Positions 1-64,000 of a stretch of 64,000 bases of DNA are shown in pieces. Positions within the stretch are counted from its first letter, which is position 1, and each line of letters begins with the position of its first letter. The stretch is from an uncultured SAR86 cluster bacterium (GTDB lineage Bacteria > Pseudomonadota > Gammaproteobacteria > Magnimaribacterales > D2472), in contig CACNXK010000001.1 of assembly GCA_902624425.1 (NCBI GenBank), positions 62,001 to 126,000 on the forward strand, given 5' to 3'. The position numbers and the translations under genes were made by a program. The notes beneath the pieces are model-generated. The model searched no databases and was not told the origin of the DNA. It was given only the letters and a program-made list of their open reading frames with translations.

Positions 1-66
1 TCCAACCTCAGAAACAGGCTTTGAAATTTGATGTATCGGATAATCGTCTGCTTTAGTAAGAGTCAT
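1..66 (-). CDS. Partial CDS, N-terminus only (MTLTKADDYPIHQISKPVSEVG...), hypothetical; continues beyond window
   Basis: Open frame from ATG (complement 64-66) to the window edge, directly before the next minus-strand gene; too short to assign. Confidence 0.45.
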   Translation of the reverse strand, partial: MTLTKADDYPIHQISKPVSEVG

Positions 67-69
67 AGT

Positions 70-1068
70 TTATATAGTAATGATTACCTTTCCTTTAGCT
101 TTTCTATTTTGTAAATGGGCAATAGCATCTGCAGCATTATCAAGAGAGAACTTATCAGAAACTTCAGGATTGATTTTTCCATCACTGTGAAGTTTGAACA
201 AATCCATGAAGTTATCCTTATTACCTTTCGAATCAATCCCAGTCCACGCTCCCCAAAAAACTCCAACAATTTGACATCCTTTTAATAAGGCTAAATTTAG
301 TGGTATCTTTGGTATTTCACCGGCAGCAAAACCTATAACTAAATATCTTCCCTCCCAAGCTATTGCTCTCAATGCTGCTTCAGAATAATTAGAGCCAACT
401 GGATCATAAATTACATTAGCTCCAATACCCCCAGTGAGTTCTTTAATCTTTCCTGAGAGCTCTTTTTGCTGATCTCTAGTTAAGTCACCTACAGGATATA
501 TAAAACCCTCATCAGCACCGTGCTGTAAGCAAACATCAACTTTTTCTTGAGATGATGCAGCTGCAATAACTTTTGCCCCCATTGCTTTACCTAGATCGAC
601 CGCAGCAAGTCCGACACCTCCGGCTGCTCCTAAAACTAACAATGTTTCATTCTCTTGAAGGTTTGCTCTTTGCTTAAGTGCATATAAAGTTGTGCCATAG
701 GTCATAGAAAGCGCAGCAGCAGTTTCGAAGTCCATTGATTCTGGAATTGGCATCACGGATTCTTTAGGTGCCACTATCTTTTCTGCAAAAGCTCCCATTC
801 CAGTCATTGCAAAAACTTTATCACCCTCTTTAAAACCATCTACATCATCACCGACTTTTTCAACAACGCCAGCAGCTTCACCACCAGGAGTAAATGGAAG
901 TGGAGGTTGAAACTGATACAAACCCTGTATCATTAAAACATCTGGAAAGTTAACACTTGCAGCCTTAACATCTATTAAAACTTGACCAGGGCCAACATCT
1001 GGTTCAGAAACTTGATTAATTTCAAGCTTTTCAACTCCTCCAAGCTCAACACATTGTAATGCCTTCAT
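70..1068 (-). CDS. NADPH:quinone oxidoreductase / zinc-type alcohol dehydrogenase-like (MDR superfamily)
   Basis: 332 aa; GEAAGVVEKVG and GAAGGVGLAAVDLGKAMGAKVIA nucleotide-binding motifs. Confidence 0.9.
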   Translation of the reverse strand: MKALQCVELGGVEKLEINQVSEPDVGPGQVLIDVKAASVNFPDVLMIQGLYQFQPPLPFTPGGEAAGVVEKVGDDVDGFKEGDKVFAMTGMGAFAEKIVAPKESVMPIPESMDFETAAALSMTYGTTLYALKQRANLQENETLLVLGAAGGVGLAAVDLGKAMGAKVIAAASSQEKVDVCLQHGADEGFIYPVGDLTRDQQKELSGKIKELTGGIGANVIYDPVGSNYSEAALRAIAWEGRYLVIGFAAGEIPKIPLNLALLKGCQIVGVFWGAWTGIDSKGNKDNFMDLFKLHSDGKINPEVSDKFSLDNAADAIAHLQNRKAKGKVIITI

Positions 1069-1070
1069 AT

Positions 1071-2600
1071 TTATCCCCTTACTTTGTCGTTATATTGTTC
1101 CACATACTGATCTAATTCAATACCTTTTTTTGACTCTATCTCTTGAAGTAGTTCAATTGATTTTGATTTTTCAGCTTCCAAGATATCTATATTTTTTGGT
1201 TTCTTATCTCTTAATTCATTCATCTTTTTCATACTATCTTCTAAAACATGATTTTTAAAACTTTGATTCAAATCAAAAATGTTGTTAAGTAATGCCATGC
1301 TTTTATTTTTCTTGTTTAAACAATTTGATACCGAGTTTTCAAATTCAGGATCAACTGAATTTAATTCTTTTGAAATCGACAGTAATTCTTCAGAAATTTT
1401 AGATATCTTGTTTCTTATAGTTGACGTTTTGCCATTAAATGAAAGATCCAGATCCAGATTTGACCCAGAATGAATCGCTAATTCATAGTTTTTATTTATC
1501 TCATCATACTCCGATTGATTCATTGGTTTTGATTCAGATATTAAGCAATGAATAAGAAACACATCCAATAAACGCATTTCATCCTTAGATATTCCAACAA
1601 GGCTATCAGGAGATAAATCAATACCTCTTACCTCCACATATTCAATACCTTGAGCAGAAAGAAGCTCTATTGGTCGACTTTCAGAGATACCCTTTCTTTT
1701 AGGCCTAATTGAGTCATATAGCTCATTTTCTATTTGCAAAATGCCCGAAGATATTTGTTGCCTTTCATTATTATGATCATATAAACCTAGTTTTTTAAAG
1801 ACTTCATATTCCTCAAATATTCCCTTTTTTAGTGAACTTATAAAACTTTCAAGAGAGTTATATTTAATATCAAGAGCTTGTTGATGATAACTTTGATAGC
1901 CAACCTCGCTCATCCTGAGAGACGTAGCATGTTCATCAAACAGATCCGACCCCTTTATATTTTTAATTGAATGACTTCTACCAGAAACAAAAGATTTGTC
2001 GAATATAGGAGATGCACCAAAGAAGTAGAGCAGGAACCAGAAGTTTCTCTTAAAGTTTCTAATTAGGCCAAGATAAATGTTTGATTTAGTTTCTTTGTTA
2101 AGATTTTCAGCAAGCAAACCCAAAGAAGCATCATTGATCGAAAAATTATAATGAATGCCTGCAACACATTGCATGATTGAACCATATCTTACGCGCAGCC
2201 CTCTTCTATAGATATTTTTCAATTTACCGATATTGCTTGAGCCATATTCTGCAATTCTTATTTCGGACTCATCTTCAATTAAGCACGGCATGGAATTTGA
2301 CCATAAAACTTCATTAGATTCCATGGCATGAGCCGTATAAATATGAAGATCTAAGAGAAAGTCATAGATTTCATTAATATCATTAAATGTTGGGGTAACC
2401 AGCTCAATTAAAGCTTCTGAAAAATCAGTAGTTATGTACTTATTTGTAAGGGGGGATCCTAGTTGTTTCGGATGATCGCTTTGAGACAATAAAGCAGTAT
2501 CTTTAACCCTTAAAGATTCTTTTTCAATACCTCTTGTAATCACGAGATTATTAAAAAATCCCTTATCTTTTAATTCAGCAAACTTGGTGCTAAATACCAT
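1071..2600 (-). CDS. gshA: Glutamate-cysteine ligase
   Basis: 509 aa; N-terminal RGIEKESLRV and YVEVRGIDLSP motifs of the gammaproteobacterial GshA family. Confidence 0.93.
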   Translation of the reverse strand: MVFSTKFAELKDKGFFNNLVITRGIEKESLRVKDTALLSQSDHPKQLGSPLTNKYITTDFSEALIELVTPTFNDINEIYDFLLDLHIYTAHAMESNEVLWSNSMPCLIEDESEIRIAEYGSSNIGKLKNIYRRGLRVRYGSIMQCVAGIHYNFSINDASLGLLAENLNKETKSNIYLGLIRNFKRNFWFLLYFFGASPIFDKSFVSGRSHSIKNIKGSDLFDEHATSLRMSEVGYQSYHQQALDIKYNSLESFISSLKKGIFEEYEVFKKLGLYDHNNERQQISSGILQIENELYDSIRPKRKGISESRPIELLSAQGIEYVEVRGIDLSPDSLVGISKDEMRLLDVFLIHCLISESKPMNQSEYDEINKNYELAIHSGSNLDLDLSFNGKTSTIRNKISKISEELLSISKELNSVDPEFENSVSNCLNKKNKSMALLNNIFDLNQSFKNHVLEDSMKKMNELRDKKPKNIDILEAEKSKSIELLQEIESKKGIELDQYVEQYNDKVRG

Positions 2601-2611
2601 CTTTGATTTTA

Positions 2612-4132
2612 TTATTGATTAGTTGGACCAGCAGAGATTATTTCCTCACTGACATCAAATCTTTCAAAATTATCTTGAAATAGTTTAATAAGGTCAGCTG
2701 CAGCTGCATCATATGCATCTTTATTTTCCCAAGTTTCACGAGGATTTAATAACTTACTATCAACTCCATCAATGGAAAGGGGCACTTCGAGATTGAGGCC
2801 TTCAAGCATCTGTGTTTCAACATTATCAAGCTCTCCATTTTGAACAGCATTAACAATCCTTCTTGTTGTCGGGATATTAAATCTTTTTCCAACTCCATAA
2901 GGCCCACCAGTCCATCCTGTATTAACTAAAAATACCTTTGAACCAAAATTTTCAACTCTTTTCATCAGAAGGTCTGCATAAATACCAGCAGGCCTTGGAA
3001 AAAAGGGTGCTCCAAAACAAGTTGAGAAGGTTGATTCTATATCAGAAGACGATCCAACTTCAGTGGACCCAACCTTTGCTGTATAACCGCTTAAAAAATG
3101 ATACGCTGCAGCTTCCTTAGAAAGAATCGATACAGGAGGAAGGACGCCTGTTAAATCACAAGTAAGAAATATTACCGTTTTTGGTTCACCAGCATAATTT
3201 TCTGGAACAGCTTTTTCTATATGAGTCCTAGGATAACAACATCTAGAGTTTTGAGTTAAGGAAACATCTGAGTAGTCAGGAACCCCATCATTTAAAACAA
3301 CATTTTCTAAAATACTTCCCTCTTTGATAGCTCTCCAGATAACAGGCTCATTTTCTTCTGATAAATCAATACATTTTGCATAACATCCACCCTCAAAATT
3401 GAAAACAGAGCCAGGTGACCAGCCATGTTCATCATCACCAATTAATGTGCACGCAGGATCAGCTGAAAGGGTTGTTTTCCCTGTACCAGAAAGCCCAAAA
3501 AATAAAGCTACTGAATCATCATCGTTCATATTCGAAGAGCAATGCATTGGGAGGACATCTTTAGCAGGCAGTAGGAAGTTTTGTACCGAAAACATTGATT
3601 TTTTCATTTCACCGGCATATTTCATGCCTGCTATCAAAACTTTTTCTTCTTTAAAGTTAATTATTACGCAACCATCTGAGTTAGTACCATCTCTATCAGG
3701 TATACATTCAAAGTTTGCAGCACTAAGTATTTCCCAATTACTTTTTTCCTTAGGATTAAATTCAGGAGGATCAATGAATATTAATCTTGAGAAAAGGCTT
3801 TGCCAAGCTGTTTCAGTTGTTACTTTAATGGGAAGATAATGATCAGAATGAGATCCGACATGAACTTTAGTTAAAAACTTTTCCTTGTCTTCTAAGTAAG
3901 CCTCAACTTTTAACCAAAGTGAATGGAACTTCTCTTCATCAAAAGGCCTGTTTATTTCACCCCACTCAATATCATTTTTAGTTGTATCCTCTTCTACAAT
4001 ATATCTGTCTAGTGGGCTTCTACCGGTTCTTTTACCTGTGACAACTGTTAATGCTCCGTTGGAGGCCAATACACCTTCTTCTCTTTCCAAAGCTTTAGAT
4101 ATAAGTTCTTTATTCGAGAGTTCAAAAACCAT
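2612..4132 (-). CDS. pckA: Phosphoenolpyruvate carboxykinase (ATP)
   Basis: 506 aa; [38 protein letters not shown] motifs. Confidence 0.97.
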
Positions 4133-4164
4133 AGTATTTATAAATTTGATACTAAATTATACCT

Positions 4165-4683
4165 TTACAGGACTTTAAATACCTTAAGAAGATTAAGAAA
4201 GATAAACATTAAAAAGAACAATAAGCCCCATTCAGCAAAATTAAAAATGAATCTCCATCCTTCCTCTGCACAACTAGGACCTCCTTGAAGAGTTTTAAAT
4301 ATACCCTCAAAAAAACCATAAAATTCAATAGTTGTTTCAAGGGGCATTCCGCATCCAGATAAATTTGTAAGACCTTCAGAAGAAAGATTCTGAATATATA
4401 TTTGCCTACCCGTTACACCTACTCCAAATAAAAGTGATCCAAAGATAAGTAAGTTTTGGATCAGCTTGAAGTTATTATTAAAGAATGCCACCAAGGAAAA
4501 GAGAGCAAAAGTCCCAAAGACATATCTTGTTAGGATACATAAAGGACAAGCATATAAAGCCAAAACAATGTCCATTACCCAAGCAGTAACTATTATGCCA
4601 AAAGCCAAAATAGCATTATTTAAATGGAATCTTTTTAGATAGATTTCCCATGATTTTTCAATAAAATGTATCACTTCTGACAT
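4165..4683 (-). CDS. dsbB: Disulfide bond formation protein B
   Basis: 172 aa, 4 TM-like segments, CPLC and a second Cys pair (SGCGM...GPSCAE). Confidence 0.88.
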   Translation of the reverse strand: MSEVIHFIEKSWEIYLKRFHLNNAILAFGIIVTAWVMDIVLALYACPLCILTRYVFGTFALFSLVAFFNNNFKLIQNLLIFGSLLFGVGVTGRQIYIQNLSSEGLTNLSGCGMPLETTIEFYGFFEGIFKTLQGGPSCAEEGWRFIFNFAEWGLLFFLMFIFLNLLKVFKVL

Positions 4684-4738
4684 ATGATAAATCTTTTGTA
4701 TTAATAAAAAAATCCTAATGTCATAATAAAATAATAAG

Positions 4739-7414
4739 ATGAAAAAAAATTTATATATTGTTGACGGATCCTCATATATTTATCGAGCTTTCCATGCAAT
4801 GCCGCCACTCACTACATCATCAGGAAGACCTACAGGTGCAATAAAAGGCGTGTCAAATATGATGATGAATCTGAAGAATGAAAATGATGGATCCTCCATC
4901 ATTACAGTTTTTGATGCAAAGGGAAAAACATTCAGAAGTGACATTTATCCAGATTACAAAGCTAATAGACCTCCAATGCCGGACGAGCTCAGGCTCCAGC
5001 TCGATCCAATTAAATCAATATGTAAGGCAATAGGATTCCCCATAGTCGAGATAGAGGGAGTAGAAGCTGATGACGTTATAGCTACCATTGTGGAAATGGC
5101 AAAAGGAGAGGGATATAGCTGTGTTATTTCTTCATTAGACAAAGATTTAATGCAATTAGTAGAAGATCCTAGTGTTTCAATGATAAATACAATGACTAAT
5201 AAGAAATTTAATGAAAAAGACGTAATAGAAAAGTTTGGAGTCAGACCCAATCAAATAAGAGACATGTTAGCTCTTGTTGGAGATTCATCTGACAATATTC
5301 CGGGTGTTCCAAAAGTTGGACAAAAGACAGCTGCTAAATGGCTAAATGAGTTTGGAAATTTAGAATCAATTAAAGAAAATGCATCCTCAATAAAAGGAGT
5401 TGTCGGTGAGAATCTGAGGAATTCGTTAGATGATTTAGATAGAAATATTAATCTTGTGTCTTTAAAACAAGATGTAGATATTCAAATCAAGTTTAGCGAT
5501 CTTTTAATATTAAATCCTGATGATGATGAGCTAAATAAGATTTTTTTGGAGTTAGAGTTTGCAACAATAAAAAATAATGAGGAAAAAATAAAGGAACAAA
5601 AAAAAGATTCAAAATATGAAACAGTTTTATCTGAAAAAAGTTTAGAGAAGTGGGTAAAAAAGATAGATAAATCTAGCGCATTTGCAATTGATACTGAAAC
5701 TGATTCAGTAAGCACGGTTTCTGCAAATCTTATAGGCATTTCAATTTCTGTAAAAGAAAATGAAGGGTGCTACATTCCTATAGGCCATTCATATGAGAAT
5801 TGTCCTGAGCAGCTCCCTTTAGACGTTATTCAAAAAAAACTAGGACCTGCCATAGAAAAAAATCAGAAAAAAGCTGTCGGTCAGAATTTAAAGTTTGATA
5901 TTCCAATTTTATCTCGACATGGCATAAACCTCTCTGAGTTTTTGGCAGACACAATGCTTATGTCATATGTACTTAATAGCACCGCTACCCGCCATGGAAT
6001 GGATAGACTCGCTGATTATTATCTTAACTACACAACTACAAAATATACTGATGTAACTGGAACTGCTTCTAAGCAAATTAGTTTTGCAGAGGTAAAAATT
6101 GATGTTGCAACAGATTATGCAGCCGAGGATGCTGATGTAACGCTAAGACTTTTTAACACCTTATCTAAACTGTTAAAAGAGAAACCAATTCAAGAGAAAC
6201 TATTAAAGGAAATTGAATATCCTCTTGTGCATGTACTTTCAAGAGTCGAGCAAAATGGAGCAAAAATAGATAAAAACAAACTTGGAGACCATTCTAAAGA
6301 ACTAGGTGAAAAAATCTCAGATCTTTCTGCACAAGCTTTCAAAATAGCTGGAGAGGAATTCAACCTTGACTCTCCAAAACAGTTATTAGAAATCTTATAT
6401 GAAAAGCAGGGATTGCCAGTCTTAAGAAAAACACCTAAAGGTCAACCATCGACGAATGAGGAAACACTTCAAAGGCTATCTGAAGAATATGAGTTACCAA
6501 AGATAATTCTTCAATACAGGACATTAGCAAAACTAAAATCTACTTATACAGACAGCTTAATAAATATTGAGAATCCTAATACACAAAGGATTCACACCTC
6601 ATATCAACAAGCCATAACGTCAACAGGTAGACTTTCTTCTACAGAGCCTAACTTACAAAATATACCTATTAAAACCGCCGAAGGCAGGAGAATAAGAGAA
6701 GCCTTTATTCCAGAGAAAGGCAACACACTTATTTCTGCTGATTATTCTCAAATAGAACTAAGAATAATGGCTCATTTATCAGAAGATAAAAACCTTACAA
6801 ATGCTTTTAATAATAATATTGATGTTCATTCTTCAACGGCTGCAGAGGTTTTTGGCGTATCAATTGAAGAGGTAACTAAAGATCAAAGAAGGAGCGCCAA
6901 AGCTATAAATTTTGGATTAATGTATGGCATGTCTGCTTTTGGACTAACAAGACAGCTGGGAATTACTAGAGCTGAAGCACAAGCATATTTAGATGCTTAT
7001 TTCGCAAGATATACCGGAGTAAGAGATTACATGGACAATATAAAAGCCAAAGCTAAGGAAGATATGTTTGTTGAGACCATTATGGGAAGACGCCTATATC
7101 TTAATGAAATAAATGCCGCAAATGGATTAAGAAGACAGGCTGCAGAGAGAGCAGCTATTAATGCTCCACTTCAGGGATCTGCAGCAGACATAATTAAAAA
7201 GGCGATGCTAGATATCGATAAACTTATTTTAAATGAAATGCCCGAGGTAAAAATGATAATGCAGGTTCATGACGAACTAGTGTTTGAATGCCCAAAAGAA
7301 AACGCTGACTTAGTGATGGAGAAAATGAAAGAAACTATGGAGCAAACTGTAGAACTGAAAATACCTTTGATTGCCGAAGCAGCTGTTGGCTCAAACTGGA
7401 ATGAGGCGCACTAG
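4739..7414 (+). CDS. polA: DNA polymerase I
   Basis: 891 aa; 5' nuclease domain, 3'-5' exonuclease domain (AIDTETDS), polymerase motifs DYSQIELRI and QVHDELVFE. Confidence 0.98.
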   Translation: MKKNLYIVDGSSYIYRAFHAMPPLTTSSGRPTGAIKGVSNMMMNLKNENDGSSIITVFDAKGKTFRSDIYPDYKANRPPMPDELRLQLDPIKSICKAIGFPIVEIEGVEADDVIATIVEMAKGEGYSCVISSLDKDLMQLVEDPSVSMINTMTNKKFNEKDVIEKFGVRPNQIRDMLALVGDSSDNIPGVPKVGQKTAAKWLNEFGNLESIKENASSIKGVVGENLRNSLDDLDRNINLVSLKQDVDIQIKFSDLLILNPDDDELNKIFLELEFATIKNNEEKIKEQKKDSKYETVLSEKSLEKWVKKIDKSSAFAIDTETDSVSTVSANLIGISISVKENEGCYIPIGHSYENCPEQLPLDVIQKKLGPAIEKNQKKAVGQNLKFDIPILSRHGINLSEFLADTMLMSYVLNSTATRHGMDRLADYYLNYTTTKYTDVTGTASKQISFAEVKIDVATDYAAEDADVTLRLFNTLSKLLKEKPIQEKLLKEIEYPLVHVLSRVEQNGAKIDKNKLGDHSKELGEKISDLSAQAFKIAGEEFNLDSPKQLLEILYEKQGLPVLRKTPKGQPSTNEETLQRLSEEYELPKIILQYRTLAKLKSTYTDSLINIENPNTQRIHTSYQQAITSTGRLSSTEPNLQNIPIKTAEGRRIREAFIPEKGNTLISADYSQIELRIMAHLSEDKNLTNAFNNNIDVHSSTAAEVFGVSIEEVTKDQRRSAKAINFGLMYGMSAFGLTRQLGITRAEAQAYLDAYFARYTGVRDYMDNIKAKAKEDMFVETIMGRRLYLNEINAANGLRRQAAERAAINAPLQGSAADIIKKAMLDIDKLILNEMPEVKMIMQVHDELVFECPKENADLVMEKMKETMEQTVELKIPLIAEAAVGSNWNEAH

Positions 7415-7918
7415 TTAAGCAGTTCTTTCTACCGGAATATATTGCATTTCCTCAGGAAGTAAGATTTTAATTCCATGCATTTCTCTAAGATCACTAATTT
7501 TCATTGAGAGATAATCTTCAGGCATCTTGAAAGGCCATTTTTTCTTCATTTTTAAAGCTCTATATATAACCTTGCGTTTAATACCTCCAATCTTCCAATA
7601 TATTTTTATAAAACCAAAAACACCAAACTCTTTATATAAGTCTTTATAAAGTTGCTTTAGCTGCGGAAGATTTTGGTATGAAAGGAGATAACTAAACTTC
7701 CACTTACTTCCCCAAAGAACCCAGCTATCAAGAATGGCTTCTTGTTCAATAGATATGTCTAAACCAAAGATTACATGTGTACAGTCATGATCTCTAAGGA
7801 GAGTACCGGTCTCCTTACTATCTTCAAGTATTTCTGTAGACTCAGGAAATGATTTGTAATAGCTCTCTAGGCCCTCTCGGAGGGTTAAATCACAATCTTG
7901 TTTCTGATATTCCAGCAT
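7415..7918 (-). CDS. Coq4-family-like protein (HDxxH motif; ubiquinone biosynthesis?)
   Basis: 167 aa with RDHDCTHVIFGLDISIEQEAIL, resembling the Coq4 HDxxH...E signature. Confidence 0.55.
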   Translation of the reverse strand: MLEYQKQDCDLTLREGLESYYKSFPESTEILEDSKETGTLLRDHDCTHVIFGLDISIEQEAILDSWVLWGSKWKFSYLLSYQNLPQLKQLYKDLYKEFGVFGFIKIYWKIGGIKRKVIYRALKMKKKWPFKMPEDYLSMKISDLREMHGIKILLPEEMQYIPVERTA

Positions 7919-8499
7919 TATTCTACAAATTCTAGTATTTTCTTTGAAAGCTTGTCAAAACCCTCATCATCTTTTGATGAAGTTACAATGACAGACCTAG
8001 AATTAAGTTTTTTCTCAACATCTTTAATAGATTTAGAAATAGCAGAGTTGTTTAGTTTATCGCTTTTAGTTAAAACAGGAATAAATGGGACTTCATATTT
8101 ATGACAGAACTCCATCATTTGAATGTCGCTATTTTTTAGAGGATGCCTTATATCCATAAAGATAATGGTAGCGCATAACGATTGCCTTGATGAAAAGTAA
8201 CTATCAAGCAAAGAATCAAGATTCTTTTTTTTATCAACAGACATTTTAGAAAACCCATATCCTGGTAAATCAACAAGTTTAATTTCGTCAGTGACTTTAA
8301 AAAAATTAATTTCTGTAGTTCTACCTGGAGTTTTGCTTGTTCTTGCTAACTTCTTATTTTTTGCTAAACAATTAAGGGCGCTTGATTTACCCGCATTTGA
8401 TCTACCGGCTAAGACAAACTCAAAACCCCGGTCTGGCGGGGCTTTTTTAATATTTAGCACGCCTTGCATAAACGCGGTTTGAGCAAAAATGTTTTGCAT
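7918..8499 (-). CDS. engB: Ribosome biogenesis GTP-binding protein YihA/YsxC/EngB
   Basis: 193 aa; FVLAGRSNAGKSSALN, PGRTTEINFF, LVDLPGYGF, TKSDK. Confidence 0.96.
   Translation of the reverse strand: MQNIFAQTAFMQGVLNIKKAPPDRGFEFVLAGRSNAGKSSALNCLAKNKKLARTSKTPGRTTEINFFKVTDEIKLVDLPGYGFSKMSVDKKKNLDSLLDSYFSSRQSLCATIIFMDIRHPLKNSDIQMMEFCHKYEVPFIPVLTKSDKLNNSAISKSIKDVEKKLNSRSVIVTSSKDDEGFDKLSKKILEFVE
8422..8448. terminator. Terminator-like hairpin inside engB 5' coding region: AAAACCCCG-GTCTGG-CGGGGCTTTTTT
   Basis: 5-bp GC stem with 6-nt loop, T6 tract on plus strand and T4 on minus strand. Function unproven. Confidence 0.35.
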
Positions 8500-8588
8500 T
8501 TTTCTGTTTGTTTGAGCCTCTCTTAGGTTTATAATACCGTTTCTAAAATATTTCGTATATTCAAAAAAACTTATTAAATATATAAATT

Positions 8589-9230
8589 ATGAAAAAATTA
8601 TTGCTTTCATTATTACTAATAACAAGCGGTATGGCATATTCTTTTGAGCCTGTTTCCTCTAAACAAGATGGAGAAGAAGTTTTTGAACCCGTTCTCGGAA
8701 GAGACTACAGCTTGCTTGAAAATCCATTACCTACAAAACAAGATGGAAAAGTAGAAGTTCTTGAGATCTTTTGGTATGGGTGTGGGCATTGCTATGCAAT
8801 GGAATCAAAAATTAAGGCATGGAATAAAACAACTCCTGAATATGTGAGTTTTAAAAAAATGCCTGTAACATGGGGGCCAGTCCATCGTTTGCATGCTGCA
8901 ATGTTCTATACAATTGAATCGATTGGCTCTGAGCAAGATCTTCATGCAGCAGTATTTTCAACAATGCATAATGAAAGAAACATATTATCAAGCGAACAAG
9001 CGGTCTCAAGATTCTTTGGTAAAGTAGGAGTTACATCCTCTGAACTTTCTAAGTACTTAAACTCATTTGGCGTTAAGCAAAGAGTGAATAGGGCTGTTGA
9101 ACTTACTAAACAACTTAGAGTAGATTCGGTACCTATGATTATCGTTGATGGGAAATACAAAGTAGCTTCAAGAGCTACAGCCCTCGAGACAGTAGACTAC
9201 CTAGTTGAAATGCAAAAATCAGAGTCTTAA
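8589..9230 (+). CDS. dsbA: Thiol:disulfide interchange protein DsbA-like
   Basis: 213 aa; signal peptide, WYGCGHCYAMESK active site, VDSVPMIIVDGKY cis-Pro region. Confidence 0.9.
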   Translation: MKKLLLSLLLITSGMAYSFEPVSSKQDGEEVFEPVLGRDYSLLENPLPTKQDGKVEVLEIFWYGCGHCYAMESKIKAWNKTTPEYVSFKKMPVTWGPVHRLHAAMFYTIESIGSEQDLHAAVFSTMHNERNILSSEQAVSRFFGKVGVTSSELSKYLNSFGVKQRVNRAVELTKQLRVDSVPMIIVDGKYKVASRATALETVDYLVEMQKSES

Positions 9231-9233
9231 GTT

Positions 9234-9815
9234 ATGAAGAAATTGTTTTTCTTACCCTTGGTTTTTCTTACAACCCTAGCATTTGCTGGAAAAAAATATG
9301 AGGAGCAGGTTATTGAGAGAATTACCTGCCCAACACAAAAATGTGAAGACGGAGAGTCACTTGATATTGAAATACCTTCAATGATGGAAGAAACAGCTTC
9401 TGAAGCAGTTGAAAAAGTTCAACTATCAGAGGGGTCAGAACATATTGTAAAAATGCTTAACTCAGGCGATGGCGGGCAGATGATATTTGAACCTGCAGTT
9501 ATAAAAGTTTCTGTAGGAGATACAATTCACTTCAAAGCTACTGATGCTGCTCATAACTCTGTATCTATTGATGGCATGATACCTGCTGGCGCTGCAAGCT
9601 GGGCAAGTCAACTAAGCCAAGATATAAGTATTACCCTTGATACTGAAGGAGTATATGTCTATCAATGTGATCCCCATGTCATTATGGCTATGGTGGGTGT
9701 TATTCAAGTAGGAGAAGCAGTTAACATGGAGGAAGTTAAAAATGCAGCTTCAAGTTATGGCTCTAATTTCTTAATGAACACTGACAGACTGCAAAACTAC
9801 CTAAACCAACTCTAA
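9234..9815 (+). CDS. Pseudoazurin/plastocyanin-like cupredoxin with N-terminal extension
   Basis: 193 aa; signal peptide; Cu ligands in AHNS ... YQCDPHVIMAM. Confidence 0.85.
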   Translation: MKKLFFLPLVFLTTLAFAGKKYEEQVIERITCPTQKCEDGESLDIEIPSMMEETASEAVEKVQLSEGSEHIVKMLNSGDGGQMIFEPAVIKVSVGDTIHFKATDAAHNSVSIDGMIPAGAASWASQLSQDISITLDTEGVYVYQCDPHVIMAMVGVIQVGEAVNMEEVKNAASSYGSNFLMNTDRLQNYLNQL

Positions 9816-10513
9816 AGACAATCAATCTTTTCGGTAACACCAATCCAAGAGAAAAACTCTGGAGGCTTCTCTAGCCCTTCTAAATTCCAAACTTCCTTAT
9901 TTGGATTAAACCAAAGTGCCTTAAATCCATAATCGATAGCTCCTTGCATATCATTTACTGGATGGTCACCAATATGCAATATCTCGTCTCGATTTACATC
10001 CAATAATTTTTGAGCTTCATGAAAATGGTTTTCGCTTGGCTTATTGGCTTTTACATCTTTTGAAGAGATATTAAATTTAAAGAATTCTTCAATGCCAATC
10101 ATTTTAATATTTGCATTACCATTTGTAAGGCAACCCAAAACATATTTTTGTGACAGCTTTTCAAGCTCATCTAAAACTGAAGGAAAAAAATCTACCTTAT
10201 TTCTCTCTATAAAAAATAATTTAAATGCTTCCTCTGAAAGATTTAATGCTGCTTGGGGATCAGTTATTCGCTCCTCAATCTTCATCAATAGAAGTTTTTT
10301 CCTAAGTTTTCCAACATCAAACTCATATGAGGCATCCTCAAAAATAAGTTTTTCTCTTATTATTTTAAAGTCTTCCCATGACCCCCATTCCAACTTTCCA
10401 ACCCTATCCTCAATAAATTTCCTAGTTTTCATTTCAGCATTTATTAATACTGGCTTTACATCCCAAAACGTATCATCAAGATCAAAGGTTATGGCTTTAA
10501 TGCTGTTACTCAT
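9812..10513 (-). CDS. HAD-superfamily hydrolase (YigB/YjjG-like)
   Basis: 233 aa; ITFDLDDTFWD, CLTNGN, HIGDHPVNDMQGA motifs; downstream of xerC as in gammaproteobacteria. Confidence 0.88.
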   Translation of the reverse strand: MSNSIKAITFDLDDTFWDVKPVLINAEMKTRKFIEDRVGKLEWGSWEDFKIIREKLIFEDASYEFDVGKLRKKLLLMKIEERITDPQAALNLSEEAFKLFFIERNKVDFFPSVLDELEKLSQKYVLGCLTNGNANIKMIGIEEFFKFNISSKDVKANKPSENHFHEAQKLLDVNRDEILHIGDHPVNDMQGAIDYGFKALWFNPNKEVWNLEGLEKPPEFFSWIGVTEKIDCL

Positions 10514-10515
10514 TT

Positions 10516-11412
10516 TTATTTTTTAGCTCTTGGATGTGACTCATCATAAATCTTAACAAGGTGCTGATAATCTAAGTTTGTATATATTTGTGTAGTAGAT
10601 AACGAGCTATGACCTAATAGTTCTTGTATTGATCTCAGATCTCCAGATGATTCAAGCATATGAGTTGCAAAACTATGACGAAGCATATGAGGATTTATTG
10701 GAGGTAATCCCTGTTTTATCGCAAGCCTTTTGAGCCGAAGTTGAATGCTTCTTGTTGTAAGACGCCCTCCAGCAATATTAATAAATAAAGCATCATCCTT
10801 ATTAGTTATCTTATTTCTTTCCCCCAACCAATTCTTTATAGCAGAAATAGCAAATCTTCCTAAAGGCACAAGTCTTGTTTTAGAACCCTTCCCTAGCACT
10901 CTTAGAAAATTCATATCCTCTTCAAAATCATTAATATCTACATTTGCTGTTTCCGATACCCGCAGACCAGATGAATACATTAATTCAACTATTGCCAAGT
11001 CTCTTATTTCTAATGTTGAGTTTGGTTTGAAGTCTAGAAGCTTATTGATTTGTTCGGGAGTAAGCGTTTCAGGAAGTTTTTTTTCAGTTTTTGGTCCAGT
11101 GATAAGCTCAAGAGGAGATGATCCTATTAAATTATTTTTTTGAAGGTATTTAAATAATCCTTTAATGGAAGAAAGATGTCTTTGAATACTTCTAGAGCTT
11201 ATATTTTCAGAATAAAGAGAACCAATCCAAGCAGTACAAATATCTTCAGAAATATCGATCAATTTATTAACATTATTTAAAGCAATAAAATCTCTAAATT
11301 TAGAAATATCTCTTTCATAGGCTTTGATTGAATTATTTGAGAGATTTTTAATATCTTTCAAAAACGTTAAATACTCATAAAGATATTTATCAAAGAAATA
11401 ATTTTTTACCAT
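10516..11412 (-). CDS. xerC: Tyrosine recombinase XerC
   Basis: 298 aa; LMYSSGLRVSE, HMLRHSFATHML, LGHSSLSTTQIYT catalytic regions; adjacent to DUF484. Confidence 0.93.
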   Translation of the reverse strand: MVKNYFFDKYLYEYLTFLKDIKNLSNNSIKAYERDISKFRDFIALNNVNKLIDISEDICTAWIGSLYSENISSRSIQRHLSSIKGLFKYLQKNNLIGSSPLELITGPKTEKKLPETLTPEQINKLLDFKPNSTLEIRDLAIVELMYSSGLRVSETANVDINDFEEDMNFLRVLGKGSKTRLVPLGRFAISAIKNWLGERNKITNKDDALFINIAGGRLTTRSIQLRLKRLAIKQGLPPINPHMLRHSFATHMLESSGDLRSIQELLGHSSLSTTQIYTNLDYQHLVKIYDESHPRAKK

Positions 11413-12041
11413 TAATTATCAAAGGCATCGAGACGAGCCGCGATTATATCTCTTATAAATTCTACAAAAGTTGTATCCTCATCTCCTAAATATCTTGTTT
11501 TGTCATGAGACCCAATTAGCAGCATGCCAATTTTGTTTCCATTTTTAAAGACTGATACAACTGCAGACTTCACTGAATCGTTTTCAAAAAGAGTATTAAT
11601 TTTTTTTGTACTAAGGCTGCCGTAGTAAGTCTGATTTACAGAAAATTCCATGCCAGATTCTTTCTCAAGTTTTGTAACTTCAGAATTTGAAAAAAGCTTT
11701 AGGGACACATCATCAATTTTGAAAATCTCTTTAAGATTTTCTGGAATCATTTCAGTCAAAGCTTTTTCATCAACAGCATTTATTACATTTAATATAAAAG
11801 CTTTGGACTTTTGAAACAGCTCTTCATTTTCAGATGCATTTTCGAGGAATATTGAAAGACTATCTAATAGTCTTTTTTGTTCATCTCTTAATTTTCTTAC
11901 CTGTCTTTCTAACAAAGATTCAGCCTCACTAGAAGAATGCTTGAAGCTAAGCTCGCTAACAATAGATTCTCTAGATAAGAAAAAATCAGTATTCTTTAAT
12001 AGATATAGTTCAACTTCTTTTGCTGATAAATCTTTTGTCAT
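11412..12041 (-). CDS. DUF484 family protein
   Basis: 209 aa; position before xerC and GAF-like C-terminus (NKIGMLLIGSHD). Confidence 0.82.
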   Translation of the reverse strand: MTKDLSAKEVELYLLKNTDFFLSRESIVSELSFKHSSSEAESLLERQVRKLRDEQKRLLDSLSIFLENASENEELFQKSKAFILNVINAVDEKALTEMIPENLKEIFKIDDVSLKLFSNSEVTKLEKESGMEFSVNQTYYGSLSTKKINTLFENDSVKSAVVSVFKNGNKIGMLLIGSHDKTRYLGDEDTTFVEFIRDIIAARLDAFDN

Positions 12042-12044
12042 TTA

Positions 12045-13439
12045 TTAATATTTATAAGCATCCTCTTTGAAAGGGCCTTCCTTTGGGACATCAATATATT
12101 TTGCTTGTTCATCCGTAAGTTTTGTCACAACGCCTCCAAAACCTTCGACCATGAGAGATGCAACTTCTTCATCAAGTTTTTTAGGTAGCACCTCAACCTT
12201 GATAAGCCCTTTTCTTTTATCCTCATCATTTATTTTTGCAAAACCTTTTTCATATAAATATATTTGTGCAAGCACTTGGTTCGCAAATGATCCATCCATG
12301 ATTCTACTCGGGTGACCAGTAGCATTGCCTAGATTGACTAGCCTTCCTTCAGCTAGCAAGAGAATATAGTTTTTGCTGGTAAGATCAGGTTCTTGATCCG
12401 GTGCACAATCTCTAAAAACTCTATGTACTTGAGGCTTTATTTCCTCCCAGTACCACTCATCTTTCATATAGACAGTATCTATTTCTGTATCAAAATGACC
12501 AATATTACAGACCACTGCACCATTTTTAAGTGTGTTAAGGATTGCTGAATCACAAACATTGACGTTTCCAGTTGTTGTAACTAAGAGATCTGTATCCTGA
12601 AGAAGATCTTGATTGATATCATCTTCTTTACCGGTCACATTTCCATCTTTATAGCACGAGACAAGCGAGAATCCATCCATGCATGCCTGCATTGCACAAA
12701 TAGGATCTGTTTCAGTTACTCTAACAACCATGCCTTCTTGAGCCAAGCTAGCCGCTGACCCTTTACCTACATCACCATACCCTATTACAAGAGCCTTTTT
12801 ACCAGATAAAAGCATATCTGTAGCTCTTTTAATGCCATCATTAAGACTATGTCTACAGCCATACTTATTATCATTCTTTGACTTAGTGACAGAGTCATTA
12901 ACATTTATTGCAGGAACCTTTAATTCACCCGATTCCAACATCTTTTTAAGTCTAATTACTCCTGTAGTTGTTTCCTCAGAAATACCATGAATAGTCTCTA
13001 ACATTTCAGGATATTTTGTATGAACCATATGAGTCAAATCACCACCATCATCCAATATCATATTTGCATCCCAGGGTTTTTCATCCTTAAGAATTGTTTG
13101 TTCAATACACCAGTCAAACTCCTCATCAGTTTGACCCTTCCAAGCAAAAATAGGTATACCGTTTTCTGCCATTGCAGCTGCAGCATGATCCTGAGTGGAG
13201 AAAATATTACAACCAGACCATCTAATTTCTGCTCCAAGTTCTATCAAGGTTTCCATTAGAACAGCTGTTTGGATTGTCATGTGTATACAACCCATAATCT
13301 TTGCTCCAGATAAAGGCTGTTCTTCCTTATATTTTTCTCTTAATGCCATCAATGCAGGCATTTCATTTTCGGCAAGGGAAATCTCTCTTCTACCAAATTC
13401 AGCTAAGGAAATATCTGCAACTTTATAATCTTCTTTCAT
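12045..13439 (-). CDS. ahcY: Adenosylhomocysteinase
   Basis: 464 aa; [32 protein letters not shown]. Confidence 0.97.
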
Positions 13440-13448
13440 AATCTCATC

Positions 13449-14534
13449 CTAAAATAAATCTAATCTTTCATAAGGGAGGCCATCCCTTCCAAAATGTCCA
13501 TAAAGTGTTGTTTCAGTTAAATCTAATTCAAATAAGTTAAATTTATCTATTATCCCTTTTGGAGAAAGATCCACATTTTCTTTGATCCAGTTTGCTAGAT
13601 CAGGCCTGACTTTTCCATCAGCATAAACATAAACACTTGTTGGCTCAACAATACCTATAGCATAACTTAACTGAACAGTCGCATTATTAGCCTTGCCACT
13701 TGAAACTATATTTTTAGCAAGATACCTTGCCATGTAGGCGCCCGACCTATCAACCTTCGTACAATCCTTTCCTGAAAATGCCCCACCACCATGTGGAGCA
13801 TAGCCACCATATGTATCAACTATTATTTTTCTTCCCGTTAAACCAGTATCACCATCAGGTCCTCCAACAACAAACCTTCCAGTAGGATTTATTAAAAACT
13901 CTGTTGCACTTAGATCATCGTTAATCTCATCTCTGATTATTTCTTCAATAGTGTTTCTTACCTGCTCAATTTCAACATCATTTGAATGCTGAGTACTACA
14001 AACTATCTTATCTATATTTTTAGGCTTGTTTACATCACTATATCTGAGAGTAACTTGACTTTTGTTGTCAGGAAGAATCCATGAATGATTTAATCTTTCA
14101 TCTTGAACTCTCTTTAGTATCTTATGACTTAAATGAATAGCCATTGGCATATAGTTTTCTGTCTCTAAGCAGGCATAACCAAACATAAGACCTTGATCCC
14201 CTGCACCAAAATTATCGGTACCTAAAGCTATATCTGGAGATTGTCCATGCAGCTCGTTGTAAATATTTAAATGTTGATGATGAAATCCCTCTTGCTCATA
14301 TCCAATTCTTTTAATTACATCCCTAATTATTTTTTCTATTTTGGCTTTATCAAAATTATCACTTTTATATTCCCCCGCTATCGTAACCATATTTGTTGTT
14401 ACTAAAGTCTCTATCGCTGCTCTGTGCGAAATGTTCTTTGATAGAAGAAAAGTGGCAACTGCATCTGAAATTAAGTCAGCAACTTTATCAGGATGACCAA
14501 TGCTTACGCTTTCGCTAGTAAATTCGTATTCCAT
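13449..14534 (-). CDS. metK: S-adenosylmethionine synthetase (short form)
   Basis: 361 aa; FTSESVSIGHPDKVAD, GAGDQGLMFGYA, GGGAFSGKDCTKVDRSGAY. Confidence 0.95.
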   Translation of the reverse strand: MEYEFTSESVSIGHPDKVADLISDAVATFLLSKNISHRAAIETLVTTNMVTIAGEYKSDNFDKAKIEKIIRDVIKRIGYEQEGFHHQHLNIYNELHGQSPDIALGTDNFGAGDQGLMFGYACLETENYMPMAIHLSHKILKRVQDERLNHSWILPDNKSQVTLRYSDVNKPKNIDKIVCSTQHSNDVEIEQVRNTIEEIIRDEINDDLSATEFLINPTGRFVVGGPDGDTGLTGRKIIVDTYGGYAPHGGGAFSGKDCTKVDRSGAYMARYLAKNIVSSGKANNATVQLSYAIGIVEPTSVYVYADGKVRPDLANWIKENVDLSPKGIIDKFNLFELDLTETTLYGHFGRDGLPYERLDLF

Positions 14535-14635
14535 AAGTTTAATTATTGAATTCTACCCTTTTGTGTTGGATGTATGTATATAAATATGGACAATTTCATA
14601 TTATTATAACGATACTTTAACTTTAAAAATAAAAG

Positions 14636-16621
14636 TTGGACAATAAAGACCTAGCAAACGCGATAAGATTCCTTTCAATTGATGCTGTGCAAGCAGCAAA
14701 ATCTGGACATCCAGGCATGCCAATGGGCATGGCTGATATAGCCGTATCTCTCTGGAAAAATAACTTAAAGCATAATCCTTCAAATCCCCAATGGTTTAAT
14801 AGAGACAGGTTTGTTCTTTCAAATGGTCATGGTTCGATGTTGCTTTATAGTCTTTTACACTTAACAGGATATGATCTTAGCATCAACGATTTAAAAGACT
14901 TCAGAAAACTTAAATCAAAAACACCGGGCCACCCTGAGTATGATATCGATATTGGTGTTGAAACAACCACTGGCCCACTTGGACAAGGAATTGGTAATGC
15001 TGTTGGAATGGCTCTAGCTGAAAAGAATCTTGCAGCAACATTTAATAAAGAAGATATAAAAATAATTGACCATTTTACTTATGCTTTTCTTGGCGACGGC
15101 TGTCTTATGGAAGGTATTTCTCATGAGGTTTGCTCTTTTGCAGGAACACATAAACTTGGAAAACTCATATGCTTTTATGATCAAAATGGAATATCCATAG
15201 ATGGAGAAATTGATCTATGGTTTACCGATAATACAAAACAAAGGTTTGAAAGCTATGGATGGCATGTGGTTGAAATTGATGGCCATGATATAGATGAAAT
15301 TAATAAAGCTACTGAAGAAGCTAAGAAAAAAACTGAAAGACCATCAATGATTTGCTGTAAGACAACTATTGGATTTGGCTCGCCAAATAAATCAGGAACT
15401 GCTGGAGTTCACGGAAGTCCATTAGGTGAGGACGAAATTGAAATAACCAGGAAAGAGCTTAACTGGGAGCATGGCCCTTTTGAAATACCTGAAGATATTT
15501 ATGATGCCTGGAATGCTAAAGATAAGGGTGCAAAAAATGAAAAAGCCTGGGAAGATCTTTTTCAAACTTATAAACAAAAATATCCAGAGGAATCCACTGA
15601 ACTTGATAGAAGAATTATTTCAGAGATGCCTTATCAATTTAATGATAGTTTCGATGACTTTTTAAGAGATTGTTTGTTACAAGAAGATCCAGTTGCAACT
15701 AGAAAGGCATCTCAAATTTGTCTTGATCATTTTTGTGCTGACTTGCCTGAACTAATTGGTGGTTCTGCTGATCTAACAGGATCTAATAATACTTTTTCTA
15801 AACATAACACTGAACTTACTCCTGATAATCCTGATGGATCGCACATTTACTATGGCGTAAGAGAGTTCGGCATGGTTGCTATCATGAACGGAATGAGTCT
15901 CCATGGCGGTATCAGGCCATATGGAGGAACCTTCCTAGTTTTTATGGATTATGCAAGAAATGCAGTGCGCTTATCTGCAATGATGAGTCTGCCAAATATA
16001 TATGTCTTTACTCATGACTCAATTGGCTTAGGTGAGGATGGCCCAACACATCAACCTATCGAACATTTAGTTACTCTCAGAGCAACGCCAAATTTATACA
16101 ATTGGAGGCCAGCGGACCTTAAAGAAACAGCAGTTGCATGGAAAGAGTCAATTTTATCTGAATCTCCCAGCTGCCTCATTTTGAGTCGACAAAGTCTTCC
16201 ACAAACTAAATTAAATGATGAAAAAATTAGTGACATCTCGAAGGGAGGATATTTGGTTCAAGAGGATGAAAATGCAGAGATGAATATAATTTCTTCCGGA
16301 AGTGAATTGCAACTAGCTGTTCAAGCAGCCAATGATCTTCATGAGATAGGAATAAAAGTAAATATTATTTCAATGCCATGTCTAGACAAGTTTTTTGAAG
16401 CAGATTTGGAATATCAAAATACAGTTATTAAAAAAGACCTGCCATCTATTGTTGTAGAAGCAGCTCACCCAAGCTCATGGTATAAAATCTTGGGAAGAAA
16501 TGACCTTGTTATTGGTATGACAACTTTTGGAGAATCAGCACCAGCAAAAATGCTTTTTGAAGAGTTTGGGTTTACTGCTGAGAATATTGTTTCAAAGGCA
16601 AGAAAACTTCTAAATAAATGA
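14636..16621 (+). CDS. tkt: Transketolase (TTG start)
   Basis: 661 aa; LSIDAVQAAKSGHPGMPMGMAD, DGCLMEGISHE, TPxHPE. Confidence 0.96.
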   Translation: MDNKDLANAIRFLSIDAVQAAKSGHPGMPMGMADIAVSLWKNNLKHNPSNPQWFNRDRFVLSNGHGSMLLYSLLHLTGYDLSINDLKDFRKLKSKTPGHPEYDIDIGVETTTGPLGQGIGNAVGMALAEKNLAATFNKEDIKIIDHFTYAFLGDGCLMEGISHEVCSFAGTHKLGKLICFYDQNGISIDGEIDLWFTDNTKQRFESYGWHVVEIDGHDIDEINKATEEAKKKTERPSMICCKTTIGFGSPNKSGTAGVHGSPLGEDEIEITRKELNWEHGPFEIPEDIYDAWNAKDKGAKNEKAWEDLFQTYKQKYPEESTELDRRIISEMPYQFNDSFDDFLRDCLLQEDPVATRKASQICLDHFCADLPELIGGSADLTGSNNTFSKHNTELTPDNPDGSHIYYGVREFGMVAIMNGMSLHGGIRPYGGTFLVFMDYARNAVRLSAMMSLPNIYVFTHDSIGLGEDGPTHQPIEHLVTLRATPNLYNWRPADLKETAVAWKESILSESPSCLILSRQSLPQTKLNDEKISDISKGGYLVQEDENAEMNIISSGSELQLAVQAANDLHEIGIKVNIISMPCLDKFFEADLEYQNTVIKKDLPSIVVEAAHPSSWYKILGRNDLVIGMTTFGESAPAKMLFEEFGFTAENIVSKARKLLNK

Positions 16622-17754
16622 GATTACTTAAAGACCAAGATCTTAGAGGTAAGAATGTGGTCTTGAGATTAGATTTGAATGTTCCCATTCAAGATCAGCG
16701 TGTAGCAGATTCAACCAGAATACTTTCCTCAGTTCCAACAATTAAATATCTTATTGATAAAAATTGTAAAGTTCTGTTAACGTCACATCTTGGCAGACCA
16801 GAGGAGGGAAAGTTTGATATTAATTTTTCCATGCGGCCGGTGGCTGAAAAACTATCTGAAGTTTTAGAGTTTAAGATTGATCTTATTAATTCCTTAGATA
16901 GTAATGATATTTTCAATACATCTCAGGTACAGCTTTTAGAAAACTTAAGGTTTTTTGTGGGCGAGAAAGGCAATTATGAAGAACTCGGTTTTCAGCTTGC
17001 AAATTTAGGAGATGCATACATATTTGATGCTTTTGGAACTGCTCATCGTAAGCAAGCATCAACATATTCAGCAATAAAGATGGCAAAAATTTCCTGTGCC
17101 GGAATGCTTTTAGAGAAAGAGGTAAATTCACTGAATAAAGCCTTAACTTCCATTGAGAACCCATTTATAGCGATTGTTGCAGGATCTAAAATATCTACTA
17201 AGCTTGAATTAATATCCCACTTAAATACAAAAGCAGATTCAATCATTGTTGGTGGGGGCATTGCCAACACATTCCTTAAATCCCAAGGATTTAATGTTGG
17301 AAAATCTCTTGTAGAAAACGATATGGTTGTTGTAGCAAAGAAACTATTTCTATCTGGCAAAATTTTGCTTCCGAAGGAAGTCGTTGTTGCAGACTCTATT
17401 GATAGCCTATCTTCAGAAATTAAAGCAATTGATTCTGTTGATGACAAAGATAAAATTTTTGACATGAACTTGAGCGACGATATGTTAAATGTCATAGAAA
17501 CTTCAAAAACCATTTTATGGAATGGGCCTATCGGAGTTTTTGAAAAAAAACCTTTCCAAAAAGGCACAATTGATCTTGCTCAAAGTATTGCAAAATCAAA
17601 GGCCTTTTCATTAGCTGGAGGAGGAGAAACGATAGCAGCTATCAATAAATTTATTGATAAAGATGATGTATCATATTGTTCTACTGGCGGAGGAGCTTTT
17701 TTAGAATATATGGAAGGCGCATTACTTCCATCAATCGAGGCATTGGGAGGTTAA
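16618..17754 (+). CDS. pgk: Phosphoglycerate kinase
   Basis: 378 aa; VVLRLDLNVP, LTSHLGRP, GGGETIAAI; ATGA overlap with tkt. Confidence 0.97.
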   Translation: MRLLKDQDLRGKNVVLRLDLNVPIQDQRVADSTRILSSVPTIKYLIDKNCKVLLTSHLGRPEEGKFDINFSMRPVAEKLSEVLEFKIDLINSLDSNDIFNTSQVQLLENLRFFVGEKGNYEELGFQLANLGDAYIFDAFGTAHRKQASTYSAIKMAKISCAGMLLEKEVNSLNKALTSIENPFIAIVAGSKISTKLELISHLNTKADSIIVGGGIANTFLKSQGFNVGKSLVENDMVVVAKKLFLSGKILLPKEVVVADSIDSLSSEIKAIDSVDDKDKIFDMNLSDDMLNVIETSKTILWNGPIGVFEKKPFQKGTIDLAQSIAKSKAFSLAGGGETIAAINKFIDKDDVSYCSTGGGAFLEYMEGALLPSIEALGG

Positions 17755-17756
17755 AA

Positions 17757-18761
17757 ATGTCATTAGAAGAAATTGCAAAATATATAGTTTCAGAAGGAAA
17801 AGGAATTCTTGCTGCTGATGAGAGCAATCCAACATGTGGTAAGAGATTCGAGTCTATAGAAGTTGAAAATATTGAGGAGAATAGAAGGGATTATAGGGAA
17901 ATGCTCTTCAGGTCAAAAGGCATGAAAGGAAATATTGGAGGTGTTATTTTATTCGATGAAACCCTAAGACAGAATGCTAAAGATGGCACACCTTTGAAAG
18001 AACTAATAAGTAATGCAGGAGCCCTACCAGGCATTAAAGTAGATAAAGGTCTAATTCCTTTGCAAAGTGAATCTGAGGAAGTGGTAACTCAAGGACTGGA
18101 TGGACTCGATGAAAGATGCTCCGAGTATGATTCATTGGGTGCAAAATTTACAAAATGGAGAGCAGTAATAAAGATCGGTGGAAATATGCCATCTGATGAC
18201 TGCATTCAAGCAAATGCAAAGGCATTAGCAGACTATGCTTTAATTGCTCAATCTAATAACATGGTTCCAATTGTTGAGCCTGAAGTCCTAATGGATGGCG
18301 ATCACTCAATAGAGCTTTCTTACGATGCTTGTGCAAGATCTTTTCAAGCTCTTTTTTCTGCACTTGAAAATAATAAAGTTAATATAAAAGGAACCATACT
18401 TAAACCTAGCATGGTTACACCTGGCTCCCAATCTGAAAAAGTCAGCGTAAGAGAGGTTGCTGAAATGACAGTAAAATGCTTAAAAGAAAATATTCCATCT
18501 GATCTTCCTGGAGTTGCTTTTTTGTCTGGTGGACAAACAGAGCTTGAAGCAACTGCTCATCTAAATGAAATGAATAAAATTAGTGAATTTCCATGGAAAT
18601 TAAGTTTTTCATATGGACGAGCTCTTCAACAGAGCGCTCTCAAAGCGTGGTCAGGACAAAATGAAAATGTTTTTATAGCTCAAGATGAGCTATCTCATAG
18701 AGCAGAAATGAATAAGCTAGCATCGCTAGGTCAATGGGATATCAAACTAGAAGATAGATAA
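17757..18761 (+). CDS. Fructose-bisphosphate aldolase class I; start reassigned from tracked 17676 to ATG at 17757
   Basis: EIAKYIVSEGKGILAADES and VPIVEPEVLMDG motifs; tracked ORF start lies inside pgk. Confidence 0.93.
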   Translation: MSLEEIAKYIVSEGKGILAADESNPTCGKRFESIEVENIEENRRDYREMLFRSKGMKGNIGGVILFDETLRQNAKDGTPLKELISNAGALPGIKVDKGLIPLQSESEEVVTQGLDGLDERCSEYDSLGAKFTKWRAVIKIGGNMPSDDCIQANAKALADYALIAQSNNMVPIVEPEVLMDGDHSIELSYDACARSFQALFSALENNKVNIKGTILKPSMVTPGSQSEKVSVREVAEMTVKCLKENIPSDLPGVAFLSGGQTELEATAHLNEMNKISEFPWKLSFSYGRALQQSALKAWSGQNENVFIAQDELSHRAEMNKLASLGQWDIKLEDR

Positions 18762-18764
18762 CTA

Positions 18765-19202
18765 GTGCTTGCAACAGTTCAGAGAGTCTCAGAGGCAAAA
18801 GTAGAGATAAATAATGCAATACATTCTCAAATTGGAAAAGGTGTCCTTATATTTCTTTGTATTGAGAGAGAAGATGACTTTGAAAATGCTAAAAAGATGG
18901 TAGATAAAATACTTAATTTCTGCATTTTAGAAGGAGATAGCCACATAATGTCTGCAAGTTTAAAGGAATTAGACGAAGATATATTGATAATTAGCCAATT
19001 TACGCTGGCAGCAGTTACAAATAAAGGTAATAAGCCAAGCTTTCATAAAGCAGCTCCACCAGACAAAGCAGAAGAAGTATATGAGGAATTTGTTAATATT
19101 TTTAAAGAATCTGCTTCAAATGTAAAAACTGGGAAATTTGGTGAGATAATGAATATAAATCTAATTAATAGTGGCCCAGTAACTTTTAACTTTAGGATAT
19201 AA
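18765..19202 (+). CDS. dtd: D-aminoacyl-tRNA deacylase (GTG start)
   Basis: 145 aa; VQRVSEAKVEI, LIISQFTLAA, NSGPVTF. Confidence 0.95.
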   Translation: MLATVQRVSEAKVEINNAIHSQIGKGVLIFLCIEREDDFENAKKMVDKILNFCILEGDSHIMSASLKELDEDILIISQFTLAAVTNKGNKPSFHKAAPPDKAEEVYEEFVNIFKESASNVKTGKFGEIMNINLINSGPVTFNFRI

Positions 19203-19204
19203 AA

Positions 19205-19789
19205 ATGATCAAAAATATTTCAATTTTTTGTGGAGCACATGAAGGTAAAAACCCTAACTATGCAAATGAGGCAAAAAAAATAACAGCACTGCTTTCATCA
19301 AAAGGTGTTGATGTTGTTTTTGGTGGAGGCAATGTTGGAATAATGAAGATTATTTCTGATGAAGCAAAAGATAACAACTCAAAAGTTACAGGCATAACTA
19401 TGGAGTCTCTCCACAATCTTGAACTAACAAATCCAAGAATCGATGACTTAGTTGTTACACATTCATTGCTTGAACGAAAAGATGAATTTATGAAAAGATC
19501 TGATGCTTTTCTAGTTTTACCTGGAGGAGTAGGATCACTTGATGAGCTAGCTGAAATTTTAGCAAGCAATCAACTTGGTATTATCAATAAGCCAGTTGGG
19601 TTATTGAATACAGATGGATATTATGATTTTCTGATTGCTTGGTTTGAAAAAGCTGTCGATGAAGGATTTATAACCCAGGCAAACTTAGATGAATTGATTA
19701 TCACTAATGATTGTGAAGAGATGGTTGAAAAATTACTTCAAGAAAAAAAAGAATCATCAAATGATTGGAAAGGAAGATTAGGTCTTTAA
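19205..19789 (+). CDS. LOG-family protein (TIGR00730-like)
   Basis: 194 aa; FGGGNVGIM, LPGGVGSLDELAE. Confidence 0.92.
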   Translation: MIKNISIFCGAHEGKNPNYANEAKKITALLSSKGVDVVFGGGNVGIMKIISDEAKDNNSKVTGITMESLHNLELTNPRIDDLVVTHSLLERKDEFMKRSDAFLVLPGGVGSLDELAEILASNQLGIINKPVGLLNTDGYYDFLIAWFEKAVDEGFITQANLDELIITNDCEEMVEKLLQEKKESSNDWKGRLGL

Positions 19790-20490
19790 TCTTTTTCTTT
19801 AGAAATTAAAAGACCAGCCTCAAAAAGTAACCACATAGGAAGAGCTAAAAAAATTTGAGATAGAATATCTGGCGGCGTCAAAAACATACTAATAGTGAAA
19901 AATAAGATAATTAAATATGGCCTTGATCTTCTTAATTTTTCTTTACTAAATAGACCGAGCCTTACAGAAATAATTGTGAACACCGGGACCTGAAATGCTA
20001 GACCAAAGCCAATAATAATTTTAAATGTAAAGCTAAAGAATTCACTAATATCTGTCATTATTTTTACAGACTCAGGAGCGGTGCTTATAAAGAAATTTAT
20101 TAGGGTGGGGACTACAATATAGAAAGCAAAGATTGCTCCCAAATAAAAAAGAAAAAATGAACTCAAAGCAAATGGAAGTACGATCTTTTTTTCATCTTGT
20201 AGAAGGCCTGGCTTTGCAAATAGCCATAGTTGATAAATTATGTAAGGTACTGATATAAGGATACTTATTGATAATACGAGTTTTAATGGAACAATAAATG
20301 GTGACCCTACACCAATAGCAATTAGATCTGACGATTCTGGAAGAGATTTTATGAGGGGATGAGAAAACAGAACATAAATATTATCAGCAAACGGAAACAT
20401 TAAAACGAACAAAATAATACAAAAAATAAGTGCCTTAATCAGCCTATTTCGAAGTTCGGTTAAATGACCTATGAGATTATTTTCCTTCAT
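19786..20490 (-). CDS. tatC: Sec-independent protein translocase TatC (probable start Met at 20490; tracked ORF starts 20517)
   Basis: MKENNLIGHLTELRNRLIKAL..., multiple TM segments; downstream of tatB. Confidence 0.94.
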   Translation of the reverse strand: MKENNLIGHLTELRNRLIKALIFCIILFVLMFPFADNIYVLFSHPLIKSLPESSDLIAIGVGSPFIVPLKLVLSISILISVPYIIYQLWLFAKPGLLQDEKKIVLPFALSSFFLFYLGAIFAFYIVVPTLINFFISTAPESVKIMTDISEFFSFTFKIIIGFGLAFQVPVFTIISVRLGLFSKEKLRRSRPYLIILFFTISMFLTPPDILSQIFLALPMWLLFEAGLLISKEKD

Positions 20491-20731
20491 CTTCGGACTC
20501 TTTATTTCCAAGTTCAAGTTCTTGTAATTTCATGTCATTGAAAATATCTTTTTTTATTTCTTCTGTACCGATCTCATTGTTTATTTCGTTAGAGATTTTT
20601 TCGTATTGAGACCTCAGCTTTGATCCCATTTGAATAAAGAATTTTGTTACTTCAGGCAATCTCTTTGGGCCAACAAGTAAGAGTGCTAGCACAAGAAGTG
20701 TTAGTAATTCAGGAAAGCCTATTTGAAACAA
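20477..20731 (-). CDS. tatB: Sec-independent protein translocase TatB
   Basis: 84 aa; MFQIGFPELLTLLVLALLLVGPKRLPEVTK. Confidence 0.92.
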   Translation of the reverse strand: MFQIGFPELLTLLVLALLLVGPKRLPEVTKFFIQMGSKLRSQYEKISNEINNEIGTEEIKKDIFNDMKLQELELGNKESEDEGK

Positions 20732-20742
20732 GTTGCGATTAA

Positions 20743-20907
20743 TTAATTATTATTTTGTTGGTCGTCTTCATTGTCATCTTTCATGGATTTCTTAAATCCT
20801 TTTAATCCAGCACCAAGATCAGAACCTAAGGTTCGAATTTTTTTCCCACCAAAAATTAACAATACAAGCGCAAGAATTAAAAGTATTTCCCATGGACCTG
20901 AAAACAT
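20743..20907 (-). CDS. tatA: Sec-independent protein translocase TatA (54 aa; absent from ORF track)
   Basis: Hand translation: [54 protein letters not shown]; canonical tatABC order. Confidence 0.93.
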
Positions 20908-20942
20908 ATTTTTATCTTAACCTTTTTAAAAAAAAATATAAA

Positions 20943-22439
20943 TCAATTTAAGTACAAGAAAATAATCGTAATGCTCATTAGAGCAATAAGGAAGTAAGAA
21001 ATATTTTTTAACCTCTTAATTCTTTTATCCAATTCAATCATAAGATCATTATTTTTGTTGGATGCAATATTTATATTTCTGATCTCGTCAACAATTTCAT
21101 AAAACATCCCAGGCGTTTCTTTAATGCTTTCTAAAATTTCTTCTTTATTTTCAAAAATATAGTTCTTAAGTTTTGTTGGATTGAATTGTTCTCTTATCCA
21201 ATTTTCAAGATATGGTTCAGCCAATGACCAAAAATCTAGCTCAGGATAGATTTGTCTTCCCATTCCTTCTATATGAATAAGAGTTTTTTGCAACAGGACT
21301 AAAGATGGTTGAACAGATAAACCATATTCTCTTGTACTATCAAATAAATATAGCAAAAGTTTCCCAAATTCTATCTCAGATAAGGGTTTTTCAAGAATTG
21401 GCTCACAGCAAGCCCTTAATGTGTTCTCTAAATCGGTTATATTTGAATTTTTGTCCACCCACCCAGTGTTTATGAAGAGTTTTGCAAGGGTGTGGTACTT
21501 CTGCTTAATAACGGCTTGCAGCATTCTAGCAAGCGTATATCTTTCTTCGTTAGTTAACGAGCCACAAATGGCACAATCTACCGCTACATATCCCGCATTT
21601 TCAGTATTATTCTTGTCAACGAATATATTGCCTGGATGCATATCAGCATGGAAAAAGTTATCTCTGAACACTTGATCTAAGAATATTTGTACACCATTTT
21701 CAGCTAATTTCTTTTTATCAACACCAGCTGCATCAATTTTATCTATATCAGTGCAAGGTATACCCTCAATTTCCTCTAAAACAAGCATCTTAGAGGTTGA
21801 TAAATCCCAATATACTTCAGGAATATATAATATTTTTGAACCGCTAAAGTTTTTTCGAGTTAGGTTTGTATTTGAGGCCTCTAATTTTAAGTCAAGCTCT
21901 CTAAAAATTGTTTTTTCATAATCTCGGACAACTTCAAGTGGCTTTAGCCTGTCGGATTCTTTAAAAGTAATCGAAAATATAGAGGCGAAAGACTTTAAAA
22001 GTTTTACATTTTTCTCCACCTCCCGCTTTATATTTGGCCTTAGGATTTTTATTACTACGTTCTGTGAAGTATTTTTTAATGTTGCCTTATGAACTTGCGC
22101 CAAAGAAGCAGCTGCAAAGGGAGATTCGTCAAAATATTCAAAAAATTCCTCTATAGATCCACCAAGCTCAGATTCAATAATTTTTTTGGAGTGATAAGCA
22201 TCGAAAGGCTTGCACTGATCTGTAAGTTTTTGAAGTTCTCTAGCAACATTACTAGATAATAAGTCAGTTCTTGTGGATAGCAATTGCCCAAACTTTATAA
22301 ACATAGGCCCCATTGATTCTAGGCTAAGCCGAAGTTTTCGACCAAAATGATCAGAATTCTTATCTAGAAAAATTAAATTAAACCATAGGATTCTTGAAAC
22401 TATCTTTAATCCACCAAAAAGAAGATTGATAATAGTCAT
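20943..22439 (-). CDS. ubiB: Ubiquinone biosynthesis kinase-like protein UbiB
   Basis: 498 aa; GPMFIKFGQLLSTRTDLL, AAASLAQVHKATLK, HADMHPGNIFVD; C-terminal TM. Confidence 0.95.
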   Translation of the reverse strand: MTIINLLFGGLKIVSRILWFNLIFLDKNSDHFGRKLRLSLESMGPMFIKFGQLLSTRTDLLSSNVARELQKLTDQCKPFDAYHSKKIIESELGGSIEEFFEYFDESPFAAASLAQVHKATLKNTSQNVVIKILRPNIKREVEKNVKLLKSFASIFSITFKESDRLKPLEVVRDYEKTIFRELDLKLEASNTNLTRKNFSGSKILYIPEVYWDLSTSKMLVLEEIEGIPCTDIDKIDAAGVDKKKLAENGVQIFLDQVFRDNFFHADMHPGNIFVDKNNTENAGYVAVDCAICGSLTNEERYTLARMLQAVIKQKYHTLAKLFINTGWVDKNSNITDLENTLRACCEPILEKPLSEIEFGKLLLYLFDSTREYGLSVQPSLVLLQKTLIHIEGMGRQIYPELDFWSLAEPYLENWIREQFNPTKLKNYIFENKEEILESIKETPGMFYEIVDEIRNINIASNKNNDLMIELDKRIKRLKNISYFLIALMSITIIFLYLN

Positions 22440-23180
22440 CTAATTTTTCTCAGCAACATGAATTGCAACTATGCCATTTAGCAGGTTATAAAATTTACAA
22501 TTTGAAAAACCAGCCTTAATAATATTTTCTTTTAGCTCCTCTTGATCAGGATGCATTCTTATTGATTCAGCAAGATATCTATAACTATCAGAATCACCAG
22601 CAAATATACTTCCCATAATTGGCATTACATTAAAGGAGTACCAGTCATAAATTTTACTAAAAGTTGAATTTTGAGGCTGAGAGAACTCGAGAATTATTAA
22701 CTTACCATTACAAGACAGACATCTATACATTTCTGACAAACCTTTTTCTTTATCGGTAAAATTCCTCAGCCCAAAGGCAATAGTTACAGTGTCAAAATAT
22801 TCGTCACTAAAGGGCAACATTTCACCATTTAACTGACAAAAAGACGTATTTTTAAAGAAGTTTTCATTGATCGATCTTTGCTTTCCATAAAGCAGCATTT
22901 CAGCATTTATATCTGCTACTGTAAGCTCAGTATTTGGAAAACTAAGATGTATTTCTTTAGCAATATCTGCGGTTCCTCCAGCAAGATCAAGAACTTTGCT
23001 ATTAGGCTTAATGCCAGCAAGCTCTATCATTATTTTTTTCCAGAACCTATGAAGCCCAAATGACATTACATCATTCATAAGATCATAGTTTTCTGCAACT
23101 GAAGTAAATACGGAGTTTACTTTATCTTGTTTATCTTCAGATAAGACTTTTTCGAAGCCAAAATGAGTATCTTTATTCAT
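22440..23180 (-). CDS. ubiE: Demethylmenaquinone/2-polyprenyl-benzoquinol methyltransferase UbiE
   Basis: 246 aa; VFTSVAENYDLMNDVMSFGLHRFWK, VLDLAGGTADIA. Confidence 0.95.
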   Translation of the reverse strand: MNKDTHFGFEKVLSEDKQDKVNSVFTSVAENYDLMNDVMSFGLHRFWKKIMIELAGIKPNSKVLDLAGGTADIAKEIHLSFPNTELTVADINAEMLLYGKQRSINENFFKNTSFCQLNGEMLPFSDEYFDTVTIAFGLRNFTDKEKGLSEMYRCLSCNGKLIILEFSQPQNSTFSKIYDWYSFNVMPIMGSIFAGDSDSYRYLAESIRMHPDQEELKENIIKAGFSNCKFYNLLNGIVAIHVAEKN

Positions 23181-24036
23181 TCTTTAAAAAACTTAAATAA
23201 TTATTGTATCTGCTTTCAGCAATATTGCCTTTTGATAATTGATCAATGACATTACAGCCCGCCACATTTATATGATTACAATTCTTAAACTTACAACCCA
23301 TAGATGCTTCTCTTATCTCAAAAAAACCACTTAAGACTTCTTCTGAATTAAATTTTTCAATTTCAAGATCTCTAACACCGGGAGAGTCTATTATTTCTAT
23401 TTTATCTTTAACATATAAAGACGAAACCGAAGTAGTATGAACTCCTTTAGCTTTATTAAGCTCCTTAGTCTTTAGATTTATTCCTAATAATTTTGACGAG
23501 ATAGTAGATTTTCCTGATCCAGACTTTCCAACGAAAATTGTAGTTTTATCTTCAAGATAAAAACCGAGTTCTGATAATCCCTCTCCAAATTTGCCTGAGA
23601 CTTTGAAAACCTTTAGACCAAGATTTTCATAAATAATGCATGCCTCTTTAAACTCATCATCACTTGTTAAGTCAATCTTGTTAGCAACTATTAATGGTTC
23701 GATGCCTGCCGCCGCTGATAGCACCAACCACTTATCAATAAATATTTTTGGGGTAAGGGGTACAGGGGATAACAAGATAGCAATATTTGTTACATTTGCT
23801 GCAAATACTTTTTTCTTGCCTCTGTGAAACCTTTTTAATGATGTTTTTCTATTTACTTTTTTTAAGATTTTTCCTTTCACCTCTGAACTATCTTGAAGCG
23901 GAACAATTTCAACAAAATCACCAACGACAATGTCTTGATCTTTAGGCGTTTTGCAAGGAATTTTAAATTCTTTTATTTCCACAAGGCAGGAGTTTGAGTA
24001 AAACTCAACCACTCTACCAATTTGAACTTTTTCCAT
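23173..24036 (-). CDS. rsgA: Small ribosomal subunit biogenesis GTPase RsgA; start reassigned from 24225 to ATG at 24036
   Basis: MEKVQIGRVVEFYSN...; VANKIDL, GKSGSGKSTISS, C-terminal Zn motif; upstream part of ORF is antisense to orn. Confidence 0.93.
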   Translation of the reverse strand: MEKVQIGRVVEFYSNSCLVEIKEFKIPCKTPKDQDIVVGDFVEIVPLQDSSEVKGKILKKVNRKTSLKRFHRGKKKVFAANVTNIAILLSPVPLTPKIFIDKWLVLSAAAGIEPLIVANKIDLTSDDEFKEACIIYENLGLKVFKVSGKFGEGLSELGFYLEDKTTIFVGKSGSGKSTISSKLLGINLKTKELNKAKGVHTTSVSSLYVKDKIEIIDSPGVRDLEIEKFNSEEVLSGFFEIREASMGCKFKNCNHINVAGCNVIDQLSKGNIAESRYNNYLSFLKNE

Positions 24037-24076
24037 ATAGAGCACAAAATACACTATTAAGAGAGTTTTACAAAAA

Positions 24077-24625
24077 ATGAAAGCTAATAAATCAAGTAAC
24101 AACTTAATATGGATAGACCTTGAAATGACAGGTCTAGATCCTGAGAAAGAAAAGATAATTGAAATAGCTACAATCATTACTGACTCAGATTTAAATATTA
24201 TTGCAGAGGGGCCAAATATAGCCATCTATCAAAATAATGATTTGCTTGATAATATGGATGAATGGAATGTAAATCAGCATACCTCTTCTGGCCTTCTTGA
24301 AGCAGTAAAAACAAGCATCATTAGTGATAAGGAAGCTGAGCTTGAAACGTTAGATTTTATTTCAAAATATGTACCAGCTGGTAAGTCTCCTATGTGCGGG
24401 AATACTGTTTCGCATGACAGAAGATTTCTATGCAAATATATGCCTGAGCTTGAGAATTACTTTCACTATAGGCATATTGATGTTTCTTCAGTCAAGGAGT
24501 TAATAGTTAGATGGATGAACCAAGCGCAGTCGTATCAGAAAAATAGCAATCATAGAGCTCTTGAAGATATAAAGGATTCAATTAATGAGTTGAAGCATTA
24601 TAAAAAACTTCTCTTTGAAGAGTAA
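24077..24625 (+). CDS. orn: Oligoribonuclease
   Basis: 182 aa; LIWIDLEMTGLDPEKEKIIEIATIITD; HRALEDIKDSI. Confidence 0.97.
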   Translation: MKANKSSNNLIWIDLEMTGLDPEKEKIIEIATIITDSDLNIIAEGPNIAIYQNNDLLDNMDEWNVNQHTSSGLLEAVKTSIISDKEAELETLDFISKYVPAGKSPMCGNTVSHDRRFLCKYMPELENYFHYRHIDVSSVKELIVRWMNQAQSYQKNSNHRALEDIKDSINELKHYKKLLFEE

Positions 24626-24630
24626 AATCT

Positions 24631-24957
24631 TTAATCTTTTTTCTTTACTGGCTGAATATTCAATGGGAAAGGGCTAACTTGACTGGATGTTTTCTTAATT
24701 TTAGCTTCCCCTGACTCAATCACTTCATCAATTCTTTGAATAGCTCCTATTGGTATATAGCTCCTTTTGACTTTATTGAATTCTGCTTTAAGTTTTTCTG
24801 AACTAGGATCTACAACAAGCTGATCATCATTGGTAAAAATAAATTCTTCTACCTCGAGGAAACCATACATATCACTCTGAAAGATTTGTTTTGCAAAAAT
24901 TTCATAGATTTCTCCAAGCTGAATAAATATAATCTTATAAATTTTTTTGTCCTTCAT
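24631..24957 (-). CDS. DUF1820 family protein
   Basis: 108 aa; YKIIFIQLGEIYEIFAKQIFQSDMYGFLEVEEF. Confidence 0.8.
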   Translation of the reverse strand: MKDKKIYKIIFIQLGEIYEIFAKQIFQSDMYGFLEVEEFIFTNDDQLVVDPSSEKLKAEFNKVKRSYIPIGAIQRIDEVIESGEAKIKKTSSQVSPFPLNIQPVKKKD

Positions 24958-25024
24958 AAAAAATATATATGTCTAAAAAGCCATTTTAAAACATTTGAGG
25001 TCAGAAATAATAGATAATTAGTTT

Positions 25025-26350
25025 ATGAAAAAGAAGCTATTCGTAAAAACACATGGTTGTCAGATGAATGAATATGATTCTGCAAAAATGATTGACCTTC
25101 TTCAAGATAAAGAAGGCTTTGAGTTGGCGGAATCAGAAGATCAAGCTGATCTTTTAATTTTAAATACATGCTCGATTAGAGAAAAAGCACAGGAAAGGGT
25201 TTTTCATCAAATTGGAAGATGGAGAAAAATTAAAGAAAAAAATCCTAATCTCAAAATTGCCATAGGCGGATGTGTTGCTTCTCAGGAGGGTGAAAAGATT
25301 ATTAAGAGAGCACCATCGGTAGATATAGTTTTTGGACCACAAACACTGCATAAACTTCCAAATCTTTACAATGAGAAAGAAAAAAGTAATGAAAACCAAA
25401 TAGATATTTCATTCCCAAAACTAGAAAAATTCGATCATCTTGCATCACCAAAGGCTGAGGGCCCATCAGTTTTTGTTTCTATTATGGAAGGTTGTAATAA
25501 ATACTGCTCATTTTGCGTTGTACCCAAGACGAGAGGGCATGAAGTTTCTAGGGATTTTAAAGATATTCTTAATGAGGTTGCTAAGCTAGCAGATCAAGGC
25601 GCAAGAGAGATTCATTTTCTTGGCCAAAATGTGAATAATTTTAAAGGGATGCATAATGGAGAAAAATCATCACTTGCTAAATTAATTGAAGAAACAGCAA
25701 AAATTGAGAACATTGAAAGAATAAGATTTACTACCAGCCACCCTCATGAATTTAAGCAAGATTTAGTGGATGTTTATGACAAGGTTCCAGAGCTAGTTAG
25801 TCATGTTCATTTACCAATTCAAAGTGGATCAGATAGGATTCTGAAGCAGATGAGAAGAAGATACAATGTTGAAAAATATATGGATCTGGTAGATCGTATC
25901 AAATCCGTAAGACCAGAGATGAGTTTTTCATCAGATTTTATTGTTGGGTTTCCTGGAGAAACAAAAGAAGATTTCAAGAACACAATGGATGTAATCAATG
26001 AAGTAAAGTTTGATGAATCCTTTAGTTTTATTTATAGCCCAAGACCAAATACTACTGCCGCAGATATGCCAGATGATGTCTCCAGAGAAGAAAAAAAAGA
26101 ACGTCTTTCAGTTTTGCAAACTAGACTAAGCCAATTTTCATTTGGGTATAGTAGGAAGAAAGTTGGATCAATTCAAAATTGTCTTGTAATGGGTCAGTCA
26201 AGAAGAGACCCAGGTCAACTCCAAGGAAGAACAATATGCAATAGAGTTGTAAATTTTTCTACCAATAATGTTGATTTAATTGGACAATTAATTAATATTC
26301 AAATTATAGATGCTTTACCACACTGCCTTAGAGGGACTCTCCAAAATTAA
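25025..26350 (+). CDS. miaB: tRNA-2-methylthio-N6-dimethylallyladenosine synthase MiaB
   Basis: 441 aa; KTHGCQMNEYDS, EGCNKYCSFCVVP radical-SAM motif, TRAM-like C-terminus. Confidence 0.96.
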   Translation: MKKKLFVKTHGCQMNEYDSAKMIDLLQDKEGFELAESEDQADLLILNTCSIREKAQERVFHQIGRWRKIKEKNPNLKIAIGGCVASQEGEKIIKRAPSVDIVFGPQTLHKLPNLYNEKEKSNENQIDISFPKLEKFDHLASPKAEGPSVFVSIMEGCNKYCSFCVVPKTRGHEVSRDFKDILNEVAKLADQGAREIHFLGQNVNNFKGMHNGEKSSLAKLIEETAKIENIERIRFTTSHPHEFKQDLVDVYDKVPELVSHVHLPIQSGSDRILKQMRRRYNVEKYMDLVDRIKSVRPEMSFSSDFIVGFPGETKEDFKNTMDVINEVKFDESFSFIYSPRPNTTAADMPDDVSREEKKERLSVLQTRLSQFSFGYSRKKVGSIQNCLVMGQSRRDPGQLQGRTICNRVVNFSTNNVDLIGQLINIQIIDALPHCLRGTLQN

Positions 26351-27312
26351 TGCCTGATAAAGAGAACTCTAACAACCTTGTTCTTTCGCCACCAGATGCA
26401 AATGTTTTGGTTAGGTTTGTTGGTGAGCTTAATGGGAATATAAAATTTATCGAGAAGTCATTTAAAGTTAAAGTTTTCCAAAATGGCAATAAGTTAAAAA
26501 TAACAGGTCATGATGAGGATGTTAAATTAGCATCAGACGCACTTCAAAAACTCTATGAGGCTGCAGGAAAAGGAGTTGAAATTACAAAAGAAACACTTCA
26601 TCTTTGCATTCAAGAGGTAAAACATGATTCCTCAAGTCAAGATTATGAAGACATAATAATAAAAACTCCAAAGAAAACCATTAAACCGCGATCAATAAAC
26701 CAGTCTAAGTACATTCACAATATAAAACACAATGAGATTAATTTTGGTATTGGTCCTGCAGGAACAGGAAAGACTTTTCTTGCAATGGCCCTTGCTATTG
26801 AATTTCTTTTAGATAAAAAGGTTGAAAAGATTGTATTAATAAGACCAGCAGTTGAAGCTGGAGAAAAATTAGGATTTCTTCCAGGAGATCTTTCTCAAAA
26901 AGTGGACCCATATCTTCGCCCTCTTTATGATGCAATGTATCAAATGATAGGGTTTGATAAAGCGGAAAGACTAATGAATAGAGAGATTATTGAAATAGCT
27001 CCACTTGCATATATGAGAGGAAGAACTCTCAATAACTCTTTTATCATTATGGATGAAAGTCAAAATACAACAACAGAACAAATGAAAATGTTCCTTACAA
27101 GAATGGGCTTTGGATCTTATGCAACAATCAATGGAGATTTAACGCAAATTGATCTCCCAAAAAATATTTATTCAGGCCTCAAAGATGCTGTTAATCTCTT
27201 AGACGGGACTGATGGGATTGGTTTTACGAGATTTAACTCTAGAGATGTTGTTCGTCATCCCTTAGTAAAGAAAATAGTTGATGCTTATGACAAAAGGCAA
27301 GAAGAAAATTGA
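26350..27312 (+). CDS. ybeZ: PhoH-like ATPase (YbeZ)
   Basis: 320 aa; FGIGPAGTGKTFLAMALA, IIMDESQNTTTEQMKMFLTRMG. Confidence 0.93.
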   Translation: MPDKENSNNLVLSPPDANVLVRFVGELNGNIKFIEKSFKVKVFQNGNKLKITGHDEDVKLASDALQKLYEAAGKGVEITKETLHLCIQEVKHDSSSQDYEDIIIKTPKKTIKPRSINQSKYIHNIKHNEINFGIGPAGTGKTFLAMALAIEFLLDKKVEKIVLIRPAVEAGEKLGFLPGDLSQKVDPYLRPLYDAMYQMIGFDKAERLMNREIIEIAPLAYMRGRTLNNSFIIMDESQNTTTEQMKMFLTRMGFGSYATINGDLTQIDLPKNIYSGLKDAVNLLDGTDGIGFTRFNSRDVVRHPLVKKIVDAYDKRQEEN

Positions 27313-27758
27313 ATCTAAATATCTCTGATCCAAAAAAATACCTTTCAGACAGCCAACATAAGCGTATGAATGAAGCTGCCAAAATAGTTTTTAATGAGAG
27401 AAAAAAAACAAACAAGAAAATAAATGTAAAAATTGTTTGCAGTGAGGAAATGCAAAGACTGAATAAAATATTTAGAAAAAAAGATAAAAATACAAACGTT
27501 TTGGCCTTTGTGAATGATGATGAGTCAAAAGAGCAGACTCAAGAATTTGGAGATATAGCAATATGTTATCCTTATATTCAAGAGGAAGCAGAATCGCAGG
27601 GAAAAAGTATCATTGACCACATAACTCACATGCTAATTCATGGAATTCTCCATATATTTGGTCATGACCACATGGAATCAAATGAAAGAGAGAATATGGA
27701 AGTAGAAGAAGTAAGGTTGCTAAAGAAATTAAAAATAGGAGATCCTTATTCAATATGA
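27309..27758 (+). CDS. ybeY: Endoribonuclease YbeY (TTG start)
   Basis: 149 aa; HMLIHGILHIFGHDH metal-binding motif. Confidence 0.94.
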   Translation: MNLNISDPKKYLSDSQHKRMNEAAKIVFNERKKTNKKINVKIVCSEEMQRLNKIFRKKDKNTNVLAFVNDDESKEQTQEFGDIAICYPYIQEEAESQGKSIIDHITHMLIHGILHIFGHDHMESNERENMEVEEVRLLKKLKIGDPYSI

Positions 27759-28600
27759 ACAAGATAATCAAAAATAAAGATGTTCCGCCCTCCTCTTTTT
27801 ACCAAAGAATAAGAGCGTTTGTAAGAAATATTTTTTTTATCAAACCAAAAAATATTGAAGATGTTACCGAAGTGTTGGAAAGCTCTCTATCTTCAGACAT
27901 TATAGATGAGGTTGCATTTTCAATTGCGGAAAGCGCAATAAAGCTAAGAGCCACATCCGTTAAAGAAATTATGATTCCAAAGGTGGAGATGGTGAATATT
28001 AATATAGATGATTCGCCTGACAGATTGGTAGAGACAGTTATTTCATCAGGTCACTCCAGATACCCTGTAATAAATGAAAAAAAGAAGAAAGTAGAGGGCA
28101 TTCTACTTGCAAAAGACCTATTGCCTTTGTTGTCTGGTAATTCAGAAATAAATTTAGATGCAATAATGCGAGATGCAAAAGTTGTTCCTGAGACAAAGCG
28201 AGCAGACTCTTTGCTCGAAGAGTTTAAAAAAGATAAATCACATTTAGCAGTTGTAATTGATGAATATGGAGAAATATGTGGTCTTGTTACTATTGAAGAT
28301 ATTTTAGAAGAACTTGTTGGTGAGATAGAAGATGAGCACGATATCGATGATCTAGATCTCATTCAGGTATCTGATAAAGAGTTTATAGCAGATGCAAAGA
28401 TAGAAATTGATGAATTTGAAGAAAAATTTGAAATTGACCTTAATGAAGGGTCTGTAGAGACACTTGGTGGGTATATGACAAAAAAGCTTGGAATACTTCC
28501 TAAGGTTGGTGATAAAGTTGTTATTGATTCGATTGAACTTGTAGTTACTGCTGCTGATAAACGTCGCATAAAAAAAATTGGCATCTCAATTATTAATTAA
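27755..28600 (+). CDS. corC: CBS-domain transporter-associated protein CorC/YbeX
   Basis: 281 aa; VKEIMIPKVEMVNI, SGHSRYPVI, VVIDEYGEICGLVTIEDILEELVGEIEDE. Confidence 0.92.
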   Translation: MNKIIKNKDVPPSSFYQRIRAFVRNIFFIKPKNIEDVTEVLESSLSSDIIDEVAFSIAESAIKLRATSVKEIMIPKVEMVNINIDDSPDRLVETVISSGHSRYPVINEKKKKVEGILLAKDLLPLLSGNSEINLDAIMRDAKVVPETKRADSLLEEFKKDKSHLAVVIDEYGEICGLVTIEDILEELVGEIEDEHDIDDLDLIQVSDKEFIADAKIEIDEFEEKFEIDLNEGSVETLGGYMTKKLGILPKVGDKVVIDSIELVVTAADKRRIKKIGISIIN

Positions 28601-30035
28601 TATTAAAAAAAGTTTAGAACCGCTTTTTTTTGGTGCTGTAGGTGTGTTAGCTTTTGCACCATTTTCATTTAAATATGCCCTTTTTGTAAGCTACACCTAT
28701 GTAATCTATAGGGTGTTCAAGTTAAAAAATAATAATGACACCTATGATATATTTCTTTGGGCAATAGGCTTTTGGGGAATCGGAACATCCTGGATAATAG
28801 TAAGTATTTACTATTATGGAAATGTTAGTCTCATAGGTTCTATATCCCTATTTGTAATCTTGATGCTTGGCTGCATCTCACTTTTTTTCTTGCCTATAAT
28901 ATTAATTAAAAAAGTTTTTAAAAACTTCTCAGATAACTTTCTTATTTCAGTGCCAGCTATACTTATCGTTGTAGAACTGGGCAGATATTACTTTCTTGGT
29001 GGATTCCCATGGTTGTTGCCTGGCTATATCTTTTTAGATACCCCTTTTCAAAGTTTATATGGACTAATTGGTGTATCAGGACTATCTGTTCTGTTTTACT
29101 TTCTAGCTACTGTAAATGTGCTTTTGATATCAAAAAAAGTTTATATGATTTTTTTAAATATAGTTTTATTTACATGTTTGCTTTTACCAAATATTTTTAC
29201 TCAAAGTGCTGGCGATGAAGATTCAATAAATTTTTCAGTTATTCAACCATCAACAGACCCATTCACTAAATTTGATATCGATTATGTAAAAAAAATTGAA
29301 GATGAGTTTATATATTTGTCCTCTCTAGCTAACAAAGAAACAGATATTTTAGTGTGGCCAGAGGCACCTATGCCATATACTACCGAATCTAAAAGATATA
29401 AGGATCTTATTAGCCGCATCGATAAGCCCTTAGTAACTGGTTTTTTTAGCACTAAAGAGGGATATTTATATAATTCCGTTGTAAATTCTGAACAATCAGC
29501 AATATATAACAAAAGAAAATTAGTTCCGTTTGGGGAATACATACCATTTGAAAGGTATTTGAGGGGCTTAATAGCTTTTTTTGATATGCCAATGTCCAAC
29601 ATCACAAGAGGGAATTTAGCTGTGGAAATGGATGTTGGGCATAAAACTTTCACTCCTTTAGTGTGTTTTGATATAGTTTTTCGTGAAATAGTAAGAAAAG
29701 ACGTCAAAAGTTCTAATTATATTATAAATGTAAGTAATGACACCTGGTTTGGAAACTCTTTTGGCCCATATCAGCATTTGGAGATTTCAAGAATTAGAGC
29801 AGCTGAAAATCATATACCTATAATTCGAGCAACAAATGATGGCATATCAGCCTTAATATCTAGTAATGGGACAATAGTTGATTATATTGGAAAGGGAGAA
29901 TCTGGTATTCTAAACGTAAAACTTGTACCCACAGATGTACGCACGTTTTACAACTCCTATGGAGACCTATTTACTTATTTTTATATTTTAATAGTCTTTT
30001 TATTAATGTTTCTTGGTAGAATGAGGAATGCGTAA
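28578..30035 (+). CDS. lnt: Apolipoprotein N-acyltransferase
   Basis: 485 aa; TM-rich N-terminus, WPEAPMPY, KLVPFGEYIPF, CFDIVFRE nitrilase-like triad. Confidence 0.93.
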   Translation: MASQLLINIKKSLEPLFFGAVGVLAFAPFSFKYALFVSYTYVIYRVFKLKNNNDTYDIFLWAIGFWGIGTSWIIVSIYYYGNVSLIGSISLFVILMLGCISLFFLPIILIKKVFKNFSDNFLISVPAILIVVELGRYYFLGGFPWLLPGYIFLDTPFQSLYGLIGVSGLSVLFYFLATVNVLLISKKVYMIFLNIVLFTCLLLPNIFTQSAGDEDSINFSVIQPSTDPFTKFDIDYVKKIEDEFIYLSSLANKETDILVWPEAPMPYTTESKRYKDLISRIDKPLVTGFFSTKEGYLYNSVVNSEQSAIYNKRKLVPFGEYIPFERYLRGLIAFFDMPMSNITRGNLAVEMDVGHKTFTPLVCFDIVFREIVRKDVKSSNYIINVSNDTWFGNSFGPYQHLEISRIRAAENHIPIIRATNDGISALISSNGTIVDYIGKGESGILNVKLVPTDVRTFYNSYGDLFTYFYILIVFLLMFLGRMRNA

Positions 30036-30555
30036 ATATTTCTTTATTCTTTTAGTTGCATCTTATATGTCTTATACAGATATTCTTGTTGATATTAGTC
30101 AGCAAAGGCTCTTCTTACTTGATAACGGAGGAACTTTAATTGTTTCATACCCTATATCTTCATCTTATTTTGGTGAGGGTCAGGTTGAAAATTCATTCAA
30201 AACCCCTCTTGGTAAGCACGTCATTAAGCAAAAAATTGGTAGTGATGCGTCAAAAAACATAATATTTAAGGAACGCATTAATACCGGACGTTATGCAGAA
30301 ATTCATCATACTGATTATGACTCGGATGAGGACCATGTTACGTCAAGAATCCTATGGTTAGAGGGACTGGAAGAGGGGTTTAATAAAGGCGGTAATGTAG
30401 ATTCCTTTAATCGCTATATATACATTCATGGAACACCGGAAGAGGGCCTAATTGGCAAAAAAGCTTCTCATGGGTGTATCAGAATGTTTAATCACGATGT
30501 TATAGAACTGTATGATCTTGTCCAAGAAGGGACAAAAGTCAATATAGTACTATAA
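30028..30555 (+). CDS. L,D-transpeptidase (YkuD fold)
   Basis: 175 aa; YIHGTPEEGLIGKKASHGCIRM. Confidence 0.9.
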   Translation: MRKYFFILLVASYMSYTDILVDISQQRLFLLDNGGTLIVSYPISSSYFGEGQVENSFKTPLGKHVIKQKIGSDASKNIIFKERINTGRYAEIHHTDYDSDEDHVTSRILWLEGLEEGFNKGGNVDSFNRYIYIHGTPEEGLIGKKASHGCIRMFNHDVIELYDLVQEGTKVNIVL

Positions 30556-32715
30556 ATTCCCTGCAACAGATGATTTATTGAACCCAGAAACAGGTTTTCT
30601 ATCCTCTGGCTTTGGAGCATCGCCAAATCTGCCTTTGTTTTCAGCTAAAAACCCAATTAAATCAGCTTTCTGCCAAAAATCTGGGTCATTTTTTGCAAAC
30701 TCATCAATTTTTGATGAAATTACATCTAATCCTTCCATATTTGCATACTGCATAGGCCCGCCTCTCCAGATGGGGAATCCGTAACCATTTATATATACAA
30801 CATCCATATCACCTGATCTCTGAGCTACTCCTTCCTCTAAAATCTTTGCACCCTCATTAACAAGAGCTAATATGCATCTATCCACAATTTCTTGATCAGA
30901 GATTTCTCTTCTCTCAAAACCATTTTCTTTTGATACTTTTTCATAAACTGATTCATTCTCTGGAGCTGGATGAGGTGCTCTAGAACCTTCTACATAATTA
31001 TAGAAGCCCTTGCCATTTTTCTGTCCATATCTATCCATATCACACAGAGCATCATTTATTTTTGCTGTAAGAGGTGATTCTGTTCCACTTAACTTTCTTG
31101 CTCTCCAACCTAAATCTAAACCAACTAAATCGAGCATTCTGAATGGACCCATGCTCATGCCAAAATTTTCAAGAGCTGTATCAACTTGATGCGGAAGGGC
31201 TCCTTCTAAAAGAAGTTGATTTGCTTGAGTTGTATAACCAAAAAGCATTCTATTACCTATGAAACCCGGAGCATTTAATGAAACAACTGGAGCTTTTTTC
31301 AAAGCCTTACCTAAGGACATAATAGTTGCTAATGTTTCATTTGAAGTTTTATCACCACGAACGACTTCCAACAACCTCATTACATTAGCTGGACTAAAAA
31401 AGTGAGTACCCACTACTTTTTCAGGCCTATTAGTACAATCTGCAAGTGCATCTACATCCAATCCAGAAGTGTTGGAAGCTAAGATGGCATTTTCATTAAC
31501 AGATTCATCTAACTTCTTAAATATTTCAAGCTTAAGATCTAAGTTCTCATAGACAGCTTCAATTACAATATCTACATCAGAGATATCATCGTAGGATAAG
31601 CCAGAAGTAATCAAACCAAAGGTTTTTTCTTTTTGTTCTTCAGTCATTCTTCCTCTATCAACCATAAATTTATAGTTTCTCTCTATTGCCGATAATCCCC
31701 TTTTAAGATTTTCTTCATCTTGATCTACGATATGAACAGGAATCCCAATATTCGCAAAGCACATTGCTATTCCGCCACCCATTGTTCCAGAACCAATAAT
31801 CCCAGCTTTTTTCACATCCATTTTTGGTGTTTCTTTTGGGACATCATTAATTTTAGATGCAGCTCTTTCACCAAAGAAGATATGAATCATGGCCTCTCTT
31901 TGTGGATTTAGGAGGCATTCTATGAAGTATTCTGCTTCTTTTTTCATACCTTCATCAAAATCATCCAAATTTATAGCTGCTTCTACACATTGGATAATTT
32001 TTCCTGGTGCAAATTGGCCTTTTCTTGTTTTAGCAGCTAAAGCTCTAGCCTCTGAAATAATGTTTTCATCACCTCTTGCAGCAAGAACCTTATCATTAAG
32101 ATCTCTAACTAGAGGATGAGTATCGTTTTTTGTTGCAACCTCTTTTGCAAAGGCAACTGCATCTTCCACAATGTCACCTTCAGATAATGAGTCAATAACA
32201 CCCATATCTACTGCTTTTACCGCAGGTATATGCCTACCTGAAAGCATAATCTTAAGAGCTTCGGATGGTCCTACTAGGCGAGGGAGGCGCTGAGTACCAC
32301 CAGCACCTGGCAATAAGCCCAAATTTACTTCAGGAAGCCCTATAAATCCTTGTTTTGAAGAAACCCTGTAATGACAACATAAAGCAGTTTCTAATCCACC
32401 ACCAAGTGCAGACCCATTTATTGCCGCAATAACAGGCTTTGACGACTTCTCAATTTTCTCAAAAGCATCATGTATCGATGGACCATCAATTTGCTGACCA
32501 AATTCAGATATATCTGCTCCTGCTATAAAAGATCTTCCTTTTCCAGTAAGAACTATGCCAACAACAGAATCGTCGGATTCTGCTTTTTCCATGCATTCTA
32601 CAAGACCATGCCTTACACCATCGCTAAGGGGGTTAACAGGCGGATTATCAACCTCAAGAATTGCAATTCCATCAGTCACGTCATAATTTATTTTTCCTTT
32701 CAAGACAAACTCCAA
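30550..32715 (-). CDS. Bifunctional enoyl-CoA hydratase/3-hydroxyacyl-CoA dehydrogenase (FadJ/FadB-like; TTG start)
   Basis: 721 aa; crotonase domain AGADISEFG, GLLPGAGGTQRLPR; Rossmann GIIGSGTMGGGIAMCFA. Confidence 0.94.
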   Translation of the reverse strand: MEFVLKGKINYDVTDGIAILEVDNPPVNPLSDGVRHGLVECMEKAESDDSVVGIVLTGKGRSFIAGADISEFGQQIDGPSIHDAFEKIEKSSKPVIAAINGSALGGGLETALCCHYRVSSKQGFIGLPEVNLGLLPGAGGTQRLPRLVGPSEALKIMLSGRHIPAVKAVDMGVIDSLSEGDIVEDAVAFAKEVATKNDTHPLVRDLNDKVLAARGDENIISEARALAAKTRKGQFAPGKIIQCVEAAINLDDFDEGMKKEAEYFIECLLNPQREAMIHIFFGERAASKINDVPKETPKMDVKKAGIIGSGTMGGGIAMCFANIGIPVHIVDQDEENLKRGLSAIERNYKFMVDRGRMTEEQKEKTFGLITSGLSYDDISDVDIVIEAVYENLDLKLEIFKKLDESVNENAILASNTSGLDVDALADCTNRPEKVVGTHFFSPANVMRLLEVVRGDKTSNETLATIMSLGKALKKAPVVSLNAPGFIGNRMLFGYTTQANQLLLEGALPHQVDTALENFGMSMGPFRMLDLVGLDLGWRARKLSGTESPLTAKINDALCDMDRYGQKNGKGFYNYVEGSRAPHPAPENESVYEKVSKENGFERREISDQEIVDRCILALVNEGAKILEEGVAQRSGDMDVVYINGYGFPIWRGGPMQYANMEGLDVISSKIDEFAKNDPDFWQKADLIGFLAENKGRFGDAPKPEDRKPVSGFNKSSVAGNL

Positions 32716-32766
32716 ATTTTTTTTACATTATACCCAAAAAAAAGATCAATTATTTTATAAAAAGTA

Positions 32767-32795
32767 TTGATAATATATTATAAACATGCATAATA
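32767..32795 (+). promoter_or_regulatory. Candidate sigma70-type promoter (TTGATA - 17 nt - ATAATA with TG upstream of -10)
   Basis: Hexamers read directly from sequence in the longest intergenic gap; start site would fall at the beginning of the inverted repeat. Confidence 0.4.
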
Positions 32796-32800
32796 ATATC

Positions 32801-32837
32801 TTGTCAGCACTCCTCCCCCTATTTTTTGGGCTGACAA
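32801..32837 (+). ncRNA. Candidate structured RNA hairpin 1: TTGTCAGC...GCTGACAA, 8-bp perfect stem, C-rich loop ACTCCTCCCCCTATTTTTTGG
   Basis: Perfect inverted repeat in non-coding sequence. Confidence 0.45.
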
Positions 32838-32853
32838 ATCCTCTGAAAAATGT

Positions 32854-32871
32854 GGAGGGCTTAGGCCCTCC
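32854..32871 (+). ncRNA. Candidate structured RNA hairpin 2: GGAGGGC-TTAG-GCCCTCC, 7-bp perfect GC-rich stem; not followed by a U-tract on either strand
   Basis: Perfect inverted repeat; GC content conspicuous in AT-rich DNA. Confidence 0.5.
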
Positions 32872-32891
32872 AAGTCTAATTAAGGAAAATA

Positions 32892-32969
32892 ATGAGAGAG
32901 AATTTAGAAGTAATTTTTTTAGCCAGTTTATTTTTTGTTTCAGTACTTGCAATTGCCCCTGTTAGCTAA
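32892..32969 (+). CDS. Candidate small membrane peptide, 25 aa (MRENLEVIFLASLFFVSVLAIAPVS), absent from ORF track
   Basis: ATG preceded by AAGGA 5 nt upstream; one hydrophobic segment; downstream of two hairpins and upstream of gpx. Confidence 0.45.
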   Translation: MRENLEVIFLASLFFVSVLAIAPVS

Positions 32970-32985
32970 GTTATAATCCCCCACC

Positions 32986-33507
32986 ATGAAAAATTTATTA
33001 TCTGTAATCATAATATTGTTTTCGGTAACTAGCTTTGCCTGCAATAACCTAATTAATGAGAAACTAAGGATTTTAGATTCAACAGAAACTGAAAGCCTTT
33101 GTAAATACGAGGGCGAGGTGTTGCTAATAGTTAATGTTGCAAGCAAGTGTGGGTACACCCCTCAATATGACGGTTTGCAGAAACTTTATTCAGAATATGG
33201 AGATCAAGGTTTTACAGTCATAGGCATCCCATCTAGGGATTTTATGTGGCAAGAATTTACAGATGAATCTAAAACTGCAGAATTCTGTGATGCAACGTAT
33301 AACGTGACTTTTCCTCTATATGCCACTACACGCGTGAGAGGGGATCAGGCGCATCCACTATTTAAGAAATTGTCAAAACTTTCAGGTAAAGAACCTTCAT
33401 GGAATTTTAATAAATTCCTAATATCAAAAGAGGGAAAACTTGTGGGTATGTATGATTCGAAAGTATTACCAGAATCCCTTGCTGGCAAGATAGAAAATCT
33501 CTTATAG
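32986..33507 (+). CDS. Glutathione peroxidase family protein (Cys type, exported)
   Basis: 173 aa; signal peptide; NVASKCGYTPQYDGLQKLY, WNFNKFLISKEGK. Confidence 0.93.
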   Translation: MKNLLSVIIILFSVTSFACNNLINEKLRILDSTETESLCKYEGEVLLIVNVASKCGYTPQYDGLQKLYSEYGDQGFTVIGIPSRDFMWQEFTDESKTAEFCDATYNVTFPLYATTRVRGDQAHPLFKKLSKLSGKEPSWNFNKFLISKEGKLVGMYDSKVLPESLAGKIENLL

Positions 33508-34143
33508 TCATCCAATAAATATTTGATCTGCTTTTCGTAATCCAAATATTCCGTTATCAACAACTCCAGGTATAGAATTAATCTCCATCTCTAAGGATAT
33601 TGGATCATCAACCCTGATACCGCTTAAATCAAGGATCTCATTTCCTTGATCTGTTAAAAAACCATGCCTCAACCTTGGAGTACCGCCCAAAGCCATTAAT
33701 TTTCTTGCTACAAAACTTCTAGCTTGCGACAAAACCTCGACGGGAATCGGAAATCGACCTAACTCATCAACCATTTTTGATTCATCAGCAATGCATAAAA
33801 AATTTTTGGATGCACTAGCAATTATTTTTTCATTTGTATGTGCGCCACCACCACCTTTTATAAGCGATAAATCATTTGAAATTTCATCCGCTCCATCAAT
33901 ATAAAAGTCAATCTCATCAACATCATTTAAGCTAAAGATATCAACACCAATTTCTTTTAATAGCCTTGTCGATGCATCTGAGCTTGAAACCACACCTTTA
34001 ACGAGAGTTGGGCATGATCGCAATAATTCAATAAAACAATTTACCGTTGAACCAGTCCCAATGCCTAAAATAGATTTCGAGTGAATCTTAGGCTTAAGAT
34101 AATTTAAGGCTTTTTCAGCAGCCCTTATCTTTGCACGGTTCAT
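33508..34143 (-). CDS. rpiA: Ribose-5-phosphate isomerase A (probable start at internal Met, 34143; tracked 34161)
   Basis: GIGTGSTVNCFIE, IDGADEI, KGGGGAHTNEKI; divergent from ilvA as in E. coli relatives. Confidence 0.94.
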   Translation of the reverse strand: MNRAKIRAAEKALNYLKPKIHSKSILGIGTGSTVNCFIELLRSCPTLVKGVVSSSDASTRLLKEIGVDIFSLNDVDEIDFYIDGADEISNDLSLIKGGGGAHTNEKIIASASKNFLCIADESKMVDELGRFPIPVEVLSQARSFVARKLMALGGTPRLRHGFLTDQGNEILDLSGIRVDDPISLEMEINSIPGVVDNGIFGLRKADQIFIG

Positions 34144-34174
34144 AAAGCTATAATACTCCAATGAGGAATAAGCT

Positions 34175-35710
34175 GTGAAAATATCTAATAAAAGAACAAA
34201 AACTTTTTCTAATTCTAAAAAATATTTATCTTTAATTAAGAACTCAAGTGTTTACGATGTGGCCGATATCTCTCCAATCACTCACGCAACAAATCTTTCA
34301 AATAAGCTAGGACATAATGTATTTCTCAAAAGAGAAGATTTACAACCTATATTTTCTTTTAAAAACAGGGGTGCGTATAACAAAATTGTAAATATTAAAA
34401 AAGATAAACTTAAATTGGGAGTGATTGCTGCCTCTGCTGGGAATCACGCTCAAGGAGTTGCAAGTGCTTGCAAAAGGTTAAAAATAAAATGTCTTATAGT
34501 GATGCCGAAGACCACACCGGAAATAAAGATAAGAGCCGTAAAAAACTTTGGAGCAAGAGTAAAATTATTTGGTGATAACTATGATCAAGCTGTAAAGCAC
34601 GCATATGAGATTTGTAAAAAAGAAAAGAAAGAGTTTATACATCCCTTTGATGATCCTTACACAATTGCAGGTCAAGGGACAGTTGGAAAAGAAATTTTAG
34701 AAGAAAACTCTGAACTAGATGCAATATTTGTTCCTGTTGGTGGAGGAGGGCTTTTGGCAGGAGTTTCAGCTTGGATAGCTCAAAATAACAAAAAAATAAA
34801 AATCTATGGAGTCGAGGTTGATGACTCAGCCTGTCTTTTTGAAGCTCTTAGAGCAAATAAAAGAGTTAGATTAAAGAGCGTTGGGATTTTTGCTGATGGA
34901 GTGGCGGTTGAGCAGGTTGGTAAAAATAATTTAAAAGTTATCAAAGAGTGCATCGATGGAGTAATAACTGTAAGCATCGATGAGGTATGTGCCGCAGTAA
35001 AAGACCTTTTTGAAGATACGAGGGTAATGTCAGAGCCAGCTGGGGCTGTTGCTTTAGCAGGATTAAAGAAATTCTCAGCCAAGAAGAAGAAAAACCTTCT
35101 GGCAATTAGTAGCGGTGCAAATCTAAATTTTGATAGATTAAGTTATATTGTTGAAAGATCAGAGCTGGGAGAGAATAGAGAAAAAATACTCAGTATCCAA
35201 ATTCCAGAAAAAGCAGGAAGTTTCCTAAAACTATCAAAGATATTCTCTAATTCTCAGATAACTGAATTTAACTACAGACTTTCAGATCCAAATGATGCAC
35301 ATGTACTAGTTGGAATTAAAACAAAGTCAGCAAAAAACTTTACAGCTTTGAAAAATAGACTAATTAAAAATCAGTATCCATTTAAAGACCTTACGAAAAA
35401 TGAAATATCTAATGATCATCTTAGGCACATGGTTGGTGGTAGAAGCCCAAGCGCAAGAACTGAGAGAGTTTTTAGAATGGAGTTCCCTGAAAGACCAGGA
35501 GCTCTTCTAGATTTTCTTGAAAAATTAGGCAATAAATGGAACATTACTTTATTTCATTACCGAAATTTGGGCTCCGCTTTTGGCAAGGTCTTAGTAGGTA
35601 TTCAAGACAACTCAAAGAATAAAGAACTTCTTAAGAGGTATTTAAATAGAACTGGATATTCTTTTTCAGAAGAAACTTCCAACATAGCCTATAAACATTT
35701 TCTTGAATAA
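34175..35710 (+). CDS. ilvA: Threonine ammonia-lyase (biosynthetic; two ACT-like domains; GTG start)
   Basis: 511 aa; KREDLQPIFSFKNRGAYNK, SAGNHAQGVA, GGGGLLAG. Confidence 0.95.
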   Translation: MKISNKRTKTFSNSKKYLSLIKNSSVYDVADISPITHATNLSNKLGHNVFLKREDLQPIFSFKNRGAYNKIVNIKKDKLKLGVIAASAGNHAQGVASACKRLKIKCLIVMPKTTPEIKIRAVKNFGARVKLFGDNYDQAVKHAYEICKKEKKEFIHPFDDPYTIAGQGTVGKEILEENSELDAIFVPVGGGGLLAGVSAWIAQNNKKIKIYGVEVDDSACLFEALRANKRVRLKSVGIFADGVAVEQVGKNNLKVIKECIDGVITVSIDEVCAAVKDLFEDTRVMSEPAGAVALAGLKKFSAKKKKNLLAISSGANLNFDRLSYIVERSELGENREKILSIQIPEKAGSFLKLSKIFSNSQITEFNYRLSDPNDAHVLVGIKTKSAKNFTALKNRLIKNQYPFKDLTKNEISNDHLRHMVGGRSPSARTERVFRMEFPERPGALLDFLEKLGNKWNITLFHYRNLGSAFGKVLVGIQDNSKNKELLKRYLNRTGYSFSEETSNIAYKHFLE

Positions 35711-36835
35711 ATGAGTATAAGAGAATTCAAAGTTTCTGTGGATGAGTCACAGATAGAAGACCTTCATAAAAGAATAGACCTTATAAGATGGCCTGATGAA
35801 ATAAATGATGAAATGTGGTCTCTTGGAACCAAAAAAAGTTTTTTAAAAGACGCAATGCATTTTTGGAAAAATGATTTTGATTGGAGGAAACATGAAAACC
35901 AAATAAATGATTTTGGAAGTTATAAATTTAAGACAAAAGATGGATTGGAAATACATTTTATTCATTCAAAATCAAAATCTGAAAATTCTATACCAATTTT
36001 GATTACACATGGTTGGCCAGGTAGCGTTCAAGAATTTTTTAAAATAATTCCTTTACTAAACCAATATAAGGATGGATTAAGCTTTGATGTAATTTGTCCA
36101 TCAATGCCAGGATATGGTTTTTCAGATAAACCAACTGAAAAGGGCTATGATTCAAAAAAAATAGCTCAAATTAATCATGAGCTTATGGTAGCTCTAGGAT
36201 ATAAAAAATATATTGTTCAGGGTGGAGACTGGGGATCAACAGTAAGTAAATGGTCTGCTGAACTTTATCCCAAAGAAGTAATGGGACTTCACTTAAATTT
36301 AGTTATTGCTTTTCCACCAGAAAAAGATGATCCGATGGAGGGAGTAACCGAGCATGAGCAAGCTTTGCTTGGGAGGTATGCAAAATATTTGGAGCTAGGA
36401 AGTGGATATTTTGAAATTCAGAGAACTAAACCACAAACTCTAGGATACTCACTTAATGATTCTCCTGTAGGACTGGCAGGGTGGATTATTGAGAAGTTTC
36501 ATTCATGGACTGACGATGAAAAAGATAAATTGATGGTAAGTTTGGAGGATGTAATTTCTATTGTTTCTTTATATTGGTTCTCAGAATCAATAACATCATC
36601 AATGAGACTTTATAATGAGAATGGAAGAGAAGGATTTTCAAAATCAAGGATTAATGTACCCACCGGATGTGCTCTATTCAAAAATGAAATAATGCTTCCA
36701 CCAAAAGCATGGGCTAAGGAAATTTATAATTTAATTCATTGGGAGCATTATGATGGTGGACACTTTGCGGCTCTTGAAAAACCTGAGACATTAGAAAAAG
36801 ATATCAGGCTTTTTGTTCAAAAACTTAAAATTTAA
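35711..36835 (+). CDS. Epoxide hydrolase (EHN domain + alpha/beta hydrolase)
   Basis: 374 aa; HGWPGSVQEF, GGDWGS nucleophile elbow, HFAALEKPE. Confidence 0.9.
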   Translation: MSIREFKVSVDESQIEDLHKRIDLIRWPDEINDEMWSLGTKKSFLKDAMHFWKNDFDWRKHENQINDFGSYKFKTKDGLEIHFIHSKSKSENSIPILITHGWPGSVQEFFKIIPLLNQYKDGLSFDVICPSMPGYGFSDKPTEKGYDSKKIAQINHELMVALGYKKYIVQGGDWGSTVSKWSAELYPKEVMGLHLNLVIAFPPEKDDPMEGVTEHEQALLGRYAKYLELGSGYFEIQRTKPQTLGYSLNDSPVGLAGWIIEKFHSWTDDEKDKLMVSLEDVISIVSLYWFSESITSSMRLYNENGREGFSKSRINVPTGCALFKNEIMLPPKAWAKEIYNLIHWEHYDGGHFAALEKPETLEKDIRLFVQKLKI

Positions 36836-39098
36836 ACCTAACCTTTACAGTAAAGATTTCATTTGAAGGATTCTCCCAAGAGTCCTGATATAGGTCTTCG
36901 TAAGAAAATATATCTGAATCATCATAAAAGCTATATCCTCTTGTATAAACCAAGTAAAAATAGGATAAGGGTGAAATTTCATATCGATATCTCATTTGAA
37001 GAGAGTTTTCAGAAACATAAAAAGGATCAATCAAAAAATCAGATTCACTAAGTTCTCCTGATATTGAACTAACTAGCGGAATCGGATCTTCTGCTTTAAT
37101 CAGTACTGACTGGTTTTTAAGCCTAAATTCGTGCCTGGCACCACGGAAAAAAGTCATTCCGAAGTTAATATTTCTTCTGTTCTTGGTAAAAGATCCTAAT
37201 CGATTGGTATCGATCCATTTTAACCATTCTTCTTCTTTTGAATCATCGATACCAAAACTAAACTGAAGCTGATCATTAGGGAAATAATTAATATTAAACC
37301 TTTTGCTTTTGCTATTTCTTCCATCTGAATCCCAAGAAGAGTAGGGAGAGTATTTATTAAAACCAAAACCACCGCCAAAAGAAAAATTTTTATATTTGGG
37401 TGAACCAAAACCAGCATTAAAACTCATTTCTTCCATTATTTGTATGTAAGGAGACCCTTCATACTTTCTTGTTATATTTGTATCTTTCCCTTCTGTTTTT
37501 GCAGACATAGATAAATCAACATTGAAATTTGATTTAAAAGAAAGCTCAGTTCGAGTCCAAACGCCTCTTGGAGATTTTTTTCCATCAGTTGTCATTGTCT
37601 GAAAAACAGAAATATGACTTTCTCTTGTTCTTAATAATGATTCTTTTGGAAATGAGTTTCTATCAAACTCAAATCTGTTATAAAACTTTATTTGATCATT
37701 GCGCTGAAGATAGCCCATATCATTCAGGTCTAGATTTTTATCAAAGTAGTGAAAACCTGTTGTGTTCTCATATTTATCATTCGGGATATATTTAATATCT
37801 AACCGAACACCATGGCCTATGGAGCTATTTTTTCGAGAATTTAATAAATATCCAGAAATTTGCGTATTCTTAACAGCTGTATTTTCTATATCTAAAGAAT
37901 ATACGTCAGCACTTTCTTTGAAAAAGTTTCTTTTCGTTTTTGTTGCTAAGAAGCCAACTTTATTCTGAGGATTATTTGATCTAATCCTGAATGCAAAATA
38001 GTCTCTGCCCTTTGAAAAGTTTTCATCGCTTTCGCTTGCAGCCAAGAATCCTAAATCAACTTTATTTTTTTGGATAGTATGCCTTAGAGCAAGATCAAGA
38101 TCAGAATATTCCTTTCTATTGTTTTCACAGGTATTAGAATCTATAAAGCGACTGCAATCATAGTCTGGTCTCCCACCGATCCTGCGCGTATTAATTACGT
38201 AAAAATCATCTCTCCCTCCTTTAACTTCAAACAAGGAGTGATTCTCTGTAAAAAACGCTCTTTTTTCTGAGAAAAAAGTTTCAATAGCACTAAAGTTAAC
38301 AACAACCTGATCTGTTTCTACCTGGCCAAAGTCTGGATTAATGGCAATGTTTGTTTGATTACCATTACCATGATTTAAGAAGATATCTACCCCAGCTTTT
38401 TCAACTGATTCATTTGTCACGGAATCTTCAGCAACTGTTAAATAAGGAAAATAGCTATATTTTTTGGATTCATAGTTATCAATAACAAGGTCTTGTAGAT
38501 CATACATAAAGGTTTCCCTTGACCAATTTGTTTTAGTAGTACCAAATCCAAATTCATCACTAGCCAGCCAGCGAAAGGCAATAAATTTTACTTTTCTTTT
38601 AGAGTTATCTACTTTTTGCATTGGAACAACTGTCCAAGGAATAAAAAACTCAGAGGTCCAAAAATTATCTCCTCTATAGGTTTTAGCTATCCAATCTCCG
38701 TCCCAGTCTCTGCTTTCGTCATTGCCGTTTGTATATATTGCATCTGCAAGAGAGTCTCCAAGTGAGACCGTAAAACCATAAGCAACCTTAGAATTGCCGT
38801 CAAAATCAATCGTAAATGAATTCTTATCCCCTCTATCATCCCAGTCATCCCTTATATGATTAAAGGATCTTATTGATTCGTTATCCTGCTCATTTATGAA
38901 ACCGACATAAATACCATCTTGATTTGTATAGATTTTTACATTTGTTTTATATTTAGGATCTTCAAAATTAAATGGAACTATAGTTGTGAACTCAGATATT
39001 TGCTGAGCAGCATCCCATTCTTCTTCGTCCAAAATGCCATCGATGACGAAAGCATTAGCATATGTTATGCAAAAAAAAGTGGATAAGATTAATCTCAA
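36825..39098 (-). CDS. DUF5916/CBM9-like outer-membrane protein
   Basis: 757 aa; signal peptide; FVIDGILDEEEWDAAQ CBM9-like start; C-terminal aromatic ending ...VKVRFKF typical of a beta-barrel. Confidence 0.8.
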   Translation of the reverse strand: MRLILSTFFCITYANAFVIDGILDEEEWDAAQQISEFTTIVPFNFEDPKYKTNVKIYTNQDGIYVGFINEQDNESIRSFNHIRDDWDDRGDKNSFTIDFDGNSKVAYGFTVSLGDSLADAIYTNGNDESRDWDGDWIAKTYRGDNFWTSEFFIPWTVVPMQKVDNSKRKVKFIAFRWLASDEFGFGTTKTNWSRETFMYDLQDLVIDNYESKKYSYFPYLTVAEDSVTNESVEKAGVDIFLNHGNGNQTNIAINPDFGQVETDQVVVNFSAIETFFSEKRAFFTENHSLFEVKGGRDDFYVINTRRIGGRPDYDCSRFIDSNTCENNRKEYSDLDLALRHTIQKNKVDLGFLAASESDENFSKGRDYFAFRIRSNNPQNKVGFLATKTKRNFFKESADVYSLDIENTAVKNTQISGYLLNSRKNSSIGHGVRLDIKYIPNDKYENTTGFHYFDKNLDLNDMGYLQRNDQIKFYNRFEFDRNSFPKESLLRTRESHISVFQTMTTDGKKSPRGVWTRTELSFKSNFNVDLSMSAKTEGKDTNITRKYEGSPYIQIMEEMSFNAGFGSPKYKNFSFGGGFGFNKYSPYSSWDSDGRNSKSKRFNINYFPNDQLQFSFGIDDSKEEEWLKWIDTNRLGSFTKNRRNINFGMTFFRGARHEFRLKNQSVLIKAEDPIPLVSSISGELSESDFLIDPFYVSENSLQMRYRYEISPLSYFYLVYTRGYSFYDDSDIFSYEDLYQDSWENPSNEIFTVKVRFKF

Positions 39099-39658
39099 AA
39101 TTTTAAAACTCCATTTTCAGTTATTACCGAGTCACATTTAAGGTCATGACTTTCTGCAAAACTGATTTCCAAAACTTGAAATGCATAACCTAAGCCTATT
39201 ATAAATGGTTTTTCTGATAACTCATGACTTCGACTGAAGAACCTATCATAGTATCCTCCACCATACCCAAGCCTAAAACCATTTTTATCAACACCAACAA
39301 ATGGCAAAACTGCTGTATCGATTTCATATAGCTCGGAAGTCTCGACTTCGTCACTTTCATCGATTCCATACATATTCTTACAAAGACTAGAATTTTCTTT
39401 AATTCGATTAATAATTATTTCTTTTTTTGAAATTATCTTTGGTATATATACTTTAATGTCCTGTAGCCAAGCAAACTCAAGAGTTTTATTGATTGAAGGC
39501 TCATAATCTATTGATTTAAAGACTAGAAGTTTTTTCAGATCTCTTTTTTGAAGCTCATCAATTAAAAGGCTATTAACTTCATTCTCTAGATGTCTAATCT
39601 TTTTTTCTGGAAGGGATCGCCTCCGTTTTAAAAGTGATCTTCGAATATCTTCTTTCAC
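39095..39658 (-). CDS. ygfA: 5-formyltetrahydrofolate cyclo-ligase family (probable GTG start at 39658; tracked 39697 would run into 6S RNA)
   Basis: RRSLLKRRRSLPEKK, LPFVGVDKNGFRLGYGGGYYDRF. Confidence 0.9.
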   Translation of the reverse strand: MKEDIRRSLLKRRRSLPEKKIRHLENEVNSLLIDELQKRDLKKLLVFKSIDYEPSINKTLEFAWLQDIKVYIPKIISKKEIIINRIKENSSLCKNMYGIDESDEVETSELYEIDTAVLPFVGVDKNGFRLGYGGGYYDRFFSRSHELSEKPFIIGLGYAFQVLEISFAESHDLKCDSVITENGVLKF

Positions 39659-39675
39659 AACATTCAGTACGGAGG

Positions 39676-39855
39676 CATAAAACCGATTCACCGTCACATA
39701 TAATCCCCGAACCCTTTGTCCAGGTGGTGAATATCATGCTAAATCAGGCTTCTCTTAAAAAAAGGTAATGCACAACATTAACAGAGGAAAATCACCTTAT
39801 TAAAAATTATAGGTTCAAAAAATAACTTATATATAAACGAATGAACCAGTAAAGC
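39676..39855 (-). ncRNA. ssrS: 6S RNA (ends approximate)
   Basis: Between zapA and ygfA on same strand as in E. coli; minus-strand sequence GAAGCCTGATTT...ATTCACC...CAAAGGGTTCGGGGATTA resembles E. coli 6S GAAGCCTTAAAA...ATTCACC...CAAGGGTTCAAGGGTTA; nested helices fold by hand (CUGGUUCAUU/GGUGAAUCGG, AUAUAA/UUAUAU, GAACC/GGUUC, GGUGA/UCACC, CUCU/AGAG, UAAUG/CAUUA). Confidence 0.88.
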
Positions 39856-39887
39856 TTAAGTATAAATTATTTATTAATTTTCGAGAA

Positions 39888-40148
39888 CTATGTTTTTAAA
39901 GCTTTTTCAACTTTTTCTAGCAAGAGATCTAAGCCTTCAACATTTACAGACTTCCCAGAAGGGTTTAGGCATTTGTTTGCAAGATTTAGCCCAGCAAGAA
40001 TAAGGGCATTTTCTTTATCAGAAATCCCATTAAGCTCTTCATTAAGAAGTTCAGCTGCAGACATAAGAGCTTCCTTTTCATCAGCCGGACAAGCAAGAGT
40101 AATATCTCTGCCAAAAACTCTTAGTGAAACTCTTTCGATCTCAGACAT
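39888..40148 (-). CDS. zapA: Cell division protein ZapA
   Basis: 86 aa; VSLRVFGRDITLACPADEKEALMSAAELLNEEL. Confidence 0.9.
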   Translation of the reverse strand: MSEIERVSLRVFGRDITLACPADEKEALMSAAELLNEELNGISDKENALILAGLNLANKCLNPSGKSVNVEGLDLLLEKVEKALKT

Positions 40149-40353
40149 TATTTTCAGAACTAATTTTTTTCAATTCAAATTCTAAATCTTTAATTTTCTT
40201 TAGACTAAGGGTTTTATTTTTCTTCCAATCTCTCTCTCGTTTGATATATCCGTCGATAATACCCTTTTGCTCATCAAATTTTTTTAGAAGAACATCAATT
40301 TTTTTATTGAGTTCCTCTAAAACATTCTTATTTAGATCTTTGGCCATAAGCAA
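40141..40353 (-). CDS. Small coiled-coil protein upstream of zapA (TIGR02449-like)
   Basis: 70 aa, Lys/Glu-rich heptads, ATG overlaps zapA by 8 nt; conserved position in gammaproteobacteria. Confidence 0.65.
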   Translation of the reverse strand: MLMAKDLNKNVLEELNKKIDVLLKKFDEQKGIIDGYIKRERDWKKNKTLSLKKIKDLEFELKKISSENNV

Positions 40354-40409
40354 GATTAATTCTAGCTTATAAGATTGGGAACTTCCAAATAAGAGAGTAA
40401 AATAAAGAA

Positions 40410-41705
40410 ATGAAAATCTATGAAGATAGAAGATTAAATTTAACTGAAAATCTTAGCGGAGATTTTGCTGTGATTATTCCTGGATCAATTCTAGCAAATC
40501 GAAGCAATGATACATCCTATCCATTCCGACAGGACAGTAATTTTTACTATCTAAGTGGATTTAATGAACCAGATTCGACATTAATGATCATAAGTAAATC
40601 TGGCAAAACTAGTTCCATTGGGTTCGTGCCAAAAAAAGATAAATTAAAAGAGATATGGGATGGTTTTAGATATGGCCCTGAAGGGCTCAAATCAGATTTT
40701 GGTTTCAATGATGCTTTTAATAACGATGAAATAGAAGAACTATTACCAGATTTATTGGATGGTGTCAGCTGTGTATATTATCCGTTCGGAAAAGTTGACG
40801 GCTTTGACCAGAAAGTAATTAACTGGACAAAAAAAGCCAATAATAAAGATCGTCATTCCAAAAAGATGGAGATAGCAGATATTTCAAAAATTATAGGAAA
40901 CAAAAGGCTTATAAAAGATAAATCTGAGATCAAGATTTTAGAGAAAGCATGTAAAATTTCTGCAAATGCCCACTTAGCGGCAATGAAATTTGTGAAGCCT
41001 GGCATGAACGAAGCTGATATTGAAGCTTTTTATTTATATGAGTTTGGAAAAAATGGTGGAAGATTCCCTGCCTATAATCCAATTGTTGCCTCAGGCGAAA
41101 ATGCATGCATCCTGCACTATGTTGAAAATAATCAAAGTATTAAAGATGGTGACTTGTTGTTGGTTGATGCAGGATGTGAGTATGAAATGTACGCCTCTGA
41201 TATAACACGAACATTTCCTGCAAATGGTAAGTTCAGTGATGCACAGCTTGAAATTTATAATATTGTCCTTGAAGCACAAAAAGCATCAATTAGTGCAGTT
41301 ACAAAAGGTAATGGAGTAATGGATCCTCAAACAATATCTGAAAAAGTCATAACAGAAGGACTTATAGATCTTGGAATAATAAAAGGCAATCTTGATGAAG
41401 AGCATGAAAAAGGATCATTTAAAGATTTTTATATGCACAAAATTGGTCATTGGATGGGCATGGATGTTCATGATGTTGGAGATTATATGCATGATGGAGA
41501 ATTCATTAAATTTGATGAAGGCATGGTCACAACCATAGAACCAGGTATTTATATAAGTTCCTCATCTGATGTTGATGATAAATGGAAAGGCATAGGTATT
41601 CGAATAGAGGACGATATTTTAGTTACTGGAGATGGCAATAAGAACCTAACTAATGCAGTCCCAACCGATCCATCAGAAATTGAAGCTTTAATGCAAGAAT
41701 CTTAA
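40410..41705 (+). CDS. pepP: Xaa-Pro aminopeptidase
   Basis: 431 aa; HYVENNQSIKDGDLLLVDAGCEYEMYASDITRTFP, HKIGHWMGMDVHDVG, TIEPGIY. Confidence 0.94.
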   Translation: MKIYEDRRLNLTENLSGDFAVIIPGSILANRSNDTSYPFRQDSNFYYLSGFNEPDSTLMIISKSGKTSSIGFVPKKDKLKEIWDGFRYGPEGLKSDFGFNDAFNNDEIEELLPDLLDGVSCVYYPFGKVDGFDQKVINWTKKANNKDRHSKKMEIADISKIIGNKRLIKDKSEIKILEKACKISANAHLAAMKFVKPGMNEADIEAFYLYEFGKNGGRFPAYNPIVASGENACILHYVENNQSIKDGDLLLVDAGCEYEMYASDITRTFPANGKFSDAQLEIYNIVLEAQKASISAVTKGNGVMDPQTISEKVITEGLIDLGIIKGNLDEEHEKGSFKDFYMHKIGHWMGMDVHDVGDYMHDGEFIKFDEGMVTTIEPGIYISSSSDVDDKWKGIGIRIEDDILVTGDGNKNLTNAVPTDPSEIEALMQES

Positions 41706-42835
41706 TGCAGCACCCGGTTTTAATATCTGGTGCAGGAATTTTAGGCTGTTATATTTCACAAGCCTTAAGCCTTCATGGTATTCAATCAATTGTGCTTGAA
41801 AAAAATTCTGAACAGATAGCCGAATCTATAAGAACCATAACGTTAAATCCATTTTCAAAAAGTCTTTTAGACAATGTGGATATTAAAAATGATTATTCAA
41901 TTATTGATAAGATGGAGGTCACAGACTTTGATGGTACAGGAAAAATAGTTTTTGATAGCAGTGAGATAGATATAGACCATCTCGCATATGTCATTGATTT
42001 TGTAACTCTTTTGAAATCTGTTCGAAAAAAAGCTGAAAATAGTATCTTGTATCAAGAAGAAATTATTGAAATCAAAGACAAGAAAAGCCATCACGAAGCA
42101 ACATTATCAAGTGGAAAGATTATTAAAACTAATTTAATTATTTCTTCAGATGGCAAAAATTCTTCATTATCAAATAAGATTCCAAAATCAGATAAAGATT
42201 ACTCACAAACGGCATTGACCTTCTTGGCAAAAGCTGAGAATGATTTAGGTGAAAAAGCTTTTCAGATTTTCTCTGATTATGGGATTTGTGCTTTCATGCC
42301 ATCGACAAGAGAAAAAGAAAAGGTCGTTACAGTTGTTTGGTCAATTCCAAATGACTTAATAAAGGATGGCTATGATGAATTTATTGACAATAATCTTGAA
42401 AAAATTTCCAAAAAAATAAAAAACAATTTCCATATTAAATCAGAGATTCAAAGCTTCAAACTAGCCTCTCACAATAAATCTAGATATGTAGAATTTCCTA
42501 TTGTTCTAGTTGGTGATTCTGCTCATTCAATTCATCCGCTTGCAGGACAAGGTGTAAATCTTGGCTTTGAAGACGCAAACTCATTAGTAAAAAAGATCAC
42601 AAATACTATTAATCAATCTGATTCTATAAAGTTAAAAGAGGATTTAGAAAATTACTCTAACGAGAGGAGATTTCAGAATGAGTTAATGTTAAAAACCATG
42701 GACGGCTTTGTTGCACTGTTTGAACAGAAGAATCCATATGTTAGATTTTTACGGAATTTTGGTTTAAATACTTTTGATCACTCTAAATTCCTAAAATCTT
42801 TTTTTGTAAAAGTTGCATCTGGACCAATAAGATAG
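41705..42835 (+). CDS. ubiH: UbiH/COQ6-family FAD-dependent hydroxylase
   Basis: 376 aa; SGAGILGCYISQALSLHGIQSIVLEK, LVGDSAHSIHPLAGQGVNLGFED; pepP-ubiH synteny. Confidence 0.85.
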   Translation: MQHPVLISGAGILGCYISQALSLHGIQSIVLEKNSEQIAESIRTITLNPFSKSLLDNVDIKNDYSIIDKMEVTDFDGTGKIVFDSSEIDIDHLAYVIDFVTLLKSVRKKAENSILYQEEIIEIKDKKSHHEATLSSGKIIKTNLIISSDGKNSSLSNKIPKSDKDYSQTALTFLAKAENDLGEKAFQIFSDYGICAFMPSTREKEKVVTVVWSIPNDLIKDGYDEFIDNNLEKISKKIKNNFHIKSEIQSFKLASHNKSRYVEFPIVLVGDSAHSIHPLAGQGVNLGFEDANSLVKKITNTINQSDSIKLKEDLENYSNERRFQNELMLKTMDGFVALFEQKNPYVRFLRNFGLNTFDHSKFLKSFFVKVASGPIR

Positions 42836-42851
42836 AAAATCTTTCTGTTTT

Positions 42852-42870
42852 AATGATAATGATTATCATT
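42852..42870. promoter_or_regulatory. Fur box: AATGATAATGATTATCATT
   Basis: Perfect 9-1-9 palindrome close to the Fur consensus, 12 nt before the start codon of an iron-binding lipoprotein. Confidence 0.85.
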
Positions 42871-42882
42871 TAGAATACCTTT

Positions 42883-43881
42883 GTGAAAAATTATACTTAT
42901 GCTTTAATTCTCTTTCTGTCCTCATGCACCTTTGAACAAGTGAATGATGATGATGTGGTCATCTATACTTCAAGGCAGCCGCAGCTTATAGAAAATCTTT
43001 TAAGTGTTTTCACTGAAGAAACAGGAATAAATGTCACAGTTCTATCTGGAGATGCTCAACAATTGATGGAAAGAATAGCAGTTGAGGGTAAAGATACTGA
43101 TGCTGATATTTTTATGACTGTAGATGCTGGTGTTTTATGGCAAGCAGGAGATAAAGGAATATTTGATTCTGTTGAGTCAGAAGTTCTATCTGAAAGAATA
43201 CCAGAACATTTAAGAGACACTGATAATCAGTGGTTTGGATTTTCTAAAAGAGCAAGAACTATAGTCTATTCAAAGGCAGATATTGATCCAAAAGACTTAA
43301 GTACATATGAAGCGCTTGCATTAAAAGACTTTGAAAATAAACTCTGCTTAAGAACGTCTAAGAAGGTTTATAATAGATCTCTAATTGCAAGCATGATTGA
43401 GGCCAATGGCGCAGAAAGAACTGAAAGAGTTGTAAAAGGTTGGGTTAAAAACTTAGCAGAACCTGTTTTTTCAAGCGATACCAATGTGCTGAAAGCAGTT
43501 GAAGCAGGAAATTGTAAACTTACAGTTGTAAATACTTATTATCTTGCAAGGCTTATTGAGAGCAACTCAGTTGAAAACCTTGGTATTTTTTGGGCTAATC
43601 AAGAAGATAGAGGAGTGCATGTAAATATTTCAGGAGCTGGTCTTGTGAAATGGTCAAAAAATAAAGATTCTTCTATTCAACTATTGGAATGGTTATCATC
43701 AGATATTGCTCAAGATATGTATGCTAGAGCAAACAAGGAATACCCTACAGTTGATGGAATCGCTCTTCATCCAGTAATAGAAGCTTGGGGTGATTTTAAA
43801 GAAGACCTAATTCAGGTTGATAAACTTGGGTCAATGCAAAGTGATGCAGTCTTTATTGCACAAAAAGCAGGATATAATTAA
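42883..43881 (+). CDS. Fe(3+) ABC transporter substrate-binding lipoprotein (FbpA/FutA-like; GTG start)
   Basis: 332 aa; lipobox FLSSC; VVIYTSRQPQLIENLL...DADIFMTVDAGVLWQA; Fur box upstream. Confidence 0.9.
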   Translation: MKNYTYALILFLSSCTFEQVNDDDVVIYTSRQPQLIENLLSVFTEETGINVTVLSGDAQQLMERIAVEGKDTDADIFMTVDAGVLWQAGDKGIFDSVESEVLSERIPEHLRDTDNQWFGFSKRARTIVYSKADIDPKDLSTYEALALKDFENKLCLRTSKKVYNRSLIASMIEANGAERTERVVKGWVKNLAEPVFSSDTNVLKAVEAGNCKLTVVNTYYLARLIESNSVENLGIFWANQEDRGVHVNISGAGLVKWSKNKDSSIQLLEWLSSDIAQDMYARANKEYPTVDGIALHPVIEAWGDFKEDLIQVDKLGSMQSDAVFIAQKAGYN

Positions 43882-43882
43882 C

Positions 43883-44119
43883 TTAGACTTTAATACCGCG
43901 AGATCTAATATCTTTTAAGACTTCTTCGATACCTTTTTTATCTATAACTCTCATACCCTTTGCAGAGACTTTAAGGGTAACAAAACGATTTTCTGATTCA
44001 ACCCAAAATTTGTGTGTATGAAGGTTTGGAAAAAACTTTCTTTTCACTCTATTTTTTGCATGAGAAACATGGTTTCCAGCTTGTGGAGACTTCCCAGTTA
44101 CTTGACACACCTTGCTCAT
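43883..44119 (-). CDS. rpmB: 50S ribosomal protein L28
   Basis: 78 aa; [34 protein letters not shown]. Confidence 0.97.
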
Positions 44120-44364
44120 GACTTTTTACCAAACCTCTTTTCAAATTTTTGGACTCGACCGCCTGTATCAAGAATTTTTTGCTTACCTGTATAAAAAGGA
44201 TGAGATGCTGAAGATACATCGAGTGGATAATAAGGATATGTTTTACCATCTTCCCATTCTTTTGTTTGGTCAGTTTTAAGGGTAGAGCTAATTAAAAAGT
44301 ATTCATCCACACTTATGTCATGGAAAAGTACTTCACGATATTCTGGATGTATGCCTTTCTTCAT
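44116..44364 (-). CDS. rpmE2: 50S ribosomal protein L31 type B
   Basis: 82 aa; [16 protein letters not shown]...[26 protein letters not shown]; no Zn cysteines. Confidence 0.96.
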
Positions 44365-44423
44365 AATAAAATCTTAATTTAGGCTGAGAACTATACCAAA
44401 TAAGGAAATCTTTACAATAAATT

Positions 44424-46391
44424 ATGGAAAAATTTTATTACTCAGTTTCAATTCCGGTTCCTCTAAGGAAAGATTTTACATACTTTAGCTACAAAAATAT
44501 AAAAACTGGCTCAAGAGTAAAAGTTACATTCAATAGAAGAAAGCTCATAGGATTTATTTATAAAAAAACAACTGAACCAGATTTTAAAATTGCTGAAATT
44601 GAAGAAATATTAGATGAAATTCCAGTGTTTGATAACATTTCTCTTAAAACTTTAAATTGGGTCTCAGACTTTTATATTCACTCTAGAGGTGAAGTTTTTT
44701 CAAATTTCATACCACCAAAGTTAAGAAAAGATTTTTATCTTGAGGCGCCATCTAAGAAATTTGTTGAATATAAGATAAATAACAAGGATAAATGTTTTGA
44801 TCTAACATCTCATCAAAGTAAAGCATTTAAATTTCTTAAGGAATTGAAAGGCTTTGACCCTTGCTTATTTCACGGAGTTACAAGCTCAGGAAAAACTGAA
44901 GTTTATATGAGGCTAGTTGAGGAAGTTCTTACAAGAGGAGAGGCATGTTTAATATTGATACCTGAGATAAGCTTGACCCCTCAACTAGAGCAAAGATTTA
45001 AAAGAAGATTTGGAGATAATATTGATACATATCACTCTAGAAAAACCGCAAAAGAAAGACTTGAAACATGGAAAAAAGCTCAGTCTGGAGAGCTCAGAGT
45101 TCTAATAGGAACGCGTTCTTCGCTTTTTGTCCCGCTTCAAAAGCTTACATTAATAATTATTGATGAGGAACATGACTCATCTTTCAAGCAACAAGACGGC
45201 GTTAAGTTTTCAGCAAGAGATGTTGCTATTAAAATGGCTCAGGACCGAAAGATACCGATTATAGTTGCATCAGCTACTCCTTCTTTGAAAATGCTCCATT
45301 TAGCTAATAAAGGAAAATATAAATTTGTTTCAATCCCAAAAAGAGTTAATGACATGGATCCCCCAAAGTTTTCAATCTTAAACTCACATTTTTTAGATAG
45401 AAGTTCAGGAATAGACAGCAACCTGATTCCTCTTATCCATAAAACAATATCTAAAAATAAGAAAGTACTAATATTCATAAACCGAAGAGGATATTCGCCA
45501 GTATTTAAATGTGAAGACTGTAATTGGAATGCTTTATGTAATTCATGTAATTCACGCCTTGTCCATCATAAAGCCATAGGCAGGCTAAAATGTCATAGAT
45601 GTGATACCTCTTTTGGAGTTCCAAGCAGATGTCCTGAGTGCGAGAGTAATAAACTCCATTCTCATGGGGTAGGTACTCAAAAAATAGAATCTTTCTTGGG
45701 CGAGGAGTTTCCTAATGTACCAATGGTAAGACTTGATCTTGATTCAACAAGAAAAAAAGGATCTCTAGAAAAATTATTATCAGAAATTAATGAAAACAAA
45801 AAAGCACTACTAATAGGAACTCAAATGATTGCGAAAGGACATGATTTCTCTGATGTAGAGCTGGGAATTGTAATTGATGCAGACTTAGGGCTCATAAGTC
45901 ATGAATTAAATGCAGTTGAAAAACTCTCACAGCTTTTAATACAAGTCACCGGAAGGGTAGGCCGCTCAGGAAAATCTAAAATAATTGTTCAGTCCGATCT
46001 TTTGGATAATGAATATCTTAATATTTTGAGTAACGGCGACTATCTGAGTTTTTCAAAGTTTTTATTAGAAGAATATGAAGCAGCAAATCTTCCACCGTAT
46101 TCATCTGTGGCAATTTTAAGAGCCTCATCACCCAGCATAAATAAAAATATTAATTTTCTTAAAAAAGCTCGGGAGTATCTAGAAAAAGAAACTAATTGTG
46201 AATGCGTTGGCCCGCTACCAGATATCGTATCTAAAATAAGAGGAAACTTTAGACATTCACTTTTACTGAAAACTAAAACAATCCCTACACTTCATAAGAA
46301 TACTAAGAGCTTAGTCGAAGGATATATAGAAAAACAAAAAAGACTAAATGTTAGATGGTCAGTGGACATGAATCCTATTGATTATCAGTAG
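44424..46391 (+). CDS. priA: Primosomal protein N' (PriA helicase)
   Basis: 655 aa; HGVTSSGKTEVYMRL, IIDEEHDSSFKQ, Zn cysteines CEDCNWNALCNSC, RVGRSGKS. Confidence 0.96.
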   Translation: MEKFYYSVSIPVPLRKDFTYFSYKNIKTGSRVKVTFNRRKLIGFIYKKTTEPDFKIAEIEEILDEIPVFDNISLKTLNWVSDFYIHSRGEVFSNFIPPKLRKDFYLEAPSKKFVEYKINNKDKCFDLTSHQSKAFKFLKELKGFDPCLFHGVTSSGKTEVYMRLVEEVLTRGEACLILIPEISLTPQLEQRFKRRFGDNIDTYHSRKTAKERLETWKKAQSGELRVLIGTRSSLFVPLQKLTLIIIDEEHDSSFKQQDGVKFSARDVAIKMAQDRKIPIIVASATPSLKMLHLANKGKYKFVSIPKRVNDMDPPKFSILNSHFLDRSSGIDSNLIPLIHKTISKNKKVLIFINRRGYSPVFKCEDCNWNALCNSCNSRLVHHKAIGRLKCHRCDTSFGVPSRCPECESNKLHSHGVGTQKIESFLGEEFPNVPMVRLDLDSTRKKGSLEKLLSEINENKKALLIGTQMIAKGHDFSDVELGIVIDADLGLISHELNAVEKLSQLLIQVTGRVGRSGKSKIIVQSDLLDNEYLNILSNGDYLSFSKFLLEEYEAANLPPYSSVAILRASSPSINKNINFLKKAREYLEKETNCECVGPLPDIVSKIRGNFRHSLLLKTKTIPTLHKNTKSLVEGYIEKQKRLNVRWSVDMNPIDYQ

Positions 46392-46392
46392 T

Positions 46393-47637
46393 TTAAATCT
46401 TTATTTTTATTTTTTGACCTGGAAAGATAGCTTCATCTCTGATTAGGTTAGTATTAATTATGTCCATAACCGGGACACCAAATCGAATGGCAATTTCAGA
46501 TAGAACATCTCCTTTTTGGATCGTATAAGTCAGATATCCCTCAGAATCATAAATGAAGAAATCATCTTCAAGGTTCTCTTTAAAGTAGTTGTTAACACCC
46601 AAAAAAATAGATCTAGCAATCATTCTTCTTCCTGGCTTACCTTTAAGCCTTTTTGCATCCTCTGAATTAGATATAAAGCCTGATTCAATTAAAACAGATG
46701 GAGTATCTACAGACTTAAGAACTCTAAAGTCAGCATACTCAACTCTCTTTTTGTGAAGATGGGTATATGGATCTCGTTTAAGTTGATCTAATATTTTTTC
46801 ACCAAGCTGAAGACTTTTATTTTTTTTAGCTTCATAGAGGTCAGGATATTTCGATCTTGCCAAATCTTCATCAAAATCAAATTTATCAACTTTTATTGAG
46901 CTTACCCTTTTTGACGAAAGGTTACGTGCTGAATTACTAGATGCTTCTTCAGACCAAATATATATTGCAGCACCTTTTACAGAAGGAAGACTAAAGGCAT
47001 CTGCATGAATTGAGATAAAAACATCTCCGCTATTCTGCCTAATGCTTTGGTATCTTTGATCTAAGTAAACAAACGAATCATCATCTCTTACCAAAAAAGG
47101 CTTGTATCCATCAGTATTTTTAAGTGTTCGAAACAACTCATTAGCAATTAATAAAGTTATATCTTTCTCTATAACATTGTGCGATTTAGCAATTGCTCCT
47201 GGATCTCTTCCTCCATGACCAGCATCAATTACTACTATTGCTTCCCTAGTCATTTTTTTTATCTTTTTATTATGTTCAAGTGACAATGAAACCTTAATAC
47301 CATTTTCTGTTTTTATCTGTTGTGGCTTTTGCCATAAGACGGGCTCATAAAAAGATATTTCTATTTTTGTACCATTTTCAGATGAAGTACTTTTGATATT
47401 TTTTAACGGATAATTTTGCTTTAGATCAAAATCTTCCTCCAATGAAGATTCCTTGAACTCGAGTGAAATACTGAAGGGTGAATTTGATGACTGAGAGACT
47501 ATTAAAGCAGTTTTTTCTAAAGAAAATTCTAAATTATAGACCTCATTTTGTTTATTGACTCCTTCAAAAATTAATTGGTTTGGAAAAATCATCTGATGGA
47601 GCGATAAAATAAAAACTACTATTAGGTTCTTTTTCAT
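46393..47637 (-). CDS. N-acetylmuramoyl-L-alanine amidase with AMIN and LysM domains
   Basis: 414 aa; VVIDAGHGGRDPGAI, VLIESGFISN, YTIQKGDVLSEIAIRFGV. Confidence 0.93.
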   Translation of the reverse strand: MKKNLIVVFILSLHQMIFPNQLIFEGVNKQNEVYNLEFSLEKTALIVSQSSNSPFSISLEFKESSLEEDFDLKQNYPLKNIKSTSSENGTKIEISFYEPVLWQKPQQIKTENGIKVSLSLEHNKKIKKMTREAIVVIDAGHGGRDPGAIAKSHNVIEKDITLLIANELFRTLKNTDGYKPFLVRDDDSFVYLDQRYQSIRQNSGDVFISIHADAFSLPSVKGAAIYIWSEEASSNSARNLSSKRVSSIKVDKFDFDEDLARSKYPDLYEAKKNKSLQLGEKILDQLKRDPYTHLHKKRVEYADFRVLKSVDTPSVLIESGFISNSEDAKRLKGKPGRRMIARSIFLGVNNYFKENLEDDFFIYDSEGYLTYTIQKGDVLSEIAIRFGVPVMDIINTNLIRDEAIFPGQKIKIKI

Positions 47638-48068
47638 TTTTTTATTAATTTATCCTCTAACAATGCTTCTCTGCCATCATCTTTATAATTCAAGCACACC
47701 TTTAAATCAAAGCTTCTTGTTTCGCCAAGGATTTCTGGCCACTCAATAATTATTACTTTAGTTTTCTCTGATTGTCTATCGAGATCTAAAATTTGAACAT
47801 CGTAGACATCATTAAGCCTATATAAATCAACATGTAAAAACAATATGTCTTCAGTTTCATACTCATCACATAATGTATAAGTTGGACTTTTTACAACTCC
47901 ATGCCAACCCAAAGCATTTAAGATAGATTTAGTAAGAAATGTTTTACCAGCTCCAAGCTCGCCAAATAAATGAATTTCAATAACATTATTATTAGAGCTT
48001 GATATTAGTTTTGAGATTTTTTTCCCTAGGTCATCCGTTGCATCTGAGTCTTTTAAAAAGATTTTCAC
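47634..48068 (-). CDS. tsaE: tRNA threonylcarbamoyladenosine biosynthesis protein TsaE
   Basis: 144 aa; HLFGELGAGKTFLTKSIL, SPTYTLCDEY, HVDLYRL. Confidence 0.94.
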   Translation of the reverse strand: MKIFLKDSDATDDLGKKISKLISSSNNNVIEIHLFGELGAGKTFLTKSILNALGWHGVVKSPTYTLCDEYETEDILFLHVDLYRLNDVYDVQILDLDRQSEKTKVIIIEWPEILGETRSFDLKVCLNYKDDGREALLEDKLIKK

Positions 48069-48886
48069 ATCATCTCCTGAGTAATAATCCTAATTAATTT
48101 TGTTGCAGTTAAGCCCCTTATCTTCTTATTTTGAGAAAATCTATCTCCGGCTGCACCGTGAATAGCAACAGAAAACTTTGCAGCATCTCTTCTTTCAAGA
48201 CCCTGTGCTAAGAAGGAGCCAACAAGACCAGCAAGAACATCTCCTGTTCCAGCGCTCGAAAGAGCAGGCCCTCCATCAGTACATTTAAATGCTTCACCAT
48301 CAAAAACTATAGTTTCATAACCTTTCAGGATAACCAGACAGTTGTATTGTCTGAAAAGCTCTTTTGCAGCTTCTAATCTATTCTTTTGGATATCTTTTAC
48401 TGAGCAGTCAAGTAACATAGCAGCTTCTCCAGGATGTGGTGTGATGATTGCATTTGTAGGACAGCCAAAGTCTTTCATAAAGAAAAGGGCACCAGCATCT
48501 ATAACAATATTTGCATCTATATTTTTTTGAGCACTACTAATAAAAAGCTCACATAATTGTTCAGACCATATAGAATTTCTAAATCCAGGACCAACTAAAA
48601 GATTCTTTTTATCCTTTAAAAATCTTTCTGCATCTTGACGGCCATCAACACCCAATGCTATTACCTCGGGGTTTCGAGATAAAGAAGAATTAATATATTC
48701 TTTTTTAGTTAATAAAGTAACAAGACCACAACCTGACATAATAGCGGCTTCTGATGAGATTATTCCAGCACCGCCATAACCAGTATCACCACTGGCTATT
48801 AGAAGATGCCCAAAATCACCTTTGTGAGTATCTAAAGTATCTTGATTCAAGGAGACATCTAAGCTGTCAAAGCAGAAATCTTCCAT
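48065..48886 (-). CDS. nnrD: ADP-dependent NAD(P)H-hydrate dehydratase (stand-alone NnrD domain)
   Basis: 273 aa; HKGDFGHLLIASGDTGYGGA, ITPHPGEAAMLL, GTGDVLAGLVGSFLAQG. Confidence 0.92.
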   Translation of the reverse strand: MEDFCFDSLDVSLNQDTLDTHKGDFGHLLIASGDTGYGGAGIISSEAAIMSGCGLVTLLTKKEYINSSLSRNPEVIALGVDGRQDAERFLKDKKNLLVGPGFRNSIWSEQLCELFISSAQKNIDANIVIDAGALFFMKDFGCPTNAIITPHPGEAAMLLDCSVKDIQKNRLEAAKELFRQYNCLVILKGYETIVFDGEAFKCTDGGPALSSAGTGDVLAGLVGSFLAQGLERRDAAKFSVAIHGAAGDRFSQNKKIRGLTATKLIRIITQEMM

Positions 48887-48888
48887 AA

Positions 48889-50286
48889 TTAATTTTTGAA
48901 GCTTACTAATCTATCAAGCGAGAACGAACCGACCCAAACTGAGCCATCATATGGAAGGGCAACAGTTGGAAACGCAGCCTTATTTCTATTAAAAGTATAA
49001 ATATTTATTGGTTTAAGGTCTTTTGTACTCAGCTCAATGACTTTAAAAGGGAGGGAGCAAATCATGTGATTTTCCTCAATACCTTTAATAGTATATCCGG
49101 GACATTTAGCAGTCACATCAAGGGTTTCATGATCCAAGCTTGTTACCCAAATTGAGTCCTTATCAATAATTAAATTATCTGGGCTATTAATATTGAAACT
49201 AAAAGCCTCTTTTTTTTGAATTAAATCATATGCTTTGACTGTATCACTTAAATTATTTGCAACAAAAAGCATATTATCTTTTTTAGCAATTCCATTAGGC
49301 TGACCACCATCCGTAAAAGAAAGTTCTTCAAGCTTAAACTTGTTCCAAAATAAAACTACTCCGGTAGGATATTTAAAAATTGAAGCACTTAACCATTCGT
49401 TCATTGAAATATTTCTTGGATACATATGGGTAGTAAAGAATGCACCACTACTCTCAATAGTAATATCATTTATATAATACTTTTCCGGGATTGAAACACA
49501 TCCTTTCCAAACCAGAGACCACTTGCCATCAAAAACTAATTCAAAAAACTCTACTGATTCCTCAGGAAAGTGATTGACTACAGCAAGCTGATAGCTGCCA
49601 TCATATCTTTTGTTAAGATCAATGCCATGAGGGCCAAAGCGCTTGTCTTTTCTCTGACACCTAGGATCACCCCAAACATTCAAACCTAATTTAATATCTA
49701 AATTTTCCCTCTCTTTTGTTTTTAAATTAAAGAGAGCAAGATTTCCTTGTTTAGGTTCCTCATATGGTTTTATTCCTCCAAACTCGCTAACAATAAAATA
49801 ATTCTCATCTGGAGTTTTTAAAATATCTTCAGGATTTGAGAGCACGCAATAAACCTCTAGTCTTGATCCATTAGAACAATCTGAAATATCCTCTATTGGC
49901 CCAACATAATCTCGACTAAGCGTAAGTATTGATAGACAAACACAAATCAAGAAAGCAAAAACATTAAAGACGTTTCCATAACTAATAATCTTTTCAAGGC
50001 TTATGACTAAAAATCTTCTAAAAAATATAAAAAATAACCCACGCAGGAAAAAACCCAAACCAAATAAAAACGAAACTATACTCCAAACCCTGTAATACCA
50101 ATTATCGATATTAAGAATAAATAGTAATAACGCTAAACCCGGAATACCTAAAGCGAGACCTACTTTTTTTGAAAGATCATTATCACTGACTATCTTTAAA
50201 AAGTATGAATACATTACTTTCCCAAATAAGAGGACACTTAAACCCATGATTAGGAAAATTACAGTAAAGAAATAATTTAGAGCCAT
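48889..50286 (-). CDS. Membrane-anchored SMP-30/paraoxonase-like beta-propeller protein
   Basis: 465 aa; several N-terminal TM-like segments, then GPHGIDLNKRYDGSYQLAVVNHFPEESVEFFEL and NGIAKKDNMLFVANNLSDTVKAY propeller-like repeats. Confidence 0.6.
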   Translation of the reverse strand: MALNYFFTVIFLIMGLSVLLFGKVMYSYFLKIVSDNDLSKKVGLALGIPGLALLLFILNIDNWYYRVWSIVSFLFGLGFFLRGLFFIFFRRFLVISLEKIISYGNVFNVFAFLICVCLSILTLSRDYVGPIEDISDCSNGSRLEVYCVLSNPEDILKTPDENYFIVSEFGGIKPYEEPKQGNLALFNLKTKERENLDIKLGLNVWGDPRCQRKDKRFGPHGIDLNKRYDGSYQLAVVNHFPEESVEFFELVFDGKWSLVWKGCVSIPEKYYINDITIESSGAFFTTHMYPRNISMNEWLSASIFKYPTGVVLFWNKFKLEELSFTDGGQPNGIAKKDNMLFVANNLSDTVKAYDLIQKKEAFSFNINSPDNLIIDKDSIWVTSLDHETLDVTAKCPGYTIKGIEENHMICSLPFKVIELSTKDLKPINIYTFNRNKAAFPTVALPYDGSVWVGSFSLDRLVSFKN

Positions 50287-51167
50287 TTACCTATAGTTTC
50301 TTTTATTATTTTAATAACTTCCATAGGAGCATCTATAGGAACATGATGGGCTGCACTATCAATTGTTGTAAATTCCATATTTTTTTTAAATGTTGATTGC
50401 ATATATTCTAAAATCTTGGAGCCCATGAGCAAGCTTTTCCCGCCAGCGATAAAAAGAGAAGGACATTTAAAAATATATTCATAACCTTTGGGCCTTCCTA
50501 ATTTATAAAAAAGACTATCGTCAAACTTCCATCTCCATCCTTCGTCAGTTTCTTTCACTGAATACTCTGCAACATATCTCAAGTACCAATCATTTTCGCA
50601 CTCTTGTTTAGGCATAAGTCTGAATCTTCCAAGAATTGTTTCCTTATCAGGATAATATTTGATTAGCCTAAGCGGGCCTGAACCAACATGCTTATCATAT
50701 TCATAGTCTGGAGGTCTGACGGGTGTATCAATCATTATAATCCCAGAAATTTTTGAAGGTTTTTCGGTAGCTATAAAACCAGCTATATGCCCACCAAGCG
50801 AATGTCCCACAAGAAAAACATTATTTGTTATCTTTTCCTTGTCGAGTATAGATAAAATACTTTCACCAAAAACCTCATAGCTATATTCATCTCTGTGGTC
50901 CGAGTCTCCCATCCCAGGTAAGTCTGGTGCAATTATCCTATATTCATCTGAAATAAATGGAGCTATTGGATCCCACCAATTCTTTGAAGCGCCCGTTCCA
51001 TGGATTAGTACAATAGTTTTACTATTTGTATCCTTACCCCAACATTTATAACTTACATTTCCAAGTTTTGTTTCTAGTACTTTAACGTCTGATTCTGAAG
51101 CTATAGCATCTAAAAACCAATCAGGAGCATTAGATATGTCTTTTTTAAGATTGTCAGTAATGTGCAT
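50277..51167 (-). CDS. Alpha/beta hydrolase
   Basis: 296 aa; VLIHGTGASKNWWDPIAPF, LVGHSLGGHIAGF, catalytic His in SAAHHVPIDAP. Confidence 0.9.
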   Translation of the reverse strand: MHITDNLKKDISNAPDWFLDAIASESDVKVLETKLGNVSYKCWGKDTNSKTIVLIHGTGASKNWWDPIAPFISDEYRIIAPDLPGMGDSDHRDEYSYEVFGESILSILDKEKITNNVFLVGHSLGGHIAGFIATEKPSKISGIIMIDTPVRPPDYEYDKHVGSGPLRLIKYYPDKETILGRFRLMPKQECENDWYLRYVAEYSVKETDEGWRWKFDDSLFYKLGRPKGYEYIFKCPSLFIAGGKSLLMGSKILEYMQSTFKKNMEFTTIDSAAHHVPIDAPMEVIKIIKETIGKWL

Positions 51168-51208
51168 TGAGGCTATTCTAATCCAGAAATAAAAAATTTT
51201 CTTGAATA

Positions 51209-51994
51209 ATGAGTTTAATTCCAGCTGCCACAGTTCTTTTGTTGAGACAAAATAATAATGATATGGAGGTTTTGCTTGTCGAGCGGTCTAGCAATACAGC
51301 TTTTGGAGATTTATATGTTTTTCCTGGAGGAAAAGTAGATCCCGAAGATAACTTTTTAGATAAACTTAGCAGCTACTCTGATCTTAATGATGCAGATTGC
51401 TCAAAACTGCTTGATATAAAAACTGGAGGTGCATCCTTTTGGATTGCATGTATAAGAGAATGCTTTGAAGAGGTTGGAGTGCTTTTGGCAAGAAAAAAAG
51501 ATGGATCGATGATAGATTTAAATAATAAGGATAAAGATAGATTCATTGATTACAGAGAAAGATTAATCTCTGATCAGATCTCCTTTTTAGAAATCTGTAA
51601 AAAAGAAGAACTCTTTTTTGAAACTAATAATATTGTTCCTTTCTCTCACTGGATAACACCAGATATAGAAACAAAGAGATTTGATACAAGATTTTTTGCT
51701 GCCAAAATGCCAAAAGATCAACCAACCTTACACGATGGGAATGAACTTACAAATAGCTTATGGATTAAACCAAGAGAGGCAATAAAAAAAGCATGGGATG
51801 GAGAAATTAAAATGATTTTACCAACCTCGAAAAACCTGGAGCAAACCTTTGATTTTGGGTCTACAGATGAATTAATATCTTTTTATAAAAGCGGAGGATC
51901 TTCAGAGATAAAATCAATTTTACCAAAATTTAAAAAAGTTGATGGTAGGTGGGAAGGTCGTTTGCCAGATGATGAAGGATATGATGATTTTTAG
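51209..51994 (+). CDS. NUDIX hydrolase (NUDT19/CoA-diphosphatase-like)
   Basis: 261 aa; YVFPGGKVDPEDN, IACIRECFEEVGVLLAR. Confidence 0.87.
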   Translation: MSLIPAATVLLLRQNNNDMEVLLVERSSNTAFGDLYVFPGGKVDPEDNFLDKLSSYSDLNDADCSKLLDIKTGGASFWIACIRECFEEVGVLLARKKDGSMIDLNNKDKDRFIDYRERLISDQISFLEICKKEELFFETNNIVPFSHWITPDIETKRFDTRFFAAKMPKDQPTLHDGNELTNSLWIKPREAIKKAWDGEIKMILPTSKNLEQTFDFGSTDELISFYKSGGSSEIKSILPKFKKVDGRWEGRLPDDEGYDDF

Positions 51995-51996
51995 TA

Positions 51997-52809
51997 ATGC
52001 AAAGAGATAATTTATTAAAGAAAATAACTTCACCAAATGGAGGTATCTTTACTGGTGCAGGGACCAACTCTTATCTGATTGGCAACAAAGATATAACTCT
52101 GGTAGATCCAGGCCCCAACATTAAAAAGCATTTAGATAAACTTGTGGAAATAGCAGGAAAAAATATTAAAAGGATTCTTGTAACACATACTCATATGGAT
52201 CATTCACCAGGAGCAAAACCTCTTGCTGATCGTCTTTCAATTCCATGCTATGGAAAACTAGTTGAGAATGATTTCTCAATACAAGATGAGTCTTTCAAGC
52301 CCGACTTTATTTTGTCTGAGAGCGAATTTATTGAAACTGAGGAATATACAATTAAACCAATTCATACTCCAGGTCATGCATCTAATCATTATTGTTTTTT
52401 AATTGATGAAATTAAATGCCTGTTGAGTGGTGATCATATTATGGATGGGTCTACAGTTGTAATTGCTCCAAAAGATGGAAATATGAACGAATATATTTCC
52501 TCACTTAGAAAGCTCAACGACTTTTCCTTTGATTCGATCGCTCCTGGTCACGGAAATTATATCGAGAATCCTTTTGAGATCATTGAGTGGACCATTCAAC
52601 ATAGACTAGATAGAGAAGAAAAAGTTTATGAAAAGCTTTCAAGCCTTGGAAATGTTGGGATTAACCGCTTGCTAATTTCAGTCTATAACGATATCAATCC
52701 TAAATTACTTCCAATAGCAAAGTGGAGTCTTGAGGCACATTTGATAAAACTTATTGAGGATGGAAGGGTAGCTTTAGATGGAAGAAAATATAAATCTTTA
52801 GGTGATTAA
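51997..52809 (+). CDS. MBL-fold metallo-hydrolase (LACTB2-like)
   Basis: 270 aa; VTHTHMDHSPGA, IHTPGHASNHYCF, SGDHIMDGS, APGHG. Confidence 0.9.
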   Translation: MQRDNLLKKITSPNGGIFTGAGTNSYLIGNKDITLVDPGPNIKKHLDKLVEIAGKNIKRILVTHTHMDHSPGAKPLADRLSIPCYGKLVENDFSIQDESFKPDFILSESEFIETEEYTIKPIHTPGHASNHYCFLIDEIKCLLSGDHIMDGSTVVIAPKDGNMNEYISSLRKLNDFSFDSIAPGHGNYIENPFEIIEWTIQHRLDREEKVYEKLSSLGNVGINRLLISVYNDINPKLLPIAKWSLEAHLIKLIEDGRVALDGRKYKSLGD

Positions 52810-53201
52810 GAACATTTATAATATCTGCCGGAATCGCCACCAATATCAGGCTCACATTTAATCTTCAAATCATCATCATCCTCTTCAAGCTTAATTTCTT
52901 CTTCTTTAGATTTAAGCTTAATTTGATTTTCTTCTTTAATTTTATCCAGCTCAGCTTGATTTTCTATTGAAGCATTTGTTCGATCAACACAATCAAAATA
53001 ATCATCTTTATTAAGGTATTCGTGTTTCTTTTGTCTTGAGACCATCCTAGGTCCATTATCTGGATTTTGCATACAAGATGTTTGCACATAGCCAATTTTG
53101 TTCTCACCTACGATATCTGTTAGTGGATCTTTTTCTTGAGTTGAAGAGCAAGAAAAAAGGAAGATGATCATCGAAGAAAAAATAATAACAGTTTTACTCA
53201 T
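52806..53201 (-). CDS. Hypothetical lipoprotein
   Basis: 131 aa; signal with lipobox FLFSCSS; acidic Lys/Glu-rich coil; paired Cys at C-terminus. Confidence 0.6.
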
Positions 53202-55126
53202 AAGCTTTTTTTATTCTCAATAAGATCTGAGACTACAGCAGGTTCAGCTAAGGTTGTAGTATCTCCTAAGTTTTCAAAATCACCTTCAGCAACTTTCCTT
53301 AATATTCTTCTCATGATCTTACCTGACCTAGTTTTCGGAAGCCCAGGAGCATTTTGTATTAAATCAGGTTTCGCAATTGGCCCAATTTCTTTGCCAACAA
53401 AATTTCTTAGTTCTGTTGATAGTTCATCTGAAAATTCTTCCCCTACCATCAAAGTAACAAAAGCATATATGCCTTGTCCTTTAATTGGGTGCTCAAAGCC
53501 CACCACAGCAGCCTCAGCTATTACTGGATGGAGAACAAGCGCACTTTCAACTTCAGCTGTTCCAAGTCTATGTCCAGAAACATTAAGGACATCATCAACT
53601 CTTCCTGTAATCCAAAAGTAGCCATCTTCATCTCTTTTTGCACCATCCCCGGTAAAGTAAATATTGTTATATGTTGAGAAATACGTATCAATCATTCTTT
53701 GGTGGTCATTGTAAACGCTTCTTATTTGACTCGGCCATGAAGATTCAATTACAAGATTTCCTGATGCTTTACCAGATTGTTTAACTCCACTTTCATCATA
53801 AAGCTCTGGTTTTACACCAAAAAAAGGCAGAGTTGCAGAACCTGGTTTTGTAGGAGTAATACCCGCAATTGGAGATATCAATACTGAACCAGTTTCTGTT
53901 TGCCACCAAGTATCTATTACTTCACAAGACTTATTCCCTACAACAGAGTAATACCAATCCCAGGCTTCAGGATTTATTGGCTCTCCTACAGTGCCTAAAA
54001 CTTTTATAGATTCTCTTGAGGTATTCTCAACAAACTCATCTCCTAATGACATCAAAGCCCTAATTGCAGTTGGTGCAGTATAAAAAATATTTATTTTATG
54101 CTCATCACATATTTCCCAGCACCTTGATGCATTGGGATATGTGGGCACTCCCTCAAACATGAGAGAAGTAGCTCCATTTGATAGCGGCCCATAAAGAATA
54201 TAAGTATGTCCTGTAATCCAACCAACATCTGCTGTGCACCAATATTTATCATCTTTATTAAACCCGAATAAATATTTAAAAGAGATATGAGCTCCTAAGA
54301 GATATCCAGCTGTTGTATGTAATACTCCTTTTGGCTTTCCGGTAGATCCTGATGTATATAAAATAAATAAGGGATCTTCAGAATCCATTGGCTCTGGATC
54401 ACAAACGTCGTCAACCTTATCTTTAAGCTCATTAAACCAGAGATCTCTATTCTCATTCCAGCCAATTTCTCCCCCGGTTCGTTTAACAACAATGACATTT
54501 TTTACGTCGGGGCAATCTAATAGAGCCTCGTCAACATTATTCTTTAAAGGCACTTTTTTACCACCTCTTACTCCCTCATCAGCTGTAATTACAGTCCTGC
54601 AATCAGCATCTAAAATTCTGTCTTTAAGAGACTCTGGTGAAAACCCACCAAAAACAACAGAATGAATGGCACCAATTCTGGCGCATGCAAACATTGCAAA
54701 TGCAGCCTCAGGAATCATCGGCATGTATATACATACTCTTGAACCTTTCTTAACTTGGAGTGATTTTAGAATGTTTGCAAACTTACAAACTTCAGAATGT
54801 AATTCTTTAAAGGAAATTTCCTTTGAGTTTCCTGGCTCGTCTCCTTCCCAAATTAAGGCAACTTTATCACCATTATCTTCTAGATGCCTATCTATGCAAT
54901 TAAGCGTTATGTTTGTTTTGCCACCAGAAAACCATTTTGTATCTTGAAACTTAGAATTATGAACCTCTTTAAAGTCTTCAATCCACCTAATATTTTCTCT
55001 AGCAAGATCACCAAAGAATTTTTCAGGATTTTCGATTGATTCCCTATAAAGACTTAAATACTCATCAAAATCTTTTATGTGAGGATTTGAGAATTTGGGA
55101 TTTGGATTGTATATTTCTTGAGTCAA
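53198..55126 (-). CDS. acs: Acetyl-CoA synthetase
   Basis: 642 aa; [49 protein letters not shown]. Confidence 0.97.
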
Positions 55127-55127
55127 T

Positions 55128-55793
55128 TTAAAGTATTGATGGTTGAGGATTTATAAAAGTTTTACCTTTTGGATTAGACATGATTTTTGTAACTAACATT
55201 TCATAATCTTCTTCATTTTCCTCAAAATTAATATCGGCAGCATTAACAATTAAGACAGGGGCTTTTTCATAATCCAAGAAAAATCTTGAATAAGCCTCAT
55301 TGATCTTTGTTAAATACTCATTTGTTAGATATTGTTCGTATTCATTCCCTCTTTTATCTATTCTGCTCATTAAAACTTCTACGGGAGCCTGAAGATAAAT
55401 AACAAGATCTGGTGTCGGGGAGTCAAGTGTTAAATGTTCATACACCTTGTCATAAAGTTTCATTTCTTCAGCTGACAAAACCACTTCAGCAAATAATCTG
55501 TCTTTTTCTAATATGAAATCTGCAACCCTTACAGGCTCAAATAAACTTCTCTGTTTTAACTCTTCCATTTGCTGAACTCTTTGAAAAAGAAAAAATAATT
55601 GAGCAGCAAGAGCAGACTGTGTTGGATTTTTATATGAGGCCTCCAGAAAAGGGTTTTCAGCGGGCATTTCGAGCAAAATGTCATAATTGAATGATTTTGC
55701 GAGTTTATTAGCCAAAGTGGTTTTACCAACCCCAATTGGCCCCTCAACTGCAATATATTTAGGAAAAGGATCTTCTTTGTATGCTAATTTCAT
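55128..55793 (-). CDS. Deoxynucleoside kinase
   Basis: 221 aa; [24 protein letters not shown]-like [31 protein letters not shown]. Confidence 0.9.
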
Positions 55794-55812
55794 AGAATAT
55801 ATAAAATTTAGA

Positions 55813-57129
55813 TTATCTTAATTCTTCAGAAAATCCAAATTCTTTTCCTTCGCCCTTTCTAGGGTTGTAATTTCCATTAGATTCGACAGTTTTTTTGACT
55901 TTTTCTAGCATCTTTTGCTGAGATTTAGCATCATTACGCTGAAAGTTAGTCCACCACTTTCCAAGATCTGATTTATCCTTTGAAACTTTCTCTCTAATTA
56001 AAAGAAAATCATAGCCCGCCCTAAATCTTGGATGCTTGATAATCTTGTTAGGATTATTTTTTAATCTATCATTTAGTTTTAATTGCAGGTACCAAATATC
56101 CTTAATATAACTAATGAACTTTCTTGGTATAGCAGTAATTCTTTGTTGCTCAGCAATAACTGAGTCCATTGATCTAAAAAATTTCCTTACGTTAATTCCG
56201 TTTTCAGAAGAACATCTTTCAATTAATTTTGGCCACAAGATTGCAGCTAATAGAAAGCCCGGAGTTATTGACTTCCCATCTTTAAATCTCTTATCAGTAT
56301 TTTTAAATGACTCATCATAAATTTTATTATTAGGATATTTCTTTTCTAAATTAATAAGATATTTGGCAACATCAAAAGACACTAGCTTTTTATAATTTCC
56401 ATACCCATATCCGTTTAGAAAGATTTTGCAGAACTCATCAAACAATCTTGCATTTGAGATATCACCTAAAAGTTCTCCTTTCTCATAGATAGCTTCTTTT
56501 ATTTTGCTATTAATTTTGAAATTAAGCTTGGTAGAAAATCTTATGGCTCTCAAACTCCTAACTGGATCCTCTTCAAATCTATATAGCGGATCTCCTATGG
56601 AAATAATTTTTTTTTCTTTTACGTGCTGGATGCCCTGATGGAAGTCTTTAAAGGTTTTATTTATTGGACAAAAATAAATAGCATTTATTGAAAAATCTCT
56701 CCTATTGCAATCATCCTCGATGCTACCCCAAATATTATCTCTGATTATTTTTCCAGCATCATCCTTTATAAGATCATTTTCTATAGTCGTATTATCTTTG
56801 TTGAATCCAGCTCTAAAGGTTGCAACTTCTATTATCTGCTTTCCTTTATATATATGAACTAGCTGGAATCTCTTTCCAATAATCCTTGAAGCTTTAAAGA
56901 TCTTTCTGATCTCCCTTGGCTCAGCATTTGTAGCGATATCAAAATCCTTAGGTTTAATATTTGCCAATAAATCTCTAACACAGCCACCAACGAGATAGGC
57001 TTCATAATTATGATCTTGTAGTTTTTTGACTATCTCCACAGCGAAGGAACTTATATTTTTATCCCAGTCTTTTGAGCTAATAGGATGTTTATTGCTCGAA
57101 GTCTTTTTAAAAAGGTTTTTTAGTATCAA
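55813..57129 (-). CDS. pcnB: Poly(A) polymerase I; probable TTG start at 57129 (tracked 57231 overlaps upstream gene)
   Basis: EAYLVGGCVRDLLANIKPKDFDIATNAEPREIRKIF, DCNRRDFSINAIYF, basic C-terminus. Confidence 0.92.
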   Translation of the reverse strand: MILKNLFKKTSSNKHPISSKDWDKNISSFAVEIVKKLQDHNYEAYLVGGCVRDLLANIKPKDFDIATNAEPREIRKIFKASRIIGKRFQLVHIYKGKQIIEVATFRAGFNKDNTTIENDLIKDDAGKIIRDNIWGSIEDDCNRRDFSINAIYFCPINKTFKDFHQGIQHVKEKKIISIGDPLYRFEEDPVRSLRAIRFSTKLNFKINSKIKEAIYEKGELLGDISNARLFDEFCKIFLNGYGYGNYKKLVSFDVAKYLINLEKKYPNNKIYDESFKNTDKRFKDGKSITPGFLLAAILWPKLIERCSSENGINVRKFFRSMDSVIAEQQRITAIPRKFISYIKDIWYLQLKLNDRLKNNPNKIIKHPRFRAGYDFLLIREKVSKDKSDLGKWWTNFQRNDAKSQQKMLEKVKKTVESNGNYNPRKGEGKEFGFSEELR

Positions 57130-57131
57130 GT

Positions 57132-58124
57132 TTATAAATTTTCTGAGAGATTTTGATAATCTTCTTTTTTTAGGCGTGGGCCAAATGTTTGGACTATCTG
57201 TGCAGCTGCCAAATTGGCAAATGAACCGCATTCATAAAGATCTTTACCATTAAGCATTGCATGCATAAATGCACCAGCAAACATATCACCAGCACCATTC
57301 GTATCAATTGCTTTAACTTCCAAACCTTCATTTTTGATAACTTCTCCACCAGAAACAATAAAGCTTCCATTTGATCCATCAGTTATCACTGTTGTGAAGT
57401 TTTTGTTTTTTAAAATCTCAATTGCATTATCTATATTATCGGTTTCAGTGAGAGCTAATGCCTCATCGTGATTTCCAAAAACATAATCCACTTTATATGA
57501 AAGAATTTTTTCAAATTTATCTCGAAAACCATGAACAATGCCATCATTGGATAAAGATAACGCTTTTTTAGTTCCAAAACCTTCCAAAGAATCAAGTGAT
57601 TTAATTACAGAATTAAAGTTAGAATCGCTTGTTACCATATAACCCTCTATATAAAAGATCTTAGATTTTTGAATATATTCAAAATTTATATCATTCTCAT
57701 TAAGATGCTCGCTAATTCCTAAAGTGCTACACATAGTTCTTGCAGCATCAGGAGTAACAAGGACTAGACATTTCCCAGTTGGAGTACTTTGGTCATTTGA
57801 ACTAATCCCTATGTGATCAATGCCAGCTTCCTTGAGGCTTTTTAAATACTTATTACCATCCTCATCATTATTTAGCTTACATACATGATGACAGGTTGAA
57901 CCAAAATAAGATGCAGCAACTAAGGAGTTGGTTGCAGACCCACCGCAATCAACCACTGATTCTAGATCAAGACCTGAAAGCTTATCTAGTATTACATTTT
58001 GCTCATCCCTTGACTGGATTACCATTTCATCTGGTTTCATCCCAATTTCATCTAAAAAAGTTTGCTCAACTTTAAATTGAGTATCAACTAAGGCGTTACC
58101 AATTGCTGTTATATCATGACTCAT
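57132..58124 (-). CDS. PfkB-family carbohydrate kinase (adenosine kinase-like)
   Basis: 330 aa; ITAIGNALVDTQFKV, GGSATNSLVAASYFG, DTNGAGDMFAGAFMH. Confidence 0.9.
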   Translation of the reverse strand: MSHDITAIGNALVDTQFKVEQTFLDEIGMKPDEMVIQSRDEQNVILDKLSGLDLESVVDCGGSATNSLVAASYFGSTCHHVCKLNNDEDGNKYLKSLKEAGIDHIGISSNDQSTPTGKCLVLVTPDAARTMCSTLGISEHLNENDINFEYIQKSKIFYIEGYMVTSDSNFNSVIKSLDSLEGFGTKKALSLSNDGIVHGFRDKFEKILSYKVDYVFGNHDEALALTETDNIDNAIEILKNKNFTTVITDGSNGSFIVSGGEVIKNEGLEVKAIDTNGAGDMFAGAFMHAMLNGKDLYECGSFANLAAAQIVQTFGPRLKKEDYQNLSENL

Positions 58125-59397
58125 ACACTGTCCTTATTTTATTTATAACCTCGTTAAGAATCTTTTTATTATGTTTTGTAGAGATAAAACCTGCTTCGTA
58201 TTTAGATGGTGCAAAGTATATACCTTGATTGAGGCAGCCTTTAAAAAAACTTACAAAATATTTATCATTTGATGCGCTGACATCATCAAAATTTTTTGGG
58301 AATTCTTCAGTAAAGAAAAATCCAAACATTCCTCCTATTTGATTAGAAGAGAAGGGGATTCCTTTTTTTAACATCTCACTTTTAATATTTGTTAATAGAT
58401 AATTAGCATTAGCTTCGAGCTCTTGGTAAGGATTTGTTTTTATAAGTTCACTAATAAGGCACTTCCCAGCCGCAACAGCTAATGGATTCCCAGATAATGT
58501 GCCCGCCTGATAAACAGGCCCCTCTGGAGCAAGAAAATTCATTATTTCTGCTTTACCACCAAATGCTCCTACGGGAAGACCTCCGCCTATTACCTTTCCC
58601 AAGGCAGTTAGGTCTGGCGTGATTCCATATAATTCTTGAGCTCCACCTAAAGAGACTCTAAAACCAGTCATCACCTCATCGAAAATCAATACTGATCCAT
58701 TTTCATAAGTTTTAACTCTTAATGTCTTTAGAAAATCTTCATCTCCAGGAATAAAACCCATGTTTCCAGCTATTGGCTCAATAATTACAGCAGCTAGCTC
58801 ATTTTTAATAGATTCAAAAACTTCTAAAAAAGCGTCTATGTCGTTGTATGGAATACTAATTGTCTGTCTTGCTAGCTCCTCAGGCACACCTGGTGAATCA
58901 GGCAAACCAAAAGTTGAGACTCCTGAACCAGCTTTTATTAGGAGAGAATCTACATGACCGTGGTAGCAACCAGTAAATTTAATAATCTTATTACGTCCCG
59001 TAAATCCTCTAGCTAATCTTATACAACTCATAGTTGCTTCAGTTCCAGAATTAACCATTCTTATTTTTTCAATAGAGGGCATCACTGTTCTTATTAACTC
59101 ACCGATCGATGTTTCTGCTTCCGTTGGCGCTCCATAACTTGTTCCTAAATCAGCTTGGTCTTTAATTGCTTTTATTATTTTTGGATTGCTATGTCCCAAA
59201 ATCATTGGACCCCATGATCCAATAAAATCGACATAATCATTACCATCAACATCATGCAAATATGCTCCAGAAGCACTTTTTATGAAAATAGGAGAACCAT
59301 TAACATTTCCAAATGCACGAACGGGCGAATTAACACCGCCAGGCATTACTGACTTTGCTTTATTAAAAAGAGATTTGGATTTAGTTGTTTTACTCAA
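58114..59397 (-). CDS. hemL: Glutamate-1-semialdehyde 2,1-aminomutase
   Basis: 427 aa; VMPGGVNSPVRAFGNV, MVNSGTEATMSCIRLARGFTGR, LTALGKVIGGGLPVGAFGG. Confidence 0.97.
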   Translation of the reverse strand: MSKTTKSKSLFNKAKSVMPGGVNSPVRAFGNVNGSPIFIKSASGAYLHDVDGNDYVDFIGSWGPMILGHSNPKIIKAIKDQADLGTSYGAPTEAETSIGELIRTVMPSIEKIRMVNSGTEATMSCIRLARGFTGRNKIIKFTGCYHGHVDSLLIKAGSGVSTFGLPDSPGVPEELARQTISIPYNDIDAFLEVFESIKNELAAVIIEPIAGNMGFIPGDEDFLKTLRVKTYENGSVLIFDEVMTGFRVSLGGAQELYGITPDLTALGKVIGGGLPVGAFGGKAEIMNFLAPEGPVYQAGTLSGNPLAVAAGKCLISELIKTNPYQELEANANYLLTNIKSEMLKKGIPFSSNQIGGMFGFFFTEEFPKNFDDVSASNDKYFVSFFKGCLNQGIYFAPSKYEAGFISTKHNKKILNEVINKIRTVYES

Positions 59398-60022
59398 AAT
59401 TAAAATTATTTACAAAAAAACTTGCTGATTCAGCAACATCTTGTGAGTTAAAAATAGCATCACTTAAAGCAATCATATCAAAATTTAGCAATGCAACCTT
59501 ATGAAAGTTTTCTTTGTTTATACCACCAATAATTACTTTGCTAGAAACACTAAAGTTATTTATTAGGTCTAAGTCATTTTTTTCAATTGGGATAGCTTCC
59601 TTCTTTGTTAAAGAATTAGAAAAGGCACCAAATGAAACATATTCAGCCCCTTCCTTTATAGCTTTTTTAGCTTCCTCAATTGATGATTTACAAGTCCTGC
59701 CGATAATAAGATTTTTGTATTTATTTTTTACCTTTTCTACTGGCATATCATTTTTTCCTAAGTGGACACCGTCTGCGCCTATTTCAATAGCAAGATGAGG
59801 ATAGTCATTGATAAAAGCAATTCCATCCTTATTCTTAATTTGATTAACAAGGCTGGAGAAAAAATATTTAAGTTCTTCTGTGATTTCCTCTTTATACCTG
59901 ATCTGAAAAACCTTTACTCCACATTCAAGGCATATATTGATATCATCCAACAGTTTTGTTGTCTCAAAATTAGGAGGAGTTATTGCATAAATACCCTTTA
60001 ATTTATCTTTAGCATCAATCAC
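59390..60022 (-). CDS. thiE: Thiamine-phosphate synthase; probable GTG start at 60022 (tracked start overlaps hemG)
   Basis: LKGIYAITPP, FINDYPHLAIEIGADGVHLGKNDMP, IIGRTCKS, GGINKEN. Confidence 0.9.
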   Translation of the reverse strand: MIDAKDKLKGIYAITPPNFETTKLLDDINICLECGVKVFQIRYKEEITEELKYFFSSLVNQIKNKDGIAFINDYPHLAIEIGADGVHLGKNDMPVEKVKNKYKNLIIGRTCKSSIEEAKKAIKEGAEYVSFGAFSNSLTKKEAIPIEKNDLDLINNFSVSSKVIIGGINKENFHKVALLNFDMIALSDAIFNSQDVAESASFFVNNFNFE

Positions 60023-60045
60023 GATATAAAATATAACAGAATAAA

Positions 60046-60567
60046 ATGGATAAAATATTAATTCTTTTTTCAACAACTGATGGCCATACTGTTTCGATAT
60101 GTAATCGAATCGGAGAAATCCTATCTGCAACTGGATCTGTAATAATTTCAAGTCTAGAAGATATTTCACAGATCGAATTAGAGAATGCAGACAAAGTTCT
60201 AGTTGGGGCAAGCATTCGATATGGAAAGCATAATAAGAATCTCTTTAGCTTTTCTAGAAAGTATAAAAGCATTTTAGATTCAAAAGAAAATGCTTTTTTT
60301 AGCGTTAATGCTGTAGCAAGAAAACCAGAAAAAAATGATCCAGGAACAAATCCATATTTAATTAAATTCCTTAAACAATCATCATGGCAACCAAAAAAAT
60401 TAGGAGTTTTTGCTGGCAAAATTGATTATCCTAAGTATAAATTTATTGATAAGTACATGATCAGGTTAATTATGTGGATTACTGATGGGCCTACAGATAT
60501 TAGAAAATCGTTTGAATTTACAGATTGGTCAAAAGTAGATGACTTTGCAAATGACATATTTAAATAA
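60046..60567 (+). CDS. hemG: Menaquinone-dependent protoporphyrinogen oxidase (flavodoxin-like)
   Basis: 173 aa; ILFSTTDGHTVSICNRIG, VLVGASIRYGKHNKNL, WSKVDDFANDI. Confidence 0.92.
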   Translation: MDKILILFSTTDGHTVSICNRIGEILSATGSVIISSLEDISQIELENADKVLVGASIRYGKHNKNLFSFSRKYKSILDSKENAFFSVNAVARKPEKNDPGTNPYLIKFLKQSSWQPKKLGVFAGKIDYPKYKFIDKYMIRLIMWITDGPTDIRKSFEFTDWSKVDDFANDIFK

Positions 60568-60618
60568 GTAATATTGTTTTTATTGAAACTGATACTATAA
60601 ATTTATTAAGATAACGCT

Positions 60619-60951
60619 ATGGAACAAAATACATCTATAAATGTAACTGAAAGTGCACAAAAAAGAATTCAAAATCTGCTTCCAGAGTATGAATCAAATG
60701 CTTTTCGTGTTTATGTTACTGGTGGAGGTTGTTCCGGTTTCCAATATGGCTTTAAATTCGATTCTGAAGAAGCTTTCGATGATGATGTAATCGATTTCGG
60801 TCACTTTAGAGTTTTATTAGACTCTCTTTCATATCCTTATTTATATGGATCCGAGCTAGATTATGTTGAAGATCTTTCAGGTGCTAAATTCATAATTAAG
60901 AATCCTAATGCAAAGACCACATGCGGATGTGGCGAGTCTTTTACAGTCTAG
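60619..60951 (+). CDS. erpA: Iron-sulfur cluster insertion protein ErpA
   Basis: 110 aa; FRVYVTGGGCSGFQYGF, NPNAKTTCGCGESFTV. Confidence 0.96.
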   Translation: MEQNTSINVTESAQKRIQNLLPEYESNAFRVYVTGGGCSGFQYGFKFDSEEAFDDDVIDFGHFRVLLDSLSYPYLYGSELDYVEDLSGAKFIIKNPNAKTTCGCGESFTV

Positions 60952-61951
60952 GCTCAATAAGCAAACCTTTTTCTAGAAAAGCTAAATATGCAAATGCTGC
61001 TGATTCTAAAAATTTTGCAGAGATTATATGATCTGTAAGCTTAAGAGAGGATCCAATATTTTCCTCTAATCTCTCTAAGAGAAAATTATTTTTCGCTCCG
61101 CCACCATGTAACAATATTTCATGAGGCTCATCAAAAGTATTACAAAAATCAGATATACATATAGCGGTTAGTTCACTTAAAGTTGTTAAAAGATTTTCAG
61201 GTGTATCTGAATTAAGCTCATTGAGACCGTAGTAAAAAGATTTATCATCAGCTCTGGGATAATTTGCAGCACGAATTTTCTCTAGCAAATTATCTAAGAT
61301 CTTCTCATTTATCTGTCCTTTAGAAGCAATTTTTCCATCCTCATCAAATGGTATTCCAAAGTGGCGCATTGCAACCAAATCAATTAAGCAATTACCAGGC
61401 CCGATATCTGTAGCTATTTTAATATTATTTCCATCTAAGTATGTGCCATTAGATATTCCTCCAATATTGAGAATGATCTTTCTTTTATTTGATTCTGCGA
61501 ATAAATATTTGTGAAATTCTGGAACAAGCGGGGCACCTAAACCACCTTTTTGCATATCATAGTTTCTAAAATCATGGATTACATCTATTCCAACTTCATC
61601 AGCAATAAATTGAGCACATCCAATTTGAAAACTTCTCTCAGAATCATGAAACATAGTTTGCCCAGGGAATCCTATTTTAGATATTAAAGATATATCTATT
61701 TCTTTAATTAAATCTTTTATCAGCTCTACAGAGCTTTTATTTAAACTCTCTTCGAGCTCGACTACAATTTCATTATCACTTTTTTCTTTAAAACCTTTTC
61801 GGATAGCATCTTCATATTTTGGTTTATAGTTTTCTTCTAGATCCTTTGATTTCGAATGAATAAGCTTAAATCCATCACTAAAATCTACAACACATCCATC
61901 GATTGAATCAGCACTTGTGCCCGACATAAGGCCAATAAAATATTTACTCAT
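60941..61951 (-). CDS. anmK: Anhydro-N-acetylmuramic acid kinase
   Basis: 336 aa; FIGLMSGTSADSIDGCVVDF, DIGPGNCLID, HGGGAKNNFL. Confidence 0.95.
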   Translation of the reverse strand: MSKYFIGLMSGTSADSIDGCVVDFSDGFKLIHSKSKDLEENYKPKYEDAIRKGFKEKSDNEIVVELEESLNKSSVELIKDLIKEIDISLISKIGFPGQTMFHDSERSFQIGCAQFIADEVGIDVIHDFRNYDMQKGGLGAPLVPEFHKYLFAESNKRKIILNIGGISNGTYLDGNNIKIATDIGPGNCLIDLVAMRHFGIPFDEDGKIASKGQINEKILDNLLEKIRAANYPRADDKSFYYGLNELNSDTPENLLTTLSELTAICISDFCNTFDEPHEILLHGGGAKNNFLLERLEENIGSSLKLTDHIISAKFLESAAFAYLAFLEKGLLIEPRL

Positions 61952-63200
61952 AGGCTACTTCACTACTTTTCATGTCAAAAACCTGCAAAGCTTCTTTACT
62001 CTCTTGAACAATAGCCTTAAACCCCTCTAACTTGGACTTTTCAATTGGTTTTGCTGATGGTAGCTCTACCTTTACTGGGTCAGTTCTTTTATCACCAATT
62101 CTAAATTCATAATGTAAATGTGGTGCAGTTGCTAATCCGGAGTCACCCACAAAAGCAATAATCTGTCCTTGGGAAACTTTTGAGCCAACTTTTATTTTTG
62201 AATCAAATTTTTCTAGGTGAGCATAGAGAGTTGTTATATTACCGCCATGACGAATCTCAATAGTTCTTCCATAGCCGCTTTTCCATCCTGCAAATGAAAT
62301 AACACCCTCTCCTGAAGCCTTTATCGGAGTATTCCTTCTTGCTGCATAGTCTACTCCGTTATGAGCTTTAATCTTATGAAGTATTGGGTGCATTCTATTT
62401 GGATTAAAGTGAGAGCTTATGTATGCAAAATCTAATGGAGCTCTTAAAAAAGCTTTTTTTACATTATTACCATCTTCATCAAAATACTGCTTACCAAGGT
62501 CTTCATCAAAATATCTATGCGCAGTATATCTTTTGCCATTATTAATAAATTCAGCAAAAACTATGTCGCCACTGGAAATTTTTTCTCCTTCTGAGTAGTC
62601 AGTTTCATAAATCACAGAAAACTTATCTCCATTTCGGACATCAAAGATAAAATCGATATCCCATCCAAAAATAAATGCGAAATCCATAATAATGCTATCT
62701 GGCATATTCGCCCTGAGACCAGATTCATAAAAAGAGCTTTGAATCTCTCCTACACTTATGGATTGAAGTTTTTCGACATCTTTTACAATCTTTTCAATTA
62801 AGATATCTTCTTCAATATTTACTCTTAGGCTATTTAAAACATCTTTTTTAATTTCAATCCTATTTATTTCGTCATCTAGAAAAGAAAATTTAATTTCATC
62901 ACCCGGCTTAATATTCTTTAGCTCGTTACTGCGATCAAGTTTAAGGATTTTATAAACAGTATTTAAAGGAACCCTGTAGTCTTCAAAAATAATTGACAAA
63001 TTTTCTCCGTCTTTTACTTCATGAATTAAAGAAGTTTCAACACTCTCCTCTTGAGGTTTAAAAAGCTCTTCAATGTATACATCTTCAATTGGTGGAGCCT
63101 CATTATTCTTTCTATCTACACTCAGAAGAACAATTAAACATGCTGCTAGCATAAATGCCAATACGACATACTTAAAAGAGATTCTTTTATATTCAATCAT
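61944..63200 (-). CDS. M23-family murein endopeptidase (MepM-like)
   Basis: 418 aa; N-terminal TM, LysM/OapA-like region, HNGVDYAARRNTPIKASGEG, HLHYEFRIG. Confidence 0.93.
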   Translation of the reverse strand: MIEYKRISFKYVVLAFMLAACLIVLLSVDRKNNEAPPIEDVYIEELFKPQEESVETSLIHEVKDGENLSIIFEDYRVPLNTVYKILKLDRSNELKNIKPGDEIKFSFLDDEINRIEIKKDVLNSLRVNIEEDILIEKIVKDVEKLQSISVGEIQSSFYESGLRANMPDSIIMDFAFIFGWDIDFIFDVRNGDKFSVIYETDYSEGEKISSGDIVFAEFINNGKRYTAHRYFDEDLGKQYFDEDGNNVKKAFLRAPLDFAYISSHFNPNRMHPILHKIKAHNGVDYAARRNTPIKASGEGVISFAGWKSGYGRTIEIRHGGNITTLYAHLEKFDSKIKVGSKVSQGQIIAFVGDSGLATAPHLHYEFRIGDKRTDPVKVELPSAKPIEKSKLEGFKAIVQESKEALQVFDMKSSEVAYE

Positions 63201-64000
63201 TAGTCTTCTAAATTGAGGATTTCTGCATTACCACCAAAAGCAACTGTATTTTTAGTTATTGATCTCTCATCAACAAATTGAAGTAAGTAGTTTGGACCAC
63301 CAGCCTTAAAACCAGTCCCTGATAAACCTGTGCCACCAAATGGTTGAGAACCAACTACAGCACCTACAATATCTCTATTGATATAAGTATTTCCAGCAAT
63401 AGATTTATTAATGATGTCATCTGCCTTTGATTCAATTCTAGAATGGACACCCATGGTTAAACCATATTGTTTATTTTTTAGAGCAGTTAAAATTTGATCA
63501 AGCTCGTCAGTTTTATATTTGATGACATGAAGTATTGGCCCGAACTTTTCTTCATTTATATCATCAATCGTATTTAATTCAATTAAGGTCGGTGAGACAA
63601 AATTACCATCAGGAGCTTGATCGTGGCTGAAGACCTGATATCCATTTTTTGAACATTCTGAGACATATTCAAGAAGTATATTTCTTGATTTTTCATCGAT
63701 TATTGGACCAACATCACAGTGGAAATCTTCAGGATTCCCAACACTAAGTTCGGCCATTGCGTCTTTAATCATCTTTACTAGATCATCAAAAATACTTTCA
63801 TGAATAATTGCTAATCTCAAAGCAGAACATCTTTGTCCAGCGCTATTAAAAGAAGATCGCATTATGTCGTCAACAACTTGCTCATGAAGCGAGCTTGAAT
63901 CTATAAACATTGCGTTGAGACCTCCGGTTTCTGCAATTAAAGAAGAGATGGGGCCATCTTTTTTTGCTAATTGAAGATTAATTTTCTTTGCAGTTGTTGA
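63200..64000 (-). CDS. putA: Delta-1-pyrroline-5-carboxylate dehydrogenase / PutA C-terminal part; 5' end beyond the window (tracked start 63910 is internal)
   Basis: SLIAETGGLNAMFIDSSSLHEQVVDDIMRSSFNSAGQRCSALR (frame open to window edge), GGTGLSGTGFKAGGPNYLLQF. Confidence 0.88.
   Translation of the reverse strand, partial: STTAKKINLQLAKKDGPISSLIAETGGLNAMFIDSSSLHEQVVDDIMRSSFNSAGQRCSALRLAIIHESIFDDLVKMIKDAMAELSVGNPEDFHCDVGPIIDEKSRNILLEYVSECSKNGYQVFSHDQAPDGNFVSPTLIELNTIDDINEEKFGPILHVIKYKTDELDQILTALKNKQYGLTMGVHSRIESKADDIINKSIAGNTYINRDIVGAVVGSQPFGGTGLSGTGFKAGGPNYLLQFVDERSITKNTVAFGGNAEILNLED

Follow-up and report, generated by a model that had tools for sequence, protein, structure and literature searches.

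The gap upstream of the glutathione peroxidase gene gpx in a 64-kb window (the whole stretch of DNA analysed here, from a SAR86-cluster bacterium) holds a conserved unit in which a promoter, a two-hairpin RNA and a micropeptide gene precede gpx. The RNA forms a new family, specific to SAR86, within a known kind of RNA, and the micropeptide attached to it likewise represents a new family. We consider the RNA likely to be an Hfq-independent small RNA (sRNA) of the C-rich-loop kind, similar to sX13, that serves as a terminable leader of the micropeptide–gpx operon. SAR86 bacteria are among the most abundant uncultured bacteria in the ocean.

A sequence-only reading of this DNA had described a 270-bp gap, a length borne out by its flanks, as the fadJ-like open reading frame (ORF) starts at 32715 on the minus strand and gpx at 32986 on the plus strand. 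That reading proposed a small membrane protein gene that is either regulated by a leader or fused to an sRNA, which agrees with what we find, namely a real micropeptide gene preceded by a structured RNA that has a promoter to itself. In window coordinates, the features of the locus are:

30550–32715, minus strand: fadJ-like gene, with 3HCDH and ECH domains.
32753–32800, plus strand: promoter/operator element, from an alignment of 37 copies with a mean column identity of 82%.
32753–32800, plus strand: promoter sequence, consisting of TTTTATAAA, TTGATA (−35, 32767–32772), ATTATAAA and CATAAT (−10, 32789–32794).
32801–32837, plus strand: hairpin P1 of the small RNA, with stem 32801–32808 (TTGTCAGC) / 32830–32837 (GCTGACAA) and loop 32809–32829.
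32810–32819, plus strand: CU/C-rich stretch CUCCUCCCCC in the P1 loop, a putative seed.
32853–32872, plus strand: hairpin P2, TGGAGGGC-TTAG-GCCCTCCA, 8 bp including a closing T–A pair.
32882–32886, plus strand: AAGGA, ribosome-binding site of the micropeptide gene, 5 nt from the ATG.
32892–32969, plus strand: gene of 25 codons for a micropeptide with one membrane span, MRENLEVIFLASLFFVSVLAIAPVS, with its stop 16 nt upstream of gpx.
32986–33507, plus strand: gene gpx for an exported, BtuE-like glutathione peroxidase, last gene of the unit (PF00255, E value 9e-28).

Most of these parts had been picked out before. The 8-bp perfect inverted repeat of P1 and the AAGGA–5 nt–ATG opening of a 25-codon hydrophobic ORF were recovered as described, and the GC-rich hairpin with the TTAG loop is present with one pair more, as the closing T–A makes 8 bp. 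The promoter, given as TTGATA-17-ATAATA, held in its −35 part only; the conserved −10 box is CATAAT at a spacing of 16 bp, and ATAATA is one base off. Against NCBIfam PRK10606, gpx scores under the cut-off of that model.

The 83-nt element folds better than chance (z = −3.1, with none of 200 shuffles equally good) and folding a wider region of 191 nt gives no significant result (z = −0.9), so that comparison between relatives is the decisive evidence for the element. Across 39 aligned copies, compensatory changes are found in 12 of the 15 stem pairs (five of seven in P1 and seven of eight in P2), a number reached by none of 500 shuffles, and 96.5% of cells are paired, a value that falls to 32–46% once one strand is slid, with an alignment that was fitted to the covariance model and is hence biased toward the structure. 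The two stems thus came through the covariation check that had been named as a way to refute the earlier reading. RNAalifold independently recovers the same two helices, and compensatory pairs in P1 are visible by eye (TGTCAGC/GCTGACA, AGCTAGC/GCTAGCT, CTACCAAC/GTTGGTAG and TTCCAGC/GCTGGA).

While the P1 stem varies, its loop is constant and CU/C-rich, with the consensus CUCCUCUCCCCC or near it; an apical C-rich motif on a conserved stem, one of the features by which membership of the C-rich-loop sRNA class is judged, is therefore in place. The P2 loop varies across copies. Downstream of P2, at least five T within nine nucleotides occur in 54 of 61 distinct copies from relatives, a count that left out the window's genus because the search pattern missed it. 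In the window, the tail after P2 is AAGTCTAATT, a poor terminator, and the rest of its genus is alike. Judged by these tails, most relatives have in P2 an intrinsic terminator, whose U-run has decayed in the window's genus; there, given this decay, the RNA may mostly be a 5′ untranslated region or be released by cleavage. The predicted RNA is about 75–80 nt long, with its 5′ end near 32801.

A covariance model built from 23 loci finds the RNA in 92 of 104 genomes of the window's family (f1) at E < 1e-7; its matches in families f3 and f4 are weak. DNA searches place the gap in most genomes of this family, and the loci read always lie between a fadJ-like gene and gpx. A pattern for P1 matches 81 stretches in a genome collection that represents each species once, and nearly all those in named records belong to SAR86 cluster bacteria or marine Gammaproteobacteria; the few other matches (Anaerolineae, Dictyobacter, Micrarchaeota and Clostridia) are scattered and about at chance level, and we discarded them. 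Also set aside were two model matches in 369 genomes of the class, which are plain terminators in other contexts, weak matches on the antisense strand, which are mirror images of the inverted repeats, and matches in f3 genomes (E ~1e-4), which are without the second hairpin and lie 3′ of polA. By these searches, the RNA appears to be confined to SAR86 ocean bacteria.

The lack of a recognisable riboswitch family, as noted from the sequence, is matched by Rfam, which gives no hit above the gathering score in the gap or in the sRNA loci of ten relatives, and nothing real in the element at a permissive threshold. Elsewhere in the window, a 6S RNA (RF00013, 52.5 bits) lies at 39676–39855 on the minus strand, roughly 7 kb away from the sRNA; the distance between the two is about 2 kb in f4 genomes.

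A second copy of the RNA is found in genera g6, g2 and g3. It occupies the same orthologous site in all three, near a tRNA, and converges with an exonuclease-like gene. These second copies have the same promoter, loop and terminator as the main copy and no conserved ORF downstream, which argues for a role of the RNA beyond that of a leader; together with the terminator tails and the C-rich loop, they make an sRNA likelier than a leader only. A third, isolated copy (L065:3009–3088, genome G160) has the same promoter in another context, again with no conserved ORF after it.

The promoter element is itself distinctive. It carries the repeats TTATAAA/TTGATAA/TTATAAA, 11–12 bp apart, a spacing that suggests a protein bound on one face of the helix and that, to our knowledge, is unlike that of Fur, FNR and PerR boxes. 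A 30-mer of the promoter has 17 sites in 10 genomes against one in the reversed control, and all of them belong to copies of the RNA or lie upstream of a pseudoazurin gene. With a 48-position promoter model, strong sites have E values of at most 2e-5 and all others of at least 0.01; the promoters of f4 genomes are weaker under this model. The element would thus define a private regulon of RNA copies and pseudoazurin genes, and this common promoter suggests co-expression of the RNA with a periplasmic redox function. The pseudoazurin gene was seen behind the element in L061:3331–4175, L063, L064, L256, L258 and L265, either alone or after a pair of small membrane ORFs (of 60 and 57 aa, with no Pfam match); the window's own genus yielded no such site.

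Between the RNA and gpx, every f1 locus read has an ORF of 24–33 aa, mostly 7–29 nt before gpx, and the encoded peptides follow a shared pattern in which a glutamate is conserved, a stretch is hydrophobic and a proline stands close to the end. Over 66 distinct DNA sequences its pN/pS is 0.04–0.21, a pooled figure from pairs that have the same length, diverge by less than 30% and are not independent of one another. An ORF broken in relatives had been named as a possible refutation; these ratios across the ORF family speak for the opposite, and indicate that the micropeptide gene is real and under strong purifying selection. The peptide has no match among Pfam or NCBIfam models. In f4 genomes the gene order is L,D-transpeptidase, RNA, micropeptide and gpx. 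The f2 and f3 genomes read have the transpeptidase gene followed directly by gpx, and, as RNA and micropeptide are both absent there, the two would have been gained or lost together at the gpx locus. In some f4 genomes (L076:3153–3260, L077 and L078), the sRNA and the micropeptide are separated by a further small membrane ORF, with the sequence MKEYMNNLFSFCKEYPVWAAVFFSFGYLIGEIYVV or one like it.

SAR86 bacteria appear to do without Hfq, the usual RNA helper. No Hfq was found by its Pfam model in any of 12 SAR86 genomes, nine of them at least 90% complete, and the same model detects Hfq in five of the control genomes, including Escherichia coli, although a divergent Hfq could fall below its reach. 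Candidate targets were sought by complementarity. Complementary 15-mers are not commoner than controls, and when the window's start regions were paired with the real loop and with shuffled loops, the real loop did no better. The loop complement occurs before ATG about twice as often as in controls and recurs only at ftsZ, in genus g7. Taken together, these searches for extended complementarity gave no conserved target, though short seeds could escape them. Given that no targets came out of these searches, the step from structure to trans-regulation is one that we infer.

For the sRNA and leader reading, we infer the following course. A dedicated promoter would drive expression of an RNA of about 75–80 nt whose P1 displays the CU/C-rich loop, and this loop would pair with the G-rich ribosome-binding regions of mRNAs, lowering their translation without Hfq, as for sX13. 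Polymerase passing the terminator would yield the mRNA for the one-span membrane micropeptide and the exported glutathione peroxidase, with a presumed redox role, and through such read-through one RNA would be both sRNA and leader. The full combination, a leader that doubles as a trans-acting sRNA, is duplicated in stand-alone form and is wired by its promoter to micropeptide–gpx and to pseudoazurin in bacteria with no detectable Hfq, is a more tentative proposal, which we regard as possible and somewhat doubtful.

The main competitor is a leader that works in cis only, with the hairpins forming an attenuator or riboswitch of micropeptide–gpx in which a signal permits passage through P2, and with no trans targets. 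The main copy, often the only one in a genome, always stands in sense before micropeptide–gpx, P2 is a terminator in relatives, our searches for trans targets came back empty, and the P1 loop could pair with the GGAGGG of P2 at about −9.5 kcal/mol. However, that pairing is far weaker than the P1 and P2 fold (−27.5), RNAalifold sees no conserved alternative structure, no Rfam riboswitch matches, and stand-alone copies have nothing in sense downstream that they could control, so that we judge a purely cis-acting leader unlikely. The strong conservation of the loop without recognisable targets would also suit a protein that binds its CU/C-rich stretch and that the RNA titrates or guides, with no pairing to mRNA. 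Yet no known loop-binding family fits, Hfq was not found and C-rich loops have a precedent in base pairing, which leaves this account improbable.

A small hydrophobic peptide next to a small structured RNA is also what a type I toxin–antitoxin pair would look like, with the peptide as toxin and the RNA as antitoxin. Here, however, the RNA lies upstream of the ORF in sense rather than antisense to it, and the best match of its loop to the ribosome-binding site of the ORF is −4.4 kcal/mol; we rejected the assignment because the complementarity to the toxin mRNA that defines such antitoxins is missing. In addition, the peptide keeps to a single operon throughout the family, unlike a mobile toxin, and RNA copies stand alone without it, so that a toxin–antitoxin pair is very improbable.

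FsrA and RoxS–RsaE of the Firmicutes set C-rich seeds against ribosome-binding regions and are tied to redox or iron control, whereas their sequences are unrelated to that of the SAR86 RNA and they belong to another phylum. Closest in kind is sX13 of the Xanthomonadaceae, also gammaproteobacterial, about 100 nt long, Hfq-independent and restricted to one lineage, with stable stems and apical C-rich loops (4C/5C) through which mRNAs bearing G-rich motifs close to the start codon are repressed (PMC3771888). Whereas sX13 has three hairpins and lies 3′ of polA, the SAR86 RNA has one C-loop hairpin and a terminator before micropeptide–gpx, and the two have no evident sequence in common beyond the loop. 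We do not count the RNA as a member of sX13, as its locus is micropeptide–gpx and nothing similar follows polA in f1.

In Rhizobiales, sRNAs with CCUCCUCCC loops have been read as anti-Shine–Dalgarno (PMC3927594), and the CcsR/cuckoo (CIN1) RNAs of Alphaproteobacteria likewise have anti-Shine–Dalgarno CCUCCUCCC loops while their stems vary, and are linked to a gene for a small protein (PMC10253847, PMC3927594), much as here. Cuckoo loci, however, combine several C-loop hairpins with a DUF1127 protein, in another bacterial class and under another promoter, whereas the SAR86 locus has a single hairpin of this type and its membrane micropeptide is unrelated. Membership was rejected on two grounds: where at least two CCUCCUCCC-type loops are expected, the second SAR86 hairpin is a terminator with a variable loop, and in place of DUF1127 the adjacent peptide has no Pfam match. 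Spot 42 and alpha-r7, short enterobacterial and alphaproteobacterial regulatory RNAs, lie at polA, whereas the SAR86 RNA does not; alpha-r7 members, as quoted in PMC3771888, have apical C-rich motifs like those of the SAR86 RNA.

Some SAR86 genomes have a hairpin of their own at polA. In f3 genomes (L075:3039–3076, genus g15, and L329, genus g12), polA is directly followed by a distinct hairpin whose loop is C-rich (TCTCTCTCCCC or CTCCCCC), at the position known from Spot 42, sX13 and alpha-r7, and these genomes are without the RNA of the gpx locus. The f1 and f4 genomes checked have no C-loop hairpin at polA.

In the literature searched, we found no paper on small RNAs of SAR86. The sRNA family, the micropeptide family and their putative private regulon together would offer a handle on post-transcriptional control in streamlined genomes, and C-rich-loop sRNAs would extend to a lineage in which independence from Hfq is required rather than optional.
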